Positions 1 to 64,000 of a stretch of DNA of 64,000 nt are shown here, piece by piece. Made by a program: the position numbers and the translations under genes. The stretch spans positions 2,046,001 through 2,110,000 of the forward strand of contig CP082230.1 in assembly GCA_019856515.1 (NCBI GenBank). The letters run 5' to 3'. The DNA comes from Prolixibacteraceae bacterium (GTDB lineage: Bacteria; Bacteroidota; Bacteroidia; Bacteroidales; Prolixibacteraceae). Each line of letters opens with the position of its first letter. Position 1 is the stretch's first letter. Under the pieces are notes generated by a model. The model was not told the origin of the DNA. It did not search any database and saw only the letters and a list, made by a program, of their open reading frames with translations.

Positions 1-1849
1 TAATCTAAAAAGTAGTTTAGGAACCTCTTTAGATGAATTTACCATTGAATTTTGGTGTAAAAGATATCGAGAGCCTCAACTCGATAAATGGGGACACTAT
101 ATAAAGATTGGTCTATCTGGCGGAAAAGGGTTAGGGATACAAGTACCAAAATTTGGAGGCTTTAACCTTGTTTTTGGAAATGGGGCTGGTCAAAAACCTG
201 TCTACAGACAGGTTAAGAATACGGCGGAGATGAGTGAGTGGACGCATGTTGCATGGGTCTATAAGAATGCACAGTTTCATGCTTACATTAATGGTGAAGC
301 TGTTCCTTGTCATTTCGGTAGGCATGACATACCAACATCTATAGAGCTTGGAGATACTTATGTTGTTGGAGATAAGACGGGAACAAACATGAGGTCTCTA
401 CGTGTATGGAAAAAGGCAAGAACCTCTGATCAAATCCAACAAAACTATAATAAAGAAGTTTCTACAAATAGTAATCTTGTGGTTCACTACACGATGCAAG
501 ATAACGACATGCCATATAATGTTATAGATACAAGTGGAAATCAATTGGATGGAACAATATCAACATCATCTACAACGAAATACGAAAGTGACATAGTTAC
601 CCCTACTACAGGAAAAGGTAACCGTATTGTAGGATATTTACCATACTATAGAATGTCGAATGTATCAGAAGAACAGGTATCATTATTGACAGACGTGGTT
701 ATCTTCTCAGTATTCCCAAATCCAAATACAGGAGAAATTCAGATCTCAAAATACGATAAGAATGGGAAACGAATTTTTAAACATCAGAAAGGTGGCTCTG
801 GTCTAAAGCAAGCAGATATTGAAAGAGTCGTTTCCTATTGTGACACCCATGGAGTTAAAGCACATCTATGTATTGGCGGAGGAGATTATGCCTTGCCATT
901 TAGACGATTGGTTGACAATGGAAATGCTAAAAAATTTGCAGAGAATCTCACCAATTTATGTATTGAATTAGGTCTTGATGGTGTAGATGTTGATTGGGAA
1001 TTCCCAAGTTATAGTGATTTAAACAAGGTTGACCTCTTGTTTCAAACTCTATATAATCATCTAACACCAAACAACTTGTCTCTTTCAGGTGCATTCTCAA
1101 GTTATGAATACTCACAGAAACCTAGTATCTTATCAGCTGTTCGCAACGAACCGTTGTTAGACCTTATTAATGTGATGGGATATGTAAACACAATGGGTGG
1201 AATATACAGAGCTGAGAATGTGTTTGTGAAAAAATACAAACTTCCTAAAGAAAAAGTCATTGCAGGTGTTCCTTTTTATACTTTCCCTAAAGTAAATGTA
1301 ATGACCTACAATAAGATGGTTTCGACTGCTAAAGCTGCAGGTAAAGTAATTACTCCAGAAATGAATTCCATCACACTTAATGGTAAAGTGTATAATTATA
1401 ATGGGGTAAATCTTGTAAAGAAAAAAACTCGCTATTGTAAAAACAAATTAGGAGGAGTAATGATTTGGGAGATTGGACAAGATATGCCTGCAGATAATGA
1501 TTTTTCACTCTTAGCAGCAATAAACCAAGTGATGAACGAAGGGGAAGTAAAAACAAAGAGTGGCGATCTATTCTCAGAAGAGCTGTCAAAAAGAGACAAT
1601 ATAATGGATGCTAATACTGTAATCTATCCTTCAAATATTATTGACCATTTCAATATTCGTTTAGCGGAGCAAGGTCAATATAGAGTTGAAGTCTTCAATG
1701 CGCAAGGAAAACAGGTAGCAAGCAAGAGATACACCTTGTTTAGTAATGATGAACAAAGAGTGCCTCTTATTGTCCCATCTGGAGTATATATTGTGATGAT
1801 ATATGACGACACGAATAAGTTGATCCATAAATCTAAACTAATAAGATAA
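1..1849 (+). CDS. LamG-GH18 chitinase-like enzyme with T9SS sorting domain (5' partial)
   Basis: The gene enters from the left edge; its first complete codon in the window is at position 2. The visible N-terminal part is a LamG/concanavalin-type fold (EFTIEFWCKR, HVAWVYKNAQFHAYINGE, then LRVWKKART) that probably binds glycan. A GH18 barrel follows from about nt 625. Its catalytic signature DGVDVDWE is at about nt 977-1000, with the Glu as general acid. The last 75 or so residues form a T9SS type A sorting domain (YPSNIIDHFNI, GKQVAS, PSGVYIVMIY), so the protein is predicted to be exported and surface attached or released. Family knowledge: GH18 enzymes cleave chitin or other beta-1,4-GlcNAc glycans. 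The substrate is not determined here. The sulfatase 57 bp downstream suggests a sulfated or GlcNAc-containing glycan, which is inference. Confidence 0.88.
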   Translation, partial: NLKSSLGTSLDEFTIEFWCKRYREPQLDKWGHYIKIGLSGGKGLGIQVPKFGGFNLVFGNGAGQKPVYRQVKNTAEMSEWTHVAWVYKNAQFHAYINGEAVPCHFGRHDIPTSIELGDTYVVGDKTGTNMRSLRVWKKARTSDQIQQNYNKEVSTNSNLVVHYTMQDNDMPYNVIDTSGNQLDGTISTSSTTKYESDIVTPTTGKGNRIVGYLPYYRMSNVSEEQVSLLTDVVIFSVFPNPNTGEIQISKYDKNGKRIFKHQKGGSGLKQADIERVVSYCDTHGVKAHLCIGGGDYALPFRRLVDNGNAKKFAENLTNLCIELGLDGVDVDWEFPSYSDLNKVDLLFQTLYNHLTPNNLSLSGAFSSYEYSQKPSILSAVRNEPLLDLINVMGYVNTMGGIYRAENVFVKKYKLPKEKVIAGVPFYTFPKVNVMTYNKMVSTAKAAGKVITPEMNSITLNGKVYNYNGVNLVKKKTRYCKNKLGGVMIWEIGQDMPADNDFSLLAAINQVMNEGEVKTKSGDLFSEELSKRDNIMDANTVIYPSNIIDHFNIRLAEQGQYRVEVFNAQGKQVASKRYTLFSNDEQRVPLIVPSGVYIVMIYDDTNKLIHKSKLIR

Positions 1850-1863
1850 TTATTATAATGCGC

Positions 1864-1889
1864 AAAGAGGGAGAAAAGTCTCCCTCTTT
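1864..1889 (+). terminator. Hairpin terminator after the GH18 gene
   Basis: An 11-bp perfect stem (aaagagggaga / tctccctcttt) encloses a 4-nt loop in the gap between the GH18 stop and the sulfatase start. It is followed by a short T-rich stretch. It may only attenuate read-through into the sulfatase gene. Confidence 0.6.
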
Positions 1890-1906
1890 CATTTATCTCA
1901 ACAACA

Positions 1907-3334
1907 ATGAAAAACACACTCTTTTTGAAATTCGTTATATGTCTGGCCTTTCTTATGGCTGGTCATAATGTGAAAGCACAAAAAAAATCACCCAATGTCG
2001 TAATGATTTTTCTTGATGACAGTGGTTATGGTGATTATGAACATAATGGTAATCCAACAATTAAAACACCAAATCTTTCAACATTAAAAGATAGTGGCAT
2101 AAACTTTACACAGTTCTATGTCCCTACAGCAGCCTGTACTGCATCAAGATATTCACTATTAACTGGACGCTATCCTGGTAGGTCTGGTCTAGGTAGTTGG
2201 GTGATTAATCCAAAAACCAAACAATATATTCACCCCAAAGAGATTACGATAGCTGAGGGACTAAAGTCTATAGGTTATAAAACAGCCATGTTTGGCAAAT
2301 GGCATCTTGGTACTCCTAACAAAGCAAACAATTTCACCCCAGATGCTCTACCTTTAGCACATGGTTTTGACTCATGGATCGGAACAAATGTCTCTCATGA
2401 CTATGAGAACTCAATGTTAATTAAAAGTCAAAAGAATGGCAACAAACCTGCTGTCGGCTATGAGGTTATTAGTGATTCTGTAAGACATCATCAAAAGGTA
2501 GCAGAATCATTAACAGGAATTTGCACAAAAGAGGCAATTAGATTTATTGAGAAAAACCATAAATCACCATTCTTTGCTTATGTCGCATATAATATGCCCC
2601 ACCTTGGGCTTTGGGTAAGCGATAAATTTAAAGGGCACTCTCGAAGAGGTACATTAGGTGATGTTATGGAGGAGTTAGACTTTTCCATAGGCGAAATACT
2701 CAAAACCTTAGAACGTAAACATATTCGTGAAAATACCATTGTGATTATATCCTCTGACAATGGTCCATGGATTAAGTTTGAAACCGAAACTAAATCTAAA
2801 TATGGAGACACAAGACTTCAGGTAGGTTACGCAACACCATTTAGAGATGGCAAAGGTTCAACGTGGGAAGGAGGACATCGTGTGTTAGGTATGATTAGTT
2901 GGCCTGCAAAGATCAAAAAACATCATAATGAGCAAGTACCAGTAAGTACTCTAGATATTTTGCCAACCATATTTTCAATAACAGGTGTACCGTTACCAAA
3001 AGATAGAACAATTGATGGTAGAGACATCACCCCTCTACTGTTTGGGAAGAAATTCGTTAAACCCTTTAATTTCCTATATAACTACACACGAAATAATCCA
3101 TCAGCAATTAGACAAGGGCCTTGGAAGCTTCATATAAGAATAGGATCACAAACGAAAAACAACTATGGTTTTACTGCATCCAAAGATAAACCTTTACTAT
3201 TTCAAGTAGAACAAGATCTTGGTGAACGTATCAATGTCGCCGATAAGAATCCGCTTATCGTTGATAAACTCTTGAATGAATTAGAGAATAAAGAAAGTCA
3301 AATTAAAGAAGAAGGTACTTTCTGGGATAATTAA
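1907..3334 (+). CDS. Secreted type I (S1) sulfatase
   Basis: A 475-residue formylglycine-dependent sulfatase. Residues 1-24 are a signal peptide ending near VKAQ. The metal-binding start PNVVMIFLDDSGYGD follows. The activation motif CTASR at residues 77-81 carries the Cys that an anaerobic or aerobic maturase converts to formylglycine, and LLTGRYPGR follows directly. GKWHLG and SSDNGPW match further conserved sulfatase blocks. The length is normal for the family, and the protein is predicted to be periplasmic. It lies directly downstream of the GH18 gene on the same strand, so the two probably act on one glycan. The exact substrate cannot be read from the sequence. The maturase gene is not in the window. 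Confidence 0.9.
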   Translation: MKNTLFLKFVICLAFLMAGHNVKAQKKSPNVVMIFLDDSGYGDYEHNGNPTIKTPNLSTLKDSGINFTQFYVPTAACTASRYSLLTGRYPGRSGLGSWVINPKTKQYIHPKEITIAEGLKSIGYKTAMFGKWHLGTPNKANNFTPDALPLAHGFDSWIGTNVSHDYENSMLIKSQKNGNKPAVGYEVISDSVRHHQKVAESLTGICTKEAIRFIEKNHKSPFFAYVAYNMPHLGLWVSDKFKGHSRRGTLGDVMEELDFSIGEILKTLERKHIRENTIVIISSDNGPWIKFETETKSKYGDTRLQVGYATPFRDGKGSTWEGGHRVLGMISWPAKIKKHHNEQVPVSTLDILPTIFSITGVPLPKDRTIDGRDITPLLFGKKFVKPFNFLYNYTRNNPSAIRQGPWKLHIRIGSQTKNNYGFTASKDKPLLFQVEQDLGERINVADKNPLIVDKLLNELENKESQIKEEGTFWDN

Positions 3335-3351
3335 TTCCCACTATCACTTTA

Positions 3352-4623
3352 GGGGGGCTCTCATAATTATTTAACTGATATTTAACATATTACATTGTAA
3401 TTCTTATACTAAAAAAGTGATCTTTATAAATATGAACTACAAGAATATCACTAACGATTCATTATTTGATGACGTTTTTAGGCTAGAGAAGCTTCAAGAA
3501 ATGGGAGATCCTTTATATCGTTTAAATCAGGTTATCGATTGGGAGTTATTTCTCCCCATCTTAGAAAAGGTATATGAAAAAGATCGCAAAAGTAATGCTG
3601 GTGCTCCAGCTTACTGTCCTATTATGATGTTTAAGATTTTGATACTACAACGCTATTATAATCTTAGTGATTTTCAAACAGAATATCAGATTATTGATAG
3701 GCATTCATTTAGTCAATTCTTAGGTTTAGTTCGGAGTAGTTCTATACCAGACGAAAAAACAATTTGGCGATTTAGAGAAAGACTTTCAGTTCTAGATTTA
3801 GAAAGAGAACTTTTTGAACAGTTTCATCATGTATTAAATAATGAGGGTTTGCTTGTTTCTGAAGGTAAAATTGTTGATGCTAGTTTTGTGGAAGTTCCAA
3901 GACAAAGAAATAGCAAAAAAGAGAATGAATATATCAAAGAAAACAACTGTGCTCCAAAGGAATGGCATTCAAATAAGAATAAACTTCGTCAGAAAGATGT
4001 AAATGCACGTTGGGCGAAAAAACGTAATGAAAAACATTTTGGCTATAAGAATCATATCAAAATAGACAGTGATAGTAAATTGATTACAGATTATACTTCT
4101 TCAAGTGCTGAAGTTCATGACTCAAAAGCATTAGATTTACTCATTGGAGATGATACAGATCAAGATTGTAAATTCTATGCTGATAGTGCTTATACAGGAG
4201 AACGATGTGATAAGCTTATAGACGAAAGTAAAATGGAGAATAATGTAAATGAGAAAGGAGTAAGAAATAAACCTTTAACTGACCAGCAAAAGGAAAATAA
4301 TAAAGAAAAATCAAAAACAAGAGCAAGAGTTGAGCATGTGTTTGGTTTTATGGAAAATAGTATGGGAAATTTGCAAATGAGGTGTATTGGATTTGAAAGA
4401 TCAAGTACAATTATTGGGCTAATCAACCTCACATACAACTTGTTTAGGTATGAACAAATTATAAGATTAAAGTTAATGGTAAAATAACTGTGTCTACACT
4501 TTAAATAATGAAATGTAATGCACTGATTATCAATAATTAAAAATACACACTATTATATGTGAGGTTTCTCAAATTTACCGAACATATAGGATCAAACAAA
4601 AAAACTAATTTTGAGAGGTTCCC
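3352..4623 (+). mobile_element. Complete IS5-type insertion sequence, 1272 bp, TTTA target duplication
   Basis: The ends are imperfect inverted repeats of about 22 bp. The left end starts at 3352 (ggggggctctcataattat). The right end, read inwards from 4623, is gggaacctctcaaaattag. A 4-bp direct repeat TTTA flanks the element at 3348-3351 and 4624-4627, as expected for a target-site duplication. One intact transposase gene fills the interior. The element sits between the sulfatase gene and the terminator that once served the tRNA-Pro gene, just outside the prophage. The matched ends, the duplication and the open reading frame suggest a recent, possibly still mobile copy. Confidence 0.85.
3432..4487 (+). 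CDS. IS5-family transposase
   Basis: A 351-residue DDE transposase read from the ATG at 3432; an upstream GTG at 3417 is less likely. The N-terminal half has the family pattern DWELFLPILEKVY, GAPAYCPIMMFKILILQRYY and SIPDEKTIWRFRERL. The catalytic triad can be placed at VDASFVEV (first Asp), FYADSAYTGE (second Asp) and RARVEHVFGFM (Glu). GYKNHIKIDSDSKLI is the usual RNase H-fold beta segment. The frame is intact with no internal stop. It is carried by the element at 3352-4623. Confidence 0.93.
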   Translation: MNYKNITNDSLFDDVFRLEKLQEMGDPLYRLNQVIDWELFLPILEKVYEKDRKSNAGAPAYCPIMMFKILILQRYYNLSDFQTEYQIIDRHSFSQFLGLVRSSSIPDEKTIWRFRERLSVLDLERELFEQFHHVLNNEGLLVSEGKIVDASFVEVPRQRNSKKENEYIKENNCAPKEWHSNKNKLRQKDVNARWAKKRNEKHFGYKNHIKIDSDSKLITDYTSSSAEVHDSKALDLLIGDDTDQDCKFYADSAYTGERCDKLIDESKMENNVNEKGVRNKPLTDQQKENNKEKSKTRARVEHVFGFMENSMGNLQMRCIGFERSSTIIGLINLTYNLFRYEQIIRLKLMVK

Positions 4624-4668
4624 TTTAAAACAAAAAGGAATTATAAGAACTCATCTTATAATTCCTTT
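4624..4668 (-). terminator. Original terminator of tRNA-Pro, now cut off from it
   Basis: A perfect 14-bp stem (4634-4647 / 4655-4668) with a 7-nt loop is followed, reading on the minus strand, by a T-rich tail. It lies just beyond the duplicated 3' end of tRNA-Pro, so before prophage insertion it would have terminated that tRNA. It now lies 30 kb from the intact tRNA copy. Confidence 0.7.
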
Positions 4669-4679
4669 ATTTTACTTAT

Positions 4680-4723
4680 GTCGGGATGAGAAGATTCGAA
4701 CTTCCGACCCCACGCCCCCCAGA
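4680..4723. repeat. Left attachment site: 44-bp copy of the 3' part of tRNA-Pro
   Basis: These 44 bp are identical to 35052-35095, which is the 3' part of tRNA-Pro from the anticodon arm through the T arm to the discriminator base. Sequence identity stops at both edges. This is the core repeat produced by site-specific integration into the tRNA gene. Confidence 0.95.
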
Positions 4724-4733
4724 GATGAAGGCG

Positions 4734-4803
4734 TTTGCACTTAAAAAACAGATAACCAAGATACTACTTAGCTACACATTGGAAATTTGCACTATTTTTG
4801 CAC
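4734..4803 (+). promoter_or_regulatory. Putative integrase arm-type sites at the left end
   Basis: The heptamer TTTGCAC occurs at 4734-4740, 4786-4792 and 4797-4803. The last two are exactly 11 bp apart. The same pair with the same 11-bp spacing occurs beside the integrase gene at the other end of the prophage (34927-34944). Lambda-type integrases bind such repeated arm sites, but the assignment here is inference. Confidence 0.55.
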
Positions 4804-4822
4804 GAAATATGGTTTCGCTTAT

Positions 4823-5227
4823 TTAGTATACAATAAAATTAGGCCCCGATTCCTTTAAGATCTTTTTTGCTATAACTTTGATATCCGAAGGCATAGGAAC
4901 ACCTTCTTTGACTTCAAAATTATAGATAATATCAGCATGTGATTTATTATTAAATAACGGACTTATTATGACCTCTGCTTGATTTTCATTAATAACCTTA
5001 ACAGTAATAGGAAGTTTACCTACTATTTTTTTATGGTCACTAGACATCTCTTGAATTATTCGTTTTTCAATATCTGAATCAAATAGTCTTTGTCTATTTA
5101 CTGAAACTTCATTCGTATCTTTAGGAGGCATCAGGCATTGATATTTGATTTTGTTCTTACTACTATAGTGATAAGGAGAAAAAATAAGTCTTAACACGGT
5201 TTCTTCTGATGGAACTATATTAGGCAT
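4823..5227 (-). CDS. Accessory cassette protein C, unknown (134 aa)
   Basis: I chose the ATG at 5227, which overlaps the previous gene's end by 8 nt. A longer reading from 5356 would run through the neighbouring gene. The protein begins MPNIVPSEETVLRLIFSPYH and contains CLMPPKDTNEVSVNRQRLF, a pattern (RL..P.H near the start, then a polar loop and SVNR) that I have seen in small unnamed proteins but cannot tie to a function. There is no signal peptide or membrane segment. It is the last gene of a tightly packed three-gene unit with the TIGR04255-like gene at its head. Its position between the prophage end and the repressor is the usual place for lysogenic-conversion cargo. Confidence 0.7.
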   Translation of the reverse strand: MPNIVPSEETVLRLIFSPYHYSSKNKIKYQCLMPPKDTNEVSVNRQRLFDSDIEKRIIQEMSSDHKKIVGKLPITVKVINENQAEVIISPLFNNKSHADIIYNFEVKEGVPMPSDIKVIAKKILKESGPNFIVY

Positions 5228-5771
5228 TAAAAATATTAATTTTTTCGATAAGTATAGATCTAAGTTCATTATCAAATGATTCTTCAATAGTGAATGATTT
5301 ATCTGAATAACCTTTTTCAAAGTCATCAAAAACAATGTTGATTTCTGACATCCCAATTTCTAGATTAATCTCACCATTCTCAAGCTCCCAGTCGAATCCG
5401 ATTGTTCCGTGCGAAAATGGAGTAATTTCTACCAGATCTAAAGAAGGTAAGCTCTTTATTAAATCAATAGCGTTAGATATAACTTTCGGATTAAATTTAA
5501 CAGCCCCGTATCCATCCCAATTAGATTCAAGTTTTTTGATGTCACTTAATCTATTATAAAGATCAGTCGATTCTTCTTTAAAATTCTCAAGGTATATATT
5601 TGTAATACCTGAAATGTCATTTTCTACAGGTTGAAATATCTCTATCTGGGGCAAACTTATATTTGCATAATCCTTCCATTTTTCTTGATTAGTATCAGCA
5701 GAACATATATTACTGAAACATAATAAACCTGTTAATGTTGTTGTGGTGGTTATTGGAGTGTTTTCGAACAT
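5220..5771 (-). CDS. Accessory cassette protein B, NWDGYGA-motif protein (183 aa)
   Basis: A 183-residue soluble protein. Residues 1-30 are Thr-rich and mildly hydrophobic (TTTTTLTGLLCF) but do not form a convincing signal peptide. The distinctive segment is KKLESNWDGYGAVKFNPKV, followed by a predicted helix and then ITPFSHGTIGFDWELENG. The same NWDGYGA-then-GTIGF/W layout recurs in small uncharacterised bacterial proteins; I know no proven activity. It starts 3 nt after the stop of the TIGR04255-like gene and overlaps the next gene by 8 nt, so the three are almost certainly co-translated. Confidence 0.75.
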   Translation of the reverse strand: MFENTPITTTTTLTGLLCFSNICSADTNQEKWKDYANISLPQIEIFQPVENDISGITNIYLENFKEESTDLYNRLSDIKKLESNWDGYGAVKFNPKVISNAIDLIKSLPSLDLVEITPFSHGTIGFDWELENGEINLEIGMSEINIVFDDFEKGYSDKSFTIEESFDNELRSILIEKINIFNA

Positions 5772-5774
5772 AAT

Positions 5775-6494
5775 TTATAGTGTTTGAAATCTTGCAAATA
5801 GATCATCTGTAATAAGCTTATAAAAGAGTTTCTTCTCTACCTCATGCATTTGATTAAGTAAAGTGGAAACTTTAGAAGGTTCTATATCACTCTGATTAAA
5901 AATATCAATGTCAATTAAAGAACCATTCTTCGATAAGTTTTTACTTTCAAAATTAACTTTATTCGCTAAGCTAAGATTGCAATTAAATCCTTCATATAAG
6001 AAAGTATTTCGATAAAAAGAGTTACTTAAATCGATCTCAAAATCTTTTGTTGAGATTTGCAAACTAAGGTCATCAAAAATATTATACTCAACTGATCTAT
6101 GTTCAATTAAATTAACATAACGCATTCCTATTCTTGTATTTGTCTTAATCATAGGAGTAATTTCTTTGTAGATTAAGTCAAATCTACTTTTTAAATCATC
6201 CCATCCCTTATAAGATCCTATTATATCAAGAATTATGATATCAGAACCTATTTGGACAGAACTGTTATTATTAAAAAGTTTAAATAATGGTTTATACTGA
6301 AGATTTGGATCTTTCCTTCTTACATTTTCTGGAATGTTATTAATTGGTAAAGCTTCAAACTGATTGTAGGTTGATGAAATCACAGGCATTAATTTTCCTA
6401 CGACTTCATTGGCAGTCTTATTATCTATAAGTTCGAATCTTATATCAATAAATACTTGTACAATAGGGCACTTTTCAATTGGCAATTCTTTCAT
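5775..6494 (-). CDS. TIGR04255-family protein, first gene of the accessory cassette
   Basis: A 239-residue protein starting PIEKCPIVQVFIDIRFEL, which fits the N-terminal signature of the sporadically distributed TIGR04255 family (PLVE...IRF). A mid-protein RIGMRYVNLIEH-like block (TRIGMRYVNLIEHR) is also typical. The family's biochemical role is unknown to me, and its patchy distribution in mobile DNA suggests cargo or defence functions (inference). It heads the unit 6494-4823 on the minus strand, transcribed away from the phage repressor. The 338 bp upstream of it are AT-rich and hold no gene. Confidence 0.72.
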   Translation of the reverse strand: MKELPIEKCPIVQVFIDIRFELIDNKTANEVVGKLMPVISSTYNQFEALPINNIPENVRRKDPNLQYKPLFKLFNNNSSVQIGSDIIILDIIGSYKGWDDLKSRFDLIYKEITPMIKTNTRIGMRYVNLIEHRSVEYNIFDDLSLQISTKDFEIDLSNSFYRNTFLYEGFNCNLSLANKVNFESKNLSKNGSLIDIDIFNQSDIEPSKVSTLLNQMHEVEKKLFYKLITDDLFARFQTL

Positions 6495-6832
6495 AATAGT
6501 AAATTCATTAAATCGTAACTATTTTTAGTATCCAAAAAAGTTAGTTTCTTTCAATTAATTAATTAAAAGTATATATTATATCCAATATTTTGAACTAATA
6601 AATTGTTAATTTTAAAAACACTCTTTCTTACATCAAGTTTTTCTTATCCAATTCTCCGTATAAAAACTTTAATAGATATGATTGCGTACCTCATTAGTTT
6701 ACCAACTTTATCATATATATTAAATATCAATATAGCTAGATATATAAACAGATTGTAAGAATCAAAAATGTATTAGTATATTATAAACAAAGTTATTTAG
6801 CCAAGTGTTCGATAATGCAAAACTTTAACATT
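6495..6832. other. AT-rich gap without a gene
   Basis: I see no convincing coding sequence on either strand. It should hold the minus-strand promoter for the three-gene cassette, but no clear TAnnTTTG box could be picked out. Confidence 0.5.
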
Positions 6833-7222
6833 TCATTTTTTCCTTAAAATTGGAACGGAGTGACAGACATAATTTATTTTATCTGAGAAATATTCGCCAA
6901 GTGAATATATTCCATCGATCCCAAGGTTCAAATATCCAAGATCTTCACCTCATAAAGTAACATTCTTAATTGTAGATAGACCATGTTCGTTACCTTCATC
7001 ATGACATTGAATAGTTTGTTCATTGTCATCTAATGATTTAAATTCCTCCATTCTATTTCATCCTAGATGATATCAAACGAAATCTAATACTCTTTATTTT
7101 TTTAATCTGACACTGCAACTTATTGAATTTGGTAAGCACTGACAAAGATTATCATCAATTGAACAATGCATTGTTTCACAATCAACATATACAATCAGCT
7201 CTACAAAGTCATCTAGAAAACC
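6833..7222 (-). pseudogene. Decayed S24/LexA-type repressor remnant
   Basis: Minus-strand fragments in different frames look protein-coding. The fragment 7094-7222 translates to GFLDDFVELIVYVDCETM, matching residues 95-112 of the intact prophage repressor (GYLDDFVAQVTDADCETM) at 11 of 18 positions. A second fragment (6833-7051) starts with an ATG at 7051, reads EEFKSLDDNEQTIQC, and is broken by an in-frame TGA at 6950-6952. It could be the remains of the repressor's C-terminal region. The whole is best read as an eroded second repressor gene, perhaps from an earlier prophage recombination. Confidence 0.5.
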
Positions 7223-7276
7223 TTAATATGCACTCCTTTTGACACACAGAACTTATACATATTACCATCCCTAGAA

Positions 7277-7834
7277 TCAAAATCCAGTATTATCCTGTTT
7301 CTTTTTTGCATTTTCAAATTCTGTATCGACACCACTTATAAAGTTCTCATAGTTATTGATCACTAACATTACCGTATAATTATTAGTTGCAGGAAGAAAT
7401 TTAGGACGAAGCTCTACAGACGTAGTTTTATCAGGATGAATAAGAACAGTTCCATATTTACTATGTTGATCAAACAAAATAGGAATATTCCAATTATCAG
7501 GCTGAAACCACACTTTATATCCTTTATTCACCAAAAATTTAAATGTATTATTTAGGTAAACCTCTCCGCTGGAGCTAGATAATCCAAATGCCGAACCTTT
7601 AGGAACTAAAATAATTCCCTTAAGAAGGTTATTGTATATGTGAAGATTCTGTTTGTACATACGCCAATTTACACCATTCCCTAATTGAATGTTTGTGTAA
7701 TCGGATTTATGCAATTTAAATTCTTTATATGCTGCCTTCTTCGACATGTTATATTCGAATCCTTTATATAAGGACTGTGAATAAGAGAAATACGAACAGA
7801 AGACTACTAAAAGGAGAACAGTTAGTTTTTTCAT
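7277..7834 (-). CDS. Exported protein of unknown function (prophage cargo, 185 aa)
   Basis: Residues 1-19 form a clear signal peptide (MKKLTVLLLVVFCSYFSYSQ, cleavage after YS or SQ). The mature part has no recognisable domain; it contains GVNWRMYKQNLHIYNN, KGYKVWFQPDNWN and LRPKFLPATNNYTVML, suggesting a small beta-rich periplasmic protein. It lies between the decayed repressor and the active repressor, reads in the same direction, and is separated from the active repressor by a strong inverted repeat. It is therefore likely an independent lysogenic-conversion gene expressed from the prophage. A role in altering the envelope, for example superinfection exclusion, is inference. Confidence 0.7.
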   Translation of the reverse strand: MKKLTVLLLVVFCSYFSYSQSLYKGFEYNMSKKAAYKEFKLHKSDYTNIQLGNGVNWRMYKQNLHIYNNLLKGIILVPKGSAFGLSSSSGEVYLNNTFKFLVNKGYKVWFQPDNWNIPILFDQHSKYGTVLIHPDKTTSVELRPKFLPATNNYTVMLVINNYENFISGVDTEFENAKKKQDNTGF

Positions 7835-7887
7835 TAGTATATATTGGTTTAAGTTATTCTATAATCTTATTTTACATTCACTACGTG

Positions 7888-7942
7888 AATTATAAGGCTA
7901 CAACCTTATATTGAGCTATTATAAGGTTGTAGCCTTATAATT
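7888..7942 (-). terminator. Perfect 23-bp inverted repeat at the repressor stop codon
   Basis: The arms 7888-7910 and 7920-7942 are perfect inverted complements around a 9-nt loop, and the right arm ends on the first base of the repressor's stop codon. There is no T-run on either side. It probably stops repressor transcription or stabilises the mRNA 3' end. A smaller palindrome (attcac-tac-gtgaat, 7876-7890) overlaps its distal end. Confidence 0.6.
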
Positions 7943-8577
7943 TACACCATACTCATCACCATCATCACTTTATAGATACCAAAGATATCCTCCATGGACA
8001 CATCAAAAGCTGGGTAATTCTCATTAAAAGAGACACAAGTAATAACCCCGTCCTTCTTGGATGGCTTAAGTTGCTTTACTACGATACCGTTTGTTGTATC
8101 CAGGACAAACACTTTACCCCATTCGATAAATGCTTTTTCGTTGATCTTCTTGATAAGAATCTTTGATCCATTCGGATAAAGAGGTTCCATACTATTTCCA
8201 ACAACAGTAATCCCGAAATCGACATCATGAATTGGTGACAACATGGTTTCACAATCCGCATCGGTAACTTGGGCCACAAAGTCATCCAGATACCCTCCAG
8301 ATGCATTTACTGGTAATAACGGTATGCTTTTACCTAATGGTGCCACTTTATAGTGGCTAGAATCCTTCTCATTTCTAATCATATCCCCCTCGCCTGTAAT
8401 TAACCACTCGACACTAACATCCCTATATGAATTGAGAAATCTCAATATATTATCTTCTGATATTCCACTCTTTTGAGACAATACCCCATTAGAAGCCCCT
8501 GTCATCTTGTAAAAATCAGACTTTGGAACACCTTTAAAATCAAGATATTGTATAATTCTATTTTTAATTATAGACAT
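7942..8577 (-). CDS. Prophage repressor, S24/LexA-like self-cleaving (CI-type)
   Basis: A 211-residue repressor with an N-terminal helix-turn-helix (residues about 5-45, YLDFKGVPKSDFYKMTGASN) and a C-terminal S24 peptidase domain. The catalytic Ser is in GNSMEP (Ser129) and the Lys in VVKQL (Lys168). The likely cleavage region is NASGG at residues 91-95, an Ala-Ser/Gly variant of the usual Ala-Gly. This family represses early phage genes and is inactivated by RecA-stimulated self-cleavage on DNA damage. It is transcribed divergently from the early genes that start at 8699, with operator-like repeats between them. Confidence 0.92.
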   Translation of the reverse strand: MSIIKNRIIQYLDFKGVPKSDFYKMTGASNGVLSQKSGISEDNILRFLNSYRDVSVEWLITGEGDMIRNEKDSSHYKVAPLGKSIPLLPVNASGGYLDDFVAQVTDADCETMLSPIHDVDFGITVVGNSMEPLYPNGSKILIKKINEKAFIEWGKVFVLDTTNGIVVKQLKPSKKDGVITCVSFNENYPAFDVSMEDIFGIYKVMMVMSMV

Positions 8578-8605
8578 TTCTCTATTATTTTCTTTTAAAT
8601 ATTGA

Positions 8606-8648
8606 GATAACTCTATATATTTGTGTTATCATATTTTACTTTAGTAAA
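8606..8648 (+). promoter_or_regulatory. Early promoter and operator region
   Basis: A perfect -7 box TATATTTG (8616-8623, TAnnTTTG type) faces the early genes and lies inside an inverted repeat GATAAC-N13-GTTATC (8606-8611 / 8625-8630). A second inverted repeat TTTACT-TT-AGTAAA is at 8635-8648. Both are good candidates for repressor operators, so binding of the repressor would cover the early promoter. Confidence 0.55.
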
Positions 8649-8698
8649 GATAGCAAAATTCATTTTTTGATCTATTAACAACTTATAAAAACTTGCAA

Positions 8699-8905
8699 AT
8701 GACCAACCCCGTACAAATCAGCCTCGGCAGAAAACACCATAAAGTACTTAGAAATGAATTCCTTCCTAAGATGTCACGCCAGACGATCTTTAATGCTTTA
8801 AACTACCGAAGCAATACAAAGAACTCTCGTGAAGTAAGATGTCGAGCGAAAGAACTACTTCTCAATGAGATCTCACTTATTGAGAGAACGGAAAGACTCC
8901 TATAA
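8699..8905 (+). CDS. Small early protein, possible Cro-like regulator (68 aa)
   Basis: I chose the ATG at 8699; a TTG at 8693 is also in frame. The basic protein (GRKHHKVLRNEFLPKMSRQT, then FNALNYRSNTKNSREVRCRAKEL) has a helix-turn-helix-like spacing. It is the first gene rightward from the repressor, the position of Cro in lambda-type switches. No family was recognised beyond that. Confidence 0.6.
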   Translation: MTNPVQISLGRKHHKVLRNEFLPKMSRQTIFNALNYRSNTKNSREVRCRAKELLLNEISLIERTERLL

Positions 8906-8954
8906 AGCATCGCTATTCATAGAATACTTACAAACTATCCTAAATTAATATATC

Positions 8955-9197
8955 ATGCATACAATACCAGTTTCAGAAAAAAAAGTCACTACTATTTTTT
9001 GTGATATCAATACAAAGAAATGGTTAAGCCTAGAAGAGGCAATTACCTATTTAGGTTTTGGGAGTAAAGATCTTTTCAGAAGATGGAGAGAAAATGGTGT
9101 TCTCACTTACTACAAACTTGGAAAACGAATCGTCTACAAACGTGCAGACATTGACAAATATATCGAGAGTTGTCGAATCATTGCTTTTAACCAATAA
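8955..9197 (+). CDS. Excisionase-type helix-turn-helix protein (80 aa)
   Basis: Residues 23-70 match the winged-helix DNA-binding domain of the excisionase/HTH_17 type: WLSLEEAITYLGF, FRRWRENGVLTYYKLGKR and IVYKRADIDKYIE. Such proteins bend DNA in phage excision or act as small regulators. It lies in the early region immediately after the Cro-like gene; the integrase is at the far end of the prophage. A directionality factor is the most attractive role but is not proven. Confidence 0.75.
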   Translation: MHTIPVSEKKVTTIFCDINTKKWLSLEEAITYLGFGSKDLFRRWRENGVLTYYKLGKRIVYKRADIDKYIESCRIIAFNQ

Positions 9198-9208
9198 AAT
9201 AAACCACC

Positions 9209-9412
9209 ATGAAAACGACTAAAAAAGGGCTACCATACGAAATGACGATCACTAAAGATTGTATTCACTTCATCTTTGATGATGATACCAGTGTGTTTGT
9301 GGATCATGACGACCTATCGGTTTACGATATGGACGGAATGATGACCATTCCAGCACATAAGCAAGAGGTGGTCGATAAAGAGATAGCCATGTTAAAATTA
9401 CTCATACGATGA
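9209..9412 (+). CDS. Small early protein, unknown (67 aa)
   Basis: An acidic 67-residue protein (FIFDDDTSVFVDHDDLSVYD) starting 11 nt after the HTH gene and overlapping the next start by 4 nt (ATGA). The translational coupling and phage-typical length support it as real. No domain was recognised. Confidence 0.6.
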   Translation: MKTTKKGLPYEMTITKDCIHFIFDDDTSVFVDHDDLSVYDMDGMMTIPAHKQEVVDKEIAMLKLLIR

Positions 9413-9600
9413 ATGCGACCTCTCACCCACTCATTAAAGAGTATAGAGAGCCACTGTTTCGTATTATAGTGGATTTACGCCACAACTGCATCATTACCCA
9501 CTGGTATAAGCATGCACCTAAAATAAGATACTTTCTCCAGGAACCGACCATGAAACAGTATGGGCGGATTCTGGAAGAGATGGAAAGTATGATCACTTAA
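9409..9600 (+). CDS. Small early protein, unknown (63 aa)
   Basis: A 63-residue basic protein rich in His and aromatic residues (RHNCIITHWYKHAPKIRYF), coupled to the preceding gene by an ATGA overlap. No family was recognised. Confidence 0.55.
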   Translation: MNATSHPLIKEYREPLFRIIVDLRHNCIITHWYKHAPKIRYFLQEPTMKQYGRILEEMESMIT

Positions 9601-9620
9601 TTCTTTTGTAACTGTATCCT

Positions 9621-10289
9621 ATGAGCTCCTTTCAACATATCGAGGCATATATCTCTTTTAGATATCCTAACTGGAGAGATCGAGCGGTCCAGTTATCTCA
9701 TGAACATCACTTTGTAGGATGGGAAGATGACCTCTTACAGAATGTGATCATGAACCTATTGGATAAACCCAAAGAACTACTCTACAACTTGTATGAGGCG
9801 GAAACTTCCATGATTGTAAATGGAAAGCCAACCAGAGAACTAGATAAGTATGTACTGCATATGCTTAGAGTGAATGCGTTCTCTACCTCTGGACAATTTA
9901 GGACAAGGATACTAGGTGAACGAACCTCGAATCAAGAGGGACAACAGTCTCAAAAGGTAGATATTGAAGAGTTGGAAGAGTCCCTGTTCATTGAAGAGGA
10001 GAATAGCCAGGAAGAAGCGAAAAAGATCCGATGCTTACATGCAAAGATCATTAAGAGGATGCGATCTCATAAAGTGAATGCTTTGGTGATTGAAGTGTAT
10101 CGTTTTCGCTGTATCGATGGAAGTCATTGGAAGTTCTGGAACAAAGCCAATCTTTCAGAGGCCAAAGAGATAGAGAAGATGTGTATCCGATATGCTACGA
10201 CTTTCAATAAAAGAGAACTGGAGAGAAACACAATCAATTTATTTATAAAAAAGGGGTGGATACCATCTCTAAATCTAACACTATTTTAA
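9621..10289 (+). CDS. Putative sigma-factor-like early protein (222 aa)
   Basis: A soluble 222-residue protein. The segment HHFVGWEDDLLQNVIMNLLDKP resembles the core of sigma-70 region 2 (acidic DLxQ-helix) seen in small phage or transposon regulators, and the C-terminal third is helical and basic (KFWNKANLSEAKEIEKMCIRY). The match is weak. It is the largest protein in the early region before the replication gene, so transcriptional control of middle or late genes is plausible but unproven. Confidence 0.5.
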   Translation: MSSFQHIEAYISFRYPNWRDRAVQLSHEHHFVGWEDDLLQNVIMNLLDKPKELLYNLYEAETSMIVNGKPTRELDKYVLHMLRVNAFSTSGQFRTRILGERTSNQEGQQSQKVDIEELEESLFIEEENSQEEAKKIRCLHAKIIKRMRSHKVNALVIEVYRFRCIDGSHWKFWNKANLSEAKEIEKMCIRYATTFNKRELERNTINLFIKKGWIPSLNLTLF

Positions 10290-10290
10290 T

Positions 10291-10719
10291 ATGGAAAACA
10301 TATCAATGATTCAACTAAGACACGTATTAAAGACCAGAGCCAAAGAGCTTAAAGAAGGTGTGAACCAAGGAACAAAGATGCCCATCTACTATGTATGTCA
10401 ATTAGTGCTTAACTATTGTGAAGGTGTCGTTCATATCTACAACCATACCAATAGATTGGAATATCCTCCTATTTATGGATATGTAGACATGGCCAAAGAT
10501 GAAGAAGAGCGTCACTTCAACACTTCAAAGCTAGATATGGAACAACCTCTGGAGATAACCAAGTTCTTCACGGAAGAGATCAAAGCCATCTTTCTAACCC
10601 ATGAAGATGCAAAAGAACATATCAAGAGACAAAATCACAACCTATTCAAACCATTTGTTTGGATTCAAAGTGCAGGTTATAGCAATAGACAATTTGAACA
10701 GTTAACCGAAAACAACTAA
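10291..10719 (+). CDS. Phage protein of unknown function (142 aa)
   Basis: A soluble 142-residue protein starting 1 nt after the previous stop. It begins ENISMIQLRHVLKTRAKELK and contains MPIYYVCQLVLNYCEGVVHI. No motif or domain can be named. The packed spacing on both sides (1 and 3 nt) shows that it belongs to the early/middle operon. Confidence 0.65.
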   Translation: MENISMIQLRHVLKTRAKELKEGVNQGTKMPIYYVCQLVLNYCEGVVHIYNHTNRLEYPPIYGYVDMAKDEEERHFNTSKLDMEQPLEITKFFTEEIKAIFLTHEDAKEHIKRQNHNLFKPFVWIQSAGYSNRQFEQLTENN

Positions 10720-10722
10720 ACC

Positions 10723-11208
10723 ATGGTAGAGTTATTTGAGACAAAGGTCCGCTATGAAATGGTGGACGAAAAAGGACACACAAAGAAGGCTTTAGACTCT
10801 TATGTTATCGACGCCATGAACTTTAGTGATGTGGAGTGTTTTATCTCACGCTATCTAAGTGAAAGAGCTCTGGATAAAGAGATGATCTCAGTAAGAGCCA
10901 TTCGACGTATCAATATTTCAATGTTTGTAAGATCAGAACATGACGTATGGTTCAAAGCGAAAATTCGTCTCCAGGAAGAGAAAAAGACCTACCACCATAA
11001 TGTCCTGGTACAGGCCAAAGATTTAACCGATGCATACGATCAGTTGGAAGAAGCATTAGAACGTGACTATCCAGATGTTTGCTTCGCTATTGTTTCCGTA
11101 CAAAAGACGGTGATTGTAGATGCTTTACACTCTACTCCAGAAGAACAAAGACCCACATTATTTGATAAAGTTGAAGTAAGTTATAATTGTATGACGGTTG
11201 TAAAATAG
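10723..11208 (+). CDS. DUF4494-like phage protein (161 aa)
   Basis: The protein has two similar halves: FETKVRYEMVDEKGHTKKA followed by SYVIDAMNFSDVECFIS, then WFKAKIRLQEEKKTYHHNV followed by LVQAKDLTDAYDQLEEAL. This duplicated beta-then-helix pattern fits DUF4494, a small family I associate with Bacteroidota phages. Its function is unknown. The last 22 nt overlap the start of the replication-initiator gene, so translation of the two is probably coupled. Confidence 0.65.
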   Translation: MVELFETKVRYEMVDEKGHTKKALDSYVIDAMNFSDVECFISRYLSERALDKEMISVRAIRRINISMFVRSEHDVWFKAKIRLQEEKKTYHHNVLVQAKDLTDAYDQLEEALERDYPDVCFAIVSVQKTVIVDALHSTPEEQRPTLFDKVEVSYNCMTVVK

Positions 11209-12737
11209 AACTGGCCCTAGATTCAAAGAAAGGGTTTGCCTCACTTGATAGTATCGGATCACATTCCGAGCTAACGGGTGAGGTATTGCCACTTCCAAGC
11301 ACTGCAAAGGAACAAGGATGCTATTTCATCAAACAACCGAATAAGTACCACAATACAAAACACTACTTTCAAGGAAGCCTCCACAAGTACCATAATGGAG
11401 GTTTCCAGAATCACGATGATTTCTCTATTGATAAAGTTAAGGCTACCATTGACGATATAACCGATCGTTACAAGGTAGACCCAACCAAGAGTAAGATCAT
11501 AAACCTTGAGTTTGGGGTAAACATATTACTCCCTCCTGGAATGAACGCCCAGAGCTTTCAAAAGTACCTGGTAAGCATAAGCAATAGAGGATTTGATAAA
11601 CTGAACCGTCGTAATGTACGTATTGGGTACATTGCCGAATTCAGCGAGTTTAATCTTAAGATCTACGACAAAGGATTACAAGGGATGACGGGAGAAAAGA
11701 ACCGTTTACGTGTAGAGATTAAGGTCATGCGAACCCGTTGGTTAGATCAGTTTGGCATTATCAAATCAGGTGACGACCTGGTTTTATCAGATCTTTTAAA
11801 TCCATATAACATCTCGATACTCGGAGAGGTATTAGTAAATAAAGTTCAATTGCTCGTACTACTACCCCGTGATATCGATACCAAACAGTTAACACCAAAA
11901 GAGCGATTAACCTACGTAGAATGTAGAGATGCCCGAAGTTGGGAGGATTGGGACAGCAAGACTCGGACAAGAAAGAAAAGTCAACTAGATAAGATATTTC
12001 AAAAGGTAGGACAAAAGAATCCAGTAGAGACACTCTCCCAATTAATTCGCACAAAATGGGGTGAGTTATCTACTGTGTGCGATGATTCTTTGTCCACCTT
12101 AGAGATAGATCAATGCGAAGTAGAGGATCACTCCAAACAAGAGCCTTCTACTAACAGCACTGAAATAATACAGAATGGTAACAAAGGTGATAAAAAAGCC
12201 ACTATTTCCAATATAGATGAAGTGGGATATCGTACCTTTTTACTAACTGTTCTTATCTATACGGATTGTATTTACTTCATAGAACAACGTATTCGTGGCC
12301 CTCCTGGTTGTTCCTGTCATCCTCCTATATTCTTAAAAGAGGTTATGAAACATAGTGAAGAGCCTATCTGGTGCAAGATGTATAGAGAGAAATATATTAA
12401 GCCCAAACAGAAAGAGAGACAGAAGAGAGGATGGACCAAAGAGAGCCAACAAGGGTTTTACGTATCGAAGGCATGGCGTACACTTCGTAATGCTTTTATC
12501 CAGGAACACCCTATATGTGTACGTTGTGAGAAGCGTGGTATTGTAAGAGAAGGGAATGTGGTAGATCATATTATCCCTGTATGTGATGACGCTTCGTTAT
12601 CCTTAGATTGGAATAACCTACAGACGCTTTGTCATTGGCACCACAGACATAAGACTGGAGAAGACCAACGCCACCGTAATAGATCGAAACTAATCAAGAG
12701 TGGTAAGCAGATCATGGAAGAGTTAAAGCAGCGTTGA
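11187..12737 (+). CDS. Replication-initiator-like protein fused to an HNH endonuclease domain
   Basis: A 516-residue protein. The start must be the TTG at 11187, because a TAA lies directly before it and the next Met is beyond conserved sequence. Residues 1 to about 300 resemble Bacteroidota phage/plasmid replication proteins of the gene II/X type: YFQGSLHKYHNGGFQNHDDF, IINLEFGVNILLPP, FNLKIYDKGLQ and RLRVEIKVMRTRWL. Residues about 420-505 are an HNH nuclease: SKAWRTLRNAFIQEHP, CVRCEKRGIV, VVDHIIPV, NNLQTLCHWHHRHKT. A low-conservation linker with GPPGCSCHPP joins them. Separate Rep and HNH proteins are the norm; this fusion is unusual. It may initiate phage DNA replication by nicking; the HNH part could serve packaging or resolution. 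Confidence 0.7.
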   Translation: MYDGCKIELALDSKKGFASLDSIGSHSELTGEVLPLPSTAKEQGCYFIKQPNKYHNTKHYFQGSLHKYHNGGFQNHDDFSIDKVKATIDDITDRYKVDPTKSKIINLEFGVNILLPPGMNAQSFQKYLVSISNRGFDKLNRRNVRIGYIAEFSEFNLKIYDKGLQGMTGEKNRLRVEIKVMRTRWLDQFGIIKSGDDLVLSDLLNPYNISILGEVLVNKVQLLVLLPRDIDTKQLTPKERLTYVECRDARSWEDWDSKTRTRKKSQLDKIFQKVGQKNPVETLSQLIRTKWGELSTVCDDSLSTLEIDQCEVEDHSKQEPSTNSTEIIQNGNKGDKKATISNIDEVGYRTFLLTVLIYTDCIYFIEQRIRGPPGCSCHPPIFLKEVMKHSEEPIWCKMYREKYIKPKQKERQKRGWTKESQQGFYVSKAWRTLRNAFIQEHPICVRCEKRGIVREGNVVDHIIPVCDDASLSLDWNNLQTLCHWHHRHKTGEDQRHRNRSKLIKSGKQIMEELKQR

Positions 12738-12743
12738 ACATAT

Positions 12744-12758
12744 CTATATTAAAGAAAA
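12744..12758 (+). promoter_or_regulatory. Recurrent leader motif CTATATTAAAGAAAA
   Basis: First of several near-identical elements placed just before prophage genes; 4 nt separate it from the ATG at 12763. See the finding on this motif. Confidence 0.5.
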
Positions 12759-12762
12759 CAAT

Positions 12763-13137
12763 ATGGCAAAGCAGACAACAGCAAAGGATAAAGCAGCAGC
12801 ACAAGAAGCACCTACAGTAACAGAACAACCCTCTCTATCAACGGATAAAGAGTTATTGATTCTTAAGAAGGAGAATATCAACAGTATTAAGATCCATACT
12901 CTGAATGATCGGTTTGCTGTGGTACGTATGGATGTAGAGCGTCATATGTATGGTTGTAAACTGATAGATCATAGTATGGCCAAACAGATTCAAGAGAAGC
13001 TCATGGACGAATCACATAAGTATGTTGTGATTGAATCTTATCTATGGATTGAACAGGATGCCATCACAGATAAGAACATTGAGGAGTACTCTTTAACAGT
13101 AGACATTAAAGGCCAAGAAGATGAAGAAGCACACTAA
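12763..13137 (+). CDS. Phage protein of unknown function (124 aa)
   Basis: An Ala/Lys/Thr-rich disordered start (MAKQTTAKDKAAAQEAPT) precedes a compact domain of about 85 residues with SIKIHTLNDRFAVVRMDVER and YVVIESYLWIEQDAITDKN. No family was recognised. It has its own leader motif 4 nt before the ATG and overlaps the following HNH gene by 17 nt. Confidence 0.62.
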   Translation: MAKQTTAKDKAAAQEAPTVTEQPSLSTDKELLILKKENINSIKIHTLNDRFAVVRMDVERHMYGCKLIDHSMAKQIQEKLMDESHKYVVIESYLWIEQDAITDKNIEEYSLTVDIKGQEDEEAH

Positions 13138-13492
13138 GATTTATATGAATCACTTCGACTATGGAGAGCAGGATTATATCGGATGTGAGTGGTGTGGAAG
13201 ACCTGCAGCCGATGTTCATCACTTAGAAGCTCGTGGAATGGGTGGATCTAAAGACAAAGATTACATTGAAAACCTTATGGGATTGTGTCGTTTTTGCCAC
13301 GATAAAGCACATGAACACCGCTCTTTCAACGATAAACTAAAGCATAAGCACCAGTATATTTTGAAGAGGTACAAAGAGTATCCAAGATACCAGATGTTCC
13401 CTCAAGAGTTGATTAAATCCTCATTGTCCTGGAATTCAGCAGAAAAGATATTTCCAGAACGTAGGGGGGTATACATGAAAGGATTGGTCTAA
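13121..13492 (+). CDS. HNH-type zinc-binding nuclease (NinG-like, 123 aa)
   Basis: The zinc and catalytic pattern is complete: GCEWCGRPAADVHHLEARG gives the first Cys pair and the catalytic HH, and ENLMGLCRFCHDKAHEH gives the Asn, second Cys pair and final His. Small HNH proteins of this type lie next to terminase genes in many HK97-type phages and help packaging; others resemble lambda NinG/Rap recombination nucleases. Its position upstream of the terminase small subunit favours the packaging role. Confidence 0.8.
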   Translation: MKKHTKIYMNHFDYGEQDYIGCEWCGRPAADVHHLEARGMGGSKDKDYIENLMGLCRFCHDKAHEHRSFNDKLKHKHQYILKRYKEYPRYQMFPQELIKSSLSWNSAEKIFPERRGVYMKGLV

Positions 13493-13531
13493 TCTCCTAA
13501 CCACAACCCCATAAGCCCCTCTCTTTTTTGT

Positions 13532-13553
13532 CTAGGTTTTACCTAGGGGGGGG
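13532..13553 (+). other. Palindrome plus G-tract upstream of terminase, candidate packaging site
   Basis: CTAGGT-TTT-ACCTAG (13532-13546) runs straight into eight G residues (13546-13553) in the 140-bp gap before the small terminase gene. This is the only sizeable gap in the middle of the operon, where cos or pac sites are often found. It could instead be a terminator separating middle and late genes. Confidence 0.35.
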
Positions 13554-13632
13554 TAAATACTCTAAGACACTAGGAATCAGAAAGGAGTTATAAATCTGTC
13601 CCTTAAAAAAACGGCATAAAAAAAATGTTAAC

Positions 13633-14031
13633 ATGTCATTACGCAAACAAGAGATATTACAGCTATTTAATGAGCTAGGAATCGAGGTTCAAAAACATGA
13701 ATTCCATATCAATAGAATGGTGAAGAGGTTCTCCAGTTATAAGCGAATTCTTAAAAAGGCCAATCGCTATATGGTGGAGGATGACATGTTAATCGAATCT
13801 TTGGTTATGTGTGAAGCGTTGAGGGATCGGACATACTGGAAGATGGTCATTGAGGGGGAAACGGTCTTTGTCGACAAGAACCAAACGATCAAACAGAAGA
13901 ATCATCTAGCATCAATATACAATGATCAGATCAAACACATTAACCTTATATCTAAAAAACTTGGGTTAAGTCCTTTTGATAGGAACGAACTAAAAATAGA
14001 GCAGGAACACGACGATGGCTTTAACGATTGA
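13633..14031 (+). CDS. terS: Terminase small subunit, P27-like
   Basis: A helical 132-residue protein located just upstream of and overlapping TerL by 17 nt. The C-terminal block IKHINLISKKLGLSPFDRNE matches the P27-type small-subunit ending (LGLSP.DR). The N-terminal part would bind the packaging site on phage DNA and hand it to the large subunit. It lacks strong independent motifs, so the call rests on the terminal block and position. Confidence 0.78.
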   Translation: MSLRKQEILQLFNELGIEVQKHEFHINRMVKRFSSYKRILKKANRYMVEDDMLIESLVMCEALRDRTYWKMVIEGETVFVDKNQTIKQKNHLASIYNDQIKHINLISKKLGLSPFDRNELKIEQEHDDGFND

Positions 14032-15697
14032 TCAATACATATCTAAAACGCTTAAGGATGCAGATCAATATATCCATGATGTACTAGAAGGTCGAATTGT
14101 AACCAGTGTATGGATCTATTTGGCAGTACAAAGAAGCCAACAGGATAGAGAAAGAGAAGATATCTATTTCGATGAAAACGCCGTTCGTCGGGTATATGAG
14201 TTCTTCTCTTTTCTTCGTATAAAGAAAGGGAGCGAATACGCTCAGTTTATTCTTTCTCCATACCAGGCTTGGATGTTGTATGAGATCTTTGGATGGTTCT
14301 TTGATGATGGTCGCCGTCGATATCGTTATGCGGTGCTTTATACCGCCCGTAAATCTGGTAAAACGGTCTTCTCTGTTGGGATTGAACTCTACATGACCAT
14401 GTATGATAGAGAGAAAGACCCAGAAGCCTATCTGTGTGCTACCACCAAAGAACAAGCAGGGCAAGGATTGAAATATGTAAAGAGTATCATTGGCGAATCT
14501 CTATCGCTTAGAAGGCGTTTAAAAGTACAGCAATATCAAATCCTATATCCTAAGCGTAGAGGCTTAATGAAAGTGTTGGCCAACAAACCAGATGCCAACG
14601 ATTCATTAAACCCATACGTCTATATCCTGGATGAAATGCACGCCCATAAGACACTCGATTTCTTTAATGTAATGAAGTCTGGAACATTGAGCCGTGCGAA
14701 CCCTTTGGGAATTATTACCAGTACTGCAGGGTTCAATAAAGAGTATCCTTTTTACAAGATGGTTGACCTTGGCCGTCGTGTCCTGGAGGGAAACGCAGAA
14801 GACGACATTACCTTCTATGCGCTGTTTTGTTTGGATGATGACGATAATGTGGAGGATTCCTCTGTGTGGATTAAAGCGAATCCCAATATCGGAGTGACCA
14901 TCAACTTAAAAGATTTGGAGGCAGAGTGGAAAAAAGCAAAGAACACCATTACAGAGAAGTTCAATTTTATCACAAAGAACTTAAATCGTTATGTCGACCA
15001 ACCCAACACATGGATACCAGACGACGATTATAAACCTTGTTTTAATGCGGTTCAACTACCCAAAGAGCGTATTCCAGCCTTCATTGGAATAGACCTTGCA
15101 GCCACAAGAGATCTGGCCTCATTGGTTATTATATTCGAAGATCCCGAAACCCAACGTTTGAAAGTGATACCAGAGTTCTACTTTCCACAAAACGAAGAGA
15201 AGAGAGTCCGACAAAACGGAATCAATATCTTGGATTGGATAGAAGAGGGCTATGTCATTGAACACCCTACCAAAACCATTGATCAAAATCTTATTGTCGA
15301 AAGGATCAAGTATTGGAACACCATCTTTGAGGTTACCCAAATAAACTATGACAAGTGGAACTCTGGATTTATCATCCCTACGCTGGAGATGGACGAAGGG
15401 CTATACTGTAGAAATTTTAGTCAAACGACGGTATACTTCAATTTCCCGTTGAGGTATATTGAGAAATGCATCTTTGAACAGTCCATCGACCTTTCAGATA
15501 ATCCCGTGTTGAGGTGGATGTTTCGAAATATTGTCATCTATAAAGACGGGAATGGGAATATTAAGATCATGAAAAACCAATCTCAAGACTCTGTCGATGG
15601 TGCGGTAAGTTTGGCCATGGCAATTGGAGCATACCTGGAGAACAATAGTGATATCGTGAAAAGTATTTTTGACTCCTATATTAATGAAAAGGAATGA
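14015..15697 (+). CDS. terL: Terminase large subunit
   Basis: A 560-residue packaging motor. The Walker A-like motif is ARKSGKT (residues 111-117) and Walker B is ILDEMH (about 204-209). The C-terminal RNase H-like nuclease starts with FIGIDLAATRDLAS (about residue 357), giving the first metal-binding Asp. The length fits the HK97/Terminase_1 family. It cuts concatemeric DNA and pumps it into proheads through the portal. The end overlaps the portal start by 4 nt (ATGA). Confidence 0.95.
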   Translation: MALTIDQYISKTLKDADQYIHDVLEGRIVTSVWIYLAVQRSQQDREREDIYFDENAVRRVYEFFSFLRIKKGSEYAQFILSPYQAWMLYEIFGWFFDDGRRRYRYAVLYTARKSGKTVFSVGIELYMTMYDREKDPEAYLCATTKEQAGQGLKYVKSIIGESLSLRRRLKVQQYQILYPKRRGLMKVLANKPDANDSLNPYVYILDEMHAHKTLDFFNVMKSGTLSRANPLGIITSTAGFNKEYPFYKMVDLGRRVLEGNAEDDITFYALFCLDDDDNVEDSSVWIKANPNIGVTINLKDLEAEWKKAKNTITEKFNFITKNLNRYVDQPNTWIPDDDYKPCFNAVQLPKERIPAFIGIDLAATRDLASLVIIFEDPETQRLKVIPEFYFPQNEEKRVRQNGINILDWIEEGYVIEHPTKTIDQNLIVERIKYWNTIFEVTQINYDKWNSGFIIPTLEMDEGLYCRNFSQTTVYFNFPLRYIEKCIFEQSIDLSDNPVLRWMFRNIVIYKDGNGNIKIMKNQSQDSVDGAVSLAMAIGAYLENNSDIVKSIFDSYINEKE

Positions 15698-16941
15698 GTT
15701 TTTTTAGTGGATTTACAAATATTTTCTCTGGAGCGAAACGTGCCGTTAACTATGTAGTGGGCGCAGATGTACAAAAGATTGAAGAGAATGGGGTGACAGA
15801 TGATCCCAGTAGAATAAGTACGGTGTTCACTTGCCATAGTCGCCTTAGTGAACACTTCTCCAGGATGCCTATTCTCATCAAGAAAGAAGAAGGAAGTGCA
15901 GACGTGGAAGATCGAAACCACCGCCTTTTTTACCTCCTTCGATATGCGCCCAACCCTTTGCAGAATGCCCAACAGTTTTGGTCTACCATTGAATACCATC
16001 GTAACCAATACGGCAATGGGTACGCTCAAGTATTTAGAGATAAGAACTCCTCCTATCCCACGGAGATAAAGATCATTCATCCGTTACAGATTATTGAAGC
16101 TCGTATCGTGAAAAATGGAATTATCTACAAGATACAAAAAGAGAATGATAGTCGTAGTTATACGGTTCATTCGAACAATATACTCCACTTTAGAGGATTG
16201 TCGGAAGATGGATTGTTTGGTCTTTCACCATTGATTGCCTTGCAGAAAGAGACACGAATCAATGAGAGAGCGTCATCCACTATTGACAACTTTTACAAGA
16301 ACAATGCGACCTCTCCCATGGCTTTAGAGAGTGAACTACCTGGACAACTTTCGGGACCAGCTGCAAAGATGATTAAAGAGGGGAAAGACGAATTCAAATC
16401 AAACTTTACAGGGCCACAAAATGCAGGAAAGATAATTCATCTACCACCACATACCAAGATCACTAAATTGGCTATGCAGTTTGCAGATGCTCAACTTTTA
16501 GGAACGCTTAAGTATACCCGTGAAGAGATTGCTGCAGCTTATGGGGTTCCCATGTATATGATTGATGGAAGTGCGGAAAAACTGGATATCGAACAGATGA
16601 CTTTAAACTTTGCCACCAACACCATGGGGCCGATTGCAAAGATCTATAAGAGTGAAATTGAAAGAAAGCTTTTAACAAAGAAAGAGATCATCAATGGCAC
16701 TCATATCGAGTTTGATAGTTCTGTCCTTTTAGAGATGGACTATACGAAAAAAGTAAGGGCTGTAAAAGAACAAGTGGTTAATGGATTATTGACTCCAGAA
16801 GAGGGGGCCAAAAGGCTAGGAAATAGACCTGTTTCGTCAAAATGGGCTCAATATCATTATGTACAGGCTCAATATATCCCACTGGAACTTTACGAGCAGT
16901 ACAACCCTTTATTGAAAGACAAATCCAAAATCAAAGAATAA
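15694..16941 (+). CDS. Portal protein, HK97 family
   Basis: A 415-residue protein with the family's blocks: STVFTCHSRLSEHFSRMP, FYLLRYAPNPLQNAQQFW, YGNGYAQVFRD, NNILHFRG and the C-terminal TREEIAAAYGVPMYMI. As a dodecameric ring it forms the DNA entry vertex. It is coupled to TerL by ATGA and followed by the protease gene after 1 nt, the standard HK97 gene order. Confidence 0.95.
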   Translation: MSFFSGFTNIFSGAKRAVNYVVGADVQKIEENGVTDDPSRISTVFTCHSRLSEHFSRMPILIKKEEGSADVEDRNHRLFYLLRYAPNPLQNAQQFWSTIEYHRNQYGNGYAQVFRDKNSSYPTEIKIIHPLQIIEARIVKNGIIYKIQKENDSRSYTVHSNNILHFRGLSEDGLFGLSPLIALQKETRINERASSTIDNFYKNNATSPMALESELPGQLSGPAAKMIKEGKDEFKSNFTGPQNAGKIIHLPPHTKITKLAMQFADAQLLGTLKYTREEIAAAYGVPMYMIDGSAEKLDIEQMTLNFATNTMGPIAKIYKSEIERKLLTKKEIINGTHIEFDSSVLLEMDYTKKVRAVKEQVVNGLLTPEEGAKRLGNRPVSSKWAQYHYVQAQYIPLELYEQYNPLLKDKSKIKE

Positions 16942-16942
16942 T

Positions 16943-17578
16943 ATGGACAAGTATACACTAAAGCGCAACATCAAAGAACGTATCCAGGTACGATCTGAGG
17001 AGGGCGAAAACGGGGAAAGATATATCGAAGGGTATGCCTCTATTTTCAATCATCGTTCCAAGCTACTCCGAGAATGGGGGGACGTGTTTTATGAAGAGAT
17101 TGCCCCTGGAGCTTTCGACAATATTCTTCAAGATACTGGACTAAACTGTTTGGCCACTGTAGATCATTGTCGAAGTAAGATGTTAGGAAGAACAATATCT
17201 GGAACCTTAGAACTTAGTGTGGATGAAAAGGGATTGAAATATCGTATCAAAGTACCGAACACCACACTAGGAAATGATATTTATGAGATGGTCTCCAGAG
17301 GGGATTATTACGAAAGTTCGTTCATCTTCTCTATTGCAGAAAAAGGGATAACGGTAGATCGTAGCGAAGAGATTGAAGTAAGAAAGGTGACAGATATCTT
17401 AAAGTTATGGGATATCTCCATTGTCATTGATGGAGCCTATGCAGACACCCAAGTAAATGCACGTTCTAAAGAGTTCCAGTTTGAGCAGGAAGGAAAACAA
17501 CGAAAAACCTCCTCTATATTATTAAAACAACGAAAAAGAGAAGTAGAATTTCTTAAACTATTTAGCAATGAAAATTGA
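16943..17578 (+). CDS. Prohead maturation protease, HK97/U35 type
   Basis: A 211-residue protein with the U35 layout: RYIEGYASIFNH near the start, VFYEEIAPGAFDNIL, then VDHCRSKMLGRTISGTLEL with the catalytic His (His75), and DYYESSFIFSI with the Ser (125/126). It cleaves the capsid protein's delta domain during head maturation. The capsid gene overlaps its 3' end by 11 nt. Confidence 0.93.
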   Translation: MDKYTLKRNIKERIQVRSEEGENGERYIEGYASIFNHRSKLLREWGDVFYEEIAPGAFDNILQDTGLNCLATVDHCRSKMLGRTISGTLELSVDEKGLKYRIKVPNTTLGNDIYEMVSRGDYYESSFIFSIAEKGITVDRSEEIEVRKVTDILKLWDISIVIDGAYADTQVNARSKEFQFEQEGKQRKTSSILLKQRKREVEFLKLFSNEN

Positions 17579-18818
17579 TGAACTAAAGATTGAAAGAGCG
17601 CAAAAGACAGAAGAGCTTGAAAACCTTCTAAAGCGTTCGGAAAAAGAGAACCGTGATTTCTCAGAAGAAGAAGAGACACAATATGATAATTTGCGAAATC
17701 AAGTTCGTTCTTTAAACAAGAAGATCGAACGCATGGAAGAGGTCAACACTTTTTCACGCTCTTATCTCCCACACAAAAGAGGAAAAGGAGAAGAAGGTAC
17801 AGATGATGATGACGAAGAAGATGATGATGACGAAAAAAAGAAACCGAAACGTTCAAAATCTCCGTCATATAACCGAAACAACCATCAATATGATGTTTCG
17901 AAAGCTATCCGAGAATATTCACGTAATGCATCTTGTGATGCTTTGACGGGATTAGAAGCAGAGACACACCAAGAGCTTCAAAGAAATTGCCCAGAGGCCA
18001 AAGGACTTTTAATTCCTACTCATGCCAGAGCACACAACACAGGAAACCACGCTGGAACATTAGATGTAGTTCAAACAGGATTAAGCATTATTGCACCAGA
18101 ACCGCTATATCGAATGATGGGGTGTACCATCTTAGAAGGTGTTCACGGTGTTTTGAAACTAAGTAAGGCATCAGCAGCAACAGCAGAAACCAAAAATGAA
18201 GGAGAAGCAATCACACAAGGAATCAATAAACCAGAATCTGTAACATTATCACCTATTCGTTATGGCGTGAGTGATAAATGGTCTCAGGAACTTCTTTCAC
18301 AAGAAAACCCTGCTGTTCATGCGGCTTTGCTTAATGATATGTACAAGGCTTGTGATCGTAAAATTACAGAGGATGTTTTTGCTAAGGCGAAAGCTGCAGC
18401 AAGAGAGGTTACAGCAGCATTTGACGAAGCTGGATTTAATAAGTTAATGTCAGAGGTGGAACTCCCTGGAGCTTTTGCCATGAGTAGAAATTTATTCTTC
18501 AAAGGGAAAGCCATCAAATTTGATGAAGGTTCTGGAAGACGACTACTTGAGATTGGAAAACAGAATGGTGTGGGCCTAAACTGGGAGGGTGTTGGATCTT
18601 TCTACACCTCACTATTCAAAGATGCAGCCAAAGATAAACGACTTCTTTATGGTGCATGGAGTGAAATGTGGGTCGGCTTATGGTCAGGATTGGAAGTTCT
18701 AATCAACCCATACACTTATCAAAAGAATGGTGAAACAGAAATCACAGTAAACCGCCTTGCAAATATGGCAGTAAGAAACAATGCTGCATTTGTCAAGAGT
18801 ACTCATATCGAAGGGTAA
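17568..18818 (+). CDS. Major capsid protein, HK97 fold
   Basis: A 416-residue capsid protein. Residues 1-60 form a charged coiled coil (delta domain, used as scaffold). An acidic run (DDDDEEDDDDEKKK) follows, the probable protease target zone. The body (from about residue 105) has the usual ESVTLSPIRYGVSDKWSQEL and C-terminal LLYGAWSEMWVGLWSG blocks, the latter very typical of phage capsid C-termini. It is the last gene before the first reverse-strand island. Confidence 0.93.
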   Translation: MKIDELKIERAQKTEELENLLKRSEKENRDFSEEEETQYDNLRNQVRSLNKKIERMEEVNTFSRSYLPHKRGKGEEGTDDDDEEDDDDEKKKPKRSKSPSYNRNNHQYDVSKAIREYSRNASCDALTGLEAETHQELQRNCPEAKGLLIPTHARAHNTGNHAGTLDVVQTGLSIIAPEPLYRMMGCTILEGVHGVLKLSKASAATAETKNEGEAITQGINKPESVTLSPIRYGVSDKWSQELLSQENPAVHAALLNDMYKACDRKITEDVFAKAKAAAREVTAAFDEAGFNKLMSEVELPGAFAMSRNLFFKGKAIKFDEGSGRRLLEIGKQNGVGLNWEGVGSFYTSLFKDAAKDKRLLYGAWSEMWVGLWSGLEVLINPYTYQKNGETEITVNRLANMAVRNNAAFVKSTHIEG

Positions 18819-18845
18819 AAAGGAATCTAAAGGAAGATAACCCCA

Positions 18846-19037
18846 CTAAGGTATCTTCCTTTCTTTGTTATTTGATCTGGTACCACCAAAATGACCCAAG
18901 AGCAATAAAACAAAATTCTTTGCCAATTCTGGTGCAAACTTGAAAATTACTACGAGTAATATAACGCCCCCTCCAACTATAACAATCGTTTCTTTATCAC
19001 TCAAGATTAAAGACTTTTTTTCATCTTTATATTCCAT
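18846..19037 (-). CDS. Small single-pass membrane protein on the reverse strand (63 aa)
   Basis: One strong hydrophobic segment (TIVIVGGGVILLVVIFKFAP, continuing to a second hydrophobic patch VLLLLG) sits between a charged N-terminus (MEYKDEKKSLILSDKE) and a basic tail (GTRSNNKERKIP). It occupies the 319-bp gap between capsid and connector genes, where phages of this type normally have no gap, and is antisense to them. The gene could be a prophage-expressed cargo gene; it is short, so some doubt remains. Confidence 0.5.
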   Translation of the reverse strand: MEYKDEKKSLILSDKETIVIVGGGVILLVVIFKFAPELAKNFVLLLLGHFGGTRSNNKERKIP

Positions 19038-19120
19038 AACATAAATTTTAAATTGCTGAACATATTTTTATTATAGTCCCTTAATTTTTATCTACCCAGA
19101 AATCCCTAAGATTTTATGTA

Positions 19121-19135
19121 CTATATTATCGAAAA
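19121..19135 (+). promoter_or_regulatory. Leader motif variant CTATATTATCGAAAA
   Basis: Variant of the recurrent prophage leader motif, 2 nt before the ATG at 19138 and directly after the reverse-strand gene island. Confidence 0.45.
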
Positions 19136-19137
19136 GG

Positions 19138-19707
19138 ATGATACAAGTTTTTACAGGAAAACACTCGCAATTCATTGGTGATAGAGGGATAACACTTTCC
19201 GAATTAAAACAACAATTAAACGTTGAGGAAGAATATACAGACGATAATCTATTACTGGAGACGTTTTTGGGAACGGCTGTTGAGGCCATTGAGAATATGA
19301 TTAATGGTCATATTCAGCATAAAGAGATAATCCAAGAAATTGACCTAGAAAAAGGGAATACCTTCTATTTTCCTATTGCGCCATTAGTTTCTATTCAAGG
19401 AGTGAAGGCAATCAACCCAGATAATCAAGAATGGGAAACCGTTTCTGTGGTTTATGAACTTACAGAAAGGTATAACGGTTTTATCTTGAAGTTTGCCTCT
19501 TTGCCTTCAAATACACCCTCTAAGCTACAAATAACGTATGAAGTGGGTTATCCCTCAAATGAGATTCCAAAACCTTTAAAACAGGCTATTTTAGTACAGG
19601 CTGCCGACTTCTACGATTCGGAACGAAGTGGATATACCGCTTCGGGACTGCAAAAGACAAATTTAGTAGAGAGATTGGTCTCTCCTTATATTCGTTGTTA
19701 TTGGTAA
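19138..19707 (+). CDS. Head-tail connector, gp6-like
   Basis: A 189-residue protein with the connector pattern TLSELKQQLNVEEEYTDDN, FLGTAVEAIENMING, YFPIAPLVSIQGVKAI and QITYEVGYPSNEIPKPLKQA. It forms the ring under the portal. The order connector, head-closure, tail-completion follows as in HK97-type phages. Confidence 0.88.
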   Translation: MIQVFTGKHSQFIGDRGITLSELKQQLNVEEEYTDDNLLLETFLGTAVEAIENMINGHIQHKEIIQEIDLEKGNTFYFPIAPLVSIQGVKAINPDNQEWETVSVVYELTERYNGFILKFASLPSNTPSKLQITYEVGYPSNEIPKPLKQAILVQAADFYDSERSGYTASGLQKTNLVERLVSPYIRCYW

Positions 19708-19713
19708 TTGCTT

Positions 19714-20067
19714 ATGTTGGCCACAACGTTAAGAACACCGATTACGCTCTTTCAGAAAGAGACGGAATCCAATAGTTATGGAGAAGAGAAAGAGGTCTAT
19801 TCTCCCCTACTTCATTTAAAGTGTGGATTGTTTTATCAAAAATCTAACGAAACTCTTATCGGAGGGGAACTGGAAACCGTATCCCAAACAATACGTTTTA
19901 AGATCCGATTTCGAAAGATTATTAATGAAGAACTCGTCATTCTTATGGAAGACCAATTCTACAATATCAAGAGTATAGAGAAAGATCCACGCAAACATTT
20001 TATGATTCTGGAGGGGACCAAAATACCTAAAGGAGCCATCAAATTAAAATCACCGGGCAATGAGTAA
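19714..20067 (+). CDS. Head closure (head-tail adaptor) protein
   Basis: A 117-residue beta-rich protein read from the ATG at 19714. RTPITLFQKETESNSYGEEK, LKCGLFYQKSNETLIGGE and QTIRFKIRFRK follow the SPP1 gp16-like adaptor pattern. It follows the connector by 6 nt and overlaps the next gene by 8 nt. Confidence 0.8.
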   Translation: MLATTLRTPITLFQKETESNSYGEEKEVYSPLLHLKCGLFYQKSNETLIGGELETVSQTIRFKIRFRKIINEELVILMEDQFYNIKSIEKDPRKHFMILEGTKIPKGAIKLKSPGNE

Positions 20068-20548
20068 TACCATTTCATCAAGTAGTGTGGATGTAAAAAT
20101 GTTAGATGATCTAGCAAAATTTCTTCATGAAGCAGGAAAGAAGAATGTTCATCCAGATATTAAAAAGGTAGTCAATGAATCACATCGTTTGGCTGCCAAA
20201 CCTATTATACAAGGAGCGAGAGGGAGACTTAAGAAACACAAGGTCACTGGAAACCTAGCCAAATCGATTGGTTTTGTTCCTCTTTCGACAAAAAACCAAT
20301 TACGATCTAAGGTAGGAGCTCGTTCTTTTGGACGATTTAAAGGATACCACGGTTATTTAGTGAACCGTGGTTCCGTGGTCCGAAAAACCGAGACTGGAGC
20401 CAATCGTGGAACGATGCCTGGTTTCGGTTACTGGGACGACACCATCAAGAATGAAGGACGTACTTCAGAAAGTCAAATGACCAAACATATGCAAGATGGC
20501 CTCGAAAAATATATGCAAAAGCAGCTAAAAAAAATAAAAATTCTATAA
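20060..20548 (+). CDS. HK97 gp10-like tail completion/neck protein
   Basis: A 162-residue basic protein with the gp10-type centre: a helical half with AAKPIIQGARGRLKKHKVTG, then SKVGARSFGRFKGYHGYLV and MPGFGYWDDTIKNEG. It sits where the tail terminator or completion protein is expected. Its 3' end overlaps the 3' end of the reverse-strand gene 20543-21217 by 6 nt, so the two converge tail to tail. Confidence 0.8.
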   Translation: MSNTISSSSVDVKMLDDLAKFLHEAGKKNVHPDIKKVVNESHRLAAKPIIQGARGRLKKHKVTGNLAKSIGFVPLSTKNQLRSKVGARSFGRFKGYHGYLVNRGSVVRKTETGANRGTMPGFGYWDDTIKNEGRTSESQMTKHMQDGLEKYMQKQLKKIKIL

Positions 20549-21217
20549 GTTATTAACAATAATACTGTCTTTCCAATCTTTATCAATCTTAGAAAACGAT
20601 TCGAGTTTATTTAACTGTTTAGTTGATATATTCTCTTCAAAAATATTCTTTTTCACAATCGTATTAATTCTTTCTCCTGTGAATCTTTCAACATTATTCA
20701 CAACAATACTATCAATATTATTACTCGTTACTTCATCATGAATTTTACCATAAAAATTGTAATCCATAAATATAGCACCTATTAAAAGCAATAATAAGAT
20801 AAAATGAGGTGCAAAAAGAAGTAATTTGTTTATATTATTTGCACCAAATAAAATGTGTATTAGTCCTGCAAACACAGATACAGAGCACGTTAATCCAATA
20901 ATCAAAACAATTGCACTTGGCAGTGAATGTGATGAACTAACGATATTTACATTAATAATTAAAAGTGCCATTACAGAAGAAAATAATCCAATTATCTCAA
21001 AACTCTTATGTGTTGCTGATTTTAATTTCTGCTCAAACTCTTCAAATCGAGTCTCATAACTATCAAGTCGATCATTAAAACGAGCAACAGCATCATCTTC
21101 AAAGTTATCTGTTGTATCGTTTTCTTGGTTTACATTATAACCATCCTCTGTCTCTGTAATTCGATATTCCTCTGAAATGTTTTCTAAATTATCGTCAGTC
21201 TGATCTACCCAAGCCAT
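20543..21217 (-). CDS. Membrane protein with coiled coil, second gene of a reverse-strand cassette (224 aa)
   Basis: An acidic N-terminus leads into a coiled coil (ARFNDRLDSYETRFEEFEQK, residues about 45-70). Three hydrophobic segments follow: IIGLFSSVMALLIINVNIV, AIVLIIGLTCSVSVFAGLI and LLLFAPHFILLLLLIGAIF. A polar C-terminal domain of about 65 residues ends the protein. No family was recognised. Its start immediately follows the upstream gene's stop (0 nt apart). The architecture of a cytosolic partner plus a membrane protein resembles two-gene abortive-infection pairs, but that is inference. Confidence 0.75.
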   Translation of the reverse strand: MAWVDQTDDNLENISEEYRITETEDGYNVNQENDTTDNFEDDAVARFNDRLDSYETRFEEFEQKLKSATHKSFEIIGLFSSVMALLIINVNIVSSSHSLPSAIVLIIGLTCSVSVFAGLIHILFGANNINKLLLFAPHFILLLLLIGAIFMDYNFYGKIHDEVTSNNIDSIVVNNVERFTGERINTIVKKNIFEENISTKQLNKLESFSKIDKDWKDSIIVNNL

Positions 21218-21895
21218 TTAGTTGTAAAGATTAGTTATACTATAGATTGTATTATCAATTAATCTTTCTATCAAAGAACTAAAAGCATGTAGATTATTAC
21301 GATAACTTTTCTTTGTGGAAAGATCTATTTCACTATTAGTACTATGACTATTGGTCAGAATAAAGCCAGAAGTTAGTTTATTATTTAACGTAATTGACTT
21401 TGTATTAATTGATTCTGTTTTAACAATATCTACATCTTCTTCTTTATCTTTTTGACTAAACTTTAGATTGATATCATTAAAATCATTAGGATTCAGCTTA
21501 TCTGATAGGATCTTATCTTTTAACTTTGGAAGTATATATTCACTCTCTATAAAAGAAATACGTACAACCTCAACTCTCTTAATTTTAAATTTTTCAACTA
21601 TTCTGCTCAAAAAACTGAGTGTTAAATCATTTTGAGGTTTCGTCCATATCTCAACTCTTATTTTTGAAAATGTCATTCTGAAAAGCTCTCCTACAGTAAT
21701 AACCATACGTTTTAGATCTGCAGGATCAGAATCATTCACAGGGTACTCGCTTATAGATATTTTCTTTTTAAACCTTTTTAAATCCTGAACCAAATCATTT
21801 GAAAATGATTTATAATCAATCTTCTGTGGATCTATCTGCAGATTTATATTTAACTGCAATAAATACATTTTTGGCTTATGAGTATCTTTCTCCAT
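21218..21895 (-). CDS. Soluble protein, first gene of the reverse-strand cassette (225 aa)
   Basis: A soluble 225-residue protein without signal or membrane segments. The N-terminal half alternates beta and helix (KMYLLQLNINLQIDPQ, VITVGELFRMTFSKIRVEIW, KRVEVVRISFIESEY). The C-terminal half is polar and Ser/Asn rich. I do not recognise a family. It is transcribed against the tail operon from its own TACCTTTG promoter box (21920-21927) and sits directly upstream of the membrane-protein gene, so it is probably the regulator or sensor of that pair (inference). Confidence 0.75.
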   Translation of the reverse strand: MEKDTHKPKMYLLQLNINLQIDPQKIDYKSFSNDLVQDLKRFKKKISISEYPVNDSDPADLKRMVITVGELFRMTFSKIRVEIWTKPQNDLTLSFLSRIVEKFKIKRVEVVRISFIESEYILPKLKDKILSDKLNPNDFNDINLKFSQKDKEEDVDIVKTESINTKSITLNNKLTSGFILTNSHSTNSEIDLSTKKSYRNNLHAFSSLIERLIDNTIYSITNLYN

Positions 21896-21919
21896 TACTA
21901 TTATGCTATTACAACCTTA

Positions 21920-21927
21920 CAAAGGTA
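21920..21927 (-). promoter_or_regulatory. Promoter -7 box of the reverse-strand cassette
   Basis: On the minus strand the sequence reads TACCTTTG, a perfect TAnnTTTG box, 24 bp before the ATG at 21895. This lets the cassette be expressed in the lysogen when the late genes are silent. Confidence 0.6.
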
Positions 21928-21937
21928 TATTTTTGTC

Positions 21938-21951
21938 CTATATTATAGAAA
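21938..21951 (+). promoter_or_regulatory. Leader motif variant CTATATTATAGAAA
   Basis: Variant of the recurrent prophage leader motif, 5 nt before the ATG at 21957, at the point where the tail operon resumes after the reverse-strand cassette. Confidence 0.45.
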
Positions 21952-21956
21952 CTTCT

Positions 21957-22334
21957 ATGATAGGAAATATTATTCGCACCATCTTACTTGACAATCCAAA
22001 GATTAAAAGCATTGTTGGGGAAGAGATCCAGCCCATCAAAGTACAATCCGAAGATTTACCAGCAATATGTTATCGTGTCACCTTTATTCCAGGAAGAGGA
22101 AAGATGGCACAAAAGAATCAGGAATACCAAGTGGAGCTCGTCACTTTCTTTGACTCTTATAGTGATTCCTGGGAATTATCCATGTTAATCCATGAAACAC
22201 TGGAGGAGGCACGACGAAAAGAGTTTAATGGGCGCACCATTGCAGATCTTCAATGTAACAGCATCACAGATGATTACGAATACAACCTGGACACTTACGG
22301 GCAAAAAATCAACTTTAAGGTGGTGGTATGTTAA
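21957..22334 (+). CDS. Tail completion protein (125 aa)
   Basis: I chose the ATG at 21957 just after the leader motif; an earlier ATG at 21903 would extend through that motif and the cassette promoter. The protein reads MIGNIIRTILLDNPKIKSIV, then DLPAICYRVTFIPG and YQVELVTFFDSYSDSWEL, consistent with the DUF3168-like tail completion (gpU-like) proteins that follow gp10-type genes. It overlaps the next gene by 7 nt. Confidence 0.75.
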   Translation: MIGNIIRTILLDNPKIKSIVGEEIQPIKVQSEDLPAICYRVTFIPGRGKMAQKNQEYQVELVTFFDSYSDSWELSMLIHETLEEARRKEFNGRTIADLQCNSITDDYEYNLDTYGQKINFKVVVC

Positions 22335-22549
22335 AAGAACAAGAGATCTATAACGCTACGGTGGATATCATCAACAAGCGTAAAGAAACAAAGAAAGGAC
22401 CATTCCAAGCGATGGTTAAAGACTATATCCAACATCTTGGGTATTTCCCTCGAGCGGAACTGTGGGAGTTGGTTAAAAATCAAAATATCAAATGTGGACA
22501 AACTTTAAACAGTTGGTATTTTCTTCCACTCCTTTCTCCAGAACAATAA
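22328..22549 (+). CDS. Small tail-module protein, unknown (73 aa)
   Basis: A 73-residue soluble protein (KRKETKKGPFQAMVKDYIQH, LGYFPRAELWELVK) overlapping the tail completion gene by 7 nt and preceding the major tail protein. No family was recognised. Confidence 0.6.
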   Translation: MLKEQEIYNATVDIINKRKETKKGPFQAMVKDYIQHLGYFPRAELWELVKNQNIKCGQTLNSWYFLPLLSPEQ

Positions 22550-22558
22550 ACCATCCCA

Positions 22559-22572
22559 TATATTAAAGAAAA
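22559..22572 (+). promoter_or_regulatory. Leader motif TATATTAAAGAAAA before the major tail gene
   Basis: Exact core of the recurrent prophage motif, 9 nt before the ATG at 22582. Confidence 0.5.
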
Positions 22573-22581
22573 TAGAACGTT

Positions 22582-23040
22582 ATGGCAAATATTATTGCAT
22601 GTGGATCGGACTTCTTAATCTTTGTTGAGGAGGGATCTGGAGAAGATAAAACTTTTAAGGCAATCGGAGGACAAACCAGTGCGGAGATCTCGGACGATAA
22701 CGATCAGAGAGAGACCACCACCAAGTTAGACCGTAATGGGGCAAACTATGAGTATGGTCGTGAGCGTTGGTCTGTATCGGTGGATTTGGAACGTATTGAC
22801 GAGAAAGATCCAGATAACAGCGTGATCAAGTTTGAGCTGTTGGAAGATTGGAAAAAAGAACATGTTAAACCAACCATCGTTGGAGCATGGATCACCAAAG
22901 AGGGAGAGGTCGATAAAACCCGACGTATCTATCGAGGTCAAGCCATGGTCAAACTATCCAGTTCATTCCCTAATGGGGAGAATGCCACAGGAAGTTTAAG
23001 TCTGCAAGGGATTGGGGAACTAGAACATATCAAACCTTAA
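22582..23040 (+). CDS. Major tail (tube) protein
   Basis: A 152-residue protein with the tail-tube pattern: FEIS-type start (DKTFKAIGGQTSAEISDDND, then ETTTKLDRNGANYEYGRERW), SVSVDLERID, and the closing GSLSLQGIGELEH. This is the building block of the non-contractile tail tube. It precedes the chaperones and tape measure as expected. Absence of a sheath gene next to it supports a siphovirus. Confidence 0.88.
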   Translation: MANIIACGSDFLIFVEEGSGEDKTFKAIGGQTSAEISDDNDQRETTTKLDRNGANYEYGRERWSVSVDLERIDEKDPDNSVIKFELLEDWKKEHVKPTIVGAWITKEGEVDKTRRIYRGQAMVKLSSSFPNGENATGSLSLQGIGELEHIKP

Positions 23041-23042
23041 TC

Positions 23043-23483
23043 ATGAAGCACGATATTATTTCAATACAAGGAGAATCCTACAAGGTGGGGTTCTCTTTTA
23101 TGGCCATCAAAGAGTATGAAGAGTTGACAGGGAAGTCCGTGGCTGAATGTACCACCACCTACGACACCCTACTATTGATGTTTTGTACTCTAAGAGCTAA
23201 GAACAAAACCTTCTTACTCAACTTAGATCAGTTCATTGCTTTTATGGATGAAAATCCAGAGCTATTGAATGATTTCCAGTTTACCGATGGCAAAGAAGAT
23301 AAAAAAAAAGTGTCGTTGATGAAGACATTGGGGATGGGGAAGACTTTAGGGTTATGGATGCTTTCTATATTGCTGTGGTTTGCTCCCATTTGGATCCCTA
23401 TTATTTTTGGCATGATGCTACTCTGGAAGATCTGGACGCTTGTAATCGTGGTTTTCAAAATGATTGGGAGAAAGTCCGCATGA
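23043..23483 (+). CDS. Tail assembly chaperone G (zero-frame product, 146 aa)
   Basis: The first 86 or so residues look like a tail chaperone (YKVGFSFMAIKEYEELTGKS, NLDQFIAFMDENPELLNDFQ). After the A9 run at 23301-23309 the zero frame continues for 58 codons with an odd, strongly hydrophobic sequence (WMLSILLWFAPIWIPIIFGM). This may be a by-product of the overlapping -1 frame rather than a real membrane segment. The longer frameshift product is listed separately. Confidence 0.75.
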   Translation: MKHDIISIQGESYKVGFSFMAIKEYEELTGKSVAECTTTYDTLLLMFCTLRAKNKTFLLNLDQFIAFMDENPELLNDFQFTDGKEDKKKVSLMKTLGMGKTLGLWMLSILLWFAPIWIPIIFGMMLLWKIWTLVIVVFKMIGRKSA

Positions 23484-23632
23484 TCGCAAACCCTATACGT
23501 GCTATTGGTGGTGATAAAAAAGGAGTTGTTTTTCCTTGGGATAAAACCAAAGAAACAAAGAGTGTGGCCACACTCAATAAAGCAGGTAAATCATTGTCAA
23601 ACATCTTAAATCAATCGAACCATGGCAGGTAA
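23043..23632 (+). CDS. Tail assembly chaperone G-T fusion by -1 frameshift (196 aa)
   Basis: Codons 1-89 are read in frame 0 to 23309; a -1 slip on A-AAA-AAA (23303-23309) then joins the overlapping frame, which is open from 23303 to the stop at 23630-23632. The added part is KSVVDEDIGDGEDFRVMDAF, then WHDATLEDLDACNRGFQNDW and PFDK-type ending (VVFPWDKTKETKS). This has the acidic, aromatic look of T-domain sequences that bind the tape measure. The stop overlaps the tape measure start by 11 nt. A homopolymer sequencing error (A9 for A8 or similar) would mimic this. Confidence 0.65.
23303..23309 (+). other. Slippery heptamer A-AAA-AAA for -1 frameshifting
   Basis: It lies in the A9 run 23301-23309 in the reading frame needed for X-XXY-YYZ slippage and is followed by GTG. 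The -1 frame has its last stop (TAA at 23300-23302) directly before it and then stays open to 23632. Confidence 0.65.
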
Positions 23633-25424
23633 AACGACCAGTGTAGCAGTGGAGTTTAAGGCCAAGATGGGGCCTTATATGTCTGGACTTCGTAAAGGGA
23701 GCGAAAAGACCAAGGAGTTTGGTAGCAGTGTAAAGAATGGATTTGGAGAAGCGAAGGGAGGGGTTCAATCCCTTGTTTCTGTAATTCAAGGTGATTTTAC
23801 CGCTCTTCCATCCGTTTTTAAATCTGCAGGAACATCCGCAAAGGGTTTTTCAACAAGTCTCAAAGGAATAAAACTCGCATTGATATCTACGGGTATCGGT
23901 GCGATTGTTGTTGCTTTGGGGTTAGCCGTAGCAGCTTTAACAGAATACTTCACAAGTACCAGAGATGGGGAAATTGCTTTTAAAAAAGTAATGAATGGCA
24001 TTAATGCAGTGATCGGCCCCATTAAGCATAGTATCGGAGAACTAGGAAAAGCCGTTTATCTCATGATGACAGGTGACTTTAAAAAAGCTTGGAAGGTAGC
24101 CTCTGAATCATTCGATAAAACTAAGGGGCAAATCACGGCAAATCTAGACGACTTGAAAACACAAGTTGATGAATTTGGCAATATTAAAATCGGAGATGAT
24201 GGCAAACCTATGATTGGGATGAATGACCTGGAGGAAGATTTAATAAATCGGCGACAAAGTTTTGCTATCGAGGAAATGCGATTGCAAAGAGAAATTTCAC
24301 AACTTAGAAATAAAGCCAATGCAGAGGATTTATATTCAGCAAAAGAGAGAGTATCATTCATTAACCAAGCACTTCAGAAACAAAATGAGCTAGGTAATAA
24401 GAAACTTAAACTGGCACAAGATGAATTCACCCTGGAGCACAAGAAAGCCAACCAAGGAGATAACAATATTGAAGATGATCAAGCTCTCGTCGATCGTGAA
24501 ATGAAAATTGAGTCTGTTCAAAAAAGTATTGCAGACCAAAGCCGTAGAATGCTAGAGACACAACAACGTATCAATAGGGAAATAGGCAAAGAGGTAGAGC
24601 AGAGAGCAGCAGCCGTTCAGAAGGTCAAAGAAGAGAATGAAGCCATATCAAAGCAGTTAGAACAGGAGATGGATAAAGAGATGGATGCTGATCTAAATCA
24701 AGAAGTTCAGATCACTACTCCAAAAGGATTCTTTCAAGGGTTTGAAGATCGTATTGCAGAACTAAGAGAAAAACAACAATCGGCCCTAACATTGGATGCG
24801 TGGAAGAGTTACCAGGAGGAGATCGAAAAGACTAATCAACATATGAATGATTTAAAGTCGACCACAGAACAGATGCCTTCAACTAATGAACAGATTATGT
24901 CTGTGGCCAACTCATTCGGAACTCTTGGGGGTGCTATTGGAGGAGCCACGGGTCAATGGCTTTCATTTGCTGCAAATATGCTTAAGGCCATACCTCAATT
25001 GATCACGAGTATATTGGCTTTGACCGCAACGGAAACCGCATCTAGTGCCACCGTTACCGCAGCCAAAGGAGCAGAAGCCGTAACCAAAGCAACGGCTTCG
25101 GGTGCTGCACTACCTTTCCCTTTAAATATTGCGGCCATTGCTGCAGGTGTTGCAGGGGTAGTAAGTGCATTGGCCACAAAACCCAAGATCCCACATTTTG
25201 CCACTGGAGGGGCTGTATTTGGTGACACCATCGCAAGGGTTGGCGAATACAATGGGGCCAGATATGATCCTGAGATTATCCAACGTAGAAGTACCATAGA
25301 AGGATGGTTACAAAAATCATCTATGAACAATGGTATGAATGGAGAGGTTATTTTCAGAATTGAAGGGGACACCATGGAAGGAACATTAGTTAATAATAGG
25401 TCTCGTAATGATCGAATGGGATAG
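23622..25424 (+). CDS. Tail tape measure protein (600 aa)
   Basis: A long helical protein. The start AVEFKAKMGPYMSGLRKGSE is typical of tape measures (residues about 8-30). Hydrophobic segments occur at about residues 85-110 (LALISTGIGAIVVALGLAVA) and 425-520 (Ala/Gly-rich, FPLNIAAIAAGVAGVVSALA), with coiled coil between. The C-terminus has HFATGGAVFGDTIARVGEYN, the usual phage GGxV/EYN ending. By the common rule of about 1.5 angstrom per residue it would set a tail near 90 nm (inference). Confidence 0.92.
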   Translation: MAGKTTSVAVEFKAKMGPYMSGLRKGSEKTKEFGSSVKNGFGEAKGGVQSLVSVIQGDFTALPSVFKSAGTSAKGFSTSLKGIKLALISTGIGAIVVALGLAVAALTEYFTSTRDGEIAFKKVMNGINAVIGPIKHSIGELGKAVYLMMTGDFKKAWKVASESFDKTKGQITANLDDLKTQVDEFGNIKIGDDGKPMIGMNDLEEDLINRRQSFAIEEMRLQREISQLRNKANAEDLYSAKERVSFINQALQKQNELGNKKLKLAQDEFTLEHKKANQGDNNIEDDQALVDREMKIESVQKSIADQSRRMLETQQRINREIGKEVEQRAAAVQKVKEENEAISKQLEQEMDKEMDADLNQEVQITTPKGFFQGFEDRIAELREKQQSALTLDAWKSYQEEIEKTNQHMNDLKSTTEQMPSTNEQIMSVANSFGTLGGAIGGATGQWLSFAANMLKAIPQLITSILALTATETASSATVTAAKGAEAVTKATASGAALPFPLNIAAIAAGVAGVVSALATKPKIPHFATGGAVFGDTIARVGEYNGARYDPEIIQRRSTIEGWLQKSSMNNGMNGEVIFRIEGDTMEGTLVNNRSRNDRMG

Positions 25425-25480
25425 TATATATTATTACGAATCATGTCTCATTAAGTTTTTAGTACTGTTTAAATGATAGA

Positions 25481-25500
25481 GGGGACCACGTGTCCCCTTT
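25481..25500 (+). terminator. Hairpin after the tape measure gene
   Basis: GGGGAC-CACGT-GTCCCC (25481-25497) is followed by TTTCTT. It lies in the 92-bp gap between tape measure and baseplate genes. Before it, at 25425-25440, is a degenerate copy of the leader motif (TATATATTATTACGAA) and a three-codon frame. Confidence 0.65.
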
Positions 25501-25516
25501 CTTAATTTCTCAAATT

Positions 25517-27736
25517 ATGAATGTATTTGCCCACACCTATTTCACCGATCCACAAGGAACCGTGTTTAGATTGGATTTCTTAAAAGTAGGACATAGCGGT
25601 CCAACAAGAGAAATAACAGGGACAGGATCACCCTTTAAACTCAAACTTCCAAACGTTGGCCATAAGTTCCAAGTGGTTTGTGGTACTGGTTGTAAACTAA
25701 AACTAAATAGCCCAAGCGATAGAGCTCTATTAGATCTTTACACTATCCAGATGCAGGATATTCAATTGAGGTTTTACAGAGAACAGGAGATGATCTGGTG
25801 TGGTTGGTTAGATTCAGAGCTATACGAAGAAGACTACAGCGAATACCGTAATTATCCTGTGAACTTAACGGGCAATGATGGGTTGAACCTTCTCTCCAGG
25901 ATTAACTTTATTCAAGATAATGGGAAGCTATTTACTGGAGAGATGAAGATGTTCGATGTCCTTAAGTCCATCATTGGTAAATTAGGACTACCATACAAGA
26001 AATTATATCTTCTATCTGGAACGAAGATAGTGGTTTCAGAGTCGGAGAAATTGGGAGCTATTGAACATCTAAGCATTTTAACAGACAACTATCTGGACAA
26101 AGACAAAAAGCCATTATCACTAAGAGAAGTACTGGAGGAGATGTTCAAGCCTTTTGGATTACAGCTTAAGTGCAGTAATGGGAATATTTGGATTATGGAC
26201 ACCCATCATCAAGCACAAAAGGGGATTATTTCTGCTGTATGCTATGATCTGGAGAACAACTGGAGCCGTTCAGAATTACAAGTGAACCTCATTAAAGATA
26301 TTTCTGCCATTGGTTTTTATCAAACAGGTGGGACCTTAAAAAAGATGTCTGGATATAATGAGCAAGAGATCACCTATTCTCCTAAAGTCACGCCATCGTT
26401 AGGAGCTCCTAAAGTAGAAGATACAAAGATGTGGGATAAAGCACCACAATACTCTTTTTGGAAACGTGGACGGTCCTATATGCATGAAGGACATGCAGGC
26501 AGCCATACGCAAGTATTATATGAGACACTAAAAAAGAGTACTGGAAATTCAATGAGTAGATATTTTACGTTTTTGAATGACTATGCGGACCTTCAAGGAA
26601 TACAAGGAAGTGGAACCAATAAAGAGGATCCTACAGAATCAAATCATTTGGCTTTGATTAATCCCAATTATAATAGGACAAGGCCTACCAGTTTTAATCC
26701 CCAGTGGAGTGTCAAATATATCCCACATCAATATATAATAGGGAATGAACATACTATGTTGAGGATCTCTTTTGAAGCTTTTGTTTTAACCTCGGAGAAT
26801 CCATTTGATGATCAAAGAGATCCTGTTTTAGGTCTGAACATTCCTCTTAAGGTTACAATAGGATCAAAGTCAATTGATTTAACTTACAATTGGGAACAAG
26901 ATTCAAGCAACTATATCTATGCAGTGGTAAGAGATAAAAAAGCAGGAGGAGACATTGCCGAGAAGTGGACGAAGGTCACAGGCAAAGGATATTCTCCATA
27001 TGCTAATTCTAGGGTTATTCTCAGTGATACTGGAATTGTTTTACCTGTTCCTCCTGGATTATCTGGAGAGATGTTGATATCATTCGCATCCAATATTAAA
27101 ACGTTTAGACACAACCAACAGGATGGAATATCTAACCATTACAAGACTGTAAGGGAAGTACAAATAAAAAATATCAAAGTAGAGTTAGTGGAACCGAAAG
27201 GGAAAGCCCATGAATACGCCCCTATCAAAAGCAATGATATCACCTACACAGGGAAAATGAATCACTATTTCAAAGAGAAAGGGAAAGAGATTAAAATCAT
27301 TCATGGCACCTCAATATCTGCAGGTGAAAAAGGAGCTTTAATTTTCCGTAGTGGGGACACTTCTTCCATAGTCAACACTTTTGAAAGAGCTGGTGTTCAA
27401 AACAAGATTGAGAAGTTGCTTCTTAGATCTATCATGAGCAATTACAAAAGGGCACATTTGGGCCTAACCTCTATCAGATTAAACAATGATCTCATGGTCC
27501 ATCAAACCATTACAGATAGTAGAGTATTCGGAAATAAAGTATTCCGTATCTCTGGGGGATCGATTGATTATTATAATGGTTGTGCTGAGGTCTCCATGGT
27601 TGAGGTTTTTGAGGATACAGAAGAGATTATCGAGTCACAAAACACACCACCAATAAACCAACCAGGAACAAACCCAAGTGATCCTCCTCAAGGTGGAACC
27701 ACACCACCTACCACAAGTGGAAGAGGTCGACAATGA
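25517..27736 (+). CDS. Baseplate/distal tail protein, Tal-like (739 aa)
   Basis: I chose the ATG at 25517 (MNVFAHTYFTDPQG); an in-frame GTG at 25490 lies in the terminator hairpin. The N-terminal region (residues 1-230) has FRLDFLKVGHSG, VVCGTGCKLKL and DSELYEEDYSEYRNYPVNLT, typical of the distal tail/tail-lysin hub of Bacteroidota siphophages. The middle contains LREVLEEMFKPFGLQLKCSN. The C-terminus is Pro/Gly/Thr-rich and disordered. It would cap the tail tube and carry the fibres. Confidence 0.75.
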   Translation: MNVFAHTYFTDPQGTVFRLDFLKVGHSGPTREITGTGSPFKLKLPNVGHKFQVVCGTGCKLKLNSPSDRALLDLYTIQMQDIQLRFYREQEMIWCGWLDSELYEEDYSEYRNYPVNLTGNDGLNLLSRINFIQDNGKLFTGEMKMFDVLKSIIGKLGLPYKKLYLLSGTKIVVSESEKLGAIEHLSILTDNYLDKDKKPLSLREVLEEMFKPFGLQLKCSNGNIWIMDTHHQAQKGIISAVCYDLENNWSRSELQVNLIKDISAIGFYQTGGTLKKMSGYNEQEITYSPKVTPSLGAPKVEDTKMWDKAPQYSFWKRGRSYMHEGHAGSHTQVLYETLKKSTGNSMSRYFTFLNDYADLQGIQGSGTNKEDPTESNHLALINPNYNRTRPTSFNPQWSVKYIPHQYIIGNEHTMLRISFEAFVLTSENPFDDQRDPVLGLNIPLKVTIGSKSIDLTYNWEQDSSNYIYAVVRDKKAGGDIAEKWTKVTGKGYSPYANSRVILSDTGIVLPVPPGLSGEMLISFASNIKTFRHNQQDGISNHYKTVREVQIKNIKVELVEPKGKAHEYAPIKSNDITYTGKMNHYFKEKGKEIKIIHGTSISAGEKGALIFRSGDTSSIVNTFERAGVQNKIEKLLLRSIMSNYKRAHLGLTSIRLNNDLMVHQTITDSRVFGNKVFRISGGSIDYYNGCAEVSMVEVFEDTEEIIESQNTPPINQPGTNPSDPPQGGTTPPTTSGRGRQ

Positions 27737-27743
27737 TTGTCTA

Positions 27744-27757
27744 TATATTAAAGAAAA
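27744..27757 (+). promoter_or_regulatory. Leader motif TATATTAAAGAAAA before the tail fibre gene
   Basis: Exact core of the recurrent prophage motif, 1 nt before the ATG at 27759. It decides the fibre gene's start. Confidence 0.5.
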
Positions 27758-27758
27758 T

Positions 27759-30700
27759 ATGTTTGTTGAGGAGAGAAAAAAGCCATCCAGTTCGAACACC
27801 GGAACAAATACAGAGATCTTCATAAATGCTGAGGGAAGCGAATCACGCTTTCTTTGGAATAAAGATGAGATCAAGGTGGATGAAGAAAGTTATCTCCGTG
27901 TTTTAGGTCAAAAGGTTAATGCTGCAAATTCGGATCTTATTGGAGGGAAAGCACCATCACATTATTGGAACAAAGAGACTTTACGAGTAGATGGGGACAA
28001 ATACCTTCGTGTGTCTGGAGAGAAGATAAAAGCATTGAACAGCGATCTTTTTGCAGGGAAAGAGCTTTCATTCTTTGCCACTTCTAAAGCCCTACAACAA
28101 CATAGTAATGATACAGGAATACATACATCTGTTGAGGAAAAAAGAAATTGGGAGAGGGCCTGGTCATGGATTCATGGTAATACCGTAGAGGATAAGGTCA
28201 AAAAGGCAATGAATAGTGACCATTTGGGGGGCCTTCTCCCCTCTCAATTTATCAGAAGAGACAAACATCAAGAAGTTCAAGGCGCACTCTATTCTCCTGG
28301 TTATTCATCTGGCTTTGCAGGATCTGGAGCAGTTATTGATTTTCCCAATGGGATGATCGAATTAGATAAACTAACAGTACGTAAAGAGGCCACTTTCTTT
28401 GATTTGGTTATCCAACAAATGAAATATATTGGAGGATCACAGGTTGTTTCTGCAGGTGCAATAAAAGTAAATCATGTTCAAGAAACAGGAGATACATGGA
28501 GGTGTTATTTCGAGCCCTTACAAGGAGCCGTTTCAAATCCATTAGTAACTAATGATATTGTACGTTGTCAACGCTTTGGTACTACGTCCAAATACTATAG
28601 TGCCATAGTTGTTGATAGCGGTTTAGACTATGTCGATCTTTCCAAAGAAACCTATGACGGGACACTCCTTCCAGAAGTGGGAGATCACCTGGTCCAATTT
28701 GGAAATACTGAAATTTCCGACCGACAATCTCTTATTGTCATCTCTTCTATGGGTAGCAGTAGCCCTTCCATTGATCTTTTAAGTGGTGTAGATAGCTTTT
28801 CTTTAGATAACAAGCTTGTGCAACGTATTGGAAACTTAGACGGTGTTACTGACCCTGCCATGGGAAGACTCTCTGGTTATGGTATGTATGCCGAAAATGT
28901 TTATCTCAAAGGTCGTTTTGTTTTAGATAGTGGGGATGAAATTGGAACAGTTCTTTCCAGTAAAGCAAATAGTTCAAGTGTTACAAATATGGTTCGTGGG
29001 CTTAACAATCGTATTGCTGCAGAAACATCCAGGACAAACCAACAAGTAGACGAGAATAAAAGACAAATTGCAACCCAAGAACAGAATCTTACAAACTTGA
29101 AAATTGGAGGTCGTAACTTTGCTTTAGATTCAGATAGTGAAAAATCAATTCGAGGGTATCGCGGAACCTTTTACAGATTTTCTCAACCTCTTAACCAGAA
29201 TGAACAGTATACATTTTCATTCAAACTGAAAAGCAAATCAAATGATCGAGTAGACGTTTATTTTACGGACAGATATGGAGGCAACCCAAGGCAAACAGTT
29301 AAAGCTTATTTATCGCTGAACGATCAACCAATTACTATTACAACAGATCAAGCATGGAATGGTATATGTATATATCAAGAAACAGATCAAGCCGATGCAT
29401 TATGTGTTATAGAATGGATTAAAGTAGAAAAAGGAAATAAAGCTACGGACTGGACACCTGCACCAGAAGATACCGACCTTAAAATACAACAGGTAAGAGA
29501 AACACTTGAAAGCTCCATTACACAAACAAGCGAAGCAATATCACTAAAGGTAAGTAAGACATATGTAGATGATAAGGTTAGCAATATTCAGAATGTAGGC
29601 ATTAACCTATTTAGAGAAAGTCTTTATGAGAATTGGAATCATGTTTATGGATTCGCTGCACAAACAGTTTATCTTGATGCAGGTCAAGAGTATACTTTTT
29701 CTTTTGAAGGAAAGATAAATCAAGAAGCAATTAATAACAAAAAGGAATTACGAGGATTTCTTTATTACCCTGATTGGAGTTGGAATCATTCAATTGCAAT
29801 TAAATCACTTGATGAGTCTAAAGTGTCTCACACTTTTACTCCTCCAAAGTCTGGAAACATTTCGCTTACTTTTTACATGTTTCCAAGCGGAGGCACATAT
29901 AAAGGAAGTGTTTATCTGAAACGTTTTAAACTAGAGAAAGGCAATAAAGCCACGGATTGGTCTCCAGCAATAACAGACCATGTTTTTAAGAAATCGATTA
30001 TCTCAGAGATCAATCAATCAGCAGAAGCAATAAAGATCAGTGCAAGTAAGATTCAAATTGATGGAACCACCACCTTCGCACCAGGCTTTAAGTTTGGAGT
30101 TGCTAGATTGGATAATACAATTATTGAAGGGGGGTATATCAAAACATCATTGATTAATGCCAAACAGATCACCGCACTTGGAAACATTACTGCAGGGAGC
30201 TTTAATCTAGGAAATGGAAAGTTTGTTGTTACACAAGACGGTCAACTAACAGCACAAGGGGCTAATATCATTGGTAATCTTAAAACAGGAACAGGATCAA
30301 CACGATTGGAATTTGATTCACAATGGAACCTTTTAAAATTCTACAAGAATGATCGTACAATCTTATCACTGGGAGCCAATCGTAATGGATTATCATTCTA
30401 CCTTACAGGAGACCACGGTGGAATGAGAATTGATGCTGCAAAATCAGGGCATGCACTTTCAATATATGGAAGTGTTCTTATAAACGGTGGGACAGCTTAT
30501 TTACCAGAAGTAAAATTAAGAGATGGAATAACAATAACACGAAGATCTAGAAGTGTTTATGTTGGAGATTGTGAAGCTCCAGACTTTCGAAAATGGATTT
30601 CTATATCAGGCATGGGGGTTACTTCAACATCCTATATTGTTTTAGGATCATTTTATATCAAAGATGGAACAGCATGGCAGGACAATGATGTTATTTGGTC

Positions 30701-30806
30701 TATTCAAGGAAAAACAACAACAGGATTCTATCTAAGTATGAGAGAAGTAGCATCAACTGCTCAACATCTATACTTTGAGTTTATTATTATTGACACAGTC
30801 ATCTAA
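27759..30806 (+). CDS. Tail fibre / receptor-binding protein (1015 aa)
   Basis: The start is the ATG at 27759, 22 nt after the previous stop; an earlier ATG at 27678 lies inside the previous gene. The N-terminal half (FSLDNKLVQRIG, YAENVYLKGRF, a coiled coil near residues 405-440) is fibre-like. Two related carbohydrate-binding-type jelly-roll modules follow, at about residues 445-565 and 615-745. Each begins with a GGRNFAL/GINLFRES-type strand and ends in E-KGNKATDW-(T/S)-PA. A trimeric fibre-like stretch (GLSFYLTGDHGGMRID) leads to the C-terminal tip. The modules probably bind host surface glycans. Confidence 0.82.
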   Translation: MFVEERKKPSSSNTGTNTEIFINAEGSESRFLWNKDEIKVDEESYLRVLGQKVNAANSDLIGGKAPSHYWNKETLRVDGDKYLRVSGEKIKALNSDLFAGKELSFFATSKALQQHSNDTGIHTSVEEKRNWERAWSWIHGNTVEDKVKKAMNSDHLGGLLPSQFIRRDKHQEVQGALYSPGYSSGFAGSGAVIDFPNGMIELDKLTVRKEATFFDLVIQQMKYIGGSQVVSAGAIKVNHVQETGDTWRCYFEPLQGAVSNPLVTNDIVRCQRFGTTSKYYSAIVVDSGLDYVDLSKETYDGTLLPEVGDHLVQFGNTEISDRQSLIVISSMGSSSPSIDLLSGVDSFSLDNKLVQRIGNLDGVTDPAMGRLSGYGMYAENVYLKGRFVLDSGDEIGTVLSSKANSSSVTNMVRGLNNRIAAETSRTNQQVDENKRQIATQEQNLTNLKIGGRNFALDSDSEKSIRGYRGTFYRFSQPLNQNEQYTFSFKLKSKSNDRVDVYFTDRYGGNPRQTVKAYLSLNDQPITITTDQAWNGICIYQETDQADALCVIEWIKVEKGNKATDWTPAPEDTDLKIQQVRETLESSITQTSEAISLKVSKTYVDDKVSNIQNVGINLFRESLYENWNHVYGFAAQTVYLDAGQEYTFSFEGKINQEAINNKKELRGFLYYPDWSWNHSIAIKSLDESKVSHTFTPPKSGNISLTFYMFPSGGTYKGSVYLKRFKLEKGNKATDWSPAITDHVFKKSIISEINQSAEAIKISASKIQIDGTTTFAPGFKFGVARLDNTIIEGGYIKTSLINAKQITALGNITAGSFNLGNGKFVVTQDGQLTAQGANIIGNLKTGTGSTRLEFDSQWNLLKFYKNDRTILSLGANRNGLSFYLTGDHGGMRIDAAKSGHALSIYGSVLINGGTAYLPEVKLRDGITITRRSRSVYVGDCEAPDFRKWISISGMGVTSTSYIVLGSFYIKDGTAWQDNDVIWSIQGKTTTGFYLSMREVASTAQHLYFEFIIIDTVI

Positions 30807-30817
30807 TTATCACTATT

Positions 30818-31108
30818 ATGAATAAAATACAAGACATTAAAATTCAGGATTTGGCAGGGAATGACCTTCGCAAAGCCATCATTAAAGAGAACTCATTGCA
30901 ACCCGATTTTATCGAGAAACATTTGGGTAACTACGTCTACACACAAGGAAGTGCGGATGTATATGAAATAGGTTCAAAGATCTATAACAATGAAGCCTTT
31001 GAATTGGAAGAATCACAAAAAGAAGAGTTCTTTAAACTCATTAATAAGTGCTTTGATGGTTTCCCTCCCATTGTTCCAAGATCCATTATTTCAAGTTTAG
31101 AAGCATAA
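30818..31108 (+). CDS. Phage protein of unknown function (96 aa)
   Basis: A soluble 96-residue protein (NKIQDIKIQDLAGNDLRKAI, KLINKCFDGFPPIVPRSIIS) 11 nt after the fibre gene and followed by a terminator. The position suggests a fibre-assembly helper, but no family was recognised. Confidence 0.62.
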   Translation: MNKIQDIKIQDLAGNDLRKAIIKENSLQPDFIEKHLGNYVYTQGSADVYEIGSKIYNNEAFELEESQKEEFFKLINKCFDGFPPIVPRSIISSLEA

Positions 31109-31113
31109 ATAAG

Positions 31114-31138
31114 AAGCCACTGTTTGAGTGGCTTTTTT
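31114..31138 (+). terminator. Rho-independent terminator after the tail module
   Basis: The stem AAGCCACT / AGTGGCTT with a 5-nt loop is followed by TTTT. It ends the tail transcript. The lysis genes that follow start after another copy of the leader motif (31144-31160). Confidence 0.85.
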
Positions 31139-31143
31139 CATGT

Positions 31144-31160
31144 CTATATATTAAGAAAAA
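31144..31160 (+). promoter_or_regulatory. Leader motif CTATATATTAAGAAAAA before the lysis module
   Basis: Close copy of the recurrent prophage motif, 7 nt before the ATG at 31168 and 6 nt after a terminator. The terminator makes a promoter role for the motif more likely here. Confidence 0.5.
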
Positions 31161-31167
31161 CAACATC

Positions 31168-31455
31168 ATGTCGGAACTAGGAATTCAACTTATAGGAGTT
31201 GCTTTTGCTGCACTTCTTGGGGCCTTTGGGTGGATGATCAATATCCAACTAAAGCACAATAAAGAATTCGCTGTATCTCTTAACCAGTTAAGCGTGGCCA
31301 TTCAAGATCTATCAAAGACCATTGCTGTATTGGAGACAAGGGATAAAGCGAGAGAAGAACGAACAAATAACGATTCACATCAAGTAATGAAAAGGCTGGA
31401 TCGTTTAGAAAAGACCGTATCTAGAATTCAAATAAATCAAAATGTAGGAGCATGA
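31168..31455 (+). CDS. Small transmembrane coiled-coil protein of the lysis module (95 aa)
   Basis: One N-terminal membrane segment (GIQLIGVAFAALLGAFGWMI, residues 5-25) is followed by a coiled coil (NQLSVAIQDLSKTIAVLETR, then RLDRLEKTVSRIQIN). The topology fits a signal-anchored lysis accessory (spanin- or antiholin-like). The end overlaps the endolysin start by 4 nt (ATGA). Confidence 0.65.
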   Translation: MSELGIQLIGVAFAALLGAFGWMINIQLKHNKEFAVSLNQLSVAIQDLSKTIAVLETRDKAREERTNNDSHQVMKRLDRLEKTVSRIQINQNVGA

Positions 31456-31901
31456 AAGAACTTAAACAGAGGGTAAAGCAATACTTTGGTTTGAAAGAAT
31501 TGGTTTGCCCAGAGGTATATCACAAGTATGGAGATCGTGCCTGGTCATTCTTTGACCCAAGACTCTTAGAAACTTTGGTATACTTAAGAGAGAAAATTGA
31601 TCGTCCTTTTTATGTGAACAATTGGGACCAAGGAGGCAGCTATTCACAAAGGGGACTAAGATGTAATCAATGTGAATTAGTCAAAAGTGCGACGATGCAA
31701 GATCGAATTTACATGTCGGCACATTCTCAAGGGCAAGGCATTGATTTTGATGTGGAAGGCATGCAAGCGCATGAGGTACGAAAACTTATCCTTGAAATAC
31801 AAGAAGAGCTCCCCTATCCTATTCGTCTGGAGAACCATGTTTGTTGGGTGCATTTGGATGTAAGAGAGACAGGGTCTCAAGTCTATATTTTCAACCCATA
31901 A
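31452..31901 (+). CDS. Endolysin, M15-type peptidase
   Basis: A 149-residue zinc peptidase: SAHSQGQGIDFDVEG supplies His91 and Asp98, and CWVHLDVRE supplies His134 and the following Asp. This H-x6-D plus HxD layout is that of M15 D-Ala-D-Ala or L-Ala-D-Glu peptidases used as phage lysins. No signal peptide, so export needs the holin 3 nt downstream. Confidence 0.88.
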   Translation: MKELKQRVKQYFGLKELVCPEVYHKYGDRAWSFFDPRLLETLVYLREKIDRPFYVNNWDQGGSYSQRGLRCNQCELVKSATMQDRIYMSAHSQGQGIDFDVEGMQAHEVRKLILEIQEELPYPIRLENHVCWVHLDVRETGSQVYIFNP

Positions 31902-31904
31902 CTT

Positions 31905-32201
31905 ATGTTTTTCTTAAGACGTTTATTTATGAAAGGAGGAATCAAAGACGTAGCGGATGCGGTCAAAGAAACCGCATCCAAGGTTATCAAGAATAGTGCT
32001 ACTGGAGACAAACAGGACGCCAGACGTTTTAACAAGGGAGAAGGTTGGCTGGATAGGAATATCCATGAATTGGTTATTCTTATTATTCTAGTCTGTGTCA
32101 TCTTTGCAGCTCATATCGGCATAGCAGACGACACAGTAAAGAAGCTAACCGAATACTTAGGATTGATTATTGCCTTTCTCTTTGGAAGGCCCAAGAGGTA
32201 A
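31905..32201 (+). CDS. Holin (98 aa)
   Basis: The pattern GDKQDARRFNKGEGWLDRNI followed by membrane segments (LVILIILVCVIFAAHIGIA, and KLTEYLGLIIAFLFGRPKR) matches 3TM-type phage holins, whose basic amphipathic N-terminus precedes membrane-spanning helices. It sits 3 nt after the endolysin. A second start at 31929 (MKGG) would shorten it and may give a dual-start holin/antiholin, which is inference. Confidence 0.75.
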   Translation: MFFLRRLFMKGGIKDVADAVKETASKVIKNSATGDKQDARRFNKGEGWLDRNIHELVILIILVCVIFAAHIGIADDTVKKLTEYLGLIIAFLFGRPKR

Positions 32202-32276
32202 TTAAATTTCAAATTCATTAATGAACATTACGCAGAAAAGAAACAGTTTACACAAGGCAGCACATCGGCGGTAAAG

Positions 32277-32355
32277 CTTGGGAAAGATCTGTACAGGAGG
32301 AGATAATATGGTGAAGAGGTACAGATCTATTTTTCACCAAGTTTTAACCAGATGA
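32277..32355 (+). ncRNA. Structured leader with a strong Shine-Dalgarno micro-ORF
   Basis: A perfect 10-bp stem (32285-32294 / 32319-32328), with an outer 5-bp stem (cttgg 32277-32281 / ccaag 32337-32341), encloses a strong ribosome site AGGAGGA. This precedes ATG at 32308 and a 15-codon frame ending TGA at 32353-32355, just before the methylase start at 32365. A strong Shine-Dalgarno is unusual in this phylum. It may be a translational regulator of the methylase gene or chance. Confidence 0.35.
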
Positions 32356-32364
32356 AATAATTCG

Positions 32365-33156
32365 ATGAAGCCACCAATTACTTATTACGGAGGAAAACAA
32401 AAATTAGTAAAACACTTATTACCATTAGTACCAGAACATAATCTATATGCGGAGCCATTCTTTGGAGGAGGTGCACTATTTTGGGCAAAGGAACCGTCCA
32501 ATGTTGAGGTAATCAATGATTGTGATAGAGAGCTTATCAACTTCTATGAGGTAATGAAAAGAGATTTTGAAGCTCTAAAAGGAATGATGGATGCCTCTTT
32601 ACATTCAAGAACATCACATAATGATGCGCAAGTAATCCTTAAAAACCCTCACCTCTTTACATCGGTACAAAGAGCCTGGTCCATTTGGGTATTATCAAGC
32701 CAGAGCTTTTCATCTATGTTAGATGGAGCGTGGGGATATGATGTTAAGAAAGCATCAACATCGACCAAAGTGCATAACCAGAAGCTACGGTTTCAATCAG
32801 TGTACCAGGAGAGACTTTCAAGAGTACAGATAGAATCGACCGACGCAATTCGAATTATTAAAAGCCGTGATCGTGTAGATTCATTCTTCTATTGTGATCC
32901 ACCTTACTATAATAGTGACTGTGGACACTACGATGGTTACACATTAGAGGATTACACTTTGTTACTGGAGACTTTATCCAACATTCAAGGGAAGTTTATT
33001 TTAAGTAGTTATCCATCCCCGATCCTGGATAACTTCACAAAGGAGAAAGGATGGTATCAAAAAGAGTTTATCCAACGTGTTAGTGTCAATAACTGTTCAA
33101 GGAAGAAAGACAAAAACAAAAGAGAGGTAATCACAGCCAATTTCGAGATTATATAA
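32365..33156 (+). CDS. DNA adenine methylase, D12/Dam class (orphan)
   Basis: A 263-residue N6-adenine methyltransferase. The AdoMet-binding start is ITYYGGKQKLVKHLLPLVP with PFFGGGALFW (residues 31-40), and the catalytic motif is YCDPPYYNSD (Asp178). No restriction gene is adjacent, so it is orphan. In prophages such enzymes protect phage DNA from host restriction. The recognition sequence cannot be read from the protein. Confidence 0.9.
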   Translation: MKPPITYYGGKQKLVKHLLPLVPEHNLYAEPFFGGGALFWAKEPSNVEVINDCDRELINFYEVMKRDFEALKGMMDASLHSRTSHNDAQVILKNPHLFTSVQRAWSIWVLSSQSFSSMLDGAWGYDVKKASTSTKVHNQKLRFQSVYQERLSRVQIESTDAIRIIKSRDRVDSFFYCDPPYYNSDCGHYDGYTLEDYTLLLETLSNIQGKFILSSYPSPILDNFTKEKGWYQKEFIQRVSVNNCSRKKDKNKREVITANFEII

Positions 33157-33250
33157 TTAAGATTATCTTTTGGAAAAGCTATGACAATAATCACAAAGAA
33201 TAAATTATTGTTAAACGAATATTGTACGAAATAATTGTAAAATAAAGGTT

Positions 33251-33619
33251 ATGGATGAACCAAGAATGAAGTATGAATTTTTAGTTAAAACTGCATTTAA
33301 ATGCCAACGACTAGGAGATCCATTCAAATATGCAATCGCCGATAATTATAGTGGAAATATAAGGAAGATTGGTCATCAATTGATTTCTGGAATTTCATTA
33401 TCTTTAATCAAGATAGCATATGAAAATGAAGATAATACGGAATACCCAGATCTATATGACGATTTGATTTATTTAGATAATAAATTGTGGAAAGTAGCAA
33501 TCACTTGTTGGAAAGAGGACACCACTATTTCTCGAAACAATGCTGCTATACAAATAGATGAAATCATAGATGAAGGAACTTTGGTGATTAAAAATGCAGG
33601 GATAACACCTTTCAATTAA
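33251..33619 (+). CDS. Unknown protein near the integrase end (122 aa)
   Basis: A soluble 122-residue protein (EFLVKTAFKCQRLGDPFKYA, YDDLIYLDNKLWKVAITCWK). No family was recognised. It lies between the methylase and the integrase, with AT-rich flanks and a terminator behind it. Its position makes it likely prophage cargo. Confidence 0.55.
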   Translation: MDEPRMKYEFLVKTAFKCQRLGDPFKYAIADNYSGNIRKIGHQLISGISLSLIKIAYENEDNTEYPDLYDDLIYLDNKLWKVAITCWKEDTTISRNNAAIQIDEIIDEGTLVIKNAGITPFN

Positions 33620-33710
33620 TCACTTTATAATAATTTGATCTCTAATACTTTTCAGATATCGTTATACTTGCATCTGATTAATATTATGAAATAGTCCTAA
33701 ACGAATTCTT

Positions 33711-33740
33711 AAAGGAGAGTTAATACCTCTCCTTTTTTTT
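33711..33740 (+). terminator. Terminator between rightward genes and integrase
   Basis: AAAGGAGAG / CTCTCCTTT (33711-33719 / 33727-33735) followed by a run of T. It stops rightward transcription and overlaps the last codons of the convergent integrase. Confidence 0.85.
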
Positions 33741-34923
33741 ACACTAATTGATCTAATACTTTCCTATTTAAATCATCCACAAGTTCCCAGTCATAATCGA
33801 AATAGCTATCTGTAACCGTTTTCTTTCCATGACCTAAAGCTTGTGCGATCATTGGTTTTCCTGCACCAATTGGTTTCTTTGCTGCAATTCCTGCCCAACT
33901 ATGCCTAGCATGGTACATAACCAAATTTGGAACATTTACTTTATCATCTTGACCAATCACCTTGAGAAATTTATTCATGGCTTTAGTTAGATTCTTAAAA
34001 TTTGCATATCGTTCCTGGTAGATTAGAAAACGTTGGTTTCCTTTTTGTCTTTCAATAATCCCTAAAGCCTCGGGTTCTACCTTGATAGAATATCTTTTAT
34101 TCGTCTTATGTCGATCATATTCAATTCGTCCATCATCTATCCTATCAATACTGTAGATATCGGAATTATTAATCCCAATCAAATAGAAAGAGAGCATAAA
34201 GAAGTCTCTGGCCATGTTTACATTCGGATCCTTTGCATTGAAATCTCTAATTGCTATAATCTTCTCTTTAGGTAAACGTAAATTTCTTGATGTAGCCTCC
34301 AAAAATTCAAACTTTCGAAATGGATAATGTTCTTGGCCAATGATCTCATCCACATCTATAGCACGATTATAAAGAGCTCTAATATTACGTAGATCAATAT
34401 TTGTTGTTGAGGCGGACGAATGTTCATATCGCCATTCTTTGAATCTATTTAACCATGGTTTTGTAATATCATCAAAGTAGAGAGGTTCACTCTGTAAGTA
34501 TCGTTTAAGTGTCGATAGAGTAGACTTATATTTTTCTTTGGTACTGTCATTTTTAATTGTCTGGATGTACTCCTGTATATATGCAGTAAAATCAATATCG
34601 GATAGCTCTTTTTCTCCTCCATTTTTAATGTAGGTAGCAATCTGTTTTGATGTCATTCGATCCAGCCTTCTTCTCTTCTCTAGATCATCCATGTGATCGT
34701 CAGCATCGTTCAGAAGAGAAGACAAATCATTATTACACCTTCTTATATTGTCGATCCCTGGACAATTACGTTTAATCCTACCATGATCCCAATATTTTTC
34801 AGGGATAGAATATTTTGTAGAGATGTAGGCCATAGATTTTTTATGTCGAATAAAAAGTTTAATAGGATAAGTCCCATCTTTTTTTATTCTTCTTGTATCT
34901 AATATGAGGTTAATTGTAGCCAT
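33739..34923 (-). CDS. Prophage tyrosine integrase (394 aa)
   Basis: The start is the ATG at 34923 (MATINLILDTRRIKKDGTYP), the usual Bacteroidota integrase start; an upstream reading from 34944 runs through the arm-site repeats. An N-terminal SAM-like core-binding domain is followed by the catalytic domain. Catalytic residues can be placed in MARDFFMLSFYLIGI (first Arg), MYHARHSWAG (His-x-x-Arg) and ALGHGKKTVTDSYFDYDW (His and Tyr). It lies next to the attachment site in the tRNA and is expected to catalyse integration and, with a directionality factor, excision. Confidence 0.95.
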   Translation of the reverse strand: MATINLILDTRRIKKDGTYPIKLFIRHKKSMAYISTKYSIPEKYWDHGRIKRNCPGIDNIRRCNNDLSSLLNDADDHMDDLEKRRRLDRMTSKQIATYIKNGGEKELSDIDFTAYIQEYIQTIKNDSTKEKYKSTLSTLKRYLQSEPLYFDDITKPWLNRFKEWRYEHSSASTTNIDLRNIRALYNRAIDVDEIIGQEHYPFRKFEFLEATSRNLRLPKEKIIAIRDFNAKDPNVNMARDFFMLSFYLIGINNSDIYSIDRIDDGRIEYDRHKTNKRYSIKVEPEALGIIERQKGNQRFLIYQERYANFKNLTKAMNKFLKVIGQDDKVNVPNLVMYHARHSWAGIAAKKPIGAGKPMIAQALGHGKKTVTDSYFDYDWELVDDLNRKVLDQLV

Positions 34924-34926
34924 AAA

Positions 34927-34944
34927 TTTGCACTTAATTTGCAC
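34927..34944 (+). promoter_or_regulatory. Paired arm-type sites in front of the integrase
   Basis: TTTGCAC at 34927-34933 and 34938-34944, exactly 11 bp apart, mirroring 4786-4803 at the other prophage end. They overlap the integrase's 5' leader, which could also give autoregulation. Confidence 0.55.
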
Positions 34945-34998
34945 TATTGAACACCCTCAAAGCTACTAAAAACGTCTTAAATCGTAGATCAAAGACAT

Positions 34999-35020
34999 AA
35001 AAAAAGTGTTCATGAAACAC
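34999..35020 (-). terminator. Prophage-supplied terminator for tRNA-Pro
   Basis: Read on the minus strand, a 5-bp stem (GTGTT / AACAC) is followed by seven T residues. It lies 33 bp beyond the tRNA's 3' end and replaces the original terminator that was moved 30 kb away by integration. Confidence 0.6.
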
Positions 35021-35051
35021 ATAAACACCTGATAATCATTTAATTTACATA

Positions 35052-35095
35052 GTCGGGATGAGAAGATTCGAACTTCCGACCCCACGCCCCCCAGA
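35052..35095. repeat. Right attachment site: 44-bp repeat within tRNA-Pro
   Basis: Identical to 4680-4723 over 44 bp. Here it is part of the intact tRNA-Pro gene, covering the anticodon loop to the 3' end. Confidence 0.95.
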
Positions 35096-35127
35096 CGTGT
35101 ACTCTAACCTGGCTGAGCTACATCCCG
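35053..35127 (-). tRNA. tRNA-Pro, anticodon GGG
   Basis: All arms can be folded by eye: acceptor CGGGATG / CATCCCG with discriminator A, D arm GCTC/GAGT, anticodon stem CACGT/GCGTG with loop CTGGGGG (anticodon GGG at 35092-35090), and T arm with TTCGAAT. CCA is not encoded. The 3' part is the prophage attachment site and the gene remains complete. Confidence 0.95.
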
Positions 35128-35404
35128 AATATACTATCACAAATATAATGTATAAAACAAGAAACACAATGTAACAGTATGATTTTATTGGATCATTTAG
35201 AATATGAAACCGAACAAATTATTAAACCATATTATTATATTGACTCTTTCGACTCTTTATCAGGTTGTTTTTAAGCAATAACTTGACATGTCCAATATTT
35301 AGATGCTATAATTTAAAAAGGGAATTCATTGTATTTTGCTCGTATATTAATCTATTTAACAATTAACAAACAGCAAACAGCAAACAAACAGCAATATAAC
35401 AGGG

Positions 35405-35595
35405 TATTACTACGGATTAAGAACGGTTCAAGAACAGTTCAAAAACGGTGATAATACGAGGTTAGTCCAAACCTACTTCGAAGCTGCTTCATAAAAAAGG
35501 TCCAATCTTCGAAGGAACTATGGAGGAACATTGAATGAAGTATGAACCATCACCGTATTCGAACCGTATTATAGCCGTTCTGAGACTGTATTGAA
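35405..35595. repeat. Inverted pair of 11-bp-period repeat arrays
   Basis: On the minus strand 35459-35405 reads as successive 11-mers such as CCGTTTTTGAA, CTGTTCTTGAA and CCGTTCTTAAT. On the plus strand 35552-35595 reads ACCGTATTCGA, ACCGTATTATA, GCCGTTCTGAG and ACTGTATTGAA. The two arrays are thus in inverted orientation around about 90 bp that contain two CTTCGAAG palindromes. The rest of 35128-35709 holds no gene that I can see. Confidence 0.5.
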
Positions 35596-35709
35596 GAGGA
35601 AAAAAACAACTCATTATCTATGTTAAATATGGGTAAAGGCAATGCAAATAGATTGGAATCAATGACGGTGTAAAATTAACTCTGCCTAAATTTTATTAAA
35701 TTAGTATAC

Positions 35710-35805
35710 ATGGAAAGAGTTGATTTAAAAGAGGTAAAAATTAAAGCGTTAGATCAGATCCGTAATGGAGGCAATTTTACAGGTAAGAGAGGTGCCTTAG
35801 GTTAC
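35710..35805 (+). pseudogene. Remnant of an IS256-type transposase N-terminus
   Basis: The first 30 or so codons (VDLKEVKIKALDQIRNGG, FTGKRGALGYTT) match the opening of IS256-family transposases (alternating helix, then LxGKDGAL). The frame then loses similarity and runs into the 3' end of the convergent EptA-type gene. No other part of the element remains nearby. Confidence 0.5.
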
Positions 35806-35848
35806 ACTACTGTTACAAAAAAGAAAATGCTTCTTAACCACCATCAAT

Positions 35849-37546
35849 TTACGGTTCTACAATATCAAACTTCTGGTCTATCTCGAACCTCTTTCCCCCA
35901 TCTCCTAAAACATAGAATTGTTCGTTAGACGAAGTGAAGGCTGTACGATATGATTCGATAGTATTAAAACGAGTATGGATCTTTGCTATATCCCATAGGA
36001 GCAATGGTAATCTGTCAGTCTGAAACACTTCTCTCTTTTTGCTCTCCAGTTCATTTAATAGACTTTGATTACGTTGTTTAAAATGGCTGGAATACCACAT
36101 AAACATTGGCACATGAAGCTCTTGCTTTAAGGGCATTGTATTTCCATGAAAGAATGAATTATTCTCTCCTAGAGCCTCACCGTGGTCTGGAACATATAAT
36201 AACAATGATGAACGATCTAATTTTTTTAGTATTGAAATTATTTGATAGATAATATGATCGGTATAGAGTATTGTATTATCGTAACTATTAATCATTTCAT
36301 CTCTATTATTCTGAATACTTAGAACGTCCATATTTTCCTCTATCGTGGGCTTAAATTGATTAAAGGAAGAAGGATAACGTTTATTATATCGAAAATGACT
36401 ACCCATAGTGTGTAGTAAGACGAAATGTTTTCCCTTGGACAAATGACACTTGTGTTCCTCTAATATTTCCACCAAATTAATATCGAACTCACTGCTTGAC
36501 TCAATTCGAGTATGGGTGACAAATTGTTCTTCTGCTTCATTCTTATATCTATTCATGATACTTGTCGCTCCATAATATTGATTGGAGTACCAATGTGTCC
36601 GAAATCCCGCTTTTTTAAATGAACTCACCAATGTTTTAGATCTAAACTGTTCCCATTTATTTTCTACTGTAGCCATTGTAAGCATAAGGGGAACACTCTC
36701 ATTTGTAAGGTTTGCAGGAGCAATACAGTGATGGAAAGATATCAAGTTTGAAAGTGTATCTAAATTAGGCGAAGTGTTTCGATGGTAACCATGAATCCTC
36801 CAATGATCATAACGACTTGATTCCCCTACAAGTAAAAAGACAAGATCAACATCCTTAGACTTACTAGCATCCACATCAAATTGATATGTTTTAACCGCAT
36901 CCTCATAATCAGAGGAAAGTTGAACGAAATCAATAATATCTATACCGATTAATGGAATATTGGTTGGAAATATCTTATTAAGCCTAAAAAGATGAAATTC
37001 AATAGCCTTACTTATCCTCTCACTCTGATTATTTGTCAAAGTACTTGTGAATCGATAATTACGAAACATAAGTGCAGTATAGAACAAGATAAAGCATAGA
37101 ATAAAATAAAATCGAGCTCTCTTATGTACAATAAAATTACGATCTATTTTCATTACACATAAACAGTAGATTAAAACAGACATTAATGCAAGGATAATAA
37201 ACATCTTTGACGAACCGATTAACTCCATCGCTTCCGATAGGTTAGAATTTATGGTAGTTAAAATGATATTGATATTCAAGGGACTTCGGAGAATAATCGT
37301 GTTAAGTATAGCTCCTAAAGTAACTGGCAATAGAAGTCCCATCCAGACCAAGACTCTTTTAGGTTTAAATAGAACAAGAGGTATTGAGGTAAATAAGAGA
37401 CCTAATACTAACAAAACAATTCTCTTCAACAGTGTACTAGTAGTCGTTTCATTGCACAGAATAACATAAAAGATATTCGGTAGATTTAAGATTAGAACAC
37501 AAAGGAAAGTATTGATGTAGTTGATAATACTGCTCTTAATTTTCAT
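35849..37546 (-). CDS. EptA-type phosphoethanolamine transferase
   Basis: A 565-residue inner-membrane enzyme with five hydrophobic segments in residues 10-175 and a periplasmic alkaline-phosphatase-fold domain from about 215. VFLLVGESSRYDHWRIHGYH gives the metal-binding Glu and Asn-loop region, ANLTNESVPLML carries the Thr nucleophile, and LYVPDHGEALGEN the second metal site. This family adds phosphoethanolamine to lipid A or other glycans and can lower sensitivity to cationic peptides. The acceptor here is unknown. Confidence 0.9.
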   Translation of the reverse strand: MKIKSSIINYINTFLCVLILNLPNIFYVILCNETTTSTLLKRIVLLVLGLLFTSIPLVLFKPKRVLVWMGLLLPVTLGAILNTIILRSPLNINIILTTINSNLSEAMELIGSSKMFIILALMSVLIYCLCVMKIDRNFIVHKRARFYFILCFILFYTALMFRNYRFTSTLTNNQSERISKAIEFHLFRLNKIFPTNIPLIGIDIIDFVQLSSDYEDAVKTYQFDVDASKSKDVDLVFLLVGESSRYDHWRIHGYHRNTSPNLDTLSNLISFHHCIAPANLTNESVPLMLTMATVENKWEQFRSKTLVSSFKKAGFRTHWYSNQYYGATSIMNRYKNEAEEQFVTHTRIESSSEFDINLVEILEEHKCHLSKGKHFVLLHTMGSHFRYNKRYPSSFNQFKPTIEENMDVLSIQNNRDEMINSYDNTILYTDHIIYQIISILKKLDRSSLLLYVPDHGEALGENNSFFHGNTMPLKQELHVPMFMWYSSHFKQRNQSLLNELESKKREVFQTDRLPLLLWDIAKIHTRFNTIESYRTAFTSSNEQFYVLGDGGKRFEIDQKFDIVEP

Positions 37547-37621
37547 ATAATTTGGGACCTCACTGTTTCATACCAATTTCTAAAGAAGTAAATCTAAAAG
37601 TAAAATCTGTGGTATACAAAT

Positions 37622-37651
37622 AAAAAAGGGTATACACTTTCATGTATACCC
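37622..37651 (-). terminator. Terminator of pepD
   Basis: Minus-strand hairpin GGGTATAC / GTATACCC (37651-37644 with 37635-37628) followed by six T residues, starting 28 bp beyond the pepD stop. Confidence 0.85.
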
Positions 37652-37678
37652 CATTTCGTATGATTTATAACAAGCAAT

Positions 37679-39139
37679 TTATTTCGCAGGAATATGCTTC
37701 AATGTCTCTTTTAGATATTCCCAGAACTTTGCTACAGTTTCAATATTAACCTTCTCATCCGGAGAGTGAGGAGAACGAATAGTAGGACCAAATGAGATCA
37801 TGTCCCAATTAGGATACTGTGAACCTAACAGACCACACTCTAATCCTGCATGAATAGCTCTGATCTCTGGAATTTTACCCCATTTATTGTTATATACTTC
37901 TTGCATCTCTTTCAAGATTGGAGAGTCCAAGTTTGGCTTCCATCCTGGATAAGAACCAGAAAGAACAACTTCAGCATCAGCCATCTGGAAAAGACTTTCA
38001 ATTCTTTCACTCAATTCCATCTTAGCAGACTCAACAGAGCTACGAATTAACATATTAACTTTAACGACACCTTTATTTGACTTAACAGAAGCTAGGTTTG
38101 ATGATGTCTCAACTAAACCTTCCATATCATCACTCATGCGAATCACACCATTAGGGCATGAATAAACTGCATCAATAAGGTTGTCTTGTGTATATTCATC
38201 CATCAAAGAAGCAGGAGTGTTACATGTATCTACTTTGAACGATAAGTTTGGTTCTTTCTTACAGAACTCAGCTATATAGATTGATTCGAATTCAGCAACC
38301 TTCTCTTTTAATGCATCTACTTGTTCTGCAGGAACTACAATCTCTGCAAATGCTTCACGAGGAATCGCATTTCTAAGACTACCACCATCGATATTTGCAA
38401 GACGAACATCCATTTCACGAGTTGCATAACGAAGGAAACGAACCATCAATTTGTTTGCATTTGCTAAACCAAGAATGATATCCATTCCAGAGTGACCACC
38501 TTTTAAGCCTGTTACAGCCAATCGGAAAGAAACTAAGTCTGAAGGAACAACAATCTCATCGTATTCAAATTCAACAGAAGCATCAATACCTCCTGCACAT
38601 CCAACATACAATTCACCTTCGTCTTCCGAATCCATATTTAAAAGAATGTCTCCTTTGATCCAATTAGGTTGTAAACCAAATGCACCGGCCATTCCTGTCT
38701 CTTCTTCTGCTGTAAACAATGCCTCGACAGGTCCATGTACTAGATCATTAGATGAAAGAACAGCCATTGCTGCTGCAACACCAATTCCATTATCTGCTCC
38801 GAGTGTTGTTCCATTTGCTGTAACCCAATCACCATCAACAAAAGCATCAATAGGATCTTTTGTAAAATCATGGGATGTATCACTATTTTTTTGAGGCACC
38901 ATATCCAGGTGACCTTGAAGGATTACCCCTTTTCGATCTTCCATACCTGGAGTCGCTGCTTTGCGAATTAAAACATTCCCAACTTCATCTTTTAATGTTT
39001 CTAACCCTAGCTTTTCTCCAAATGCAACCATAAAATCTTGGATCGCATCTTCGTGCTTAGATGGTCTAGGTATCTGTGTTAAATCGTAAAAGTGCTCCCA
39101 AATAATTTGAGGGTCAAGGTTTTTTATTTCAGCGCTCAT
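37679..39139 (-). CDS. pepD: Aminoacyl-histidine dipeptidase (M20)
   Basis: A 486-residue cytosolic M20 metallopeptidase. The metal and catalytic blocks are complete: LQGHLDMVPQK (His and Asp), GTTLGADNGIGVAAAMAVL (bridging Asp), FTAEEETGMAGA (catalytic Glu pair) and the dimerisation-domain GGHSGMDI. A C-terminal AIHAGLECGLLGSQ supplies the last His. It cleaves dipeptides such as carnosine-type X-His. Monocistronic, with its own terminator. Confidence 0.95.
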   Translation of the reverse strand: MSAEIKNLDPQIIWEHFYDLTQIPRPSKHEDAIQDFMVAFGEKLGLETLKDEVGNVLIRKAATPGMEDRKGVILQGHLDMVPQKNSDTSHDFTKDPIDAFVDGDWVTANGTTLGADNGIGVAAAMAVLSSNDLVHGPVEALFTAEEETGMAGAFGLQPNWIKGDILLNMDSEDEGELYVGCAGGIDASVEFEYDEIVVPSDLVSFRLAVTGLKGGHSGMDIILGLANANKLMVRFLRYATREMDVRLANIDGGSLRNAIPREAFAEIVVPAEQVDALKEKVAEFESIYIAEFCKKEPNLSFKVDTCNTPASLMDEYTQDNLIDAVYSCPNGVIRMSDDMEGLVETSSNLASVKSNKGVVKVNMLIRSSVESAKMELSERIESLFQMADAEVVLSGSYPGWKPNLDSPILKEMQEVYNNKWGKIPEIRAIHAGLECGLLGSQYPNWDMISFGPTIRSPHSPDEKVNIETVAKFWEYLKETLKHIPAK

Positions 39140-39610
39140 AATACTTCAACTTTAATATTATTTATTTTCCTAAATCTACAATTTTATTTGGAACAATTCT
39201 ATGATAATTTCCTGTTTTATGAGAATAATATCCGAATAAATCATAGAATCAATAACAATATATACACCTTCTTACATCACTATTTTTAATTTACAGCATT
39301 AAGTCTAGTTGACTTCAAAATACACCAAATATAGTTGAATAATGAATTCTAAAAGGTAAACAGATGAATCAAAGAATCTCTCTCGGTCTAAACGGTGTTC
39401 AATTTATATCCCCTAATAACAAAGACCAATAAAGAAGATTATTTCAAAGTAATAAGAGTACGAGTATATTTCAATTTCATGATCAATTAAGATATCAATA
39501 GCGACTCTATCTATAGAAGTTGACCTAAACTTAATTGTTAAAACGAATAATAAACTCAACCATTTTATTTTCAATGTGTTTAAGTATCTACAAACTTAAA
39601 AAGAGATATT
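39140..39610. other. Intergenic region between divergent pepD and the HdeD-like gene
   Basis: 471 bp of AT-rich sequence that should contain both promoters. I found no RNA gene or clear conserved element. Confidence 0.5.
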
Positions 39611-40156
39611 ATGGATCGTAACAATTTAAAATGGAATATCAATCATTGGTATCTAAAATTAATATCGGGGCTTTTGTTTTTCGTGATCGGATTTATGATC
39701 TTCTATAAACCAGATGTAAGTTACATGTCAATCGTAATTCTATTTAGTTATGGATTTATTATTAATGGTGTAATTGAGTGTATCTTTGCTTCTTCAAACC
39801 GAATCGAAGGATGGGGCTGGACACTAACCATGGGTATTATTGATATATTGATAGGTATATATCTAGCAGTACATCCATTTGCAACGGCAGCAGTACTTCC
39901 ATATATGTTTGGATTTATTCTACTTCTCAAAGCAGGAATGGGTTGGGCCCAAGCAATTGAGGATAGACATATTGAGGGATCATCAAAAACAGCATTAGTA
40001 ATACTAAGTCTATTGACTTTCGTCTTAGGTGTATTAATCCTGTATCAACCAGCTGTAGGTAGTATGACACTAGTTTACACATTAGGGTGTGCTATGTTTG
40101 TTATTGGATTCTATCAATTATCATTAGCCTTTAATTTAAAGAAACTAAAAAGCTAA
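39611..40156 (+). CDS. HdeD/DUF308 family membrane protein
   Basis: A 181-residue protein with six hydrophobic segments in pairs (WYLKLISGLLFFVIGFMIFY; TLTMGIIDILIGIYLAVHPF; LVILSLLTFVLGVLILYQPA and others), the internal triplicate of HdeD-type proteins with an FxxPxxx turn in each repeat. In enterobacteria HdeD contributes to acid stress survival; the role in Bacteroidota is unknown. No operon partner. Confidence 0.85.
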   Translation: MDRNNLKWNINHWYLKLISGLLFFVIGFMIFYKPDVSYMSIVILFSYGFIINGVIECIFASSNRIEGWGWTLTMGIIDILIGIYLAVHPFATAAVLPYMFGFILLLKAGMGWAQAIEDRHIEGSSKTALVILSLLTFVLGVLILYQPAVGSMTLVYTLGCAMFVIGFYQLSLAFNLKKLKS

Positions 40157-40169
40157 ATTATCATCTAAT

Positions 40170-40201
40170 GTGGTTCTTATCTCATTAAAGGTGAGAACCA
40201 C
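40170..40201 (+). terminator. Weak hairpin after the HdeD-like gene
   Basis: GTGGTTCT / AGAACCAC around a 16-nt loop, 14 bp after the stop. No T-run follows, so termination is uncertain. Confidence 0.4.
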
Positions 40202-40204
40202 AAT

Positions 40205-40975
40205 TTACATAAAGAATTATCCTAAGAATGACTTCAACATAAAATCGATGTAATTTCTAGATTACAAGCTCTCTTCATAAATATGATTCCCACTAAAATT
40301 CAGTCTTAACAACCTCATTTAGACGAAGTGATACAAGAGATAGCGTTCATTTACCACATAAAACAAATTTAATTACCCCAAACATAAAACACATCACATC
40401 ATTTTCTCAAAAAGATCATTTTTTATTCATTTGATAGAAATGAAACAAATATGATCAAATCGATTTTAAACTATAAGTTCTAATGCTTTTAAATGACCCT
40501 TTTATAAAACAGCATCTGCAGATGACAATTTTCATTCTTTCATTAAAATATTAATTCCAATAACAAATTGAAAGCAACCATGTTTCATAGTTGATCCTTT
40601 TTCTACTCTTTCTACAATTACTATTACATAACGAAAACAACCACTGAAAACCAACACCTTACACAATGTAATCTTTACGTTAATTTTTACATTTCAAAAG
40701 CAAAACCACCATCTAAATTTCAAAATGACAAAAGTCATAGATTTAAAATACCAAGGTGTAAAACATGACACCTGTCACATCTTTTAATTGATTAAACAAG
40801 CTTTTTTATAATAAAAAAAACATGTCTTTTAGCACATCTTTAATATTTGCAACTACTTCATTTTTGTCTTGATTTGCATTGTCAATCACAAACAAATAGG
40901 ATGATTGACAACAGATAAAAACTTATTCATTTATTCATTAAACAGAGTCTTTAATTACTCGAAAAGCAGGACGTT
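40205..40975. other. Long AT-rich intergenic region
   Basis: About 770 bp without a plausible gene on either strand. Short scattered direct repeats only (for example AAATTTCAAAAT-type runs). It precedes the exported protein gene and must hold its promoter. Confidence 0.5.
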
Positions 40976-41455
40976 ATGAAAAATCTAAATTTACAATTCG
41001 GTCGCTTTGTTGCTTTAATTGCAATCATGTTTACAGTAAGCGTGGTAAAGGCGAATGATTTAGATAATAGTGTTAGCATGAATAATTTTCACATAAAAGA
41101 GGTTTCTAGTATCGATACGAATGCATTGAACATATGGGAACTCAACTATGGAAATATTAACAAAGGAGTTCATATCGAAAAGAACTTCACCAACAATGGT
41201 ACAGAGTATATTGTTCGTGGTGAATTTTTTGAAGTAAGATATGTAAATAACAAAAATGGATTTGGTGTAAGAGAAATTCAAACTCGCAATGCTAAAGTTA
41301 ATGAGCAAATCAGCTATGCTGTAATTGATCAAAAACAGATGGAGAACCAAAGAATTATTTCTCCTAAAGGTATTAGCGATGAAAAAGCACTTAATCTTAT
41401 TGCATCGTACTTACCAGATCTAGTACGCAATAACTACAAACACATTTTGAGATAA
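40976..41455 (+). CDS. Exported protein of unknown function (159 aa)
   Basis: A signal peptide (FGRFVALIAIMFTVSVVKAN, cleavage near VKA-N at residue 26) precedes a soluble domain of about 130 residues with IWELNYGNINKGVHIEKNF, VRGEFFEVRYVNNKNGFGVR and LNLIASYLPDLVRNNYK. No family was recognised. It has a strong terminator and is a single-gene unit. Confidence 0.75.
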   Translation: MKNLNLQFGRFVALIAIMFTVSVVKANDLDNSVSMNNFHIKEVSSIDTNALNIWELNYGNINKGVHIEKNFTNNGTEYIVRGEFFEVRYVNNKNGFGVREIQTRNAKVNEQISYAVIDQKQMENQRIISPKGISDEKALNLIASYLPDLVRNNYKHILR

Positions 41456-41529
41456 AAGATTGTTAACGAAATATAGAGTTATGTAAGCACATTCATACAA
41501 TAGTTGATATAGATTAATATTTGATTAAA

Positions 41530-41558
41530 AAGGGAAGAGAGATCTTCCCTTTTTTTTG
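41530..41558 (+). terminator. Terminator of the exported protein gene
   Basis: AAGGGAAGA / TCTTCCCTT stem with a GAGA loop and a long T-run. Confidence 0.92.
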
Positions 41559-41732
41559 TGCTTAATTGTGATATTGAACAATTCACAACCTGTATTTGTT
41601 TAAGTAAAAACCACGCAATAATGACAACTAGTCACTATTAAACCCAGCTAAAACAGCCAATATGTCATATATATTCTTTTGGTCCATCTTTTGATGTATA
41701 GAACACAAAATAATAAAGAAAAAGCAATATAT

Positions 41733-44321
41733 ATGAACACAAATCAATTTACAATCAAGGCACAAGAGGCAATATCATATGGTCTTAATGTTGCTAATAG
41801 TAAAGGGAATGCAGCACTAGAGGCTGGACATTTATTAAAAGGTATACTTACAAGTGCTGAAAATATCACGAACTACATCTTTAAAAAGATTGATGTTTCG
41901 GGACAACAAGTAGCAACTCTTCTAGATAAAATAATAGAGAGTTACCCGATTGTATCAGGAGGAGAAGTAAGGGCCTCTAACACAACAAATTCTATTTTAG
42001 TAGAGGCACAGAGCCAAGCACAAAAGATGGGCGATCAATTTGTAAGTGTCGAGCATCTACTGGTAGCTCTGGTCAGGATAAAAAGTGACGTATCCACTCT
42101 TCTAAAAGACGTAGGGGTCAAAGAGAAGGAGTTGATTATGGCAATCAAAGAACTTCGTAAAGGAAAAAGTGTAGATAGCCAAACATCAGAAGATCAATTT
42201 AACTCATTACAGCGTTTCGCGATTAATTTAAATCAGCAAGCACTTAGCGGTAAACTAGACCCCGTTATTGGTAGGGATGAGGAGATCCGTCGTATTCTAC
42301 AAATTCTAAGTCGACGTACAAAGAACAATCCGATTCTGCTAGGGGAACCAGGAACAGGTAAAACAGCAATTGCCGAAGGACTAGCACACCGAATCGTAAG
42401 AGGTGATGTACCTGAGAATCTAAAATCGAAACAGATATTCAGTTTGGATATGGGTGCATTGGTTGCTGGAGCCAAATACAAAGGAGAATTTGAAGAACGA
42501 TTAAAGTCTGTAGTCAATGAAGTGATTCAAGCAGAAGGAGAAGTCATACTATTCATTGATGAAATACACACCCTAGTTGGAGCAGGAAAAGGAGAAGGTG
42601 CAATGGATGCTGCCAACATATTAAAACCAGCATTAGCAAGAGGTGAATTACGATCTATCGGAGCCACAACATTAGATGAGTACCAAAAGTATTTTGAAAA
42701 AGATAAAGCACTAGAGCGACGATTCCAAACAGTGATGGTCAATGAACCCGATACACAAAGTGCCATCTCTATTCTTAGGGGAATCAAAGAGAAGTATGAG
42801 ACACACCATAAGGTAAGAATTAAAGACGAAGCAGTTATTGCTGCAGTGGAGCTCTCAAACCGGTATATTACCGACCGTTTTCTTCCAGACAAGGCCATTG
42901 ACTTAATGGATGAGGCAGCCTCTAAATTACGCTTAGAGATCAACTCAGTACCAGAAGAGATTGACGAGATGGAACGTAAGGTAATGCAACTTGAGATTGA
43001 AAAGGAAGCAATTAAAAGGGAGAATAACGAAGAGAAACTCCAAGAGCTTGAGAGGCTTATTGCGGATCTTCAGGAACAACTCAACTCACAAAAAGCAAAA
43101 TGGAAGAGTGAAAAGCAGACCATTGATGAGATCCAAGAGTGCAAACTAGAGTTAGACAGTCTAAAGAATCAAGCAGACATTGCAGAGAGACAATCTAACT
43201 ACGAACTTGTTGCAGAGATTCGTTACGGTAAGATCAAAGAGACCGAAGAGCGTCTGCGTGAGTTAGAAACAATTGTACATGAGAACCAAGAGGAGTCTCC
43301 TATGATTAAAGAGGAGGTGGATGCCGAGGACATTGCAGATGTAGTAGCGAAATGGACTGGTATTCCTGTAACCAGAATGCTCAAGAGTGACAAAGAGAAA
43401 CTATTACATTTAGAAGATGCCCTACATGAAAGAGTGGTAGGACAAGAGGAGGCGATTATAGCTGTTTCTGATGCAATCAGAAGAAGTAGAGCTGGTCTAC
43501 AAGATGATAAAAAACCAATAGGCTCATTTATATTCCTAGGATCGACAGGAGTCGGTAAGACAGAATTAGCCAAAGCCCTTGCAGACTTTTTATTTGATGA
43601 TGAGAATATGATGACACGAATAGATATGTCCGAATATCAAGAGAAATTCTCTGTCACAAGACTCATCGGATCTCCTCCAGGATATGTTGGATATGATGAA
43701 GGTGGACAGCTAACTGAGGCAGTAAGAAGAAAGCCCTATTCAGTCGTCCTATTTGATGAAATTGAGAAAGCACACCCTGATGTCTTTAACACCTTGTTAC
43801 AGGTTCTAGATGACGGAAGGCTTACGGATAACAAAGGTCGAGTAGTCAATTTTAAGAACACGATTATTATCATGACCTCTAATATTGGTTCAGATATCGT
43901 CCAAGAGAACTTTGCCAAAGTATCTGAAGAGCAAATTAGTGGTGTTATTGAAACCACGAAGAAAGAGCTGCTTGATAGACTAAAACAAAGTGTACGACCT
44001 GAATTTCTAAACAGGATTGATGATGTAATCATGTTTACGCCTCTATTCAAGAAAGATATTGTGGAAATTGTAAGACTACAACTTAGCATCTTACAGGATC
44101 GTTTGATGGCAAATAGAGTAGAGCTTAATGCTACGGATGAAGCTGTTGCTTACCTAGCAGAAGCGGGCTTTGATCTACAGATGGGAGCGAGACCTATAAA
44201 GAGAGAGATCCAAAGATCCGTACTTAATCCGTTATCAAAAGCGATACTCGAAGATAGAGTAACAGCAAACGAGAAGATCTTGCTCGATGTAGAAGATAAC
44301 AAACTAGTATTCAAAAATTAA
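41733..44321 (+). CDS. clpB: ClpB disaggregase
   Basis: An 862-residue AAA+ chaperone read from the ATG at 41733 ([20 protein letters not shown]); a GTG at 41679 would add a non-conserved leader. It has the N domain (two Clp_N repeats), the first ATPase ([25 protein letters not shown]), the middle coiled coil (about residues 400-515), and the second ATPase ([30 protein letters not shown]) with a C-terminal sensor ARPIKREIQ. With DnaK it rescues heat-aggregated proteins. I see no CIRCE element just upstream. Confidence 0.97.
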
Positions 44322-44324
44322 AAT

Positions 44325-44356
44325 AAAAAAAGCTGTCAGAGATGACAGCTTTTTTC
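44325..44356. terminator. Bidirectional terminator between clpB and the B12 operon
   Basis: AGCTGTCA / TGACAGCT stem with a GAGA loop, flanked by an A-run on the left and a T-run on the right, so it serves both convergent units. Confidence 0.9.
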
Positions 44357-44423
44357 TTTCATTCATCTTCAATCAAGGACTAACCTTAAATTTAACCATT
44401 ACGATTTAACAAAAGGAAAGAGG

Positions 44424-45551
44424 TCAATTTTGTTCTGGCTTAAAACAAAAAGCACCAGGAATAATACCCACTTTGAAAGTATCTACAGGAGCACCATTTT
44501 TTTCAAACCGATACACTACTCCCTGCTGCTGATAATCTAATGCATTAGCCACATATACCTCACCAGTAACGGGGTCGACAGTTAACCCATAAAAACCACC
44601 ATATTGGGTCGTCGCCTTTGGATTCTCAATAAATAATTCAGGCTCCACAGTTAAAGAGGTAGGCATCCTATATATATGTTTATTTAAAAAATAGATAACA
44701 TCTCTTGTCCCATTTAACTGTACTTCAGAGGGCCAATCTTCTAAATTAAAACGCCACGTTTTCAAAACTTTTCTTGTCTCAGCATCAATACACTGAAGTC
44801 CGGGAGGCTCATATCCATATGGAGATCCCTCATATCCACCATCAGTAATTGTCCAGATACGATTAAATCGATCCATAACTAAGGAGGTAGGCTGTTTCAG
44901 CACTTCTATCTCATCCACTACTTCATCCGTAGTCGTGTCAATCACCAATATTTTATTATCATAACTCCAACAATTAGTAAAGACAAATTGCTTATATTGC
45001 ACCATCTGCTCTGTTGGATGTTGGTAAAACTCAGTATCTTCATTACTAACATTAATCTTGCCCAATATTTTCCCCTCAACAACTCCTGTTGTCTCATAAT
45101 CTCCCAATGGATCAATAACAGCAATAGATTTTGCATACAAATCTGTCACATAGGCCTTATGTGCATCTATAAAGTGAATATATCTAGGAGAAGTAAGTCC
45201 TGTAATCTTTCCTACACACTGAAATGTATTGGTATTAATAACGTATATCTTGCCGCTATTATTCATCACAATATACCCCAATGAATCTCGAATAGCCATA
45301 GATTGTGCAACATCCCCTAATGGAAATCCATTCGTTTCAAAGAACACTAAATTCTGCTCCTTTTTATCCTCCATATCATAATACGATAACGAAGCATTAC
45401 CATACATAAAATTCCCTTCATTTGTAATGAAAAGTCCGGCAGAACGGCTGTTATGATTCATTCGTGTTTTTTGCCACAAGAGGTCATCCTGCATACACGA
45501 ATTGAAGCAAAACAACAAAATCAAAAACCATATTAAACTTATATTCTGCAT
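44424..45551 (-). CDS. btuG: BtuG-like surface lipoprotein (YncE/DUF5074 beta-propeller)
   Basis: A 375-residue lipoprotein: signal and lipobox FNSC with Cys19, followed by acidic residues (MQDD), as in surface-exported lipoproteins of this phylum. The body is a beta-propeller: [70 protein letters not shown]. Family knowledge: BtuG binds cobamides with very high affinity on the cell surface and lids the BtuB transporter. It is the last gene of the riboswitch-controlled operon, 4 nt after btuB, which supports the call. Confidence 0.85.
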
Positions 45552-45555
45552 AAAA

Positions 45556-47556
45556 TTAGATATTTAAGATCATAGTTACACCATAGTTACGACCAGGCAT
45601 AGGACTAAAAAGAATGGAATGATATACCTCATCAAAGAGATTCGATATGGTTAACTTAACCTGTACCATACGATCCCCTTTTTTATATAGACAAGCCCCA
45701 ACATCTAACTCATTCATATGATATGGATAGAGCCATTGACGAACATTAGGCTCATTACTTGTTGTAGTAAACCTCTCACTAAAATAGTTATATTGATAGG
45801 AAATATTCATCCATTTGTAGTCGAACCTAAACCACAAATTCGCTGAATGAACAGGAATATACACCAGTTGTTTCTTATATGATTCATCGCCCCAAATACC
45901 ACTCTTCTCCATATTAATTGAGCGAGTATAAGCATAGTCTCCTCTTATCTTGAGATTAAAATCACCCCAATGCCTATTCCAAAGGAGTTGAGTCTCCACC
46001 CCTTTTGAGATAACATTCTTGACATTCCGAGGTTCCCAATATCCTTTAAAACTAGGAATCCATAAGATCCAATTATCAATATCAGAATAGTATGATGTAA
46101 TGCTCCATTTTAGATGATTATCACCATCACCTAAAACCCCCTTCAACCCAAATTCTGCGGTATGTCCATCTTCAGGTAATAAGTCTGGGTTACCTCCAGG
46201 CTGCCAATAAAGGTCATTCAGTGTGGGACGGTGATAGTTCTTCGAAAAACTACCATGAACAATCAAACCATATGCTTTGCTCACCTTAAAATCAAAGCCC
46301 ACAAACCATATTGGAGAGGAGTAGACATTATCTTGCCATTCGTTTCTTACCTGTCCTGTCACATTTAGCCGTTCACCAAACGATTTTGACAGAGAAGTAT
46401 AGACAGATAACACATCTAAATCTTCCACATAACCTGTTTTCTTTACCGTTTCATAGGTATCTACCCAACTCTTATTAAGATCAACCGATCCCGTAAAATA
46501 AAAGCTCTCTAGAAATTTCGTTGAGTAGGTAACACTATTCTGTAGTTGATATGCGATACTCTTCGAATCGATAGCATTGGTAGCCCCATTGCCTCCCACT
46601 TGGTTTTTTAGTGTATAGAATAACTGCTTTCGTGAACCTCCTGTTTTAACCTCGATCTTACTATCCTCTCCATAGTGCTTCCATTGAACCACCCCACGAT
46701 GTACTTTATCTATTTGGTTATTGACATTCGTATCTTCAAGCCCTTCATTTGATATCACTGTGGGAATACCTCGATCGGCATACTGCCCCCAATAACATGC
46801 AGATACTACATCCTTATCACTAGGTCGCCAATACAACTCTTGCATCAATCCATACTTCAAATATTCTCCGTTTTTATAGGTATCCACAGGGTGTATAAAC
46901 TCTCCAGTATTGGGGTCAATATGATCAAAGTTTTGTCGATTAAGAAAGGGATAATCATTCTTTGATTGACTATGATAGAAACGGGTTTTAGACTGCACCT
47001 TCTTAGACCCAAAACCTATGGAAGCATACTCCTGATATGTATGGTAGTCTCCAACAAATTGAACATATCTTGCCTCAAAAGGATCACTCCATTGCACCTT
47101 ATTGTTTAGGTTTACGACACCTCCTAATCCACCACTCTGCGAAGCAATAGAAGCACCTCCATGCTCTAAAGAGACAGCATCTACAAAGAACACTGGAATC
47201 AATGAAAAATCAACCATTCCTGTCATAGGCGAATTGATATTCAACCCATTCCATCGAACCTGTGTATGGGAAGCCGCAGTACCTCTAAACGAAGCACTAG
47301 CCAATGCCCCATTTCCTTTTGTCTTAATAAAAATAGGCGTATTTTCTGACAGTAGTGTCGATAAAGAGCTTCTGATATTTTTACTCATCACAGTCGAGTC
47401 CACATTACTCTTAACCATACCAGCCTCTTCTACGTTGAAAATATACTTGGCATAGACTGGAACATCTTGTGTCACGATGATAGTATCCACTTCACTCTGA
47501 GCAAGCAATATACAACTCCACAACATCAACACCAATAACCCTCTGATCTTCTTCAT
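45556..47556 (-). CDS. btuB: BtuB-like TonB-dependent cobalamin receptor
   Basis: A 666-residue outer-membrane receptor. After the signal peptide a Ton box DTIIVTQ (residues 24-30) resembles that of E. coli BtuB. The plug follows with [37 protein letters not shown] and [12 protein letters not shown]. The barrel ends with an aromatic C-terminus (YGVTMILNI). Its position between BtuG and the T9SS protein under a cobalamin riboswitch identifies cobamides as the cargo. Confidence 0.9.
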
Positions 47557-47609
47557 TACAGAAATAAAAGTAGGGGCTTTATAAACGATAAAGCCCCGAT
47601 ATATAAAAA

Positions 47610-50057
47610 CTATTTCTTAATAAACTTCAATGTCTCTTTCGTACCATTCTCTTCCACAACTAAGAAGTAGATACCACTTGGAACTTGCTGCATTGAGATC
47701 ACTTGATCACTGTTATAATTATGGATTCTTCCAATAGCGCCACCCACACTACTATAAACAGTTATCTCAGCATGAGAAACACCATGTACCCTTACCTCCT
47801 CAACAGTAGGATTAGGATAAACATAAATTGAAGCTGTTGCTTTTTCGATTACTGGAGTACTTTTATTCGGTGTTACCTTTATTACAAAATCTCTTGTAAT
47901 TTCACGGTTCTCAGCCCATGTACAGCTAATAGTTACCTCCCCATCTTTAACACCAGTCAACAGACCTGCATCATCAATCGTTGCAATACTATTGTCATCA
48001 CTACTCCACTCCAATATTTGGTTCGTATTAGGAACCCCTTGACTTAGTACATATGCCTCAAATTGAAACTTCTGACCAACAAACACCACCCCTTTATTCT
48101 GGATAGGATAGGCACCAACATTCTCAGGCTGGTTACTTACAATACAGTCCGTCACACCCACAATTGAGGGATCAGACTTAGTCGCACATATACCTGAAAC
48201 TTCAGTAGACACTTCACCCAATGCTGCTCCATGTTGTAGAACTCCATTATAGACACATACGAAATCTATCTGATCTAATACAACATGATTACCACTCTTA
48301 TCATAAGCCCAATTTATATCAAATGCATCCCCTCCAAAACCTTCTTGAACTCCGAAAGTATATGGGTTATCGGGGATATAAGCCTTGTTTGACAACTTAT
48401 TAAAAGGAGTATTATCCGCATAACCATAGTCAAAAGATGCATTCACAACATAAGATTTAATAGAGGTACGTGATTTCAAACGTGTTCCTTTTAACGTATA
48501 TTGATCTTGAGATATATCTGGAAAATTCTTAGCTTCGGGATAATGATTTTGCTTATGAAACATAACCATATATTTAACAACCCCTGACTCTCCATCAGAT
48601 GTGACATAAGGGATATCAGCTAATCCTTCAGGATTGGTATAAGTAACTGAGTAGTCCCTCTTTGTTGTATTCAAATAGTGATCACTCCCACGTAATTCAT
48701 ACCATGTATCATCCGCTACACCGTTACCATTTTCATCTTTCATGACTTTAACAATACCAGGCTCAGAACTTCCAGAGAATGGATTTCCAATAATTGTAAA
48801 ATCCACACCATAAGGGTTATCCTTATGATTCAATATTGGGCTATCAAATCCATAGACGATATACCCACCCCATGCTCCTAGTGTAACCAGACGTCGTCCA
48901 AAAGGATTAACAACACGATTACCTAAAGTAAGCTCAGCAATACTTTTTAGACCAAAACTGGAGGTGTTCACAAACTGTCCTGGTGCAGGACAATACTCGA
49001 TTAACTTCGTTGGATAATTAGGTTCAAAACTATCTAAAATACTACGCTTCAACATCCTATCATCATCACTTTTCGCCACACAAACAGGGGTAGAACCAAA
49101 AGATGAAACCCACAGTGAATTTGTACCGTTGTATGAAGTTGATGAAAGTGTTGTAAACCATGTTCCTGCATTTGCCTCCATTATCTTCTGATATTTAGAA
49201 GGTGATGAATAATCATATCGAACAACGCTACATTGTTCACTATAACTATTTACATTCCAATATAGAACATCATCACTATCAAAAACACAATCATACATGC
49301 CATGATCCAAATTTGCCAAAGAGATACCATCTTCAATTCCTAATACTTTCTGTGAGTTCGTTGAGATGTCCGAATACTCCCACATATATAGACCAAAGTC
49401 GTTATTTGAAAGATCATATGATCCACAAACAATGGCACCATTTGATGAAATAGCCAAACCACATGAATTACCTGGAATCTCAATTACTTTCTTAGGAGCA
49501 GCACTGCCATCTAACGGTAACATCCAGATACTATTTGTATCATCAATGCCATTCCAATCAGAATAACCCAATCCAGATATAAACATCTTATCCTCATAAA
49601 TCTCAAGATCAAAGTTACATGCTAACTTTGCGATTTGAGTCCATTCTCCGGTAGAAATATCCACTTTATAGATATAGTCTTCTTGATTTCCATAAACAGT
49701 AAAACCTAAATAAACAGAGTTATTCGAAGAACTATATTTCAAAAACGAGGGATAAGAAGCTTGTGCCTCTAAAACATCACTTTGAAAGGAGATTGTACCA
49801 TCTGAGATCAATGACCCGATCACCTTTCCATCTTTAAATGTATAGACATGATCCTCGACAACAGCATACACTGAAGATACGTTATCCAGAGTTTGTAATG
49901 AACGGTAGCCATTAAAAAAACGATAGGAACTATTCGCCTCTGTAGGGACAATATTCTCTCTTTGCCCTTGAAGTTTCTCAATAAGCTGAAAACGATTTTG
50001 TGCTTGTAGGTTAGTGACAAGCATCAGTAAGAATACGAAAGCGTATATTTTTTTCAT
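47610..50057 (-). CDS. T9SS-sorted surface protein of the cobalamin operon (815 aa)
   Basis: A signal peptide (MKKIYAFVFLLMLVTNLQAQ) leads into a region of propeller-like repeats (residues about 40-360: GISLANLDHGMYDCVFD, DVLYWNVNSYSEQ). The central domain (about 380-650) is the block I know from Bacteroidota proteins encoded beside BtuB: LGAWGGYIVYGFDSPI, VDFTIIGNPFSGSSEPGIVK, DENGNGVADDTWYEL, GYADNTPF, LDQIDFVCVY. A BIG2-type Ig domain (WSSDDNSIATIDDAGLLTGV) and a T9SS sorting domain (YPNPTVEEVRVHG, GIYFLVV) end the protein. It is first in the operon and probably captures cobamides on the surface. Confidence 0.8.
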   Translation of the reverse strand: MKKIYAFVFLLMLVTNLQAQNRFQLIEKLQGQRENIVPTEANSSYRFFNGYRSLQTLDNVSSVYAVVEDHVYTFKDGKVIGSLISDGTISFQSDVLEAQASYPSFLKYSSSNNSVYLGFTVYGNQEDYIYKVDISTGEWTQIAKLACNFDLEIYEDKMFISGLGYSDWNGIDDTNSIWMLPLDGSAAPKKVIEIPGNSCGLAISSNGAIVCGSYDLSNNDFGLYMWEYSDISTNSQKVLGIEDGISLANLDHGMYDCVFDSDDVLYWNVNSYSEQCSVVRYDYSSPSKYQKIMEANAGTWFTTLSSTSYNGTNSLWVSSFGSTPVCVAKSDDDRMLKRSILDSFEPNYPTKLIEYCPAPGQFVNTSSFGLKSIAELTLGNRVVNPFGRRLVTLGAWGGYIVYGFDSPILNHKDNPYGVDFTIIGNPFSGSSEPGIVKVMKDENGNGVADDTWYELRGSDHYLNTTKRDYSVTYTNPEGLADIPYVTSDGESGVVKYMVMFHKQNHYPEAKNFPDISQDQYTLKGTRLKSRTSIKSYVVNASFDYGYADNTPFNKLSNKAYIPDNPYTFGVQEGFGGDAFDINWAYDKSGNHVVLDQIDFVCVYNGVLQHGAALGEVSTEVSGICATKSDPSIVGVTDCIVSNQPENVGAYPIQNKGVVFVGQKFQFEAYVLSQGVPNTNQILEWSSDDNSIATIDDAGLLTGVKDGEVTISCTWAENREITRDFVIKVTPNKSTPVIEKATASIYVYPNPTVEEVRVHGVSHAEITVYSSVGGAIGRIHNYNSDQVISMQQVPSGIYFLVVEENGTKETLKFIKK

Positions 50058-50304
50058 CGCTCAATTATAAAAATGATTTTAGAGCAATAAGCAATGAAAT
50101 CCCTACAACATACCTACCCATGTGAGATAAATATACATTTACCAAACCATTGTAGACATGTTATTGAAATGTATGCCTTTGCTACTTAATAATTAAAAAT
50201 CTATTTTCTACAGTAGCAATGACCTGACTGAAGTGCGCGCGCCAACGTAATTCATTGTGAAGTACTGATCCTCCGCCTGTTCTCCGCAGACTGTAGAAAT
50301 CTTT

Positions 50305-50497
50305 ATTACAATGGCAGGTCTTCTGACTTATCCCAATCACTAGAACCTTCCCATTCCAAAATAGAACAGTGGTCTGTCTCTAGCAATCTTGATCGATATC
50401 TAAATCGAACAGGATTCACAGCAGCGGGAACTGTTACCGATTCTAACGGTATTCCCTTTTAATTCTCAGGTAATAAATTACCATCGAGAAACCAATG
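50305..50497 (-). promoter_or_regulatory. Cobalamin riboswitch, minus strand
   Basis: The minus strand carries the aptamer core: AAAAGGGAATACCGTTAGAA, then CGGTAACAGTTCCCGCTGCT, the CCACTG and GGGAAGG segments, and GTCAGAAGACCTGCC (the 3' conserved box, 50327-50313). It lies about 250 bp upstream of the T9SS protein gene and should shut the operon down when adenosylcobalamin is abundant. Confidence 0.92.
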
Positions 50498-50888
50498 ATG
50501 ACACAAATGTATAAAAAGTTATCTGACAAATTAACTTTTATTATCATGGATTTAATAAATCAACAAAATATATTCTATCACTTAACATTAAACCATAAAT
50601 TCAAAATGAAGTACAACTCGACTCATAAAGTCACTAGCACAAAACAACTTATATCAGCCCCACATTACCTCTTCTCATATAATTTACAATCAATGAAGAG
50701 GCATATTGTATATAACCCAACAAAGGCATCTAAAATAAATCAATCCCAAAACGACGAACACCCTCAATAATAGGATATAGAGGTCCTATTTAATATTACA
50801 TCATGAAAATACTGTAAAATAGAGACATTCATCATACTGTATAAGTGCAACAATTTTATACATTTGTACACATTATTACAAAAAACAC

Positions 50889-51080
50889 AATTAGTAGGTA
50901 TCATCATTAGCTCTATCTCGATAGAGTTATACTGATTTAAAATGGGAATCTAGTGTAAATCTAGAACAGTACCCGCTGCTGTAATGCTATGTTTAAAACA
51001 AAATAACAATAACCCCACTGGGAGAGATCTTGGGAAGGGAATATTTTGTGAGTAGCTAAGTCAGAAGACCTGCCACTATT
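50889..51080 (+). promoter_or_regulatory. Cobalamin riboswitch, plus strand
   Basis: The core AATGGGAATCTAGTGTAAAT, AACAGTACCCGCTGCTGTAA, GGGAAGGG and GTCAGAAGACCTGCC (51060-51074) match the cobalamin aptamer. A GGCAGGT at 51130-51136 can pair with ACCTGCC (51068-51074), a likely expression-platform switch. It lies 200 bp before the giant gene. Confidence 0.92.
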
Positions 51081-51281
51081 GGTAAAATGCATTTATAAAC
51101 ACCTTCGGGAGCTAGGGTGATCGCATTAGGGCAGGTACTATTTTAAATCATTATTCGAAGACCTCTTTCTATTATTATAGAAGAGAGACGACTATTGCAT
51201 GGTGACCGACTTTCCCTATTATTGAATAAGATCACTCCTTCCTCTCAAAGGATAAATCAACATAGTTCTTATTCAAAAATC

Positions 51282-54200
51282 ATGAAAAAAAACCTACTTT
51301 TATTACTCACCCTCCTAAGCATCTCTTTGAGTAGCTATGCACAAGAGTATCTAGAGAGTTTTGAAGACCCCAACTGTTTAACCCAAAACAATTGGACCCT
51401 CATCCATGGAGGAGGAGACTCCCAATGGGAGATTGACTCTAATGGACATACTGGAGATCATGCCATATCAATTAATTCATCAAGAGTTACCAATGATGAC
51501 TTCTTGGTCTGCCCTTTGGTAGAAGTAAAGGAAGGCAGTACCTTCTCTTTTTGGGCAAAAAGTCAATACAGCTTTTCAAAAGAGAGTTTTACTGTCTATA
51601 TCACAGAAGCATCCCCTAGCAGGTCAAACTTCAAGACAATCCTAGAAGAGGTAAACGCCGTTCCTCAGAACTATCAAGAATACACCTACTCCTTGGATTC
51701 ATATATAGGCAAACAGGTCTACCTTACAATTCACGCTACATCAGCAAACAACTACAAGCTATTTATTGATGATGTAACACTTCCCCAAAAGCATATCCCT
51801 AAAGTTGCCCCAAACACACCAGAGCTCACACTTCCTGTCCATGAACAAACAGAGATAGATATAACGACAGAACTCAAATGGAACAAAGTCCCTTTTACAG
51901 GGAACTATTTGGTCTCACTAGGAACAACTACAGAGGCAAATAATATTTTTGATAATAAAGAGGTTACTGCCTCACAATTAAAAATAAAAGATCTAGACTA
52001 CAATCAACAATACTATTGGAAAGTTACGGCTAAAAACAGCTATGGTAGTAGCCCAGAATCAACCACGCTGACCTTCACCACCATGGATGATCCGACTGTA
52101 ACGCTATTTCCTTGGAAAGAAGCGTTTGAGTCCAAGAAATTCCCTCCTCTAGGGTGGAGAACGATCAATATAGACAAGGATGCAAAACAGTGGATAAGAA
52201 ACTTATTTTCTGGAGTATCAAACTCCAAATGTGCAAGTATCAATGGATATTCACTTTCTGACGACTGGTTGATCTCACCCCCTCTTCAACTCCCTAACTC
52301 TGCCCTGCTGAAGTATGCAGCAAAAACTTACGGCAGTCAGATAGAAGTAGCTATCTCTACATCGGGCAATGAACCTGAAGAGTTCGAAATAATTCATACC
52401 CAAAAGACCACAGGAACATACCAAGATTACCTATTAGATCTGTCAAAATATCAAGGACAGAGAGTATTTATCGCATTCCATCACAAGGCAAACCAAGCTC
52501 TTGACTTGGATGATATCTCGATCAAAACAGGAACCCCCGTCCAGTTAAATGAGATAAACTACAGTTCTCCTGTAAATTCATCCATGGCAAGAGGAAGTAT
52601 AGACCAACTGCTCACAAGAATTGACCTCGATCTAACAGGAGAAGTAGGAACGGTACCACTTGAGACTCTTCAACTGAAAGTCACTCCCAATAAAGCGGTG
52701 AAGAAGCTAAAGATATTCCACACAAGATCCGACCAGTTTAAGGATCAAACACTATGGAAAGAGCATATCATTACTGAAGATAACCAGCAACAAATCACAT
52801 TTGACCAGCAACTAGAGAAAGGCAAAAACTATTTATGGGTCACTGCGGACATCCATCAAGAGTTGGCCTTTGGAACTGAAATTCAAGCGATCCCGTTTAG
52901 TGTGGAAGTGGACAAAACAGAATATCTGTTTGAAAACAACGCAAGCTACAAGGCAAGGCAAGTGATGAATATGGTCCACCTCACTTCTGGTAACAAGATT
53001 ATCAGCGTAGACAAATCTCTATCCTTCTTTGATGATGGTGGAGTAGACCAGAACTATAGCGAAAACTTTGAAGGCACAGTCACTTTCCAACCTAAACACA
53101 AAGAAAAGATCATCGCCATCGAATTCAATCAGTTCGATATATTCAACACATCGAGTACAGGTAAGAACGACCTCTTTGAAGTATATAAAGGAGCCTCTAA
53201 GGACCCTAAAAATCTTATTGGAACATACTCTAAGATGCCTCCAATTATTGAGTCAGAGAGCTTAGGTGGAGCATTAACCATATATTTCAAAGTAAAAACT
53301 TCACTACCAAGATCAGGATGGGAAGCAACTGTTAAAGAGGTGACTGCACAAACAATGACGGTGGCTTCGATCAAAGGGATAGCTCCAGAAAACAAGCTAT
53401 TCAAACCGGCAGACAACAACGTGCTCCTAACAGGAATACATGTTATAACCAGCCATACGGCATCACCACTTCATCTTACCTCTATACCATTCAAACTAGC
53501 CGATAATAAAGTCCTAGACAACATATCTCGACTCTATCTTGTTACTTCAGGAGTAAAAAAGAGTCCTCTAAACATTGCACCTATTTCGACCATTGAACTC
53601 ACAAGCCAAACGGGTCAGATAGATGTAGATATTCCTCTCTCTTCAGGCGATAACTACTTTTGGATTCTTGCTGACATCAAACCAACTGCCAAGAACAATG
53701 AGAAGTTCTCACTGTCACTAACAGAACTTAACTTTAGAACAATCCAATCCCCATTAACACTACATGAAGAGTTTGATATTTCGACAGACTTTACAATGCC
53801 TGAATCGGGTTCACACACCGTGAATGTCGGAACTGAAAGTATCCGTTTTACCGACAGTGGAAAAGATAAAAAGCACAAGGCAGATGACAACACGACAGTA
53901 ACCTTTGTACCTAAAAATGCAGGCGAGAAAGTTAGAATCTCCTTTAAAGACTTTGATCTGAACTATAGTAGTAGTGCATATTACGGAACGAAATCCGTTT
54001 TTGTAATCTACGACGGAGCAACAAAGACCACTCCTCTTTTCACCTTAAGTAGTCTCAATAGAACTACAGGGCCAGAAAAAGCCATCACCTCCACTAGCGA
54101 TGACGGCTCTCTAACCGTACACTTTATTGCAAAAACACGAAGTAGTTCCTATACCAAAGAGGGGTGGGACGCCATCGTTCAATCTGTAAAAGATGAACCC

Positions 54201-57200
54201 ATCCATGCAGAAAAAGTGATACAGCATAACCTAAATCCTACCCAAATAGGAATAGGACAAGAATCTATGCCAGTAGTTAAAGCGTTGGTTAAAACAACGG
54301 GATTAAAGTCGAATCCAGCGTCAGGCAATATCACATGGAACTTGAACTACGATGTCTCCACACTAAAGAACATTAAAAAGGTTCACCTCTACTATCTTGC
54401 AAACAGAGACAACTTTGAAGAGGCCACCCTGATCCATAGCTATACGACAGATCATATTGAAACCTTCCAATCCAACCAAGAGCTGGCAGAAGGCAACAAC
54501 TACTTCTGGTTTACCTTCGATATCGACTCCAGTGCGGAAGACAATCAACCGCTCCATGTAAAAATAGATCAAGTTACTATTGCATCAGAATCAATAGGGA
54601 TCGAAGGCAATGATAATTTTGCTCAGACCATCCTTAAAAGGTTTATCAACTTCTCATCCACTATAGACACCTATACTGTCGGCGAGAAACCAACACAATT
54701 CTTCGATGACGGAGGAGAGACAGGTAATTATAGTCAAGCATTAGACCATCAGATTACCTTTATCCCGGAACAAGAGAGCCAATCCGTAAGAGTCGACTGG
54801 AATGAAATAGATCTAGACGACTATGGGTTTGATAAAATAAAGGTATACAACGGCAAGAATGCCACCGAAGAAGATCTGCTGTCCACCTATGAGAGTAAGG
54901 TGAACACCCCTCATATCGATAAGGCGATGAATAAAGATGGGGCACTAACCATACATTTCAAATCAACAACCTATGCGACGCCTAAAAGTGGATGGCGTGC
55001 CATAGTAAAAACATACACCCCTACGCCGATTACATTCCATAGTGCACAAACGACACCAGCACCGAATCGTTTCGTAAAAAAGGGAGAAGAGAACTATGTT
55101 GTTCTTCACTCTGCTTTAAACTTTAGAGGAGAAAAAGATACGGAGACCATCACAGACGTGACAGGTAATATCGGCAATACTACAACCTCAACAGATATTG
55201 TAAAATCAAAGCTATGGGCATCCCATAATCAACCAGACTTAAGTCAAGCAAAACTTATTGGAGAATCTACCATTGATAGTAACACTGGTGAATTTCACTT
55301 CGATACCAATATCGACATCGACAGAGAATCCGATATACATCTATGGCTCACTTATGATCTGGCTGCCACAGCCGAAATCGGTCATCATATTGATGCCAAT
55401 TTCACCGAAGTAGGGTTAAAGAGTAGCACCATCACACCTACAGCCCATACAGCTCAAATAAACACGATTGAGAGTGGAATGCATGGAAACTACACCGTAG
55501 GAAACTTAGGCGATTACAACACCCTTAACGAGGCACTAAACGCATTGAAAACAAAAGGAATAGATGGTGCAACAACATTCAATATAAAAGAGGGTAAATA
55601 CAGTGAGGTCATCACTATTCCTTCGATTCAAGGTGCATCAAAAATCAACACCCTTCTTATTCAATCAGAAGCAGAGGATGCAACCAAAGTGACATTCATA
55701 AATGAAACGGCATCAGAGGATATCAAGAGCTTATTTATCGTGCATCACAGCAAATATGTGACCATAAAGCATCTCTCTTTTGAATCTTCAAATACAGCCT
55801 TAGATCAACTCGTACTTATCGATGATAATAGCCAACATATCACATTCGACAACTGTCGATTTAAAGCACCTATTGCCACCTCATATCGTAATGACATCAA
55901 CTTACTCAAGACCAAAGCGGAAGATGTAGCAAATAAGAATAACGACCATCTACAATTCACATCTAACCACTTTGAAGGAGGATATATTGCACTAAACATT
56001 GGTGGCACTGGATATGTAAGACTTCCCAAACAGAGAGATTGTCTTATTGAGAAGAACCACTTCTTGAATCAGGGATCTAAATCCATCTATTGTAACAACC
56101 AAGTAGATGTGATAATCAAATCGAACCATATCGAAAATACCAAGAGTACTAAATCAGGATTCCAAGGAATGGATATCTATCGTGCCAAAGGGCAGGTGGT
56201 AATATTCAATAATACCGTGGATCTTCAATTAGATAAAAATGGCTATGGTTTTGAAGTAAGAGAGTCTGAAGGAACCATAGAAAGCCCCATATTGGTATAC
56301 AACAACATGATTGCTATCAATGCCAAAACAGGCAAAAGTTATGGGATGAACATCACACGACAATCCAGATACATAGACATCGCTTACAACACAGTAAACA
56401 TCTATGGAACCAACGATAGCGGAGTAGGCATTGGATCGATAGGTAGAAGAGAAGGTGACTATCCTCTGGCACAGACCTATCGTTACAACAATATCATCTC
56501 TCTTATTGGACAATCCATGTCCTTCAAGAAGATCGTTACGGCAGACCAAGTTCAGGTCGTGAAGAACAATCTGAATGCATCTAATGGGGTACAAATAGGA
56601 GATGACAAATACGAGGAGATCACAGCGATAAATAACCTCACTGCATTTACAGGCAACATAAAATCACCAGCTGCGTTTATCTCAGAGACAGACCTTCACC
56701 TGACACACCAAACAGAGCTAAACAGAGGTGAGGTTGTAGACTATATTCTAACGGATATCGATGGAGACAAACGAACAGTACCATACACTCTAGGAGCGGA
56801 TCAATTTATCGAGATATCTCAAACAGCGCCAGTGATTAGAGAGGGATATCCAAAAGTCATTTCAGAATCCCATAACGAACTCACTGTCGAGATCGTTTCA
56901 GACAAAGCAGGTACAGCATATGGTTACATCTATCAAGATAAAACGGCTTCTCTAACCCCGGAGCAGATCATGGCACAAGCCACCACCAATGCATCGATCT
57001 TCACAAAAGGGCTCGCCGCCAACAAAACCAGCCAAATTGTAGTTGAAAAACTTAAGCCAAACACGAACTACATCATCGATGTAGTGGTTGTAGATCTTCA
57101 GAATAAAGCTTCCGAATTGAAGCAAATAGAGGCACATACACCATATGCACCAACATCGATAGCCGACTTTGAAAATATCTCCATGCAAGATGACAAGATC

Positions 57201-58979
57201 ATTTCAGGAACAGTAGAAGCGACCAATGTCACCATCAAAGAGGAATCTAAAGGCACCCATGGTCACATTGCGGAAGTAGAAGCCAACGAGACAGCCCACT
57301 TCCTATTCAACAATACTGATAAAGGAATAACTGTTCAAGGTTTCTACATCCAGAGCAATGCTTCTACAATCATGACCATCTATAGTGGTACAACACCTAC
57401 TATTGTCACGATACCTTCCACCGAGGAGAAATGGAGCTATATCTCCCTACTCGAATATGACAATATTACCGCTTTTGATATCGAAGCACAAACAACAAAA
57501 CTATCGATAGATGACATCCACCAATCTCCTGCTCCCCTAACGGTTGAAGAGATTACAACATCCAGAATAACAAAAGGGGAGGTAGCACATGTCACAGTGA
57601 ACGTTTCTGGAGGACATACCCCATACACCGTCGAATATAACGGGATCGCACAAACCAATCGAACAGGACTATTCGAATACGATCTCACTTTGGATAACTC
57701 TAATGAAATATTCTTTACAGTCAAAGACCAAGAGAAAACAACGGCTGTTACATCATGTATTATCGAGGTAACAGCACCTCTTGGAACCATGGACTTCGAG
57801 TCTTTCGACCTAAAAGAGAACGACTTCTGGAGAGGACGAATGATAAATGGAGTAGTAGACACCAAGCTGTTTGAGAGTGGCTTTGGCGCAAAGTCATATT
57901 TCAATAAAGCATACTTCACATGGACAGGGCTGAATGTGTCCAACAAAATAGATAAAGAGGTTGCTGGAGGGTTAATGAACCAACACACCGCCATCACTGG
58001 TGTAGGAGCAGACAACTCTACCAATTACGGGGTCATCTATGCCTTCTCAAAAGAGGCAATCGAAGTGTCAGGACAACCAGAAGGAGCTGTCATCACAGGG
58101 ATGTATGTGACCAACAATACCTATGCCGTTACTTCCATGAAGCAGGGAGATGCCATCGCAAAAAAATTCGGTGGAGCAGATGGAACGGATCAAGACTGGT
58201 TCAAATTGGTAGCCATAGGGTATGACTCACAGAATAACAAAACAGGGGAGACGGAGTTCTACCTTGCAGATTTCCGTTCTAACATCTCATCTAAAGACTA
58301 TATCGTTGAGAGTTGGGAATGGATGGACCTATCTACTTTGGGAAAAGTGAATAGAATCGAATTCAAGATGATCTCTAGCGATGTGAATAAAGTGGGACAA
58401 GCCAACACCCCAGCTTACTTCTGTTTCGACAACTTTAACGGCTCTAGTCCTTCCGATCAAGGCCCTATATTAAAGAAAGAACTGCCAAGCATCCTATTTA
58501 AAACCGATCAGTACATATTGGATTTAAAAGAGTATTTCGAAGACCCTGATGGAGACAACCTCTCTTTTGAAATTGAGAATCTCGACAGATCAATTACATA
58601 TGAGATAGACAATGGCATATTGACACTAAGAAAAAGTGTAAAATCGACCACACCTTCACTGTTCAATATTATTGCAAAGAGTCTTCAAAAGCACATATCG
58701 GTACCAGTAAATATCGAACTAACCACAGGTATATCATCAAGAGATATTGCAACAACAGTTAAGATCGGACCAAATCCAACAAGGGACTATCTATATATAG
58801 AGAGTACTTCAATGATAGACAAGGTTCAGGTCTTCAACTTACATGGACAGTCCCTACTGCACAAGGAACCAAACAAAGATAAGGATCAAATAGATTTCTC
58901 AACGTGGGAAAGAGGAGTCTACATCATATTTGTTCATCATGGCAGAAAAACATTCAAACAAAAGGTCGTACTAAACTAA
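51282..58979 (+). CDS. Giant riboswitch-controlled T9SS surface protein with DUF4465 domain (2565 aa)
   Basis: The start is the ATG at 51282, which gives a signal peptide (MKKNLLLLLTLLSISLSSYA); a 51195 start gives none. Domains by residue: cleaved-adhesin/choice-of-anchor J (21-167), FN3 (173-268), second anchor-J (276-417). Then four BNR-N-like modules (425-546, 692-822, 975-1108, 1250-1390; signature L-GNNYFWFTFD-like) alternate with three CUB-like modules (578-690, 850-970, 1136-1246; signature FFDDGG...GW-A-VK). A parallel beta-helix (1399-1840) and FN3/Ig-like domains (1850-2164) follow. DUF4465 (about 2166-2393; FKEN-type FDLKENDFWRG, FTWTGLNVSNK, FCFDNF) precedes a cadherin-like domain and a T9SS sorting domain (2491-2565, IGPNPTRDYLYI, RGVYIIFV). 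DUF4465 is, to my knowledge, the BtuH cobalamin-binding domain. Confidence 0.85.
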   Translation: MKKNLLLLLTLLSISLSSYAQEYLESFEDPNCLTQNNWTLIHGGGDSQWEIDSNGHTGDHAISINSSRVTNDDFLVCPLVEVKEGSTFSFWAKSQYSFSKESFTVYITEASPSRSNFKTILEEVNAVPQNYQEYTYSLDSYIGKQVYLTIHATSANNYKLFIDDVTLPQKHIPKVAPNTPELTLPVHEQTEIDITTELKWNKVPFTGNYLVSLGTTTEANNIFDNKEVTASQLKIKDLDYNQQYYWKVTAKNSYGSSPESTTLTFTTMDDPTVTLFPWKEAFESKKFPPLGWRTINIDKDAKQWIRNLFSGVSNSKCASINGYSLSDDWLISPPLQLPNSALLKYAAKTYGSQIEVAISTSGNEPEEFEIIHTQKTTGTYQDYLLDLSKYQGQRVFIAFHHKANQALDLDDISIKTGTPVQLNEINYSSPVNSSMARGSIDQLLTRIDLDLTGEVGTVPLETLQLKVTPNKAVKKLKIFHTRSDQFKDQTLWKEHIITEDNQQQITFDQQLEKGKNYLWVTADIHQELAFGTEIQAIPFSVEVDKTEYLFENNASYKARQVMNMVHLTSGNKIISVDKSLSFFDDGGVDQNYSENFEGTVTFQPKHKEKIIAIEFNQFDIFNTSSTGKNDLFEVYKGASKDPKNLIGTYSKMPPIIESESLGGALTIYFKVKTSLPRSGWEATVKEVTAQTMTVASIKGIAPENKLFKPADNNVLLTGIHVITSHTASPLHLTSIPFKLADNKVLDNISRLYLVTSGVKKSPLNIAPISTIELTSQTGQIDVDIPLSSGDNYFWILADIKPTAKNNEKFSLSLTELNFRTIQSPLTLHEEFDISTDFTMPESGSHTVNVGTESIRFTDSGKDKKHKADDNTTVTFVPKNAGEKVRISFKDFDLNYSSSAYYGTKSVFVIYDGATKTTPLFTLSSLNRTTGPEKAITSTSDDGSLTVHFIAKTRSSSYTKEGWDAIVQSVKDEPIHAEKVIQHNLNPTQIGIGQESMPVVKALVKTTGLKSNPASGNITWNLNYDVSTLKNIKKVHLYYLANRDNFEEATLIHSYTTDHIETFQSNQELAEGNNYFWFTFDIDSSAEDNQPLHVKIDQVTIASESIGIEGNDNFAQTILKRFINFSSTIDTYTVGEKPTQFFDDGGETGNYSQALDHQITFIPEQESQSVRVDWNEIDLDDYGFDKIKVYNGKNATEEDLLSTYESKVNTPHIDKAMNKDGALTIHFKSTTYATPKSGWRAIVKTYTPTPITFHSAQTTPAPNRFVKKGEENYVVLHSALNFRGEKDTETITDVTGNIGNTTTSTDIVKSKLWASHNQPDLSQAKLIGESTIDSNTGEFHFDTNIDIDRESDIHLWLTYDLAATAEIGHHIDANFTEVGLKSSTITPTAHTAQINTIESGMHGNYTVGNLGDYNTLNEALNALKTKGIDGATTFNIKEGKYSEVITIPSIQGASKINTLLIQSEAEDATKVTFINETASEDIKSLFIVHHSKYVTIKHLSFESSNTALDQLVLIDDNSQHITFDNCRFKAPIATSYRNDINLLKTKAEDVANKNNDHLQFTSNHFEGGYIALNIGGTGYVRLPKQRDCLIEKNHFLNQGSKSIYCNNQVDVIIKSNHIENTKSTKSGFQGMDIYRAKGQVVIFNNTVDLQLDKNGYGFEVRESEGTIESPILVYNNMIAINAKTGKSYGMNITRQSRYIDIAYNTVNIYGTNDSGVGIGSIGRREGDYPLAQTYRYNNIISLIGQSMSFKKIVTADQVQVVKNNLNASNGVQIGDDKYEEITAINNLTAFTGNIKSPAAFISETDLHLTHQTELNRGEVVDYILTDIDGDKRTVPYTLGADQFIEISQTAPVIREGYPKVISESHNELTVEIVSDKAGTAYGYIYQDKTASLTPEQIMAQATTNASIFTKGLAANKTSQIVVEKLKPNTNYIIDVVVVDLQNKASELKQIEAHTPYAPTSIADFENISMQDDKIISGTVEATNVTIKEESKGTHGHIAEVEANETAHFLFNNTDKGITVQGFYIQSNASTIMTIYSGTTPTIVTIPSTEEKWSYISLLEYDNITAFDIEAQTTKLSIDDIHQSPAPLTVEEITTSRITKGEVAHVTVNVSGGHTPYTVEYNGIAQTNRTGLFEYDLTLDNSNEIFFTVKDQEKTTAVTSCIIEVTAPLGTMDFESFDLKENDFWRGRMINGVVDTKLFESGFGAKSYFNKAYFTWTGLNVSNKIDKEVAGGLMNQHTAITGVGADNSTNYGVIYAFSKEAIEVSGQPEGAVITGMYVTNNTYAVTSMKQGDAIAKKFGGADGTDQDWFKLVAIGYDSQNNKTGETEFYLADFRSNISSKDYIVESWEWMDLSTLGKVNRIEFKMISSDVNKVGQANTPAYFCFDNFNGSSPSDQGPILKKELPSILFKTDQYILDLKEYFEDPDGDNLSFEIENLDRSITYEIDNGILTLRKSVKSTTPSLFNIIAKSLQKHISVPVNIELTTGISSRDIATTVKIGPNPTRDYLYIESTSMIDKVQVFNLHGQSLLHKEPNKDKDQIDFSTWERGVYIIFVHHGRKTFKQKVVLN

Positions 58980-59037
58980 TAGACTAAGTGTAGAAAGAAA
59001 GAATACCATTTCACTTTTAAGGTATAGTAAACCGATT

Positions 59038-59075
59038 ATGGGGGATTACATTTAATCATGTGATCCCCCATTTTG
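59038..59075 (+). terminator. Terminator of the giant gene
   Basis: ATGGGGGAT..ACA / TGT..ATCCCCCAT hairpin followed by TTTTG, 58 bp after the stop. Confidence 0.85.
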
Positions 59076-59211
59076 TTGTAAAACACTTCTAAAACATCCT
59101 CTTTACATAAACAAAATACTATTGGAATCACTAAATTGGGACGACACATATTCTATTCATGGTATGATAGTAAAAAGTTATACCATAACACACTAAACCA
59201 AATAATAGAAA

Positions 59212-60375
59212 ATGAAAACGAACTCAAAACTAATAGTTGCCATCTGCATCATTGCCATTCTGGCTGGATGGAAATTTAATGACACAAACAACACGATCAA
59301 AGAATCCCCCAAGACAACAGGAGAAACAGCACACAGATGGAGTATTGAAAAAGCCAATGATTGGCAACAGAAGTACGATTGGCTTGTCGGTGCCAACTAT
59401 ATTCCCTCCACAGCCATGAATCAACTTGAGATGTGGCAACAAGCATCTTTCGATCCCAAGCGTATAGACCAAGAGCTCCAATGGGCAAACGAAATTGGAT
59501 TCAACACCATGAGAGTGTTTCTTCATAACCTAGCATGGGAAGTGGACAACACGGGTTTCATAGAGAGGATGGAGACTTTCCTACAGATCGCCGACAAACA
59601 TCATATTAAAATCATGTTTGTTCTTCTAGACGACGTATGGAACCCGAACCCCAAGTTAGGGACACAACCTTCTCCCACACCTCATGTGCATAACGCTGGA
59701 TGGGTACAAAGCCCAGGAAAAAGCATCTTATCAAACAAAAGCCAATGGGGAAGAGTTAAGGATTATGTACAGGGAGTAATGTCACATTTCAAAGATGACA
59801 AACGAGTGATCATTTGGGATCTATACAACGAACCGGGCAATCCAAACCAAGATAGTTATGGCGATATCGAAGTGCCAAATAAGGACAAGCACTCTCTCGC
59901 ACTACTTAAAAACGTGACCCAATGGGCTAGAGAAGTCAATGCTACTCAACCATTGACAATCGATATATGGAGAGCAATCCATACGCCTATAGAGAAGATG
60001 AATGACATCGATCAATTTGCATATAATCACTCCGACATTATCAGTTTCCACTGCTATGCAGAGGCAGCTTCTACAGAGAAAATGGTCAAAGAGCTCTCTA
60101 AATCAGGACGTCCACTCCTATGTACCGAATATATGGCACGCCCCGTTGGATCAACCTTTGAGGATATTCTACCTATCTTCAAGAAATACCATATTGCAGC
60201 CTACAACTGGGGGTTTGTTTCTGGAAAATCCCAAACCATCTATCCGTGGAGATCTTGGAAGAAACCATTAATCAAAGAGCCAGATTTGTGGTTTCATGAT
60301 ATTTTAAAGGAAAATGGGACTCCTTATAAAAAAGAAGAAGTCAAATTCATTAAAAGTTTGATTCAAAAAAACTGA
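59212..60375 (+). CDS. GH5-like secreted glycosidase (clan A barrel)
   Basis: A 387-residue enzyme. Residues 5-22 form a hydrophobic leader (KLIVAICIIAILAGWKF), signal peptide or anchor. The TIM barrel shows WANEIGFNTMRVFLHNLAWE, the acid/base IIWDLYNEPGN (Glu207) and the nucleophile RPLLCTEYMAR (Glu306), the layout of cellulase-type clan A hydrolases. It is most like GH5-type beta-mannanase/cellulase relatives, but the substrate is open. It is on its own, not under the riboswitch. Confidence 0.85.
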   Translation: MKTNSKLIVAICIIAILAGWKFNDTNNTIKESPKTTGETAHRWSIEKANDWQQKYDWLVGANYIPSTAMNQLEMWQQASFDPKRIDQELQWANEIGFNTMRVFLHNLAWEVDNTGFIERMETFLQIADKHHIKIMFVLLDDVWNPNPKLGTQPSPTPHVHNAGWVQSPGKSILSNKSQWGRVKDYVQGVMSHFKDDKRVIIWDLYNEPGNPNQDSYGDIEVPNKDKHSLALLKNVTQWAREVNATQPLTIDIWRAIHTPIEKMNDIDQFAYNHSDIISFHCYAEAASTEKMVKELSKSGRPLLCTEYMARPVGSTFEDILPIFKKYHIAAYNWGFVSGKSQTIYPWRSWKKPLIKEPDLWFHDILKENGTPYKKEEVKFIKSLIQKN

Positions 60376-60391
60376 TATAAGTACTTACAAA

Positions 60392-60422
60392 AGGGGAGGG
60401 TACATTAATGTAACACTCCCCT
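60392..60422. terminator. Bidirectional hairpin between the GH5-like gene and the propeller gene
   Basis: AGGGGAG / CTCCCCT stem that encloses the palindrome TACATTAATGTA. It serves the two convergent genes. Confidence 0.65.
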
Positions 60423-60456
60423 GAATTCTAAATATAAAACGTATTCCTTAGAACAA

Positions 60457-61644
60457 TCATAAAGCTTTTAATGTCATAAATACCAATTGTTTATTGTGCT
60501 CATCAGTCTTTTTTACAAGCTCTTTTATCTCTTGACTAAATACTGATTTTACATTACGATAGTGGGTCCATGTTGTTGTAATTAAAATATTATCTTTTAC
60601 ACCAATAAACTCCGATACAAATGGAAGGTTTTTACCTGTATCTTTCATGTCTAAGTAAATAAAATCTCCATGCTTTTTTATAAACCGTCTTCTGTCGTAA
60701 GAATTTCTCCTAATATATCTACGTATTTCCAGTAATTGTAACTGATTACTTTCCATAAAAGAACTAAACATATAACCATTACGGTTATCATCGGAGATGC
60801 CTATTGCCCCAAAGTTAAAGCGATATTTATTATTCACTTTGTCATTGGACATATCATAAGAGAAGATGCAATCATACCCGAAATCTCCTGTAATTATTCT
60901 ATGGTGACTATTTTGTGATACCTGTAACGGTGTTCTGTAATCTCGGCGGTTGCTCTTATTAACCGTCGTAATATGACTTACTTTCAGTGCAGGTGTCATC
61001 TTAATCATTGCATTTCCTATTTTATTTTGAAGCTTTTCAACCGGCTGTGTCCCAGTTGTAACAGCATAAATATCTCCAGCATTAACAAAGATTTTCTTCA
61101 AATTAATAGGTAACTGCTTTTTGACCTTTAATGCTCCTTTAGGTGTGAAATAAAATAAATAACAGTCTGAAAGAACCACCAATTCATTACGAACGTTATC
61201 AAATACAACACTCTTTATGAGACCAAATTTTACGCCATCATTGAATCTACATATCCTGCGAACAAACTTGCCTTCGGCGGTAAAAACGATAACATAAGGT
61301 GCCATTGCATTATATGCATAGATATAGTCAGTAGTAATGGTGTATTGTGTTTGGCCATCTAATCGACTTTGGGGAGTGCGCTCCAGGTCGATGATTTTGT
61401 AGCTTTCTACTTTCTCATGTAAAGGAACAGGTTTTTGTTTTAGTAACGAGTCAACATCAATTACATCTAAAGCAGGTTCATTTACATAAGCAATTTTAGC
61501 ATGTTCAATATCTAACATGGCCATTTCTTCTTTGGAAATACCACGGAATTCATTCTTTAAGAATTTTGGAAGTAGAAATAGTAGAACTACAAAAACAAAG
61601 GTGAAAATCCCATACCCCACTATTAGTTTATTACTTTTTTTCAT
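60457..61644 (-). CDS. Membrane-anchored 6-bladed beta-propeller-like protein
   Basis: One membrane segment (KLIVGYGIFTFVFVVLLFLL, residues 5-27) anchors a periplasmic domain of about 365 residues. The strand-turn pattern resembles the 6-bladed propeller proteins common in Bacteroidota (YTITTDYIYAYNAMAPYVIV, FTAEGKFVRRICRFND, FNFGAIGISDDNRNGYM). It is last in the ABC/GntR operon, 4 nt after the regulator. It may sense or bind the transported compound, which is inference. Confidence 0.7.
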   Translation of the reverse strand: MKKSNKLIVGYGIFTFVFVVLLFLLPKFLKNEFRGISKEEMAMLDIEHAKIAYVNEPALDVIDVDSLLKQKPVPLHEKVESYKIIDLERTPQSRLDGQTQYTITTDYIYAYNAMAPYVIVFTAEGKFVRRICRFNDGVKFGLIKSVVFDNVRNELVVLSDCYLFYFTPKGALKVKKQLPINLKKIFVNAGDIYAVTTGTQPVEKLQNKIGNAMIKMTPALKVSHITTVNKSNRRDYRTPLQVSQNSHHRIITGDFGYDCIFSYDMSNDKVNNKYRFNFGAIGISDDNRNGYMFSSFMESNQLQLLEIRRYIRRNSYDRRRFIKKHGDFIYLDMKDTGKNLPFVSEFIGVKDNILITTTWTHYRNVKSVFSQEIKELVKKTDEHNKQLVFMTLKAL

Positions 61645-61648
61645 CGGT

Positions 61649-62023
61649 TTAATTCTTTTTGTTTTGATATTCAGAATAATATTTCACTACATCCTCAAAA
61701 GAAATGGCACAACGCTCCATGCGCAGAAAGAATTGATCTAACTCTTTCTGATAGAATTCATCTCGCATTCTAGCCTGAATCACTGTTCTTGCTTCTTCTG
61801 AAACGAAGTAACCAATGCCTCGCTTGTTATACAAAACTTTACGTTCAACAAGCTCAGAGAACGCATTAGCGATGGTATTCGGATTTACCTCTACATCAAC
61901 AGCAAATTGACGAACAGATGGAATACGATTATTTGGTAACCACACACCATCGATAACATTTTCTTCGATCATATCACATATCTGAAGATAGATGGGTTTA
62001 TTATTATCAAACTGCATAATCAA
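61649..62023 (-). CDS. GntR-family regulator, YtrA-like (124 aa)
   Basis: A winged helix of the GntR type: NNRIPSVRQFAVDVEVNPNT, IANAFSELVERKVLYNKRGI and GYFVSEEA. The short C-terminal part (about 45 residues) without a large effector domain is characteristic of YtrA-type regulators, which control neighbouring ABC transporters. It overlaps the permease by 4 nt. The 13-bp tandem repeats upstream of the operon are the natural operator. Confidence 0.9.
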   Translation of the reverse strand: MIMQFDNNKPIYLQICDMIEENVIDGVWLPNNRIPSVRQFAVDVEVNPNTIANAFSELVERKVLYNKRGIGYFVSEEARTVIQARMRDEFYQKELDQFFLRMERCAISFEDVVKYYSEYQNKKN

Positions 62024-62817
62024 CGTACCTCCATATCTTTAATTTTATAGTAGATAACAAAGTATAACCCAATGTTGTATATTATCATCCAAAGTGAGAT
62101 CACAGGATACAACCATGTAGTGGAATACGAATAAGTAGATGGAACCTTAAAGAGTTTAAAAATATAGAAGTCAAGAAACTCACGCATTACCATACTAAAT
62201 GTGCTGTCTGTTACCAATGCAATGATATTGGGAACCATAATGATCAAACATACGATTCCAAATAATAAGGCTGTCGTTTTTAGAAAGGCATTGTATCTAA
62301 ACACCAAACTACCTAGCAGATATTTCACATGAATAGAAAAATAGAGTGCTAACAATAGTGGAAGTGTATAATATATACCTTCTAAAAAGGGCAACATGTC
62401 TTTTTGTATTATATACGGGGCAAGAAAGAGCTTATAACACAGTAAATAAAAACAAAAAGAAATCGTTTGTATCACACTACACACCAATAAAGAGTTTATT
62501 ACAGAAACTATCAGTCTTTCAATATTATTGATAGGAATACTTAAATAATGAACTGCTTGATTTGGTGTAGAGAACCATGAAAACCTTGTGGAAGATAAAG
62601 AAGCAACTCCCATTATCCATATTATAGCAAATTGAACAAATAAAAAAAGTGAAAGACTGTTAGCATTAATTGATATCTTAGTAATTAAGTATATGACCAT
62701 TAAACCAAGAAAGCTAGCTGTAAGTATAAGTACTCCCAGAAATAACTTCTTTTTATTTTGTTGAAAATCTAGTCGTAACGCGTGTAGAATACGTTTAAAG
62801 CTTAAGGTTTGTTTCAT
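62020..62817 (-). CDS. ABC transporter permease (265 aa)
   Basis: Six or so hydrophobic segments (LGVLILTASFLGLMVIYLIT, SLSLFLFVQFAIIWIMGVAS, YTLPLLLALYFSIHVKYLL, TALLFGIVCLIIMVPNIIAL, LYPVISLWMIIYNIGLYFVI). ABC-2-type integral subunit. It overlaps the ATPase gene and the GntR gene by 4 nt each. Substrate unknown. Confidence 0.85.
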   Translation of the reverse strand: MKQTLSFKRILHALRLDFQQNKKKLFLGVLILTASFLGLMVIYLITKISINANSLSLFLFVQFAIIWIMGVASLSSTRFSWFSTPNQAVHYLSIPINNIERLIVSVINSLLVCSVIQTISFCFYLLCYKLFLAPYIIQKDMLPFLEGIYYTLPLLLALYFSIHVKYLLGSLVFRYNAFLKTTALLFGIVCLIIMVPNIIALVTDSTFSMVMREFLDFYIFKLFKVPSTYSYSTTWLYPVISLWMIIYNIGLYFVIYYKIKDMEVR

Positions 62818-63665
62818 GATCTCATAAGTTTAATTAATTCTTCTTTTTGATCTGAGTTGATTGCACTATAAAAAAACTCCAAATCAATTGGCTCTGAAAC
62901 TGATGTCTCTAAAGCAGGTTCTATGCATTGAATACCGCCCAAACCTTGCATCATAAATAGAGGTGTCTGCTCCATCAACTCCTTGGTTCTGTAGTGCTTA
63001 AAATGGAACATCTTCTCAAGTTCTTCTAATGAATGGTTACAACACACTTCACCATCCTTTAGAATAATGATAGGGTCCATCAGATGCATTAAATCTCTCA
63101 CCTGATGGGTTGAAATGACCATCAGTCGATCTTCACTTATTTCCATCGTTATCAACTGACGGAAAGTTGTTTTAGATGTAACATCCAACCCATTGGTTGG
63201 CTCATCCATCAATAGCACTTCACACTCTGTTGCTAGTGCAAAAGAGATCATAAATTTCTTCTTCTGTCCATAAGAGAAAGCCTTAGAATTTCGACCGAGC
63301 TCTCCTTCTAACCCAAACTGTTTGATATAAGACTCAAACTTCGAATGATTAAAATTCGGATAAAAAACACTATACAGCTCGACATACCTCTTCAACGTTA
63401 AATCTGGAAGCCATATGTCTTCTGGTAAATAGTAAACATTTGAAAGAAACTCTGGAGTTCTCTCTGAAGGGTGCCAATCATTTACTAACACCTCTCCCTT
63501 CTGTGGAGTAATAAAACCTCCTATCATTTTCAATAAAGTAGACTTCCCTTCCCCATTTCCTCCTAGCAAACCATAGATGTTTCCTCTCTCTAAAACGGTA
63601 TTCATCTGATAGAATAACATCTCCTTGGATCTGTACTGAAAACAGACATTTTTCACGTGTATCAT
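62814..63665 (-). CDS. ABC transporter ATP-binding protein
   Basis: A 283-residue ATPase from the ATG at 63665 (MIHVKNVCFQYRSKEMLFYQ). Walker A is GGNGEGKST, the signature is FSYGQKKKF and Walker B is VLLMDEPTNGLD. First gene of the operon. An ATG at 63692 would add nine residues and reach into the repeats, and is less likely. Confidence 0.93.
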   Translation of the reverse strand: MIHVKNVCFQYRSKEMLFYQMNTVLERGNIYGLLGGNGEGKSTLLKMIGGFITPQKGEVLVNDWHPSERTPEFLSNVYYLPEDIWLPDLTLKRYVELYSVFYPNFNHSKFESYIKQFGLEGELGRNSKAFSYGQKKKFMISFALATECEVLLMDEPTNGLDVTSKTTFRQLITMEISEDRLMVISTHQVRDLMHLMDPIIILKDGEVCCNHSLEELEKMFHFKHYRTKELMEQTPLFMMQGLGGIQCIEPALETSVSEPIDLEFFYSAINSDQKEELIKLMRS

Positions 63666-63683
63666 ATCTAGTGTATTAGTTAA

Positions 63684-63729
63684 GTAGTACACTAAAGTAG
63701 TACACTAAAGTAGTACACTAAAGTAGTAT
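63684..63729. promoter_or_regulatory. 13-bp tandem repeats at the ABC operon promoter
   Basis: GTAGTACACTAAA is repeated perfectly three times (63684-63696, 63697-63709, 63710-63722) and then degenerates (GTAGTATATTTAC). They lie 19 bp upstream of the ATG at 63665. On the minus strand the repeat (TTTAGTGTACTAC) overlaps a TACTTTAG element that could serve as the -7 box. They are likely operators of the GntR regulator encoded in the operon. Confidence 0.55.
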
Positions 63730-64000
63730 ATTTACATCTATTCACAAAACAAATAGACACTACTATTTCAAATATAACCTCAAACAAACCACTCAACAAA
63801 CTATTAAACAACATATTAGACACACTACAACTATATTAATATTTTTAAATACATATAAACAAAATAGCATATAATTATGATTAGAGAACTGTATTAGTTA
63901 TCTATATCACTCTACTTCTAACCTCTATTTTATCTCTTTGTACCCCCTAATCAGACACCTTAAAGTGACCTTATTCGACTCTCCTTCGTGTTTCCTTCGT
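63730..64000. other. Intergenic sequence, with an 11-bp-period repeat at the window edge
   Basis: No gene is visible on either strand. The last 30 bp show an 11-bp period (TTATTCGACTC, TCCTTCGTGTT, TCCTTCGT) that runs off the window. Confidence 0.4.

What the first reader, a model, noticed from the sequence alone, without database searches (positions are those of the whole stretch)
51282..58979. Giant cobalamin-riboswitch-controlled T9SS protein carrying a DUF4465 (BtuH-type) domain
A 2565-residue secreted protein with adhesin, BNR-N/CUB repeat, beta-helix and FN3-like stalk ends in a DUF4465 module plus a T9SS sorting domain, and its own cobalamin riboswitch sits 200 bp upstream. Known BtuH proteins are, to my knowledge, compact surface lipoproteins. 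Here the putative binding module is presented on a very long stalk attached through T9SS. This could be a new type of surface cobamide scavenger, or an adhesin that binds B12-producing partners when B12 is scarce (inference).
Basis: partly seen in the sequence, partly recalled or inferred. Interest (0 to 1): 0.85.

Follow-up and report, generated by a model that had tools for sequence, protein, structure and literature searches.

The report
Giant riboswitch-controlled surface B12-capture protein
A very large secreted protein, probably made when vitamin B12 is scarce, carries a known type of B12-binding domain close to its cell anchor and probably helps the bacterium catch B12 beside its uptake machinery; the domain is known, but this giant build is little described.

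The parts
50859..50866 (+). TAnnTTTG promoter-like box in front of the giant's riboswitch
   Evidence: that this is the Bacteroidota -7 motif is recalled
50879..51090 (+). cobalamin riboswitch aptamer of the giant gene
   Evidence: RF00174 88.3 bits, E 1.9e-20
51130..51136 (+). GGCAGGT, exact complement of the aptamer's 3' ACCTGCC (51068-51074); possible expression platform
   Evidence: not exact in the other 7 leaders looked at there, so tentative
51282..58979 (+). giant secreted protein gene, 2565 aa
51282..51341 (+). N-terminal signal-peptide-like stretch (aa 1-20), no lipobox seen
   Evidence: sequence; no signal predictor was run
51387..51653 (+). adhesin-like domain 1 (aa 36-124), N-terminal end
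   Evidence: weak match to gingipain chain 3m1h E 0.002; choice_anch_J has two stretches
51870..52076 (+). fn3 domain (aa 197-265)
52113..52523 (+). Cleaved_Adhesin/choice_anch_J domain 2 (aa 278-414)
53046..53330 (+). CUB domain (aa 589-683)
54363..54587 (+). best of three BNR_assoc_N stretches (aa 1028-1102)
55479..56768 (+). parallel beta-helix (aa about 1400-1829)
56844..57146 (+). FN3-like module after the helix (aa about 1855-1955), approximate
   Evidence: strands of the model; Foldseek 5dft FN3 match E 2e-3, place in the model not printed
57777..58445 (+). DUF4465 / BtuJ-type B12-binding domain (aa 2166-2388; Pfam core 2211-2385)
58767..58973 (+). T9SS type A C-terminal sorting domain (aa 2496-2564)
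   Evidence: TIGR04183 E 1.6e-8, 34.4 bits, cut-off 23
50296..50511 (-). divergent cobalamin riboswitch of the btuH-btuB-btuG genes
   Evidence: RF00174 98.1 bits; TAnnTTTG at its 5' edge
47610..50057 (-). 815-aa protein: BtuH-type B12-binding domain (aa 325-621) + Big_2 + T9SS type A tail
   Evidence: 7BIZ E 1.3e-44
45556..47556 (-). BtuB-type TonB-dependent receptor, 666 aa
   Evidence: 8bmx_C E 3.6e-97
44424..45551 (-). BtuG-type beta-propeller (DUF5074), 375 aa
   Evidence: 8bmx_D E 1.9e-120

Best explanation
The giant is a cobamide-capture protein of the BtuJ type. Shown here by computation: a cobalamin riboswitch just upstream; a BtuJ fold with two of the three shared ligand tyrosines; a T9SS type A tail, with SprA, PorV and a probable PorU in the genome; and divergent, riboswitch-headed genes for BtuH-, BtuB- and BtuG-type proteins. 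Inferred: when cobamide runs low the riboswitch allows expression; T9SS exports the protein; PorU links it by its C-terminus to surface LPS; the DUF4465 then sits close to the membrane, next to BtuG/BtuB, and passes captured B12 on. The roughly 2150 residues on its N-terminal side (beta-helix, BNR_assoc_N/CUB units, adhesin-like tip) reach outward as an arm that binds glycan, particles or other cells. Confidence about 0.6 for 'B12 capture feeding BtuBG' and about 0.35 for the docking role of the arm.
Against: BtuJ1 Tyr97 of the AB loop is L2231 here. Among 21 giants the DE-helix aromatic is Tyr in 9, Trp/Phe in 6 and not found by the pattern in 6. The host carries cobamide-synthesis genes, so the need to scavenge is not obvious. 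One of four genus members (G074) keeps btuHBG but only a decayed remnant of the giant that lacks most of the middle. In G075 giant and btuHBG are on different contigs. 10 of 21 giant loci show no btu relative in the fetched flanks, against 12 of 36 small-DUF4465 loci and 19 of 22 middle-sized ones; some flanks are short. Pfam recognised a T9SS tail in only 10 of 22 giants scanned, 8 of them over the cut-off. No binding, expression or localisation data.
Confidence: 0.6

Rival explanations
1. A released 'cobalophore': after CTD cleavage the giant is set free or rides on vesicles, binds B12 away from the cell and is brought back, as proposed for BtuJ on B. thetaiotaomicron vesicles.
For: BtuJ1 and BtuJ2 account for B12 delivery by vesicles in B. 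thetaiotaomicron (PMC12751083 passages); T9SS substrates can be released or anchored (PMC10202324 passages).
Against: A 286-kDa chain with adhesin-like domains is a costly soluble carrier (inference); the type A tail and PorU/PorV-type genes favour anchoring.
Confidence: 0.15
2. Primarily an adhesin or glycan-binding/degrading protein whose expression is tied to B12 status; the DUF4465 is a sensor or accessory.
For: Most of the chain is adhesin, CUB, BNR_assoc_N and beta-helix; the helix resembles epimerase, lyase and adhesin helices; K1600, D1631 and R1660 are nearly invariant (90% or more) in 12 sequences.
Against: The DUF4465 and the riboswitch stay while the rest varies: in the 1216-aa L071 and 1066-aa L073 proteins Pfam finds only helix + DUF4465 + T9SS tail, under a riboswitch.
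Confidence: 0.15
3. One reading: an adhesin that holds B12-producing neighbours when B12 is scarce.
For: Riboswitch control and adhesin-like N-terminal domains.
Against: The host itself has CbiL, CbiHC, CbiET, CbiGF, CbiJ, CbiD, CobQ, CbiB, CbiA and CbiK-type genes.
Confidence: 0.05

Closest known systems
BtuJ1/BtuJ2 (DUF4465, IPR027828) of Bacteroides thetaiotaomicron
   Different: BtuJ1/2 are small lipoproteins found on vesicles; here one domain near the C-end of a 2565-aa protein with a T9SS tail
T9SS-tailed DUF4465 proteins (229 of 824 with IPR026444, PMC12751083 section 8)
   Same: DUF4465 + C-terminal sorting domain
   Different: That section gives counts only. I found no description of giant builds, of their riboswitches or of fusions with peptidase or BtuG domains (searches; open-access library only)
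BtuH2 (7BIZ) and BtuGH of B. thetaiotaomicron
   Same: B12 capture proteins; the neighbour 47610-50057 carries this domain
   Different: The giant itself gave no BtuH match in the sequence search
Gingipain/HagA-type T9SS adhesins of Porphyromonas gingivalis
   Same: T9SS type A, Cleaved_Adhesin units (weak 3m1h and 4itc matches)
   Different: HagA likeness is recalled, not tested; no DUF4465 or cobalamin riboswitch known to me there

Membership tests
DUF4465 / BtuJ-type B12-binding domain | Profile match over the whole domain | tested here: met
   PF14717 168 bits (cut-off 25), profile 3-176/176
DUF4465 / BtuJ-type B12-binding domain | Augmented beta-jellyroll fold | tested here: met
DUF4465 / BtuJ-type B12-binding domain | HI-loop tyrosine (BtuJ1 Tyr245) and DE-helix tyrosine (Tyr146) | tested here: met
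   NTPAYF 2375-2380, TNNTY 2277-2281
DUF4465 / BtuJ-type B12-binding domain | AB-loop tyrosine (Tyr97), shared by BtuJ1 and BtuJ2 | tested here: not met
   L2231 in its place. The papers seen do not make it family-defining, and the column varies among the 34 sequences
DUF4465 / BtuJ-type B12-binding domain | Binds cobalamin | not testable with these tools
   Needs purified protein
   Sequence search of the giant at E up to 1 returned 5 DUF4465-type and 2 gingipain chains, no 7BIZ, whereas the neighbour gives 7BIZ at E 1.3e-44
T9SS type A substrate | C-terminal TIGR04183/PF18962 domain | tested here: met
   (this protein; 10 of 22 giants in all)
T9SS type A substrate | Host has T9SS translocon and processing genes | tested here: met
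   SprA, PorV, C25-peptidase + CTD frame next to PorV; other components not searched
T9SS type A substrate | Protein is found at the surface, anchored by its C-terminus | not testable with these tools
   Needs fractionation or shaving
Cobalamin riboswitch-controlled gene | Aptamer upstream on the same strand | tested here: met
   88.3 bits at 50879-51090
Cobalamin riboswitch-controlled gene | Expression responds to cobamide | not testable with these tools
   Needs RT-qPCR or a reporter

The most novel reading that the evidence does not exclude
The Bacteroidales giants are a distinct class of B12-regulated capture arms: anchored by their C-terminus with the B12-binding head at the membrane beside BtuB/BtuG, and an interchangeable outward part (adhesin tip, glycan-type beta-helix or clostripain-type protease) that docks on or digests B12-laden material, so that B12 is freed and caught by one chain. 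The protease-bearing relatives (His and Cys motifs kept in the 3 looked at) and the BtuG-bearing one (P0006) are the strongest hints.
Probability: 0.2. Interest if true: 0.75.

Novelty: new variant of a known kind. Interest (0 to 1): 0.5.

Why it matters
B12 capture proteins of Bacteroidota are studied mainly as small lipoproteins of gut Bacteroides. A recurring class of giant secreted proteins linked to cobalamin riboswitches, some with a protease or a BtuG propeller in the same chain, would extend B12 competition to other Bacteroidales and offers natural fusions for testing how captured B12 is handed to BtuBG and whether cells attack B12 carriers.

Tried and rejected
Rejected: 'BtuH-type'. 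Rejected: DUF4465 at the tip of a stalk (C-terminal attachment; DUF4465 near the C-end in 20 of 20 giants). Rejected: the glycoside-hydrolase-like ORF 59212-60375 as part of the module; in G076 (L056) the next ORF of 200 aa or more after the giant is a minus-strand one whose start resembles 60457-61644 (compared by eye). Rejected as start: the TTG at 51195; the ATG at 51282 begins the signal-peptide-like stretch.

Led nowhere: self-comparison of the giant found no internal repeat above threshold, although Pfam sees three BNR_assoc_N stretches. The GGCAGGT expression-platform idea is exact only in the giant's own leader among 8 leaders. The beta-helix comparison gives many enzymes and adhesins at similar Z and does not choose a function. 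A family absent from the VIA list is not excluded.

Counting limits: one search found the DUF4465 frame by one WxW motif and riboswitches by a regular expression that recovered 30 of 30 Rfam-called aptamers, with no extra hit in 894,734 bases (both strands counted) and none in 20 mononucleotide shuffles of the window, one strand. It still missed L086 and L109, which Rfam found; Rfam was run on 7 of the loci that the expression left empty, and the others were not rechecked, so the counts are lower bounds. The 79 loci are the best 80 of 280 confirmed matches, not a random sample; L087/L088 have equal length and layout and may count double. L091 (cut at the contig start) was dropped from the 20. 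By size, a riboswitch within 5.5 kb: giants 17 of 20, 900-1999 aa 16 of 18, smaller 25 of 34, so the link is a trait of DUF4465 genes in general, not of giants alone. In four of the 17 giants the riboswitch is 4.4-5.1 kb upstream with other same-strand genes between. Of the 13 large genes taken from the order survey a riboswitch was found upstream in 11; L064 is cut by the contig end and L076 showed none; in L069 and L072 another gene lies between. T9SS tail among 22 giants scanned: over the cut-off in window, L055, P0006, P0036, L066, P0043, L083, L084; below it in L086 and L089; none in L068, L069, L090, L096, L098, L099, L101, L109, L110, L112, L118, L119 (for ten of them only the C-terminal 330-600 aa were scanned). 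Foldseek's 'viral' library was not used.

Full report
What is there. The window is G000:C1:2046001-2110000 of a 5.19-Mb single-contig genome. The gene at 51282-58979 (+) encodes 2565 aa. Pfam and NCBIfam give, from N to C: two Cleaved_Adhesin/choice_anch_J units with an fn3, a CUB domain, three BNR_assoc_N stretches, DUF4465 at 2211-2385, and a T9SS type A sorting domain at 2496-2564. A cobalamin riboswitch (88.3 bits) ends 191 nt before the ATG; a second one (98.1 bits) points the other way.

The neighbour matters. The divergent riboswitch heads 47610-50057, an 815-aa protein whose residues 325-621 match the B12-binding protein BtuH2 (7BIZ; accession confirmed in PMC8941943) at E 1.3e-44, and which also ends in a T9SS tail. 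Next come a BtuB-type receptor (E 3.6e-97) and a BtuG-type propeller (E 1.9e-120). So this is a B12-uptake locus with two capture proteins bearing T9SS tails, one BtuH-type and one BtuJ-type.

Orientation. A review (PMC10202324, passages) states that PorU cleaves the type A CTD and attaches the substrate to A-LPS, or that substrates are released. The genome has SprA, a strong PorV match and beside it a 1113-aa frame with C25 peptidase and CTD, probably PorU; 51 CTD matches were listed, 42 over the cut-off. By this logic the C-terminal side is the anchored side. The DUF4465 ends 110 residues before the CTD, so it should be membrane-proximal and the adhesin-like end distal.

How widespread. In 140 genomes of the same family 72 hold a DUF4465; among the matches listed, open frames over 2000 aa occur only in the window's genus (G000, G075, G076). 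In 295 genomes of the order 120 hold one, and seven matches, G000's included, lie in frames over 2000 aa. Both other genus members with an intact giant have a riboswitch before it, and G076 has the same divergent layout. A scan of genome contigs with the helix-to-tail alignment gave 79 loci, 21 of them with frames of at least 2000 aa. Of the 20 with the N-terminus inside the contig, 17 have a same-strand riboswitch within 5.5 kb upstream, 13 within 2.5 kb and 9 within 500 nt. The three without are L083 and L084, where the giant follows btuH, btuB and btuG on the same strand, and L089, where nothing found links it to B12. Smaller DUF4465 genes show the link too (16 of 18 and 25 of 34). BtuH-like genes occur in 11 of 21 giant loci, BtuG in 7 and BtuB in 4; for 36 small-DUF4465 loci these are 8, 16 and 22, and for 22 middle-sized ones 3, 3 and 2. 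The HI-loop motif P-x-Y was found in 20 of 21 giants (L090 missed by the pattern); the DE-helix aromatic is Tyr in 9, Trp or Phe in 6, not found in 6.

Modules. In the large relatives compared here the shared part is beta-helix + DUF4465 + C-terminal region: residues 55-1199 of the 1216-aa G159 protein align with window residues 1415-2549 (28% identity). Larger relatives add BNR_assoc_N/CUB units. Some add a full Peptidase_C11 domain before the DUF4465 (P0036, P0043, L066) with WDHGGG and FDVC motifs (that these hold the catalytic His and Cys is recalled). P0006 has two DUF4465 and a DUF5074 (BtuG) domain. Seven of the 76 proteins list PF03415. A T9SS tail was recognised in 10 of 22 giants scanned, 8 over the cut-off; the Porphyromonas, Prevotella-type and Dysgonomonas giants scanned had none, so T9SS sorting is not shown for the whole class. 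Their short C-ends look CTD-like to the eye, untested.

What is known already. Section 8 of PMC12751083 reports that of 824 DUF4465 sequences 229 carry IPR026444, which PMC8861167 (passages) uses as a type IX marker. T9SS-tailed DUF4465 is therefore in print. I found no description of the giant builds. Four papers of the library hold 'DUF4465' (3 listed) and three 'IPR027828' (2 listed). PMC13398666 has none of: type IX, T9SS, Por secretion, multidomain, domain architecture, sorting domain. The one paper with both 'type IX secretion' and 'cobalamin riboswitch' (PMC9723704, passages) places the riboswitch before a TonB receptor gene. The one with both 'BtuG' and 'type IX secretion' (PMC12578637, passages) has them only in its references. 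One search listed 15 of 344 papers, one. Subscription papers are not covered.

Results against. Tyr97 is lost. The host has much of an anaerobic cobamide pathway: the 10 ORFs scanned match CbiL, CbiHC, CbiET, CbiGF, CbiJ, CbiD, CobQ, CobD, CbiB and CbiA models, with CbiC, CbiG, CbiJ and CobD below the curated cut-offs; CbiK matches twice; the gene rows at L016, L020 and L024 follow riboswitches. Completeness of the pathway was not tested. btuH, btuB and btuG are present in all four genus members (in G076 the btuH frame is shorter, 507 aa), but in G074 the giant is a remnant: two frames matching window residues 22-257 and 268-491, the latter running straight into 2288-2344, with stops in the DUF4465. 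In G075 the giant is on another contig than btuHBG. These speak for an accessory, not essential, role.

Verdict. Real, coherent, and mostly explained by known parts; the giant class, its link to riboswitch and btu genes, the likely membrane-proximal head, and the protease and BtuG fusions are the new part. Interest 0.5.

Noticed in passing
L017 7342-11084 (G000:C1:1269341-1273083): The genome's second DUF4465 gene, behind its own cobalamin riboswitch, is interrupted inside the DUF4465 by a stretch holding an ISL3 transposase gene (PF01610 E 3.4e-66, L017 8246-9487 +); G075 and G076 have it uninterrupted (799 and 796 aa). The giant is thus the only uninterrupted DUF4465 match of this genome.
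   Followed up: partly
L059 9505-11633 (G074): In the congener G074 a riboswitch is followed by a shortened, decayed remnant of the giant; a group II intron family match (RF02001) lies next to it.
   Followed up: partly
window 9621-30806: Prophage region: terminase, portal, head protease, major head, head-tail adaptor, tape measure and tail families in PHROGs among the 10 ORFs scanned.
   Followed up: partly
L021 524-8333 (G000:C1:3112523-3120332): A cobalamin riboswitch heads two pairs of genes: a DUF4249 protein (402 aa) and a TonB receptor (803 aa), then a similar-looking pair (410 and 790 aa, not scanned); cargo unknown.
   Followed up: partly
window 55434-57161 (alignment A2): K1600, D1631 and R1660 of the beta-helix are nearly invariant across 12 sequences and about one coil apart by spacing; a possible glycan-binding or catalytic groove.
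   Followed up: no
P0011, P0033: Large DUF4465 proteins with PF00404 (dockerin, name recalled) in records named Novipirellula and Allorhodopirellula, a different build from the T9SS ones.
   Followed up: no
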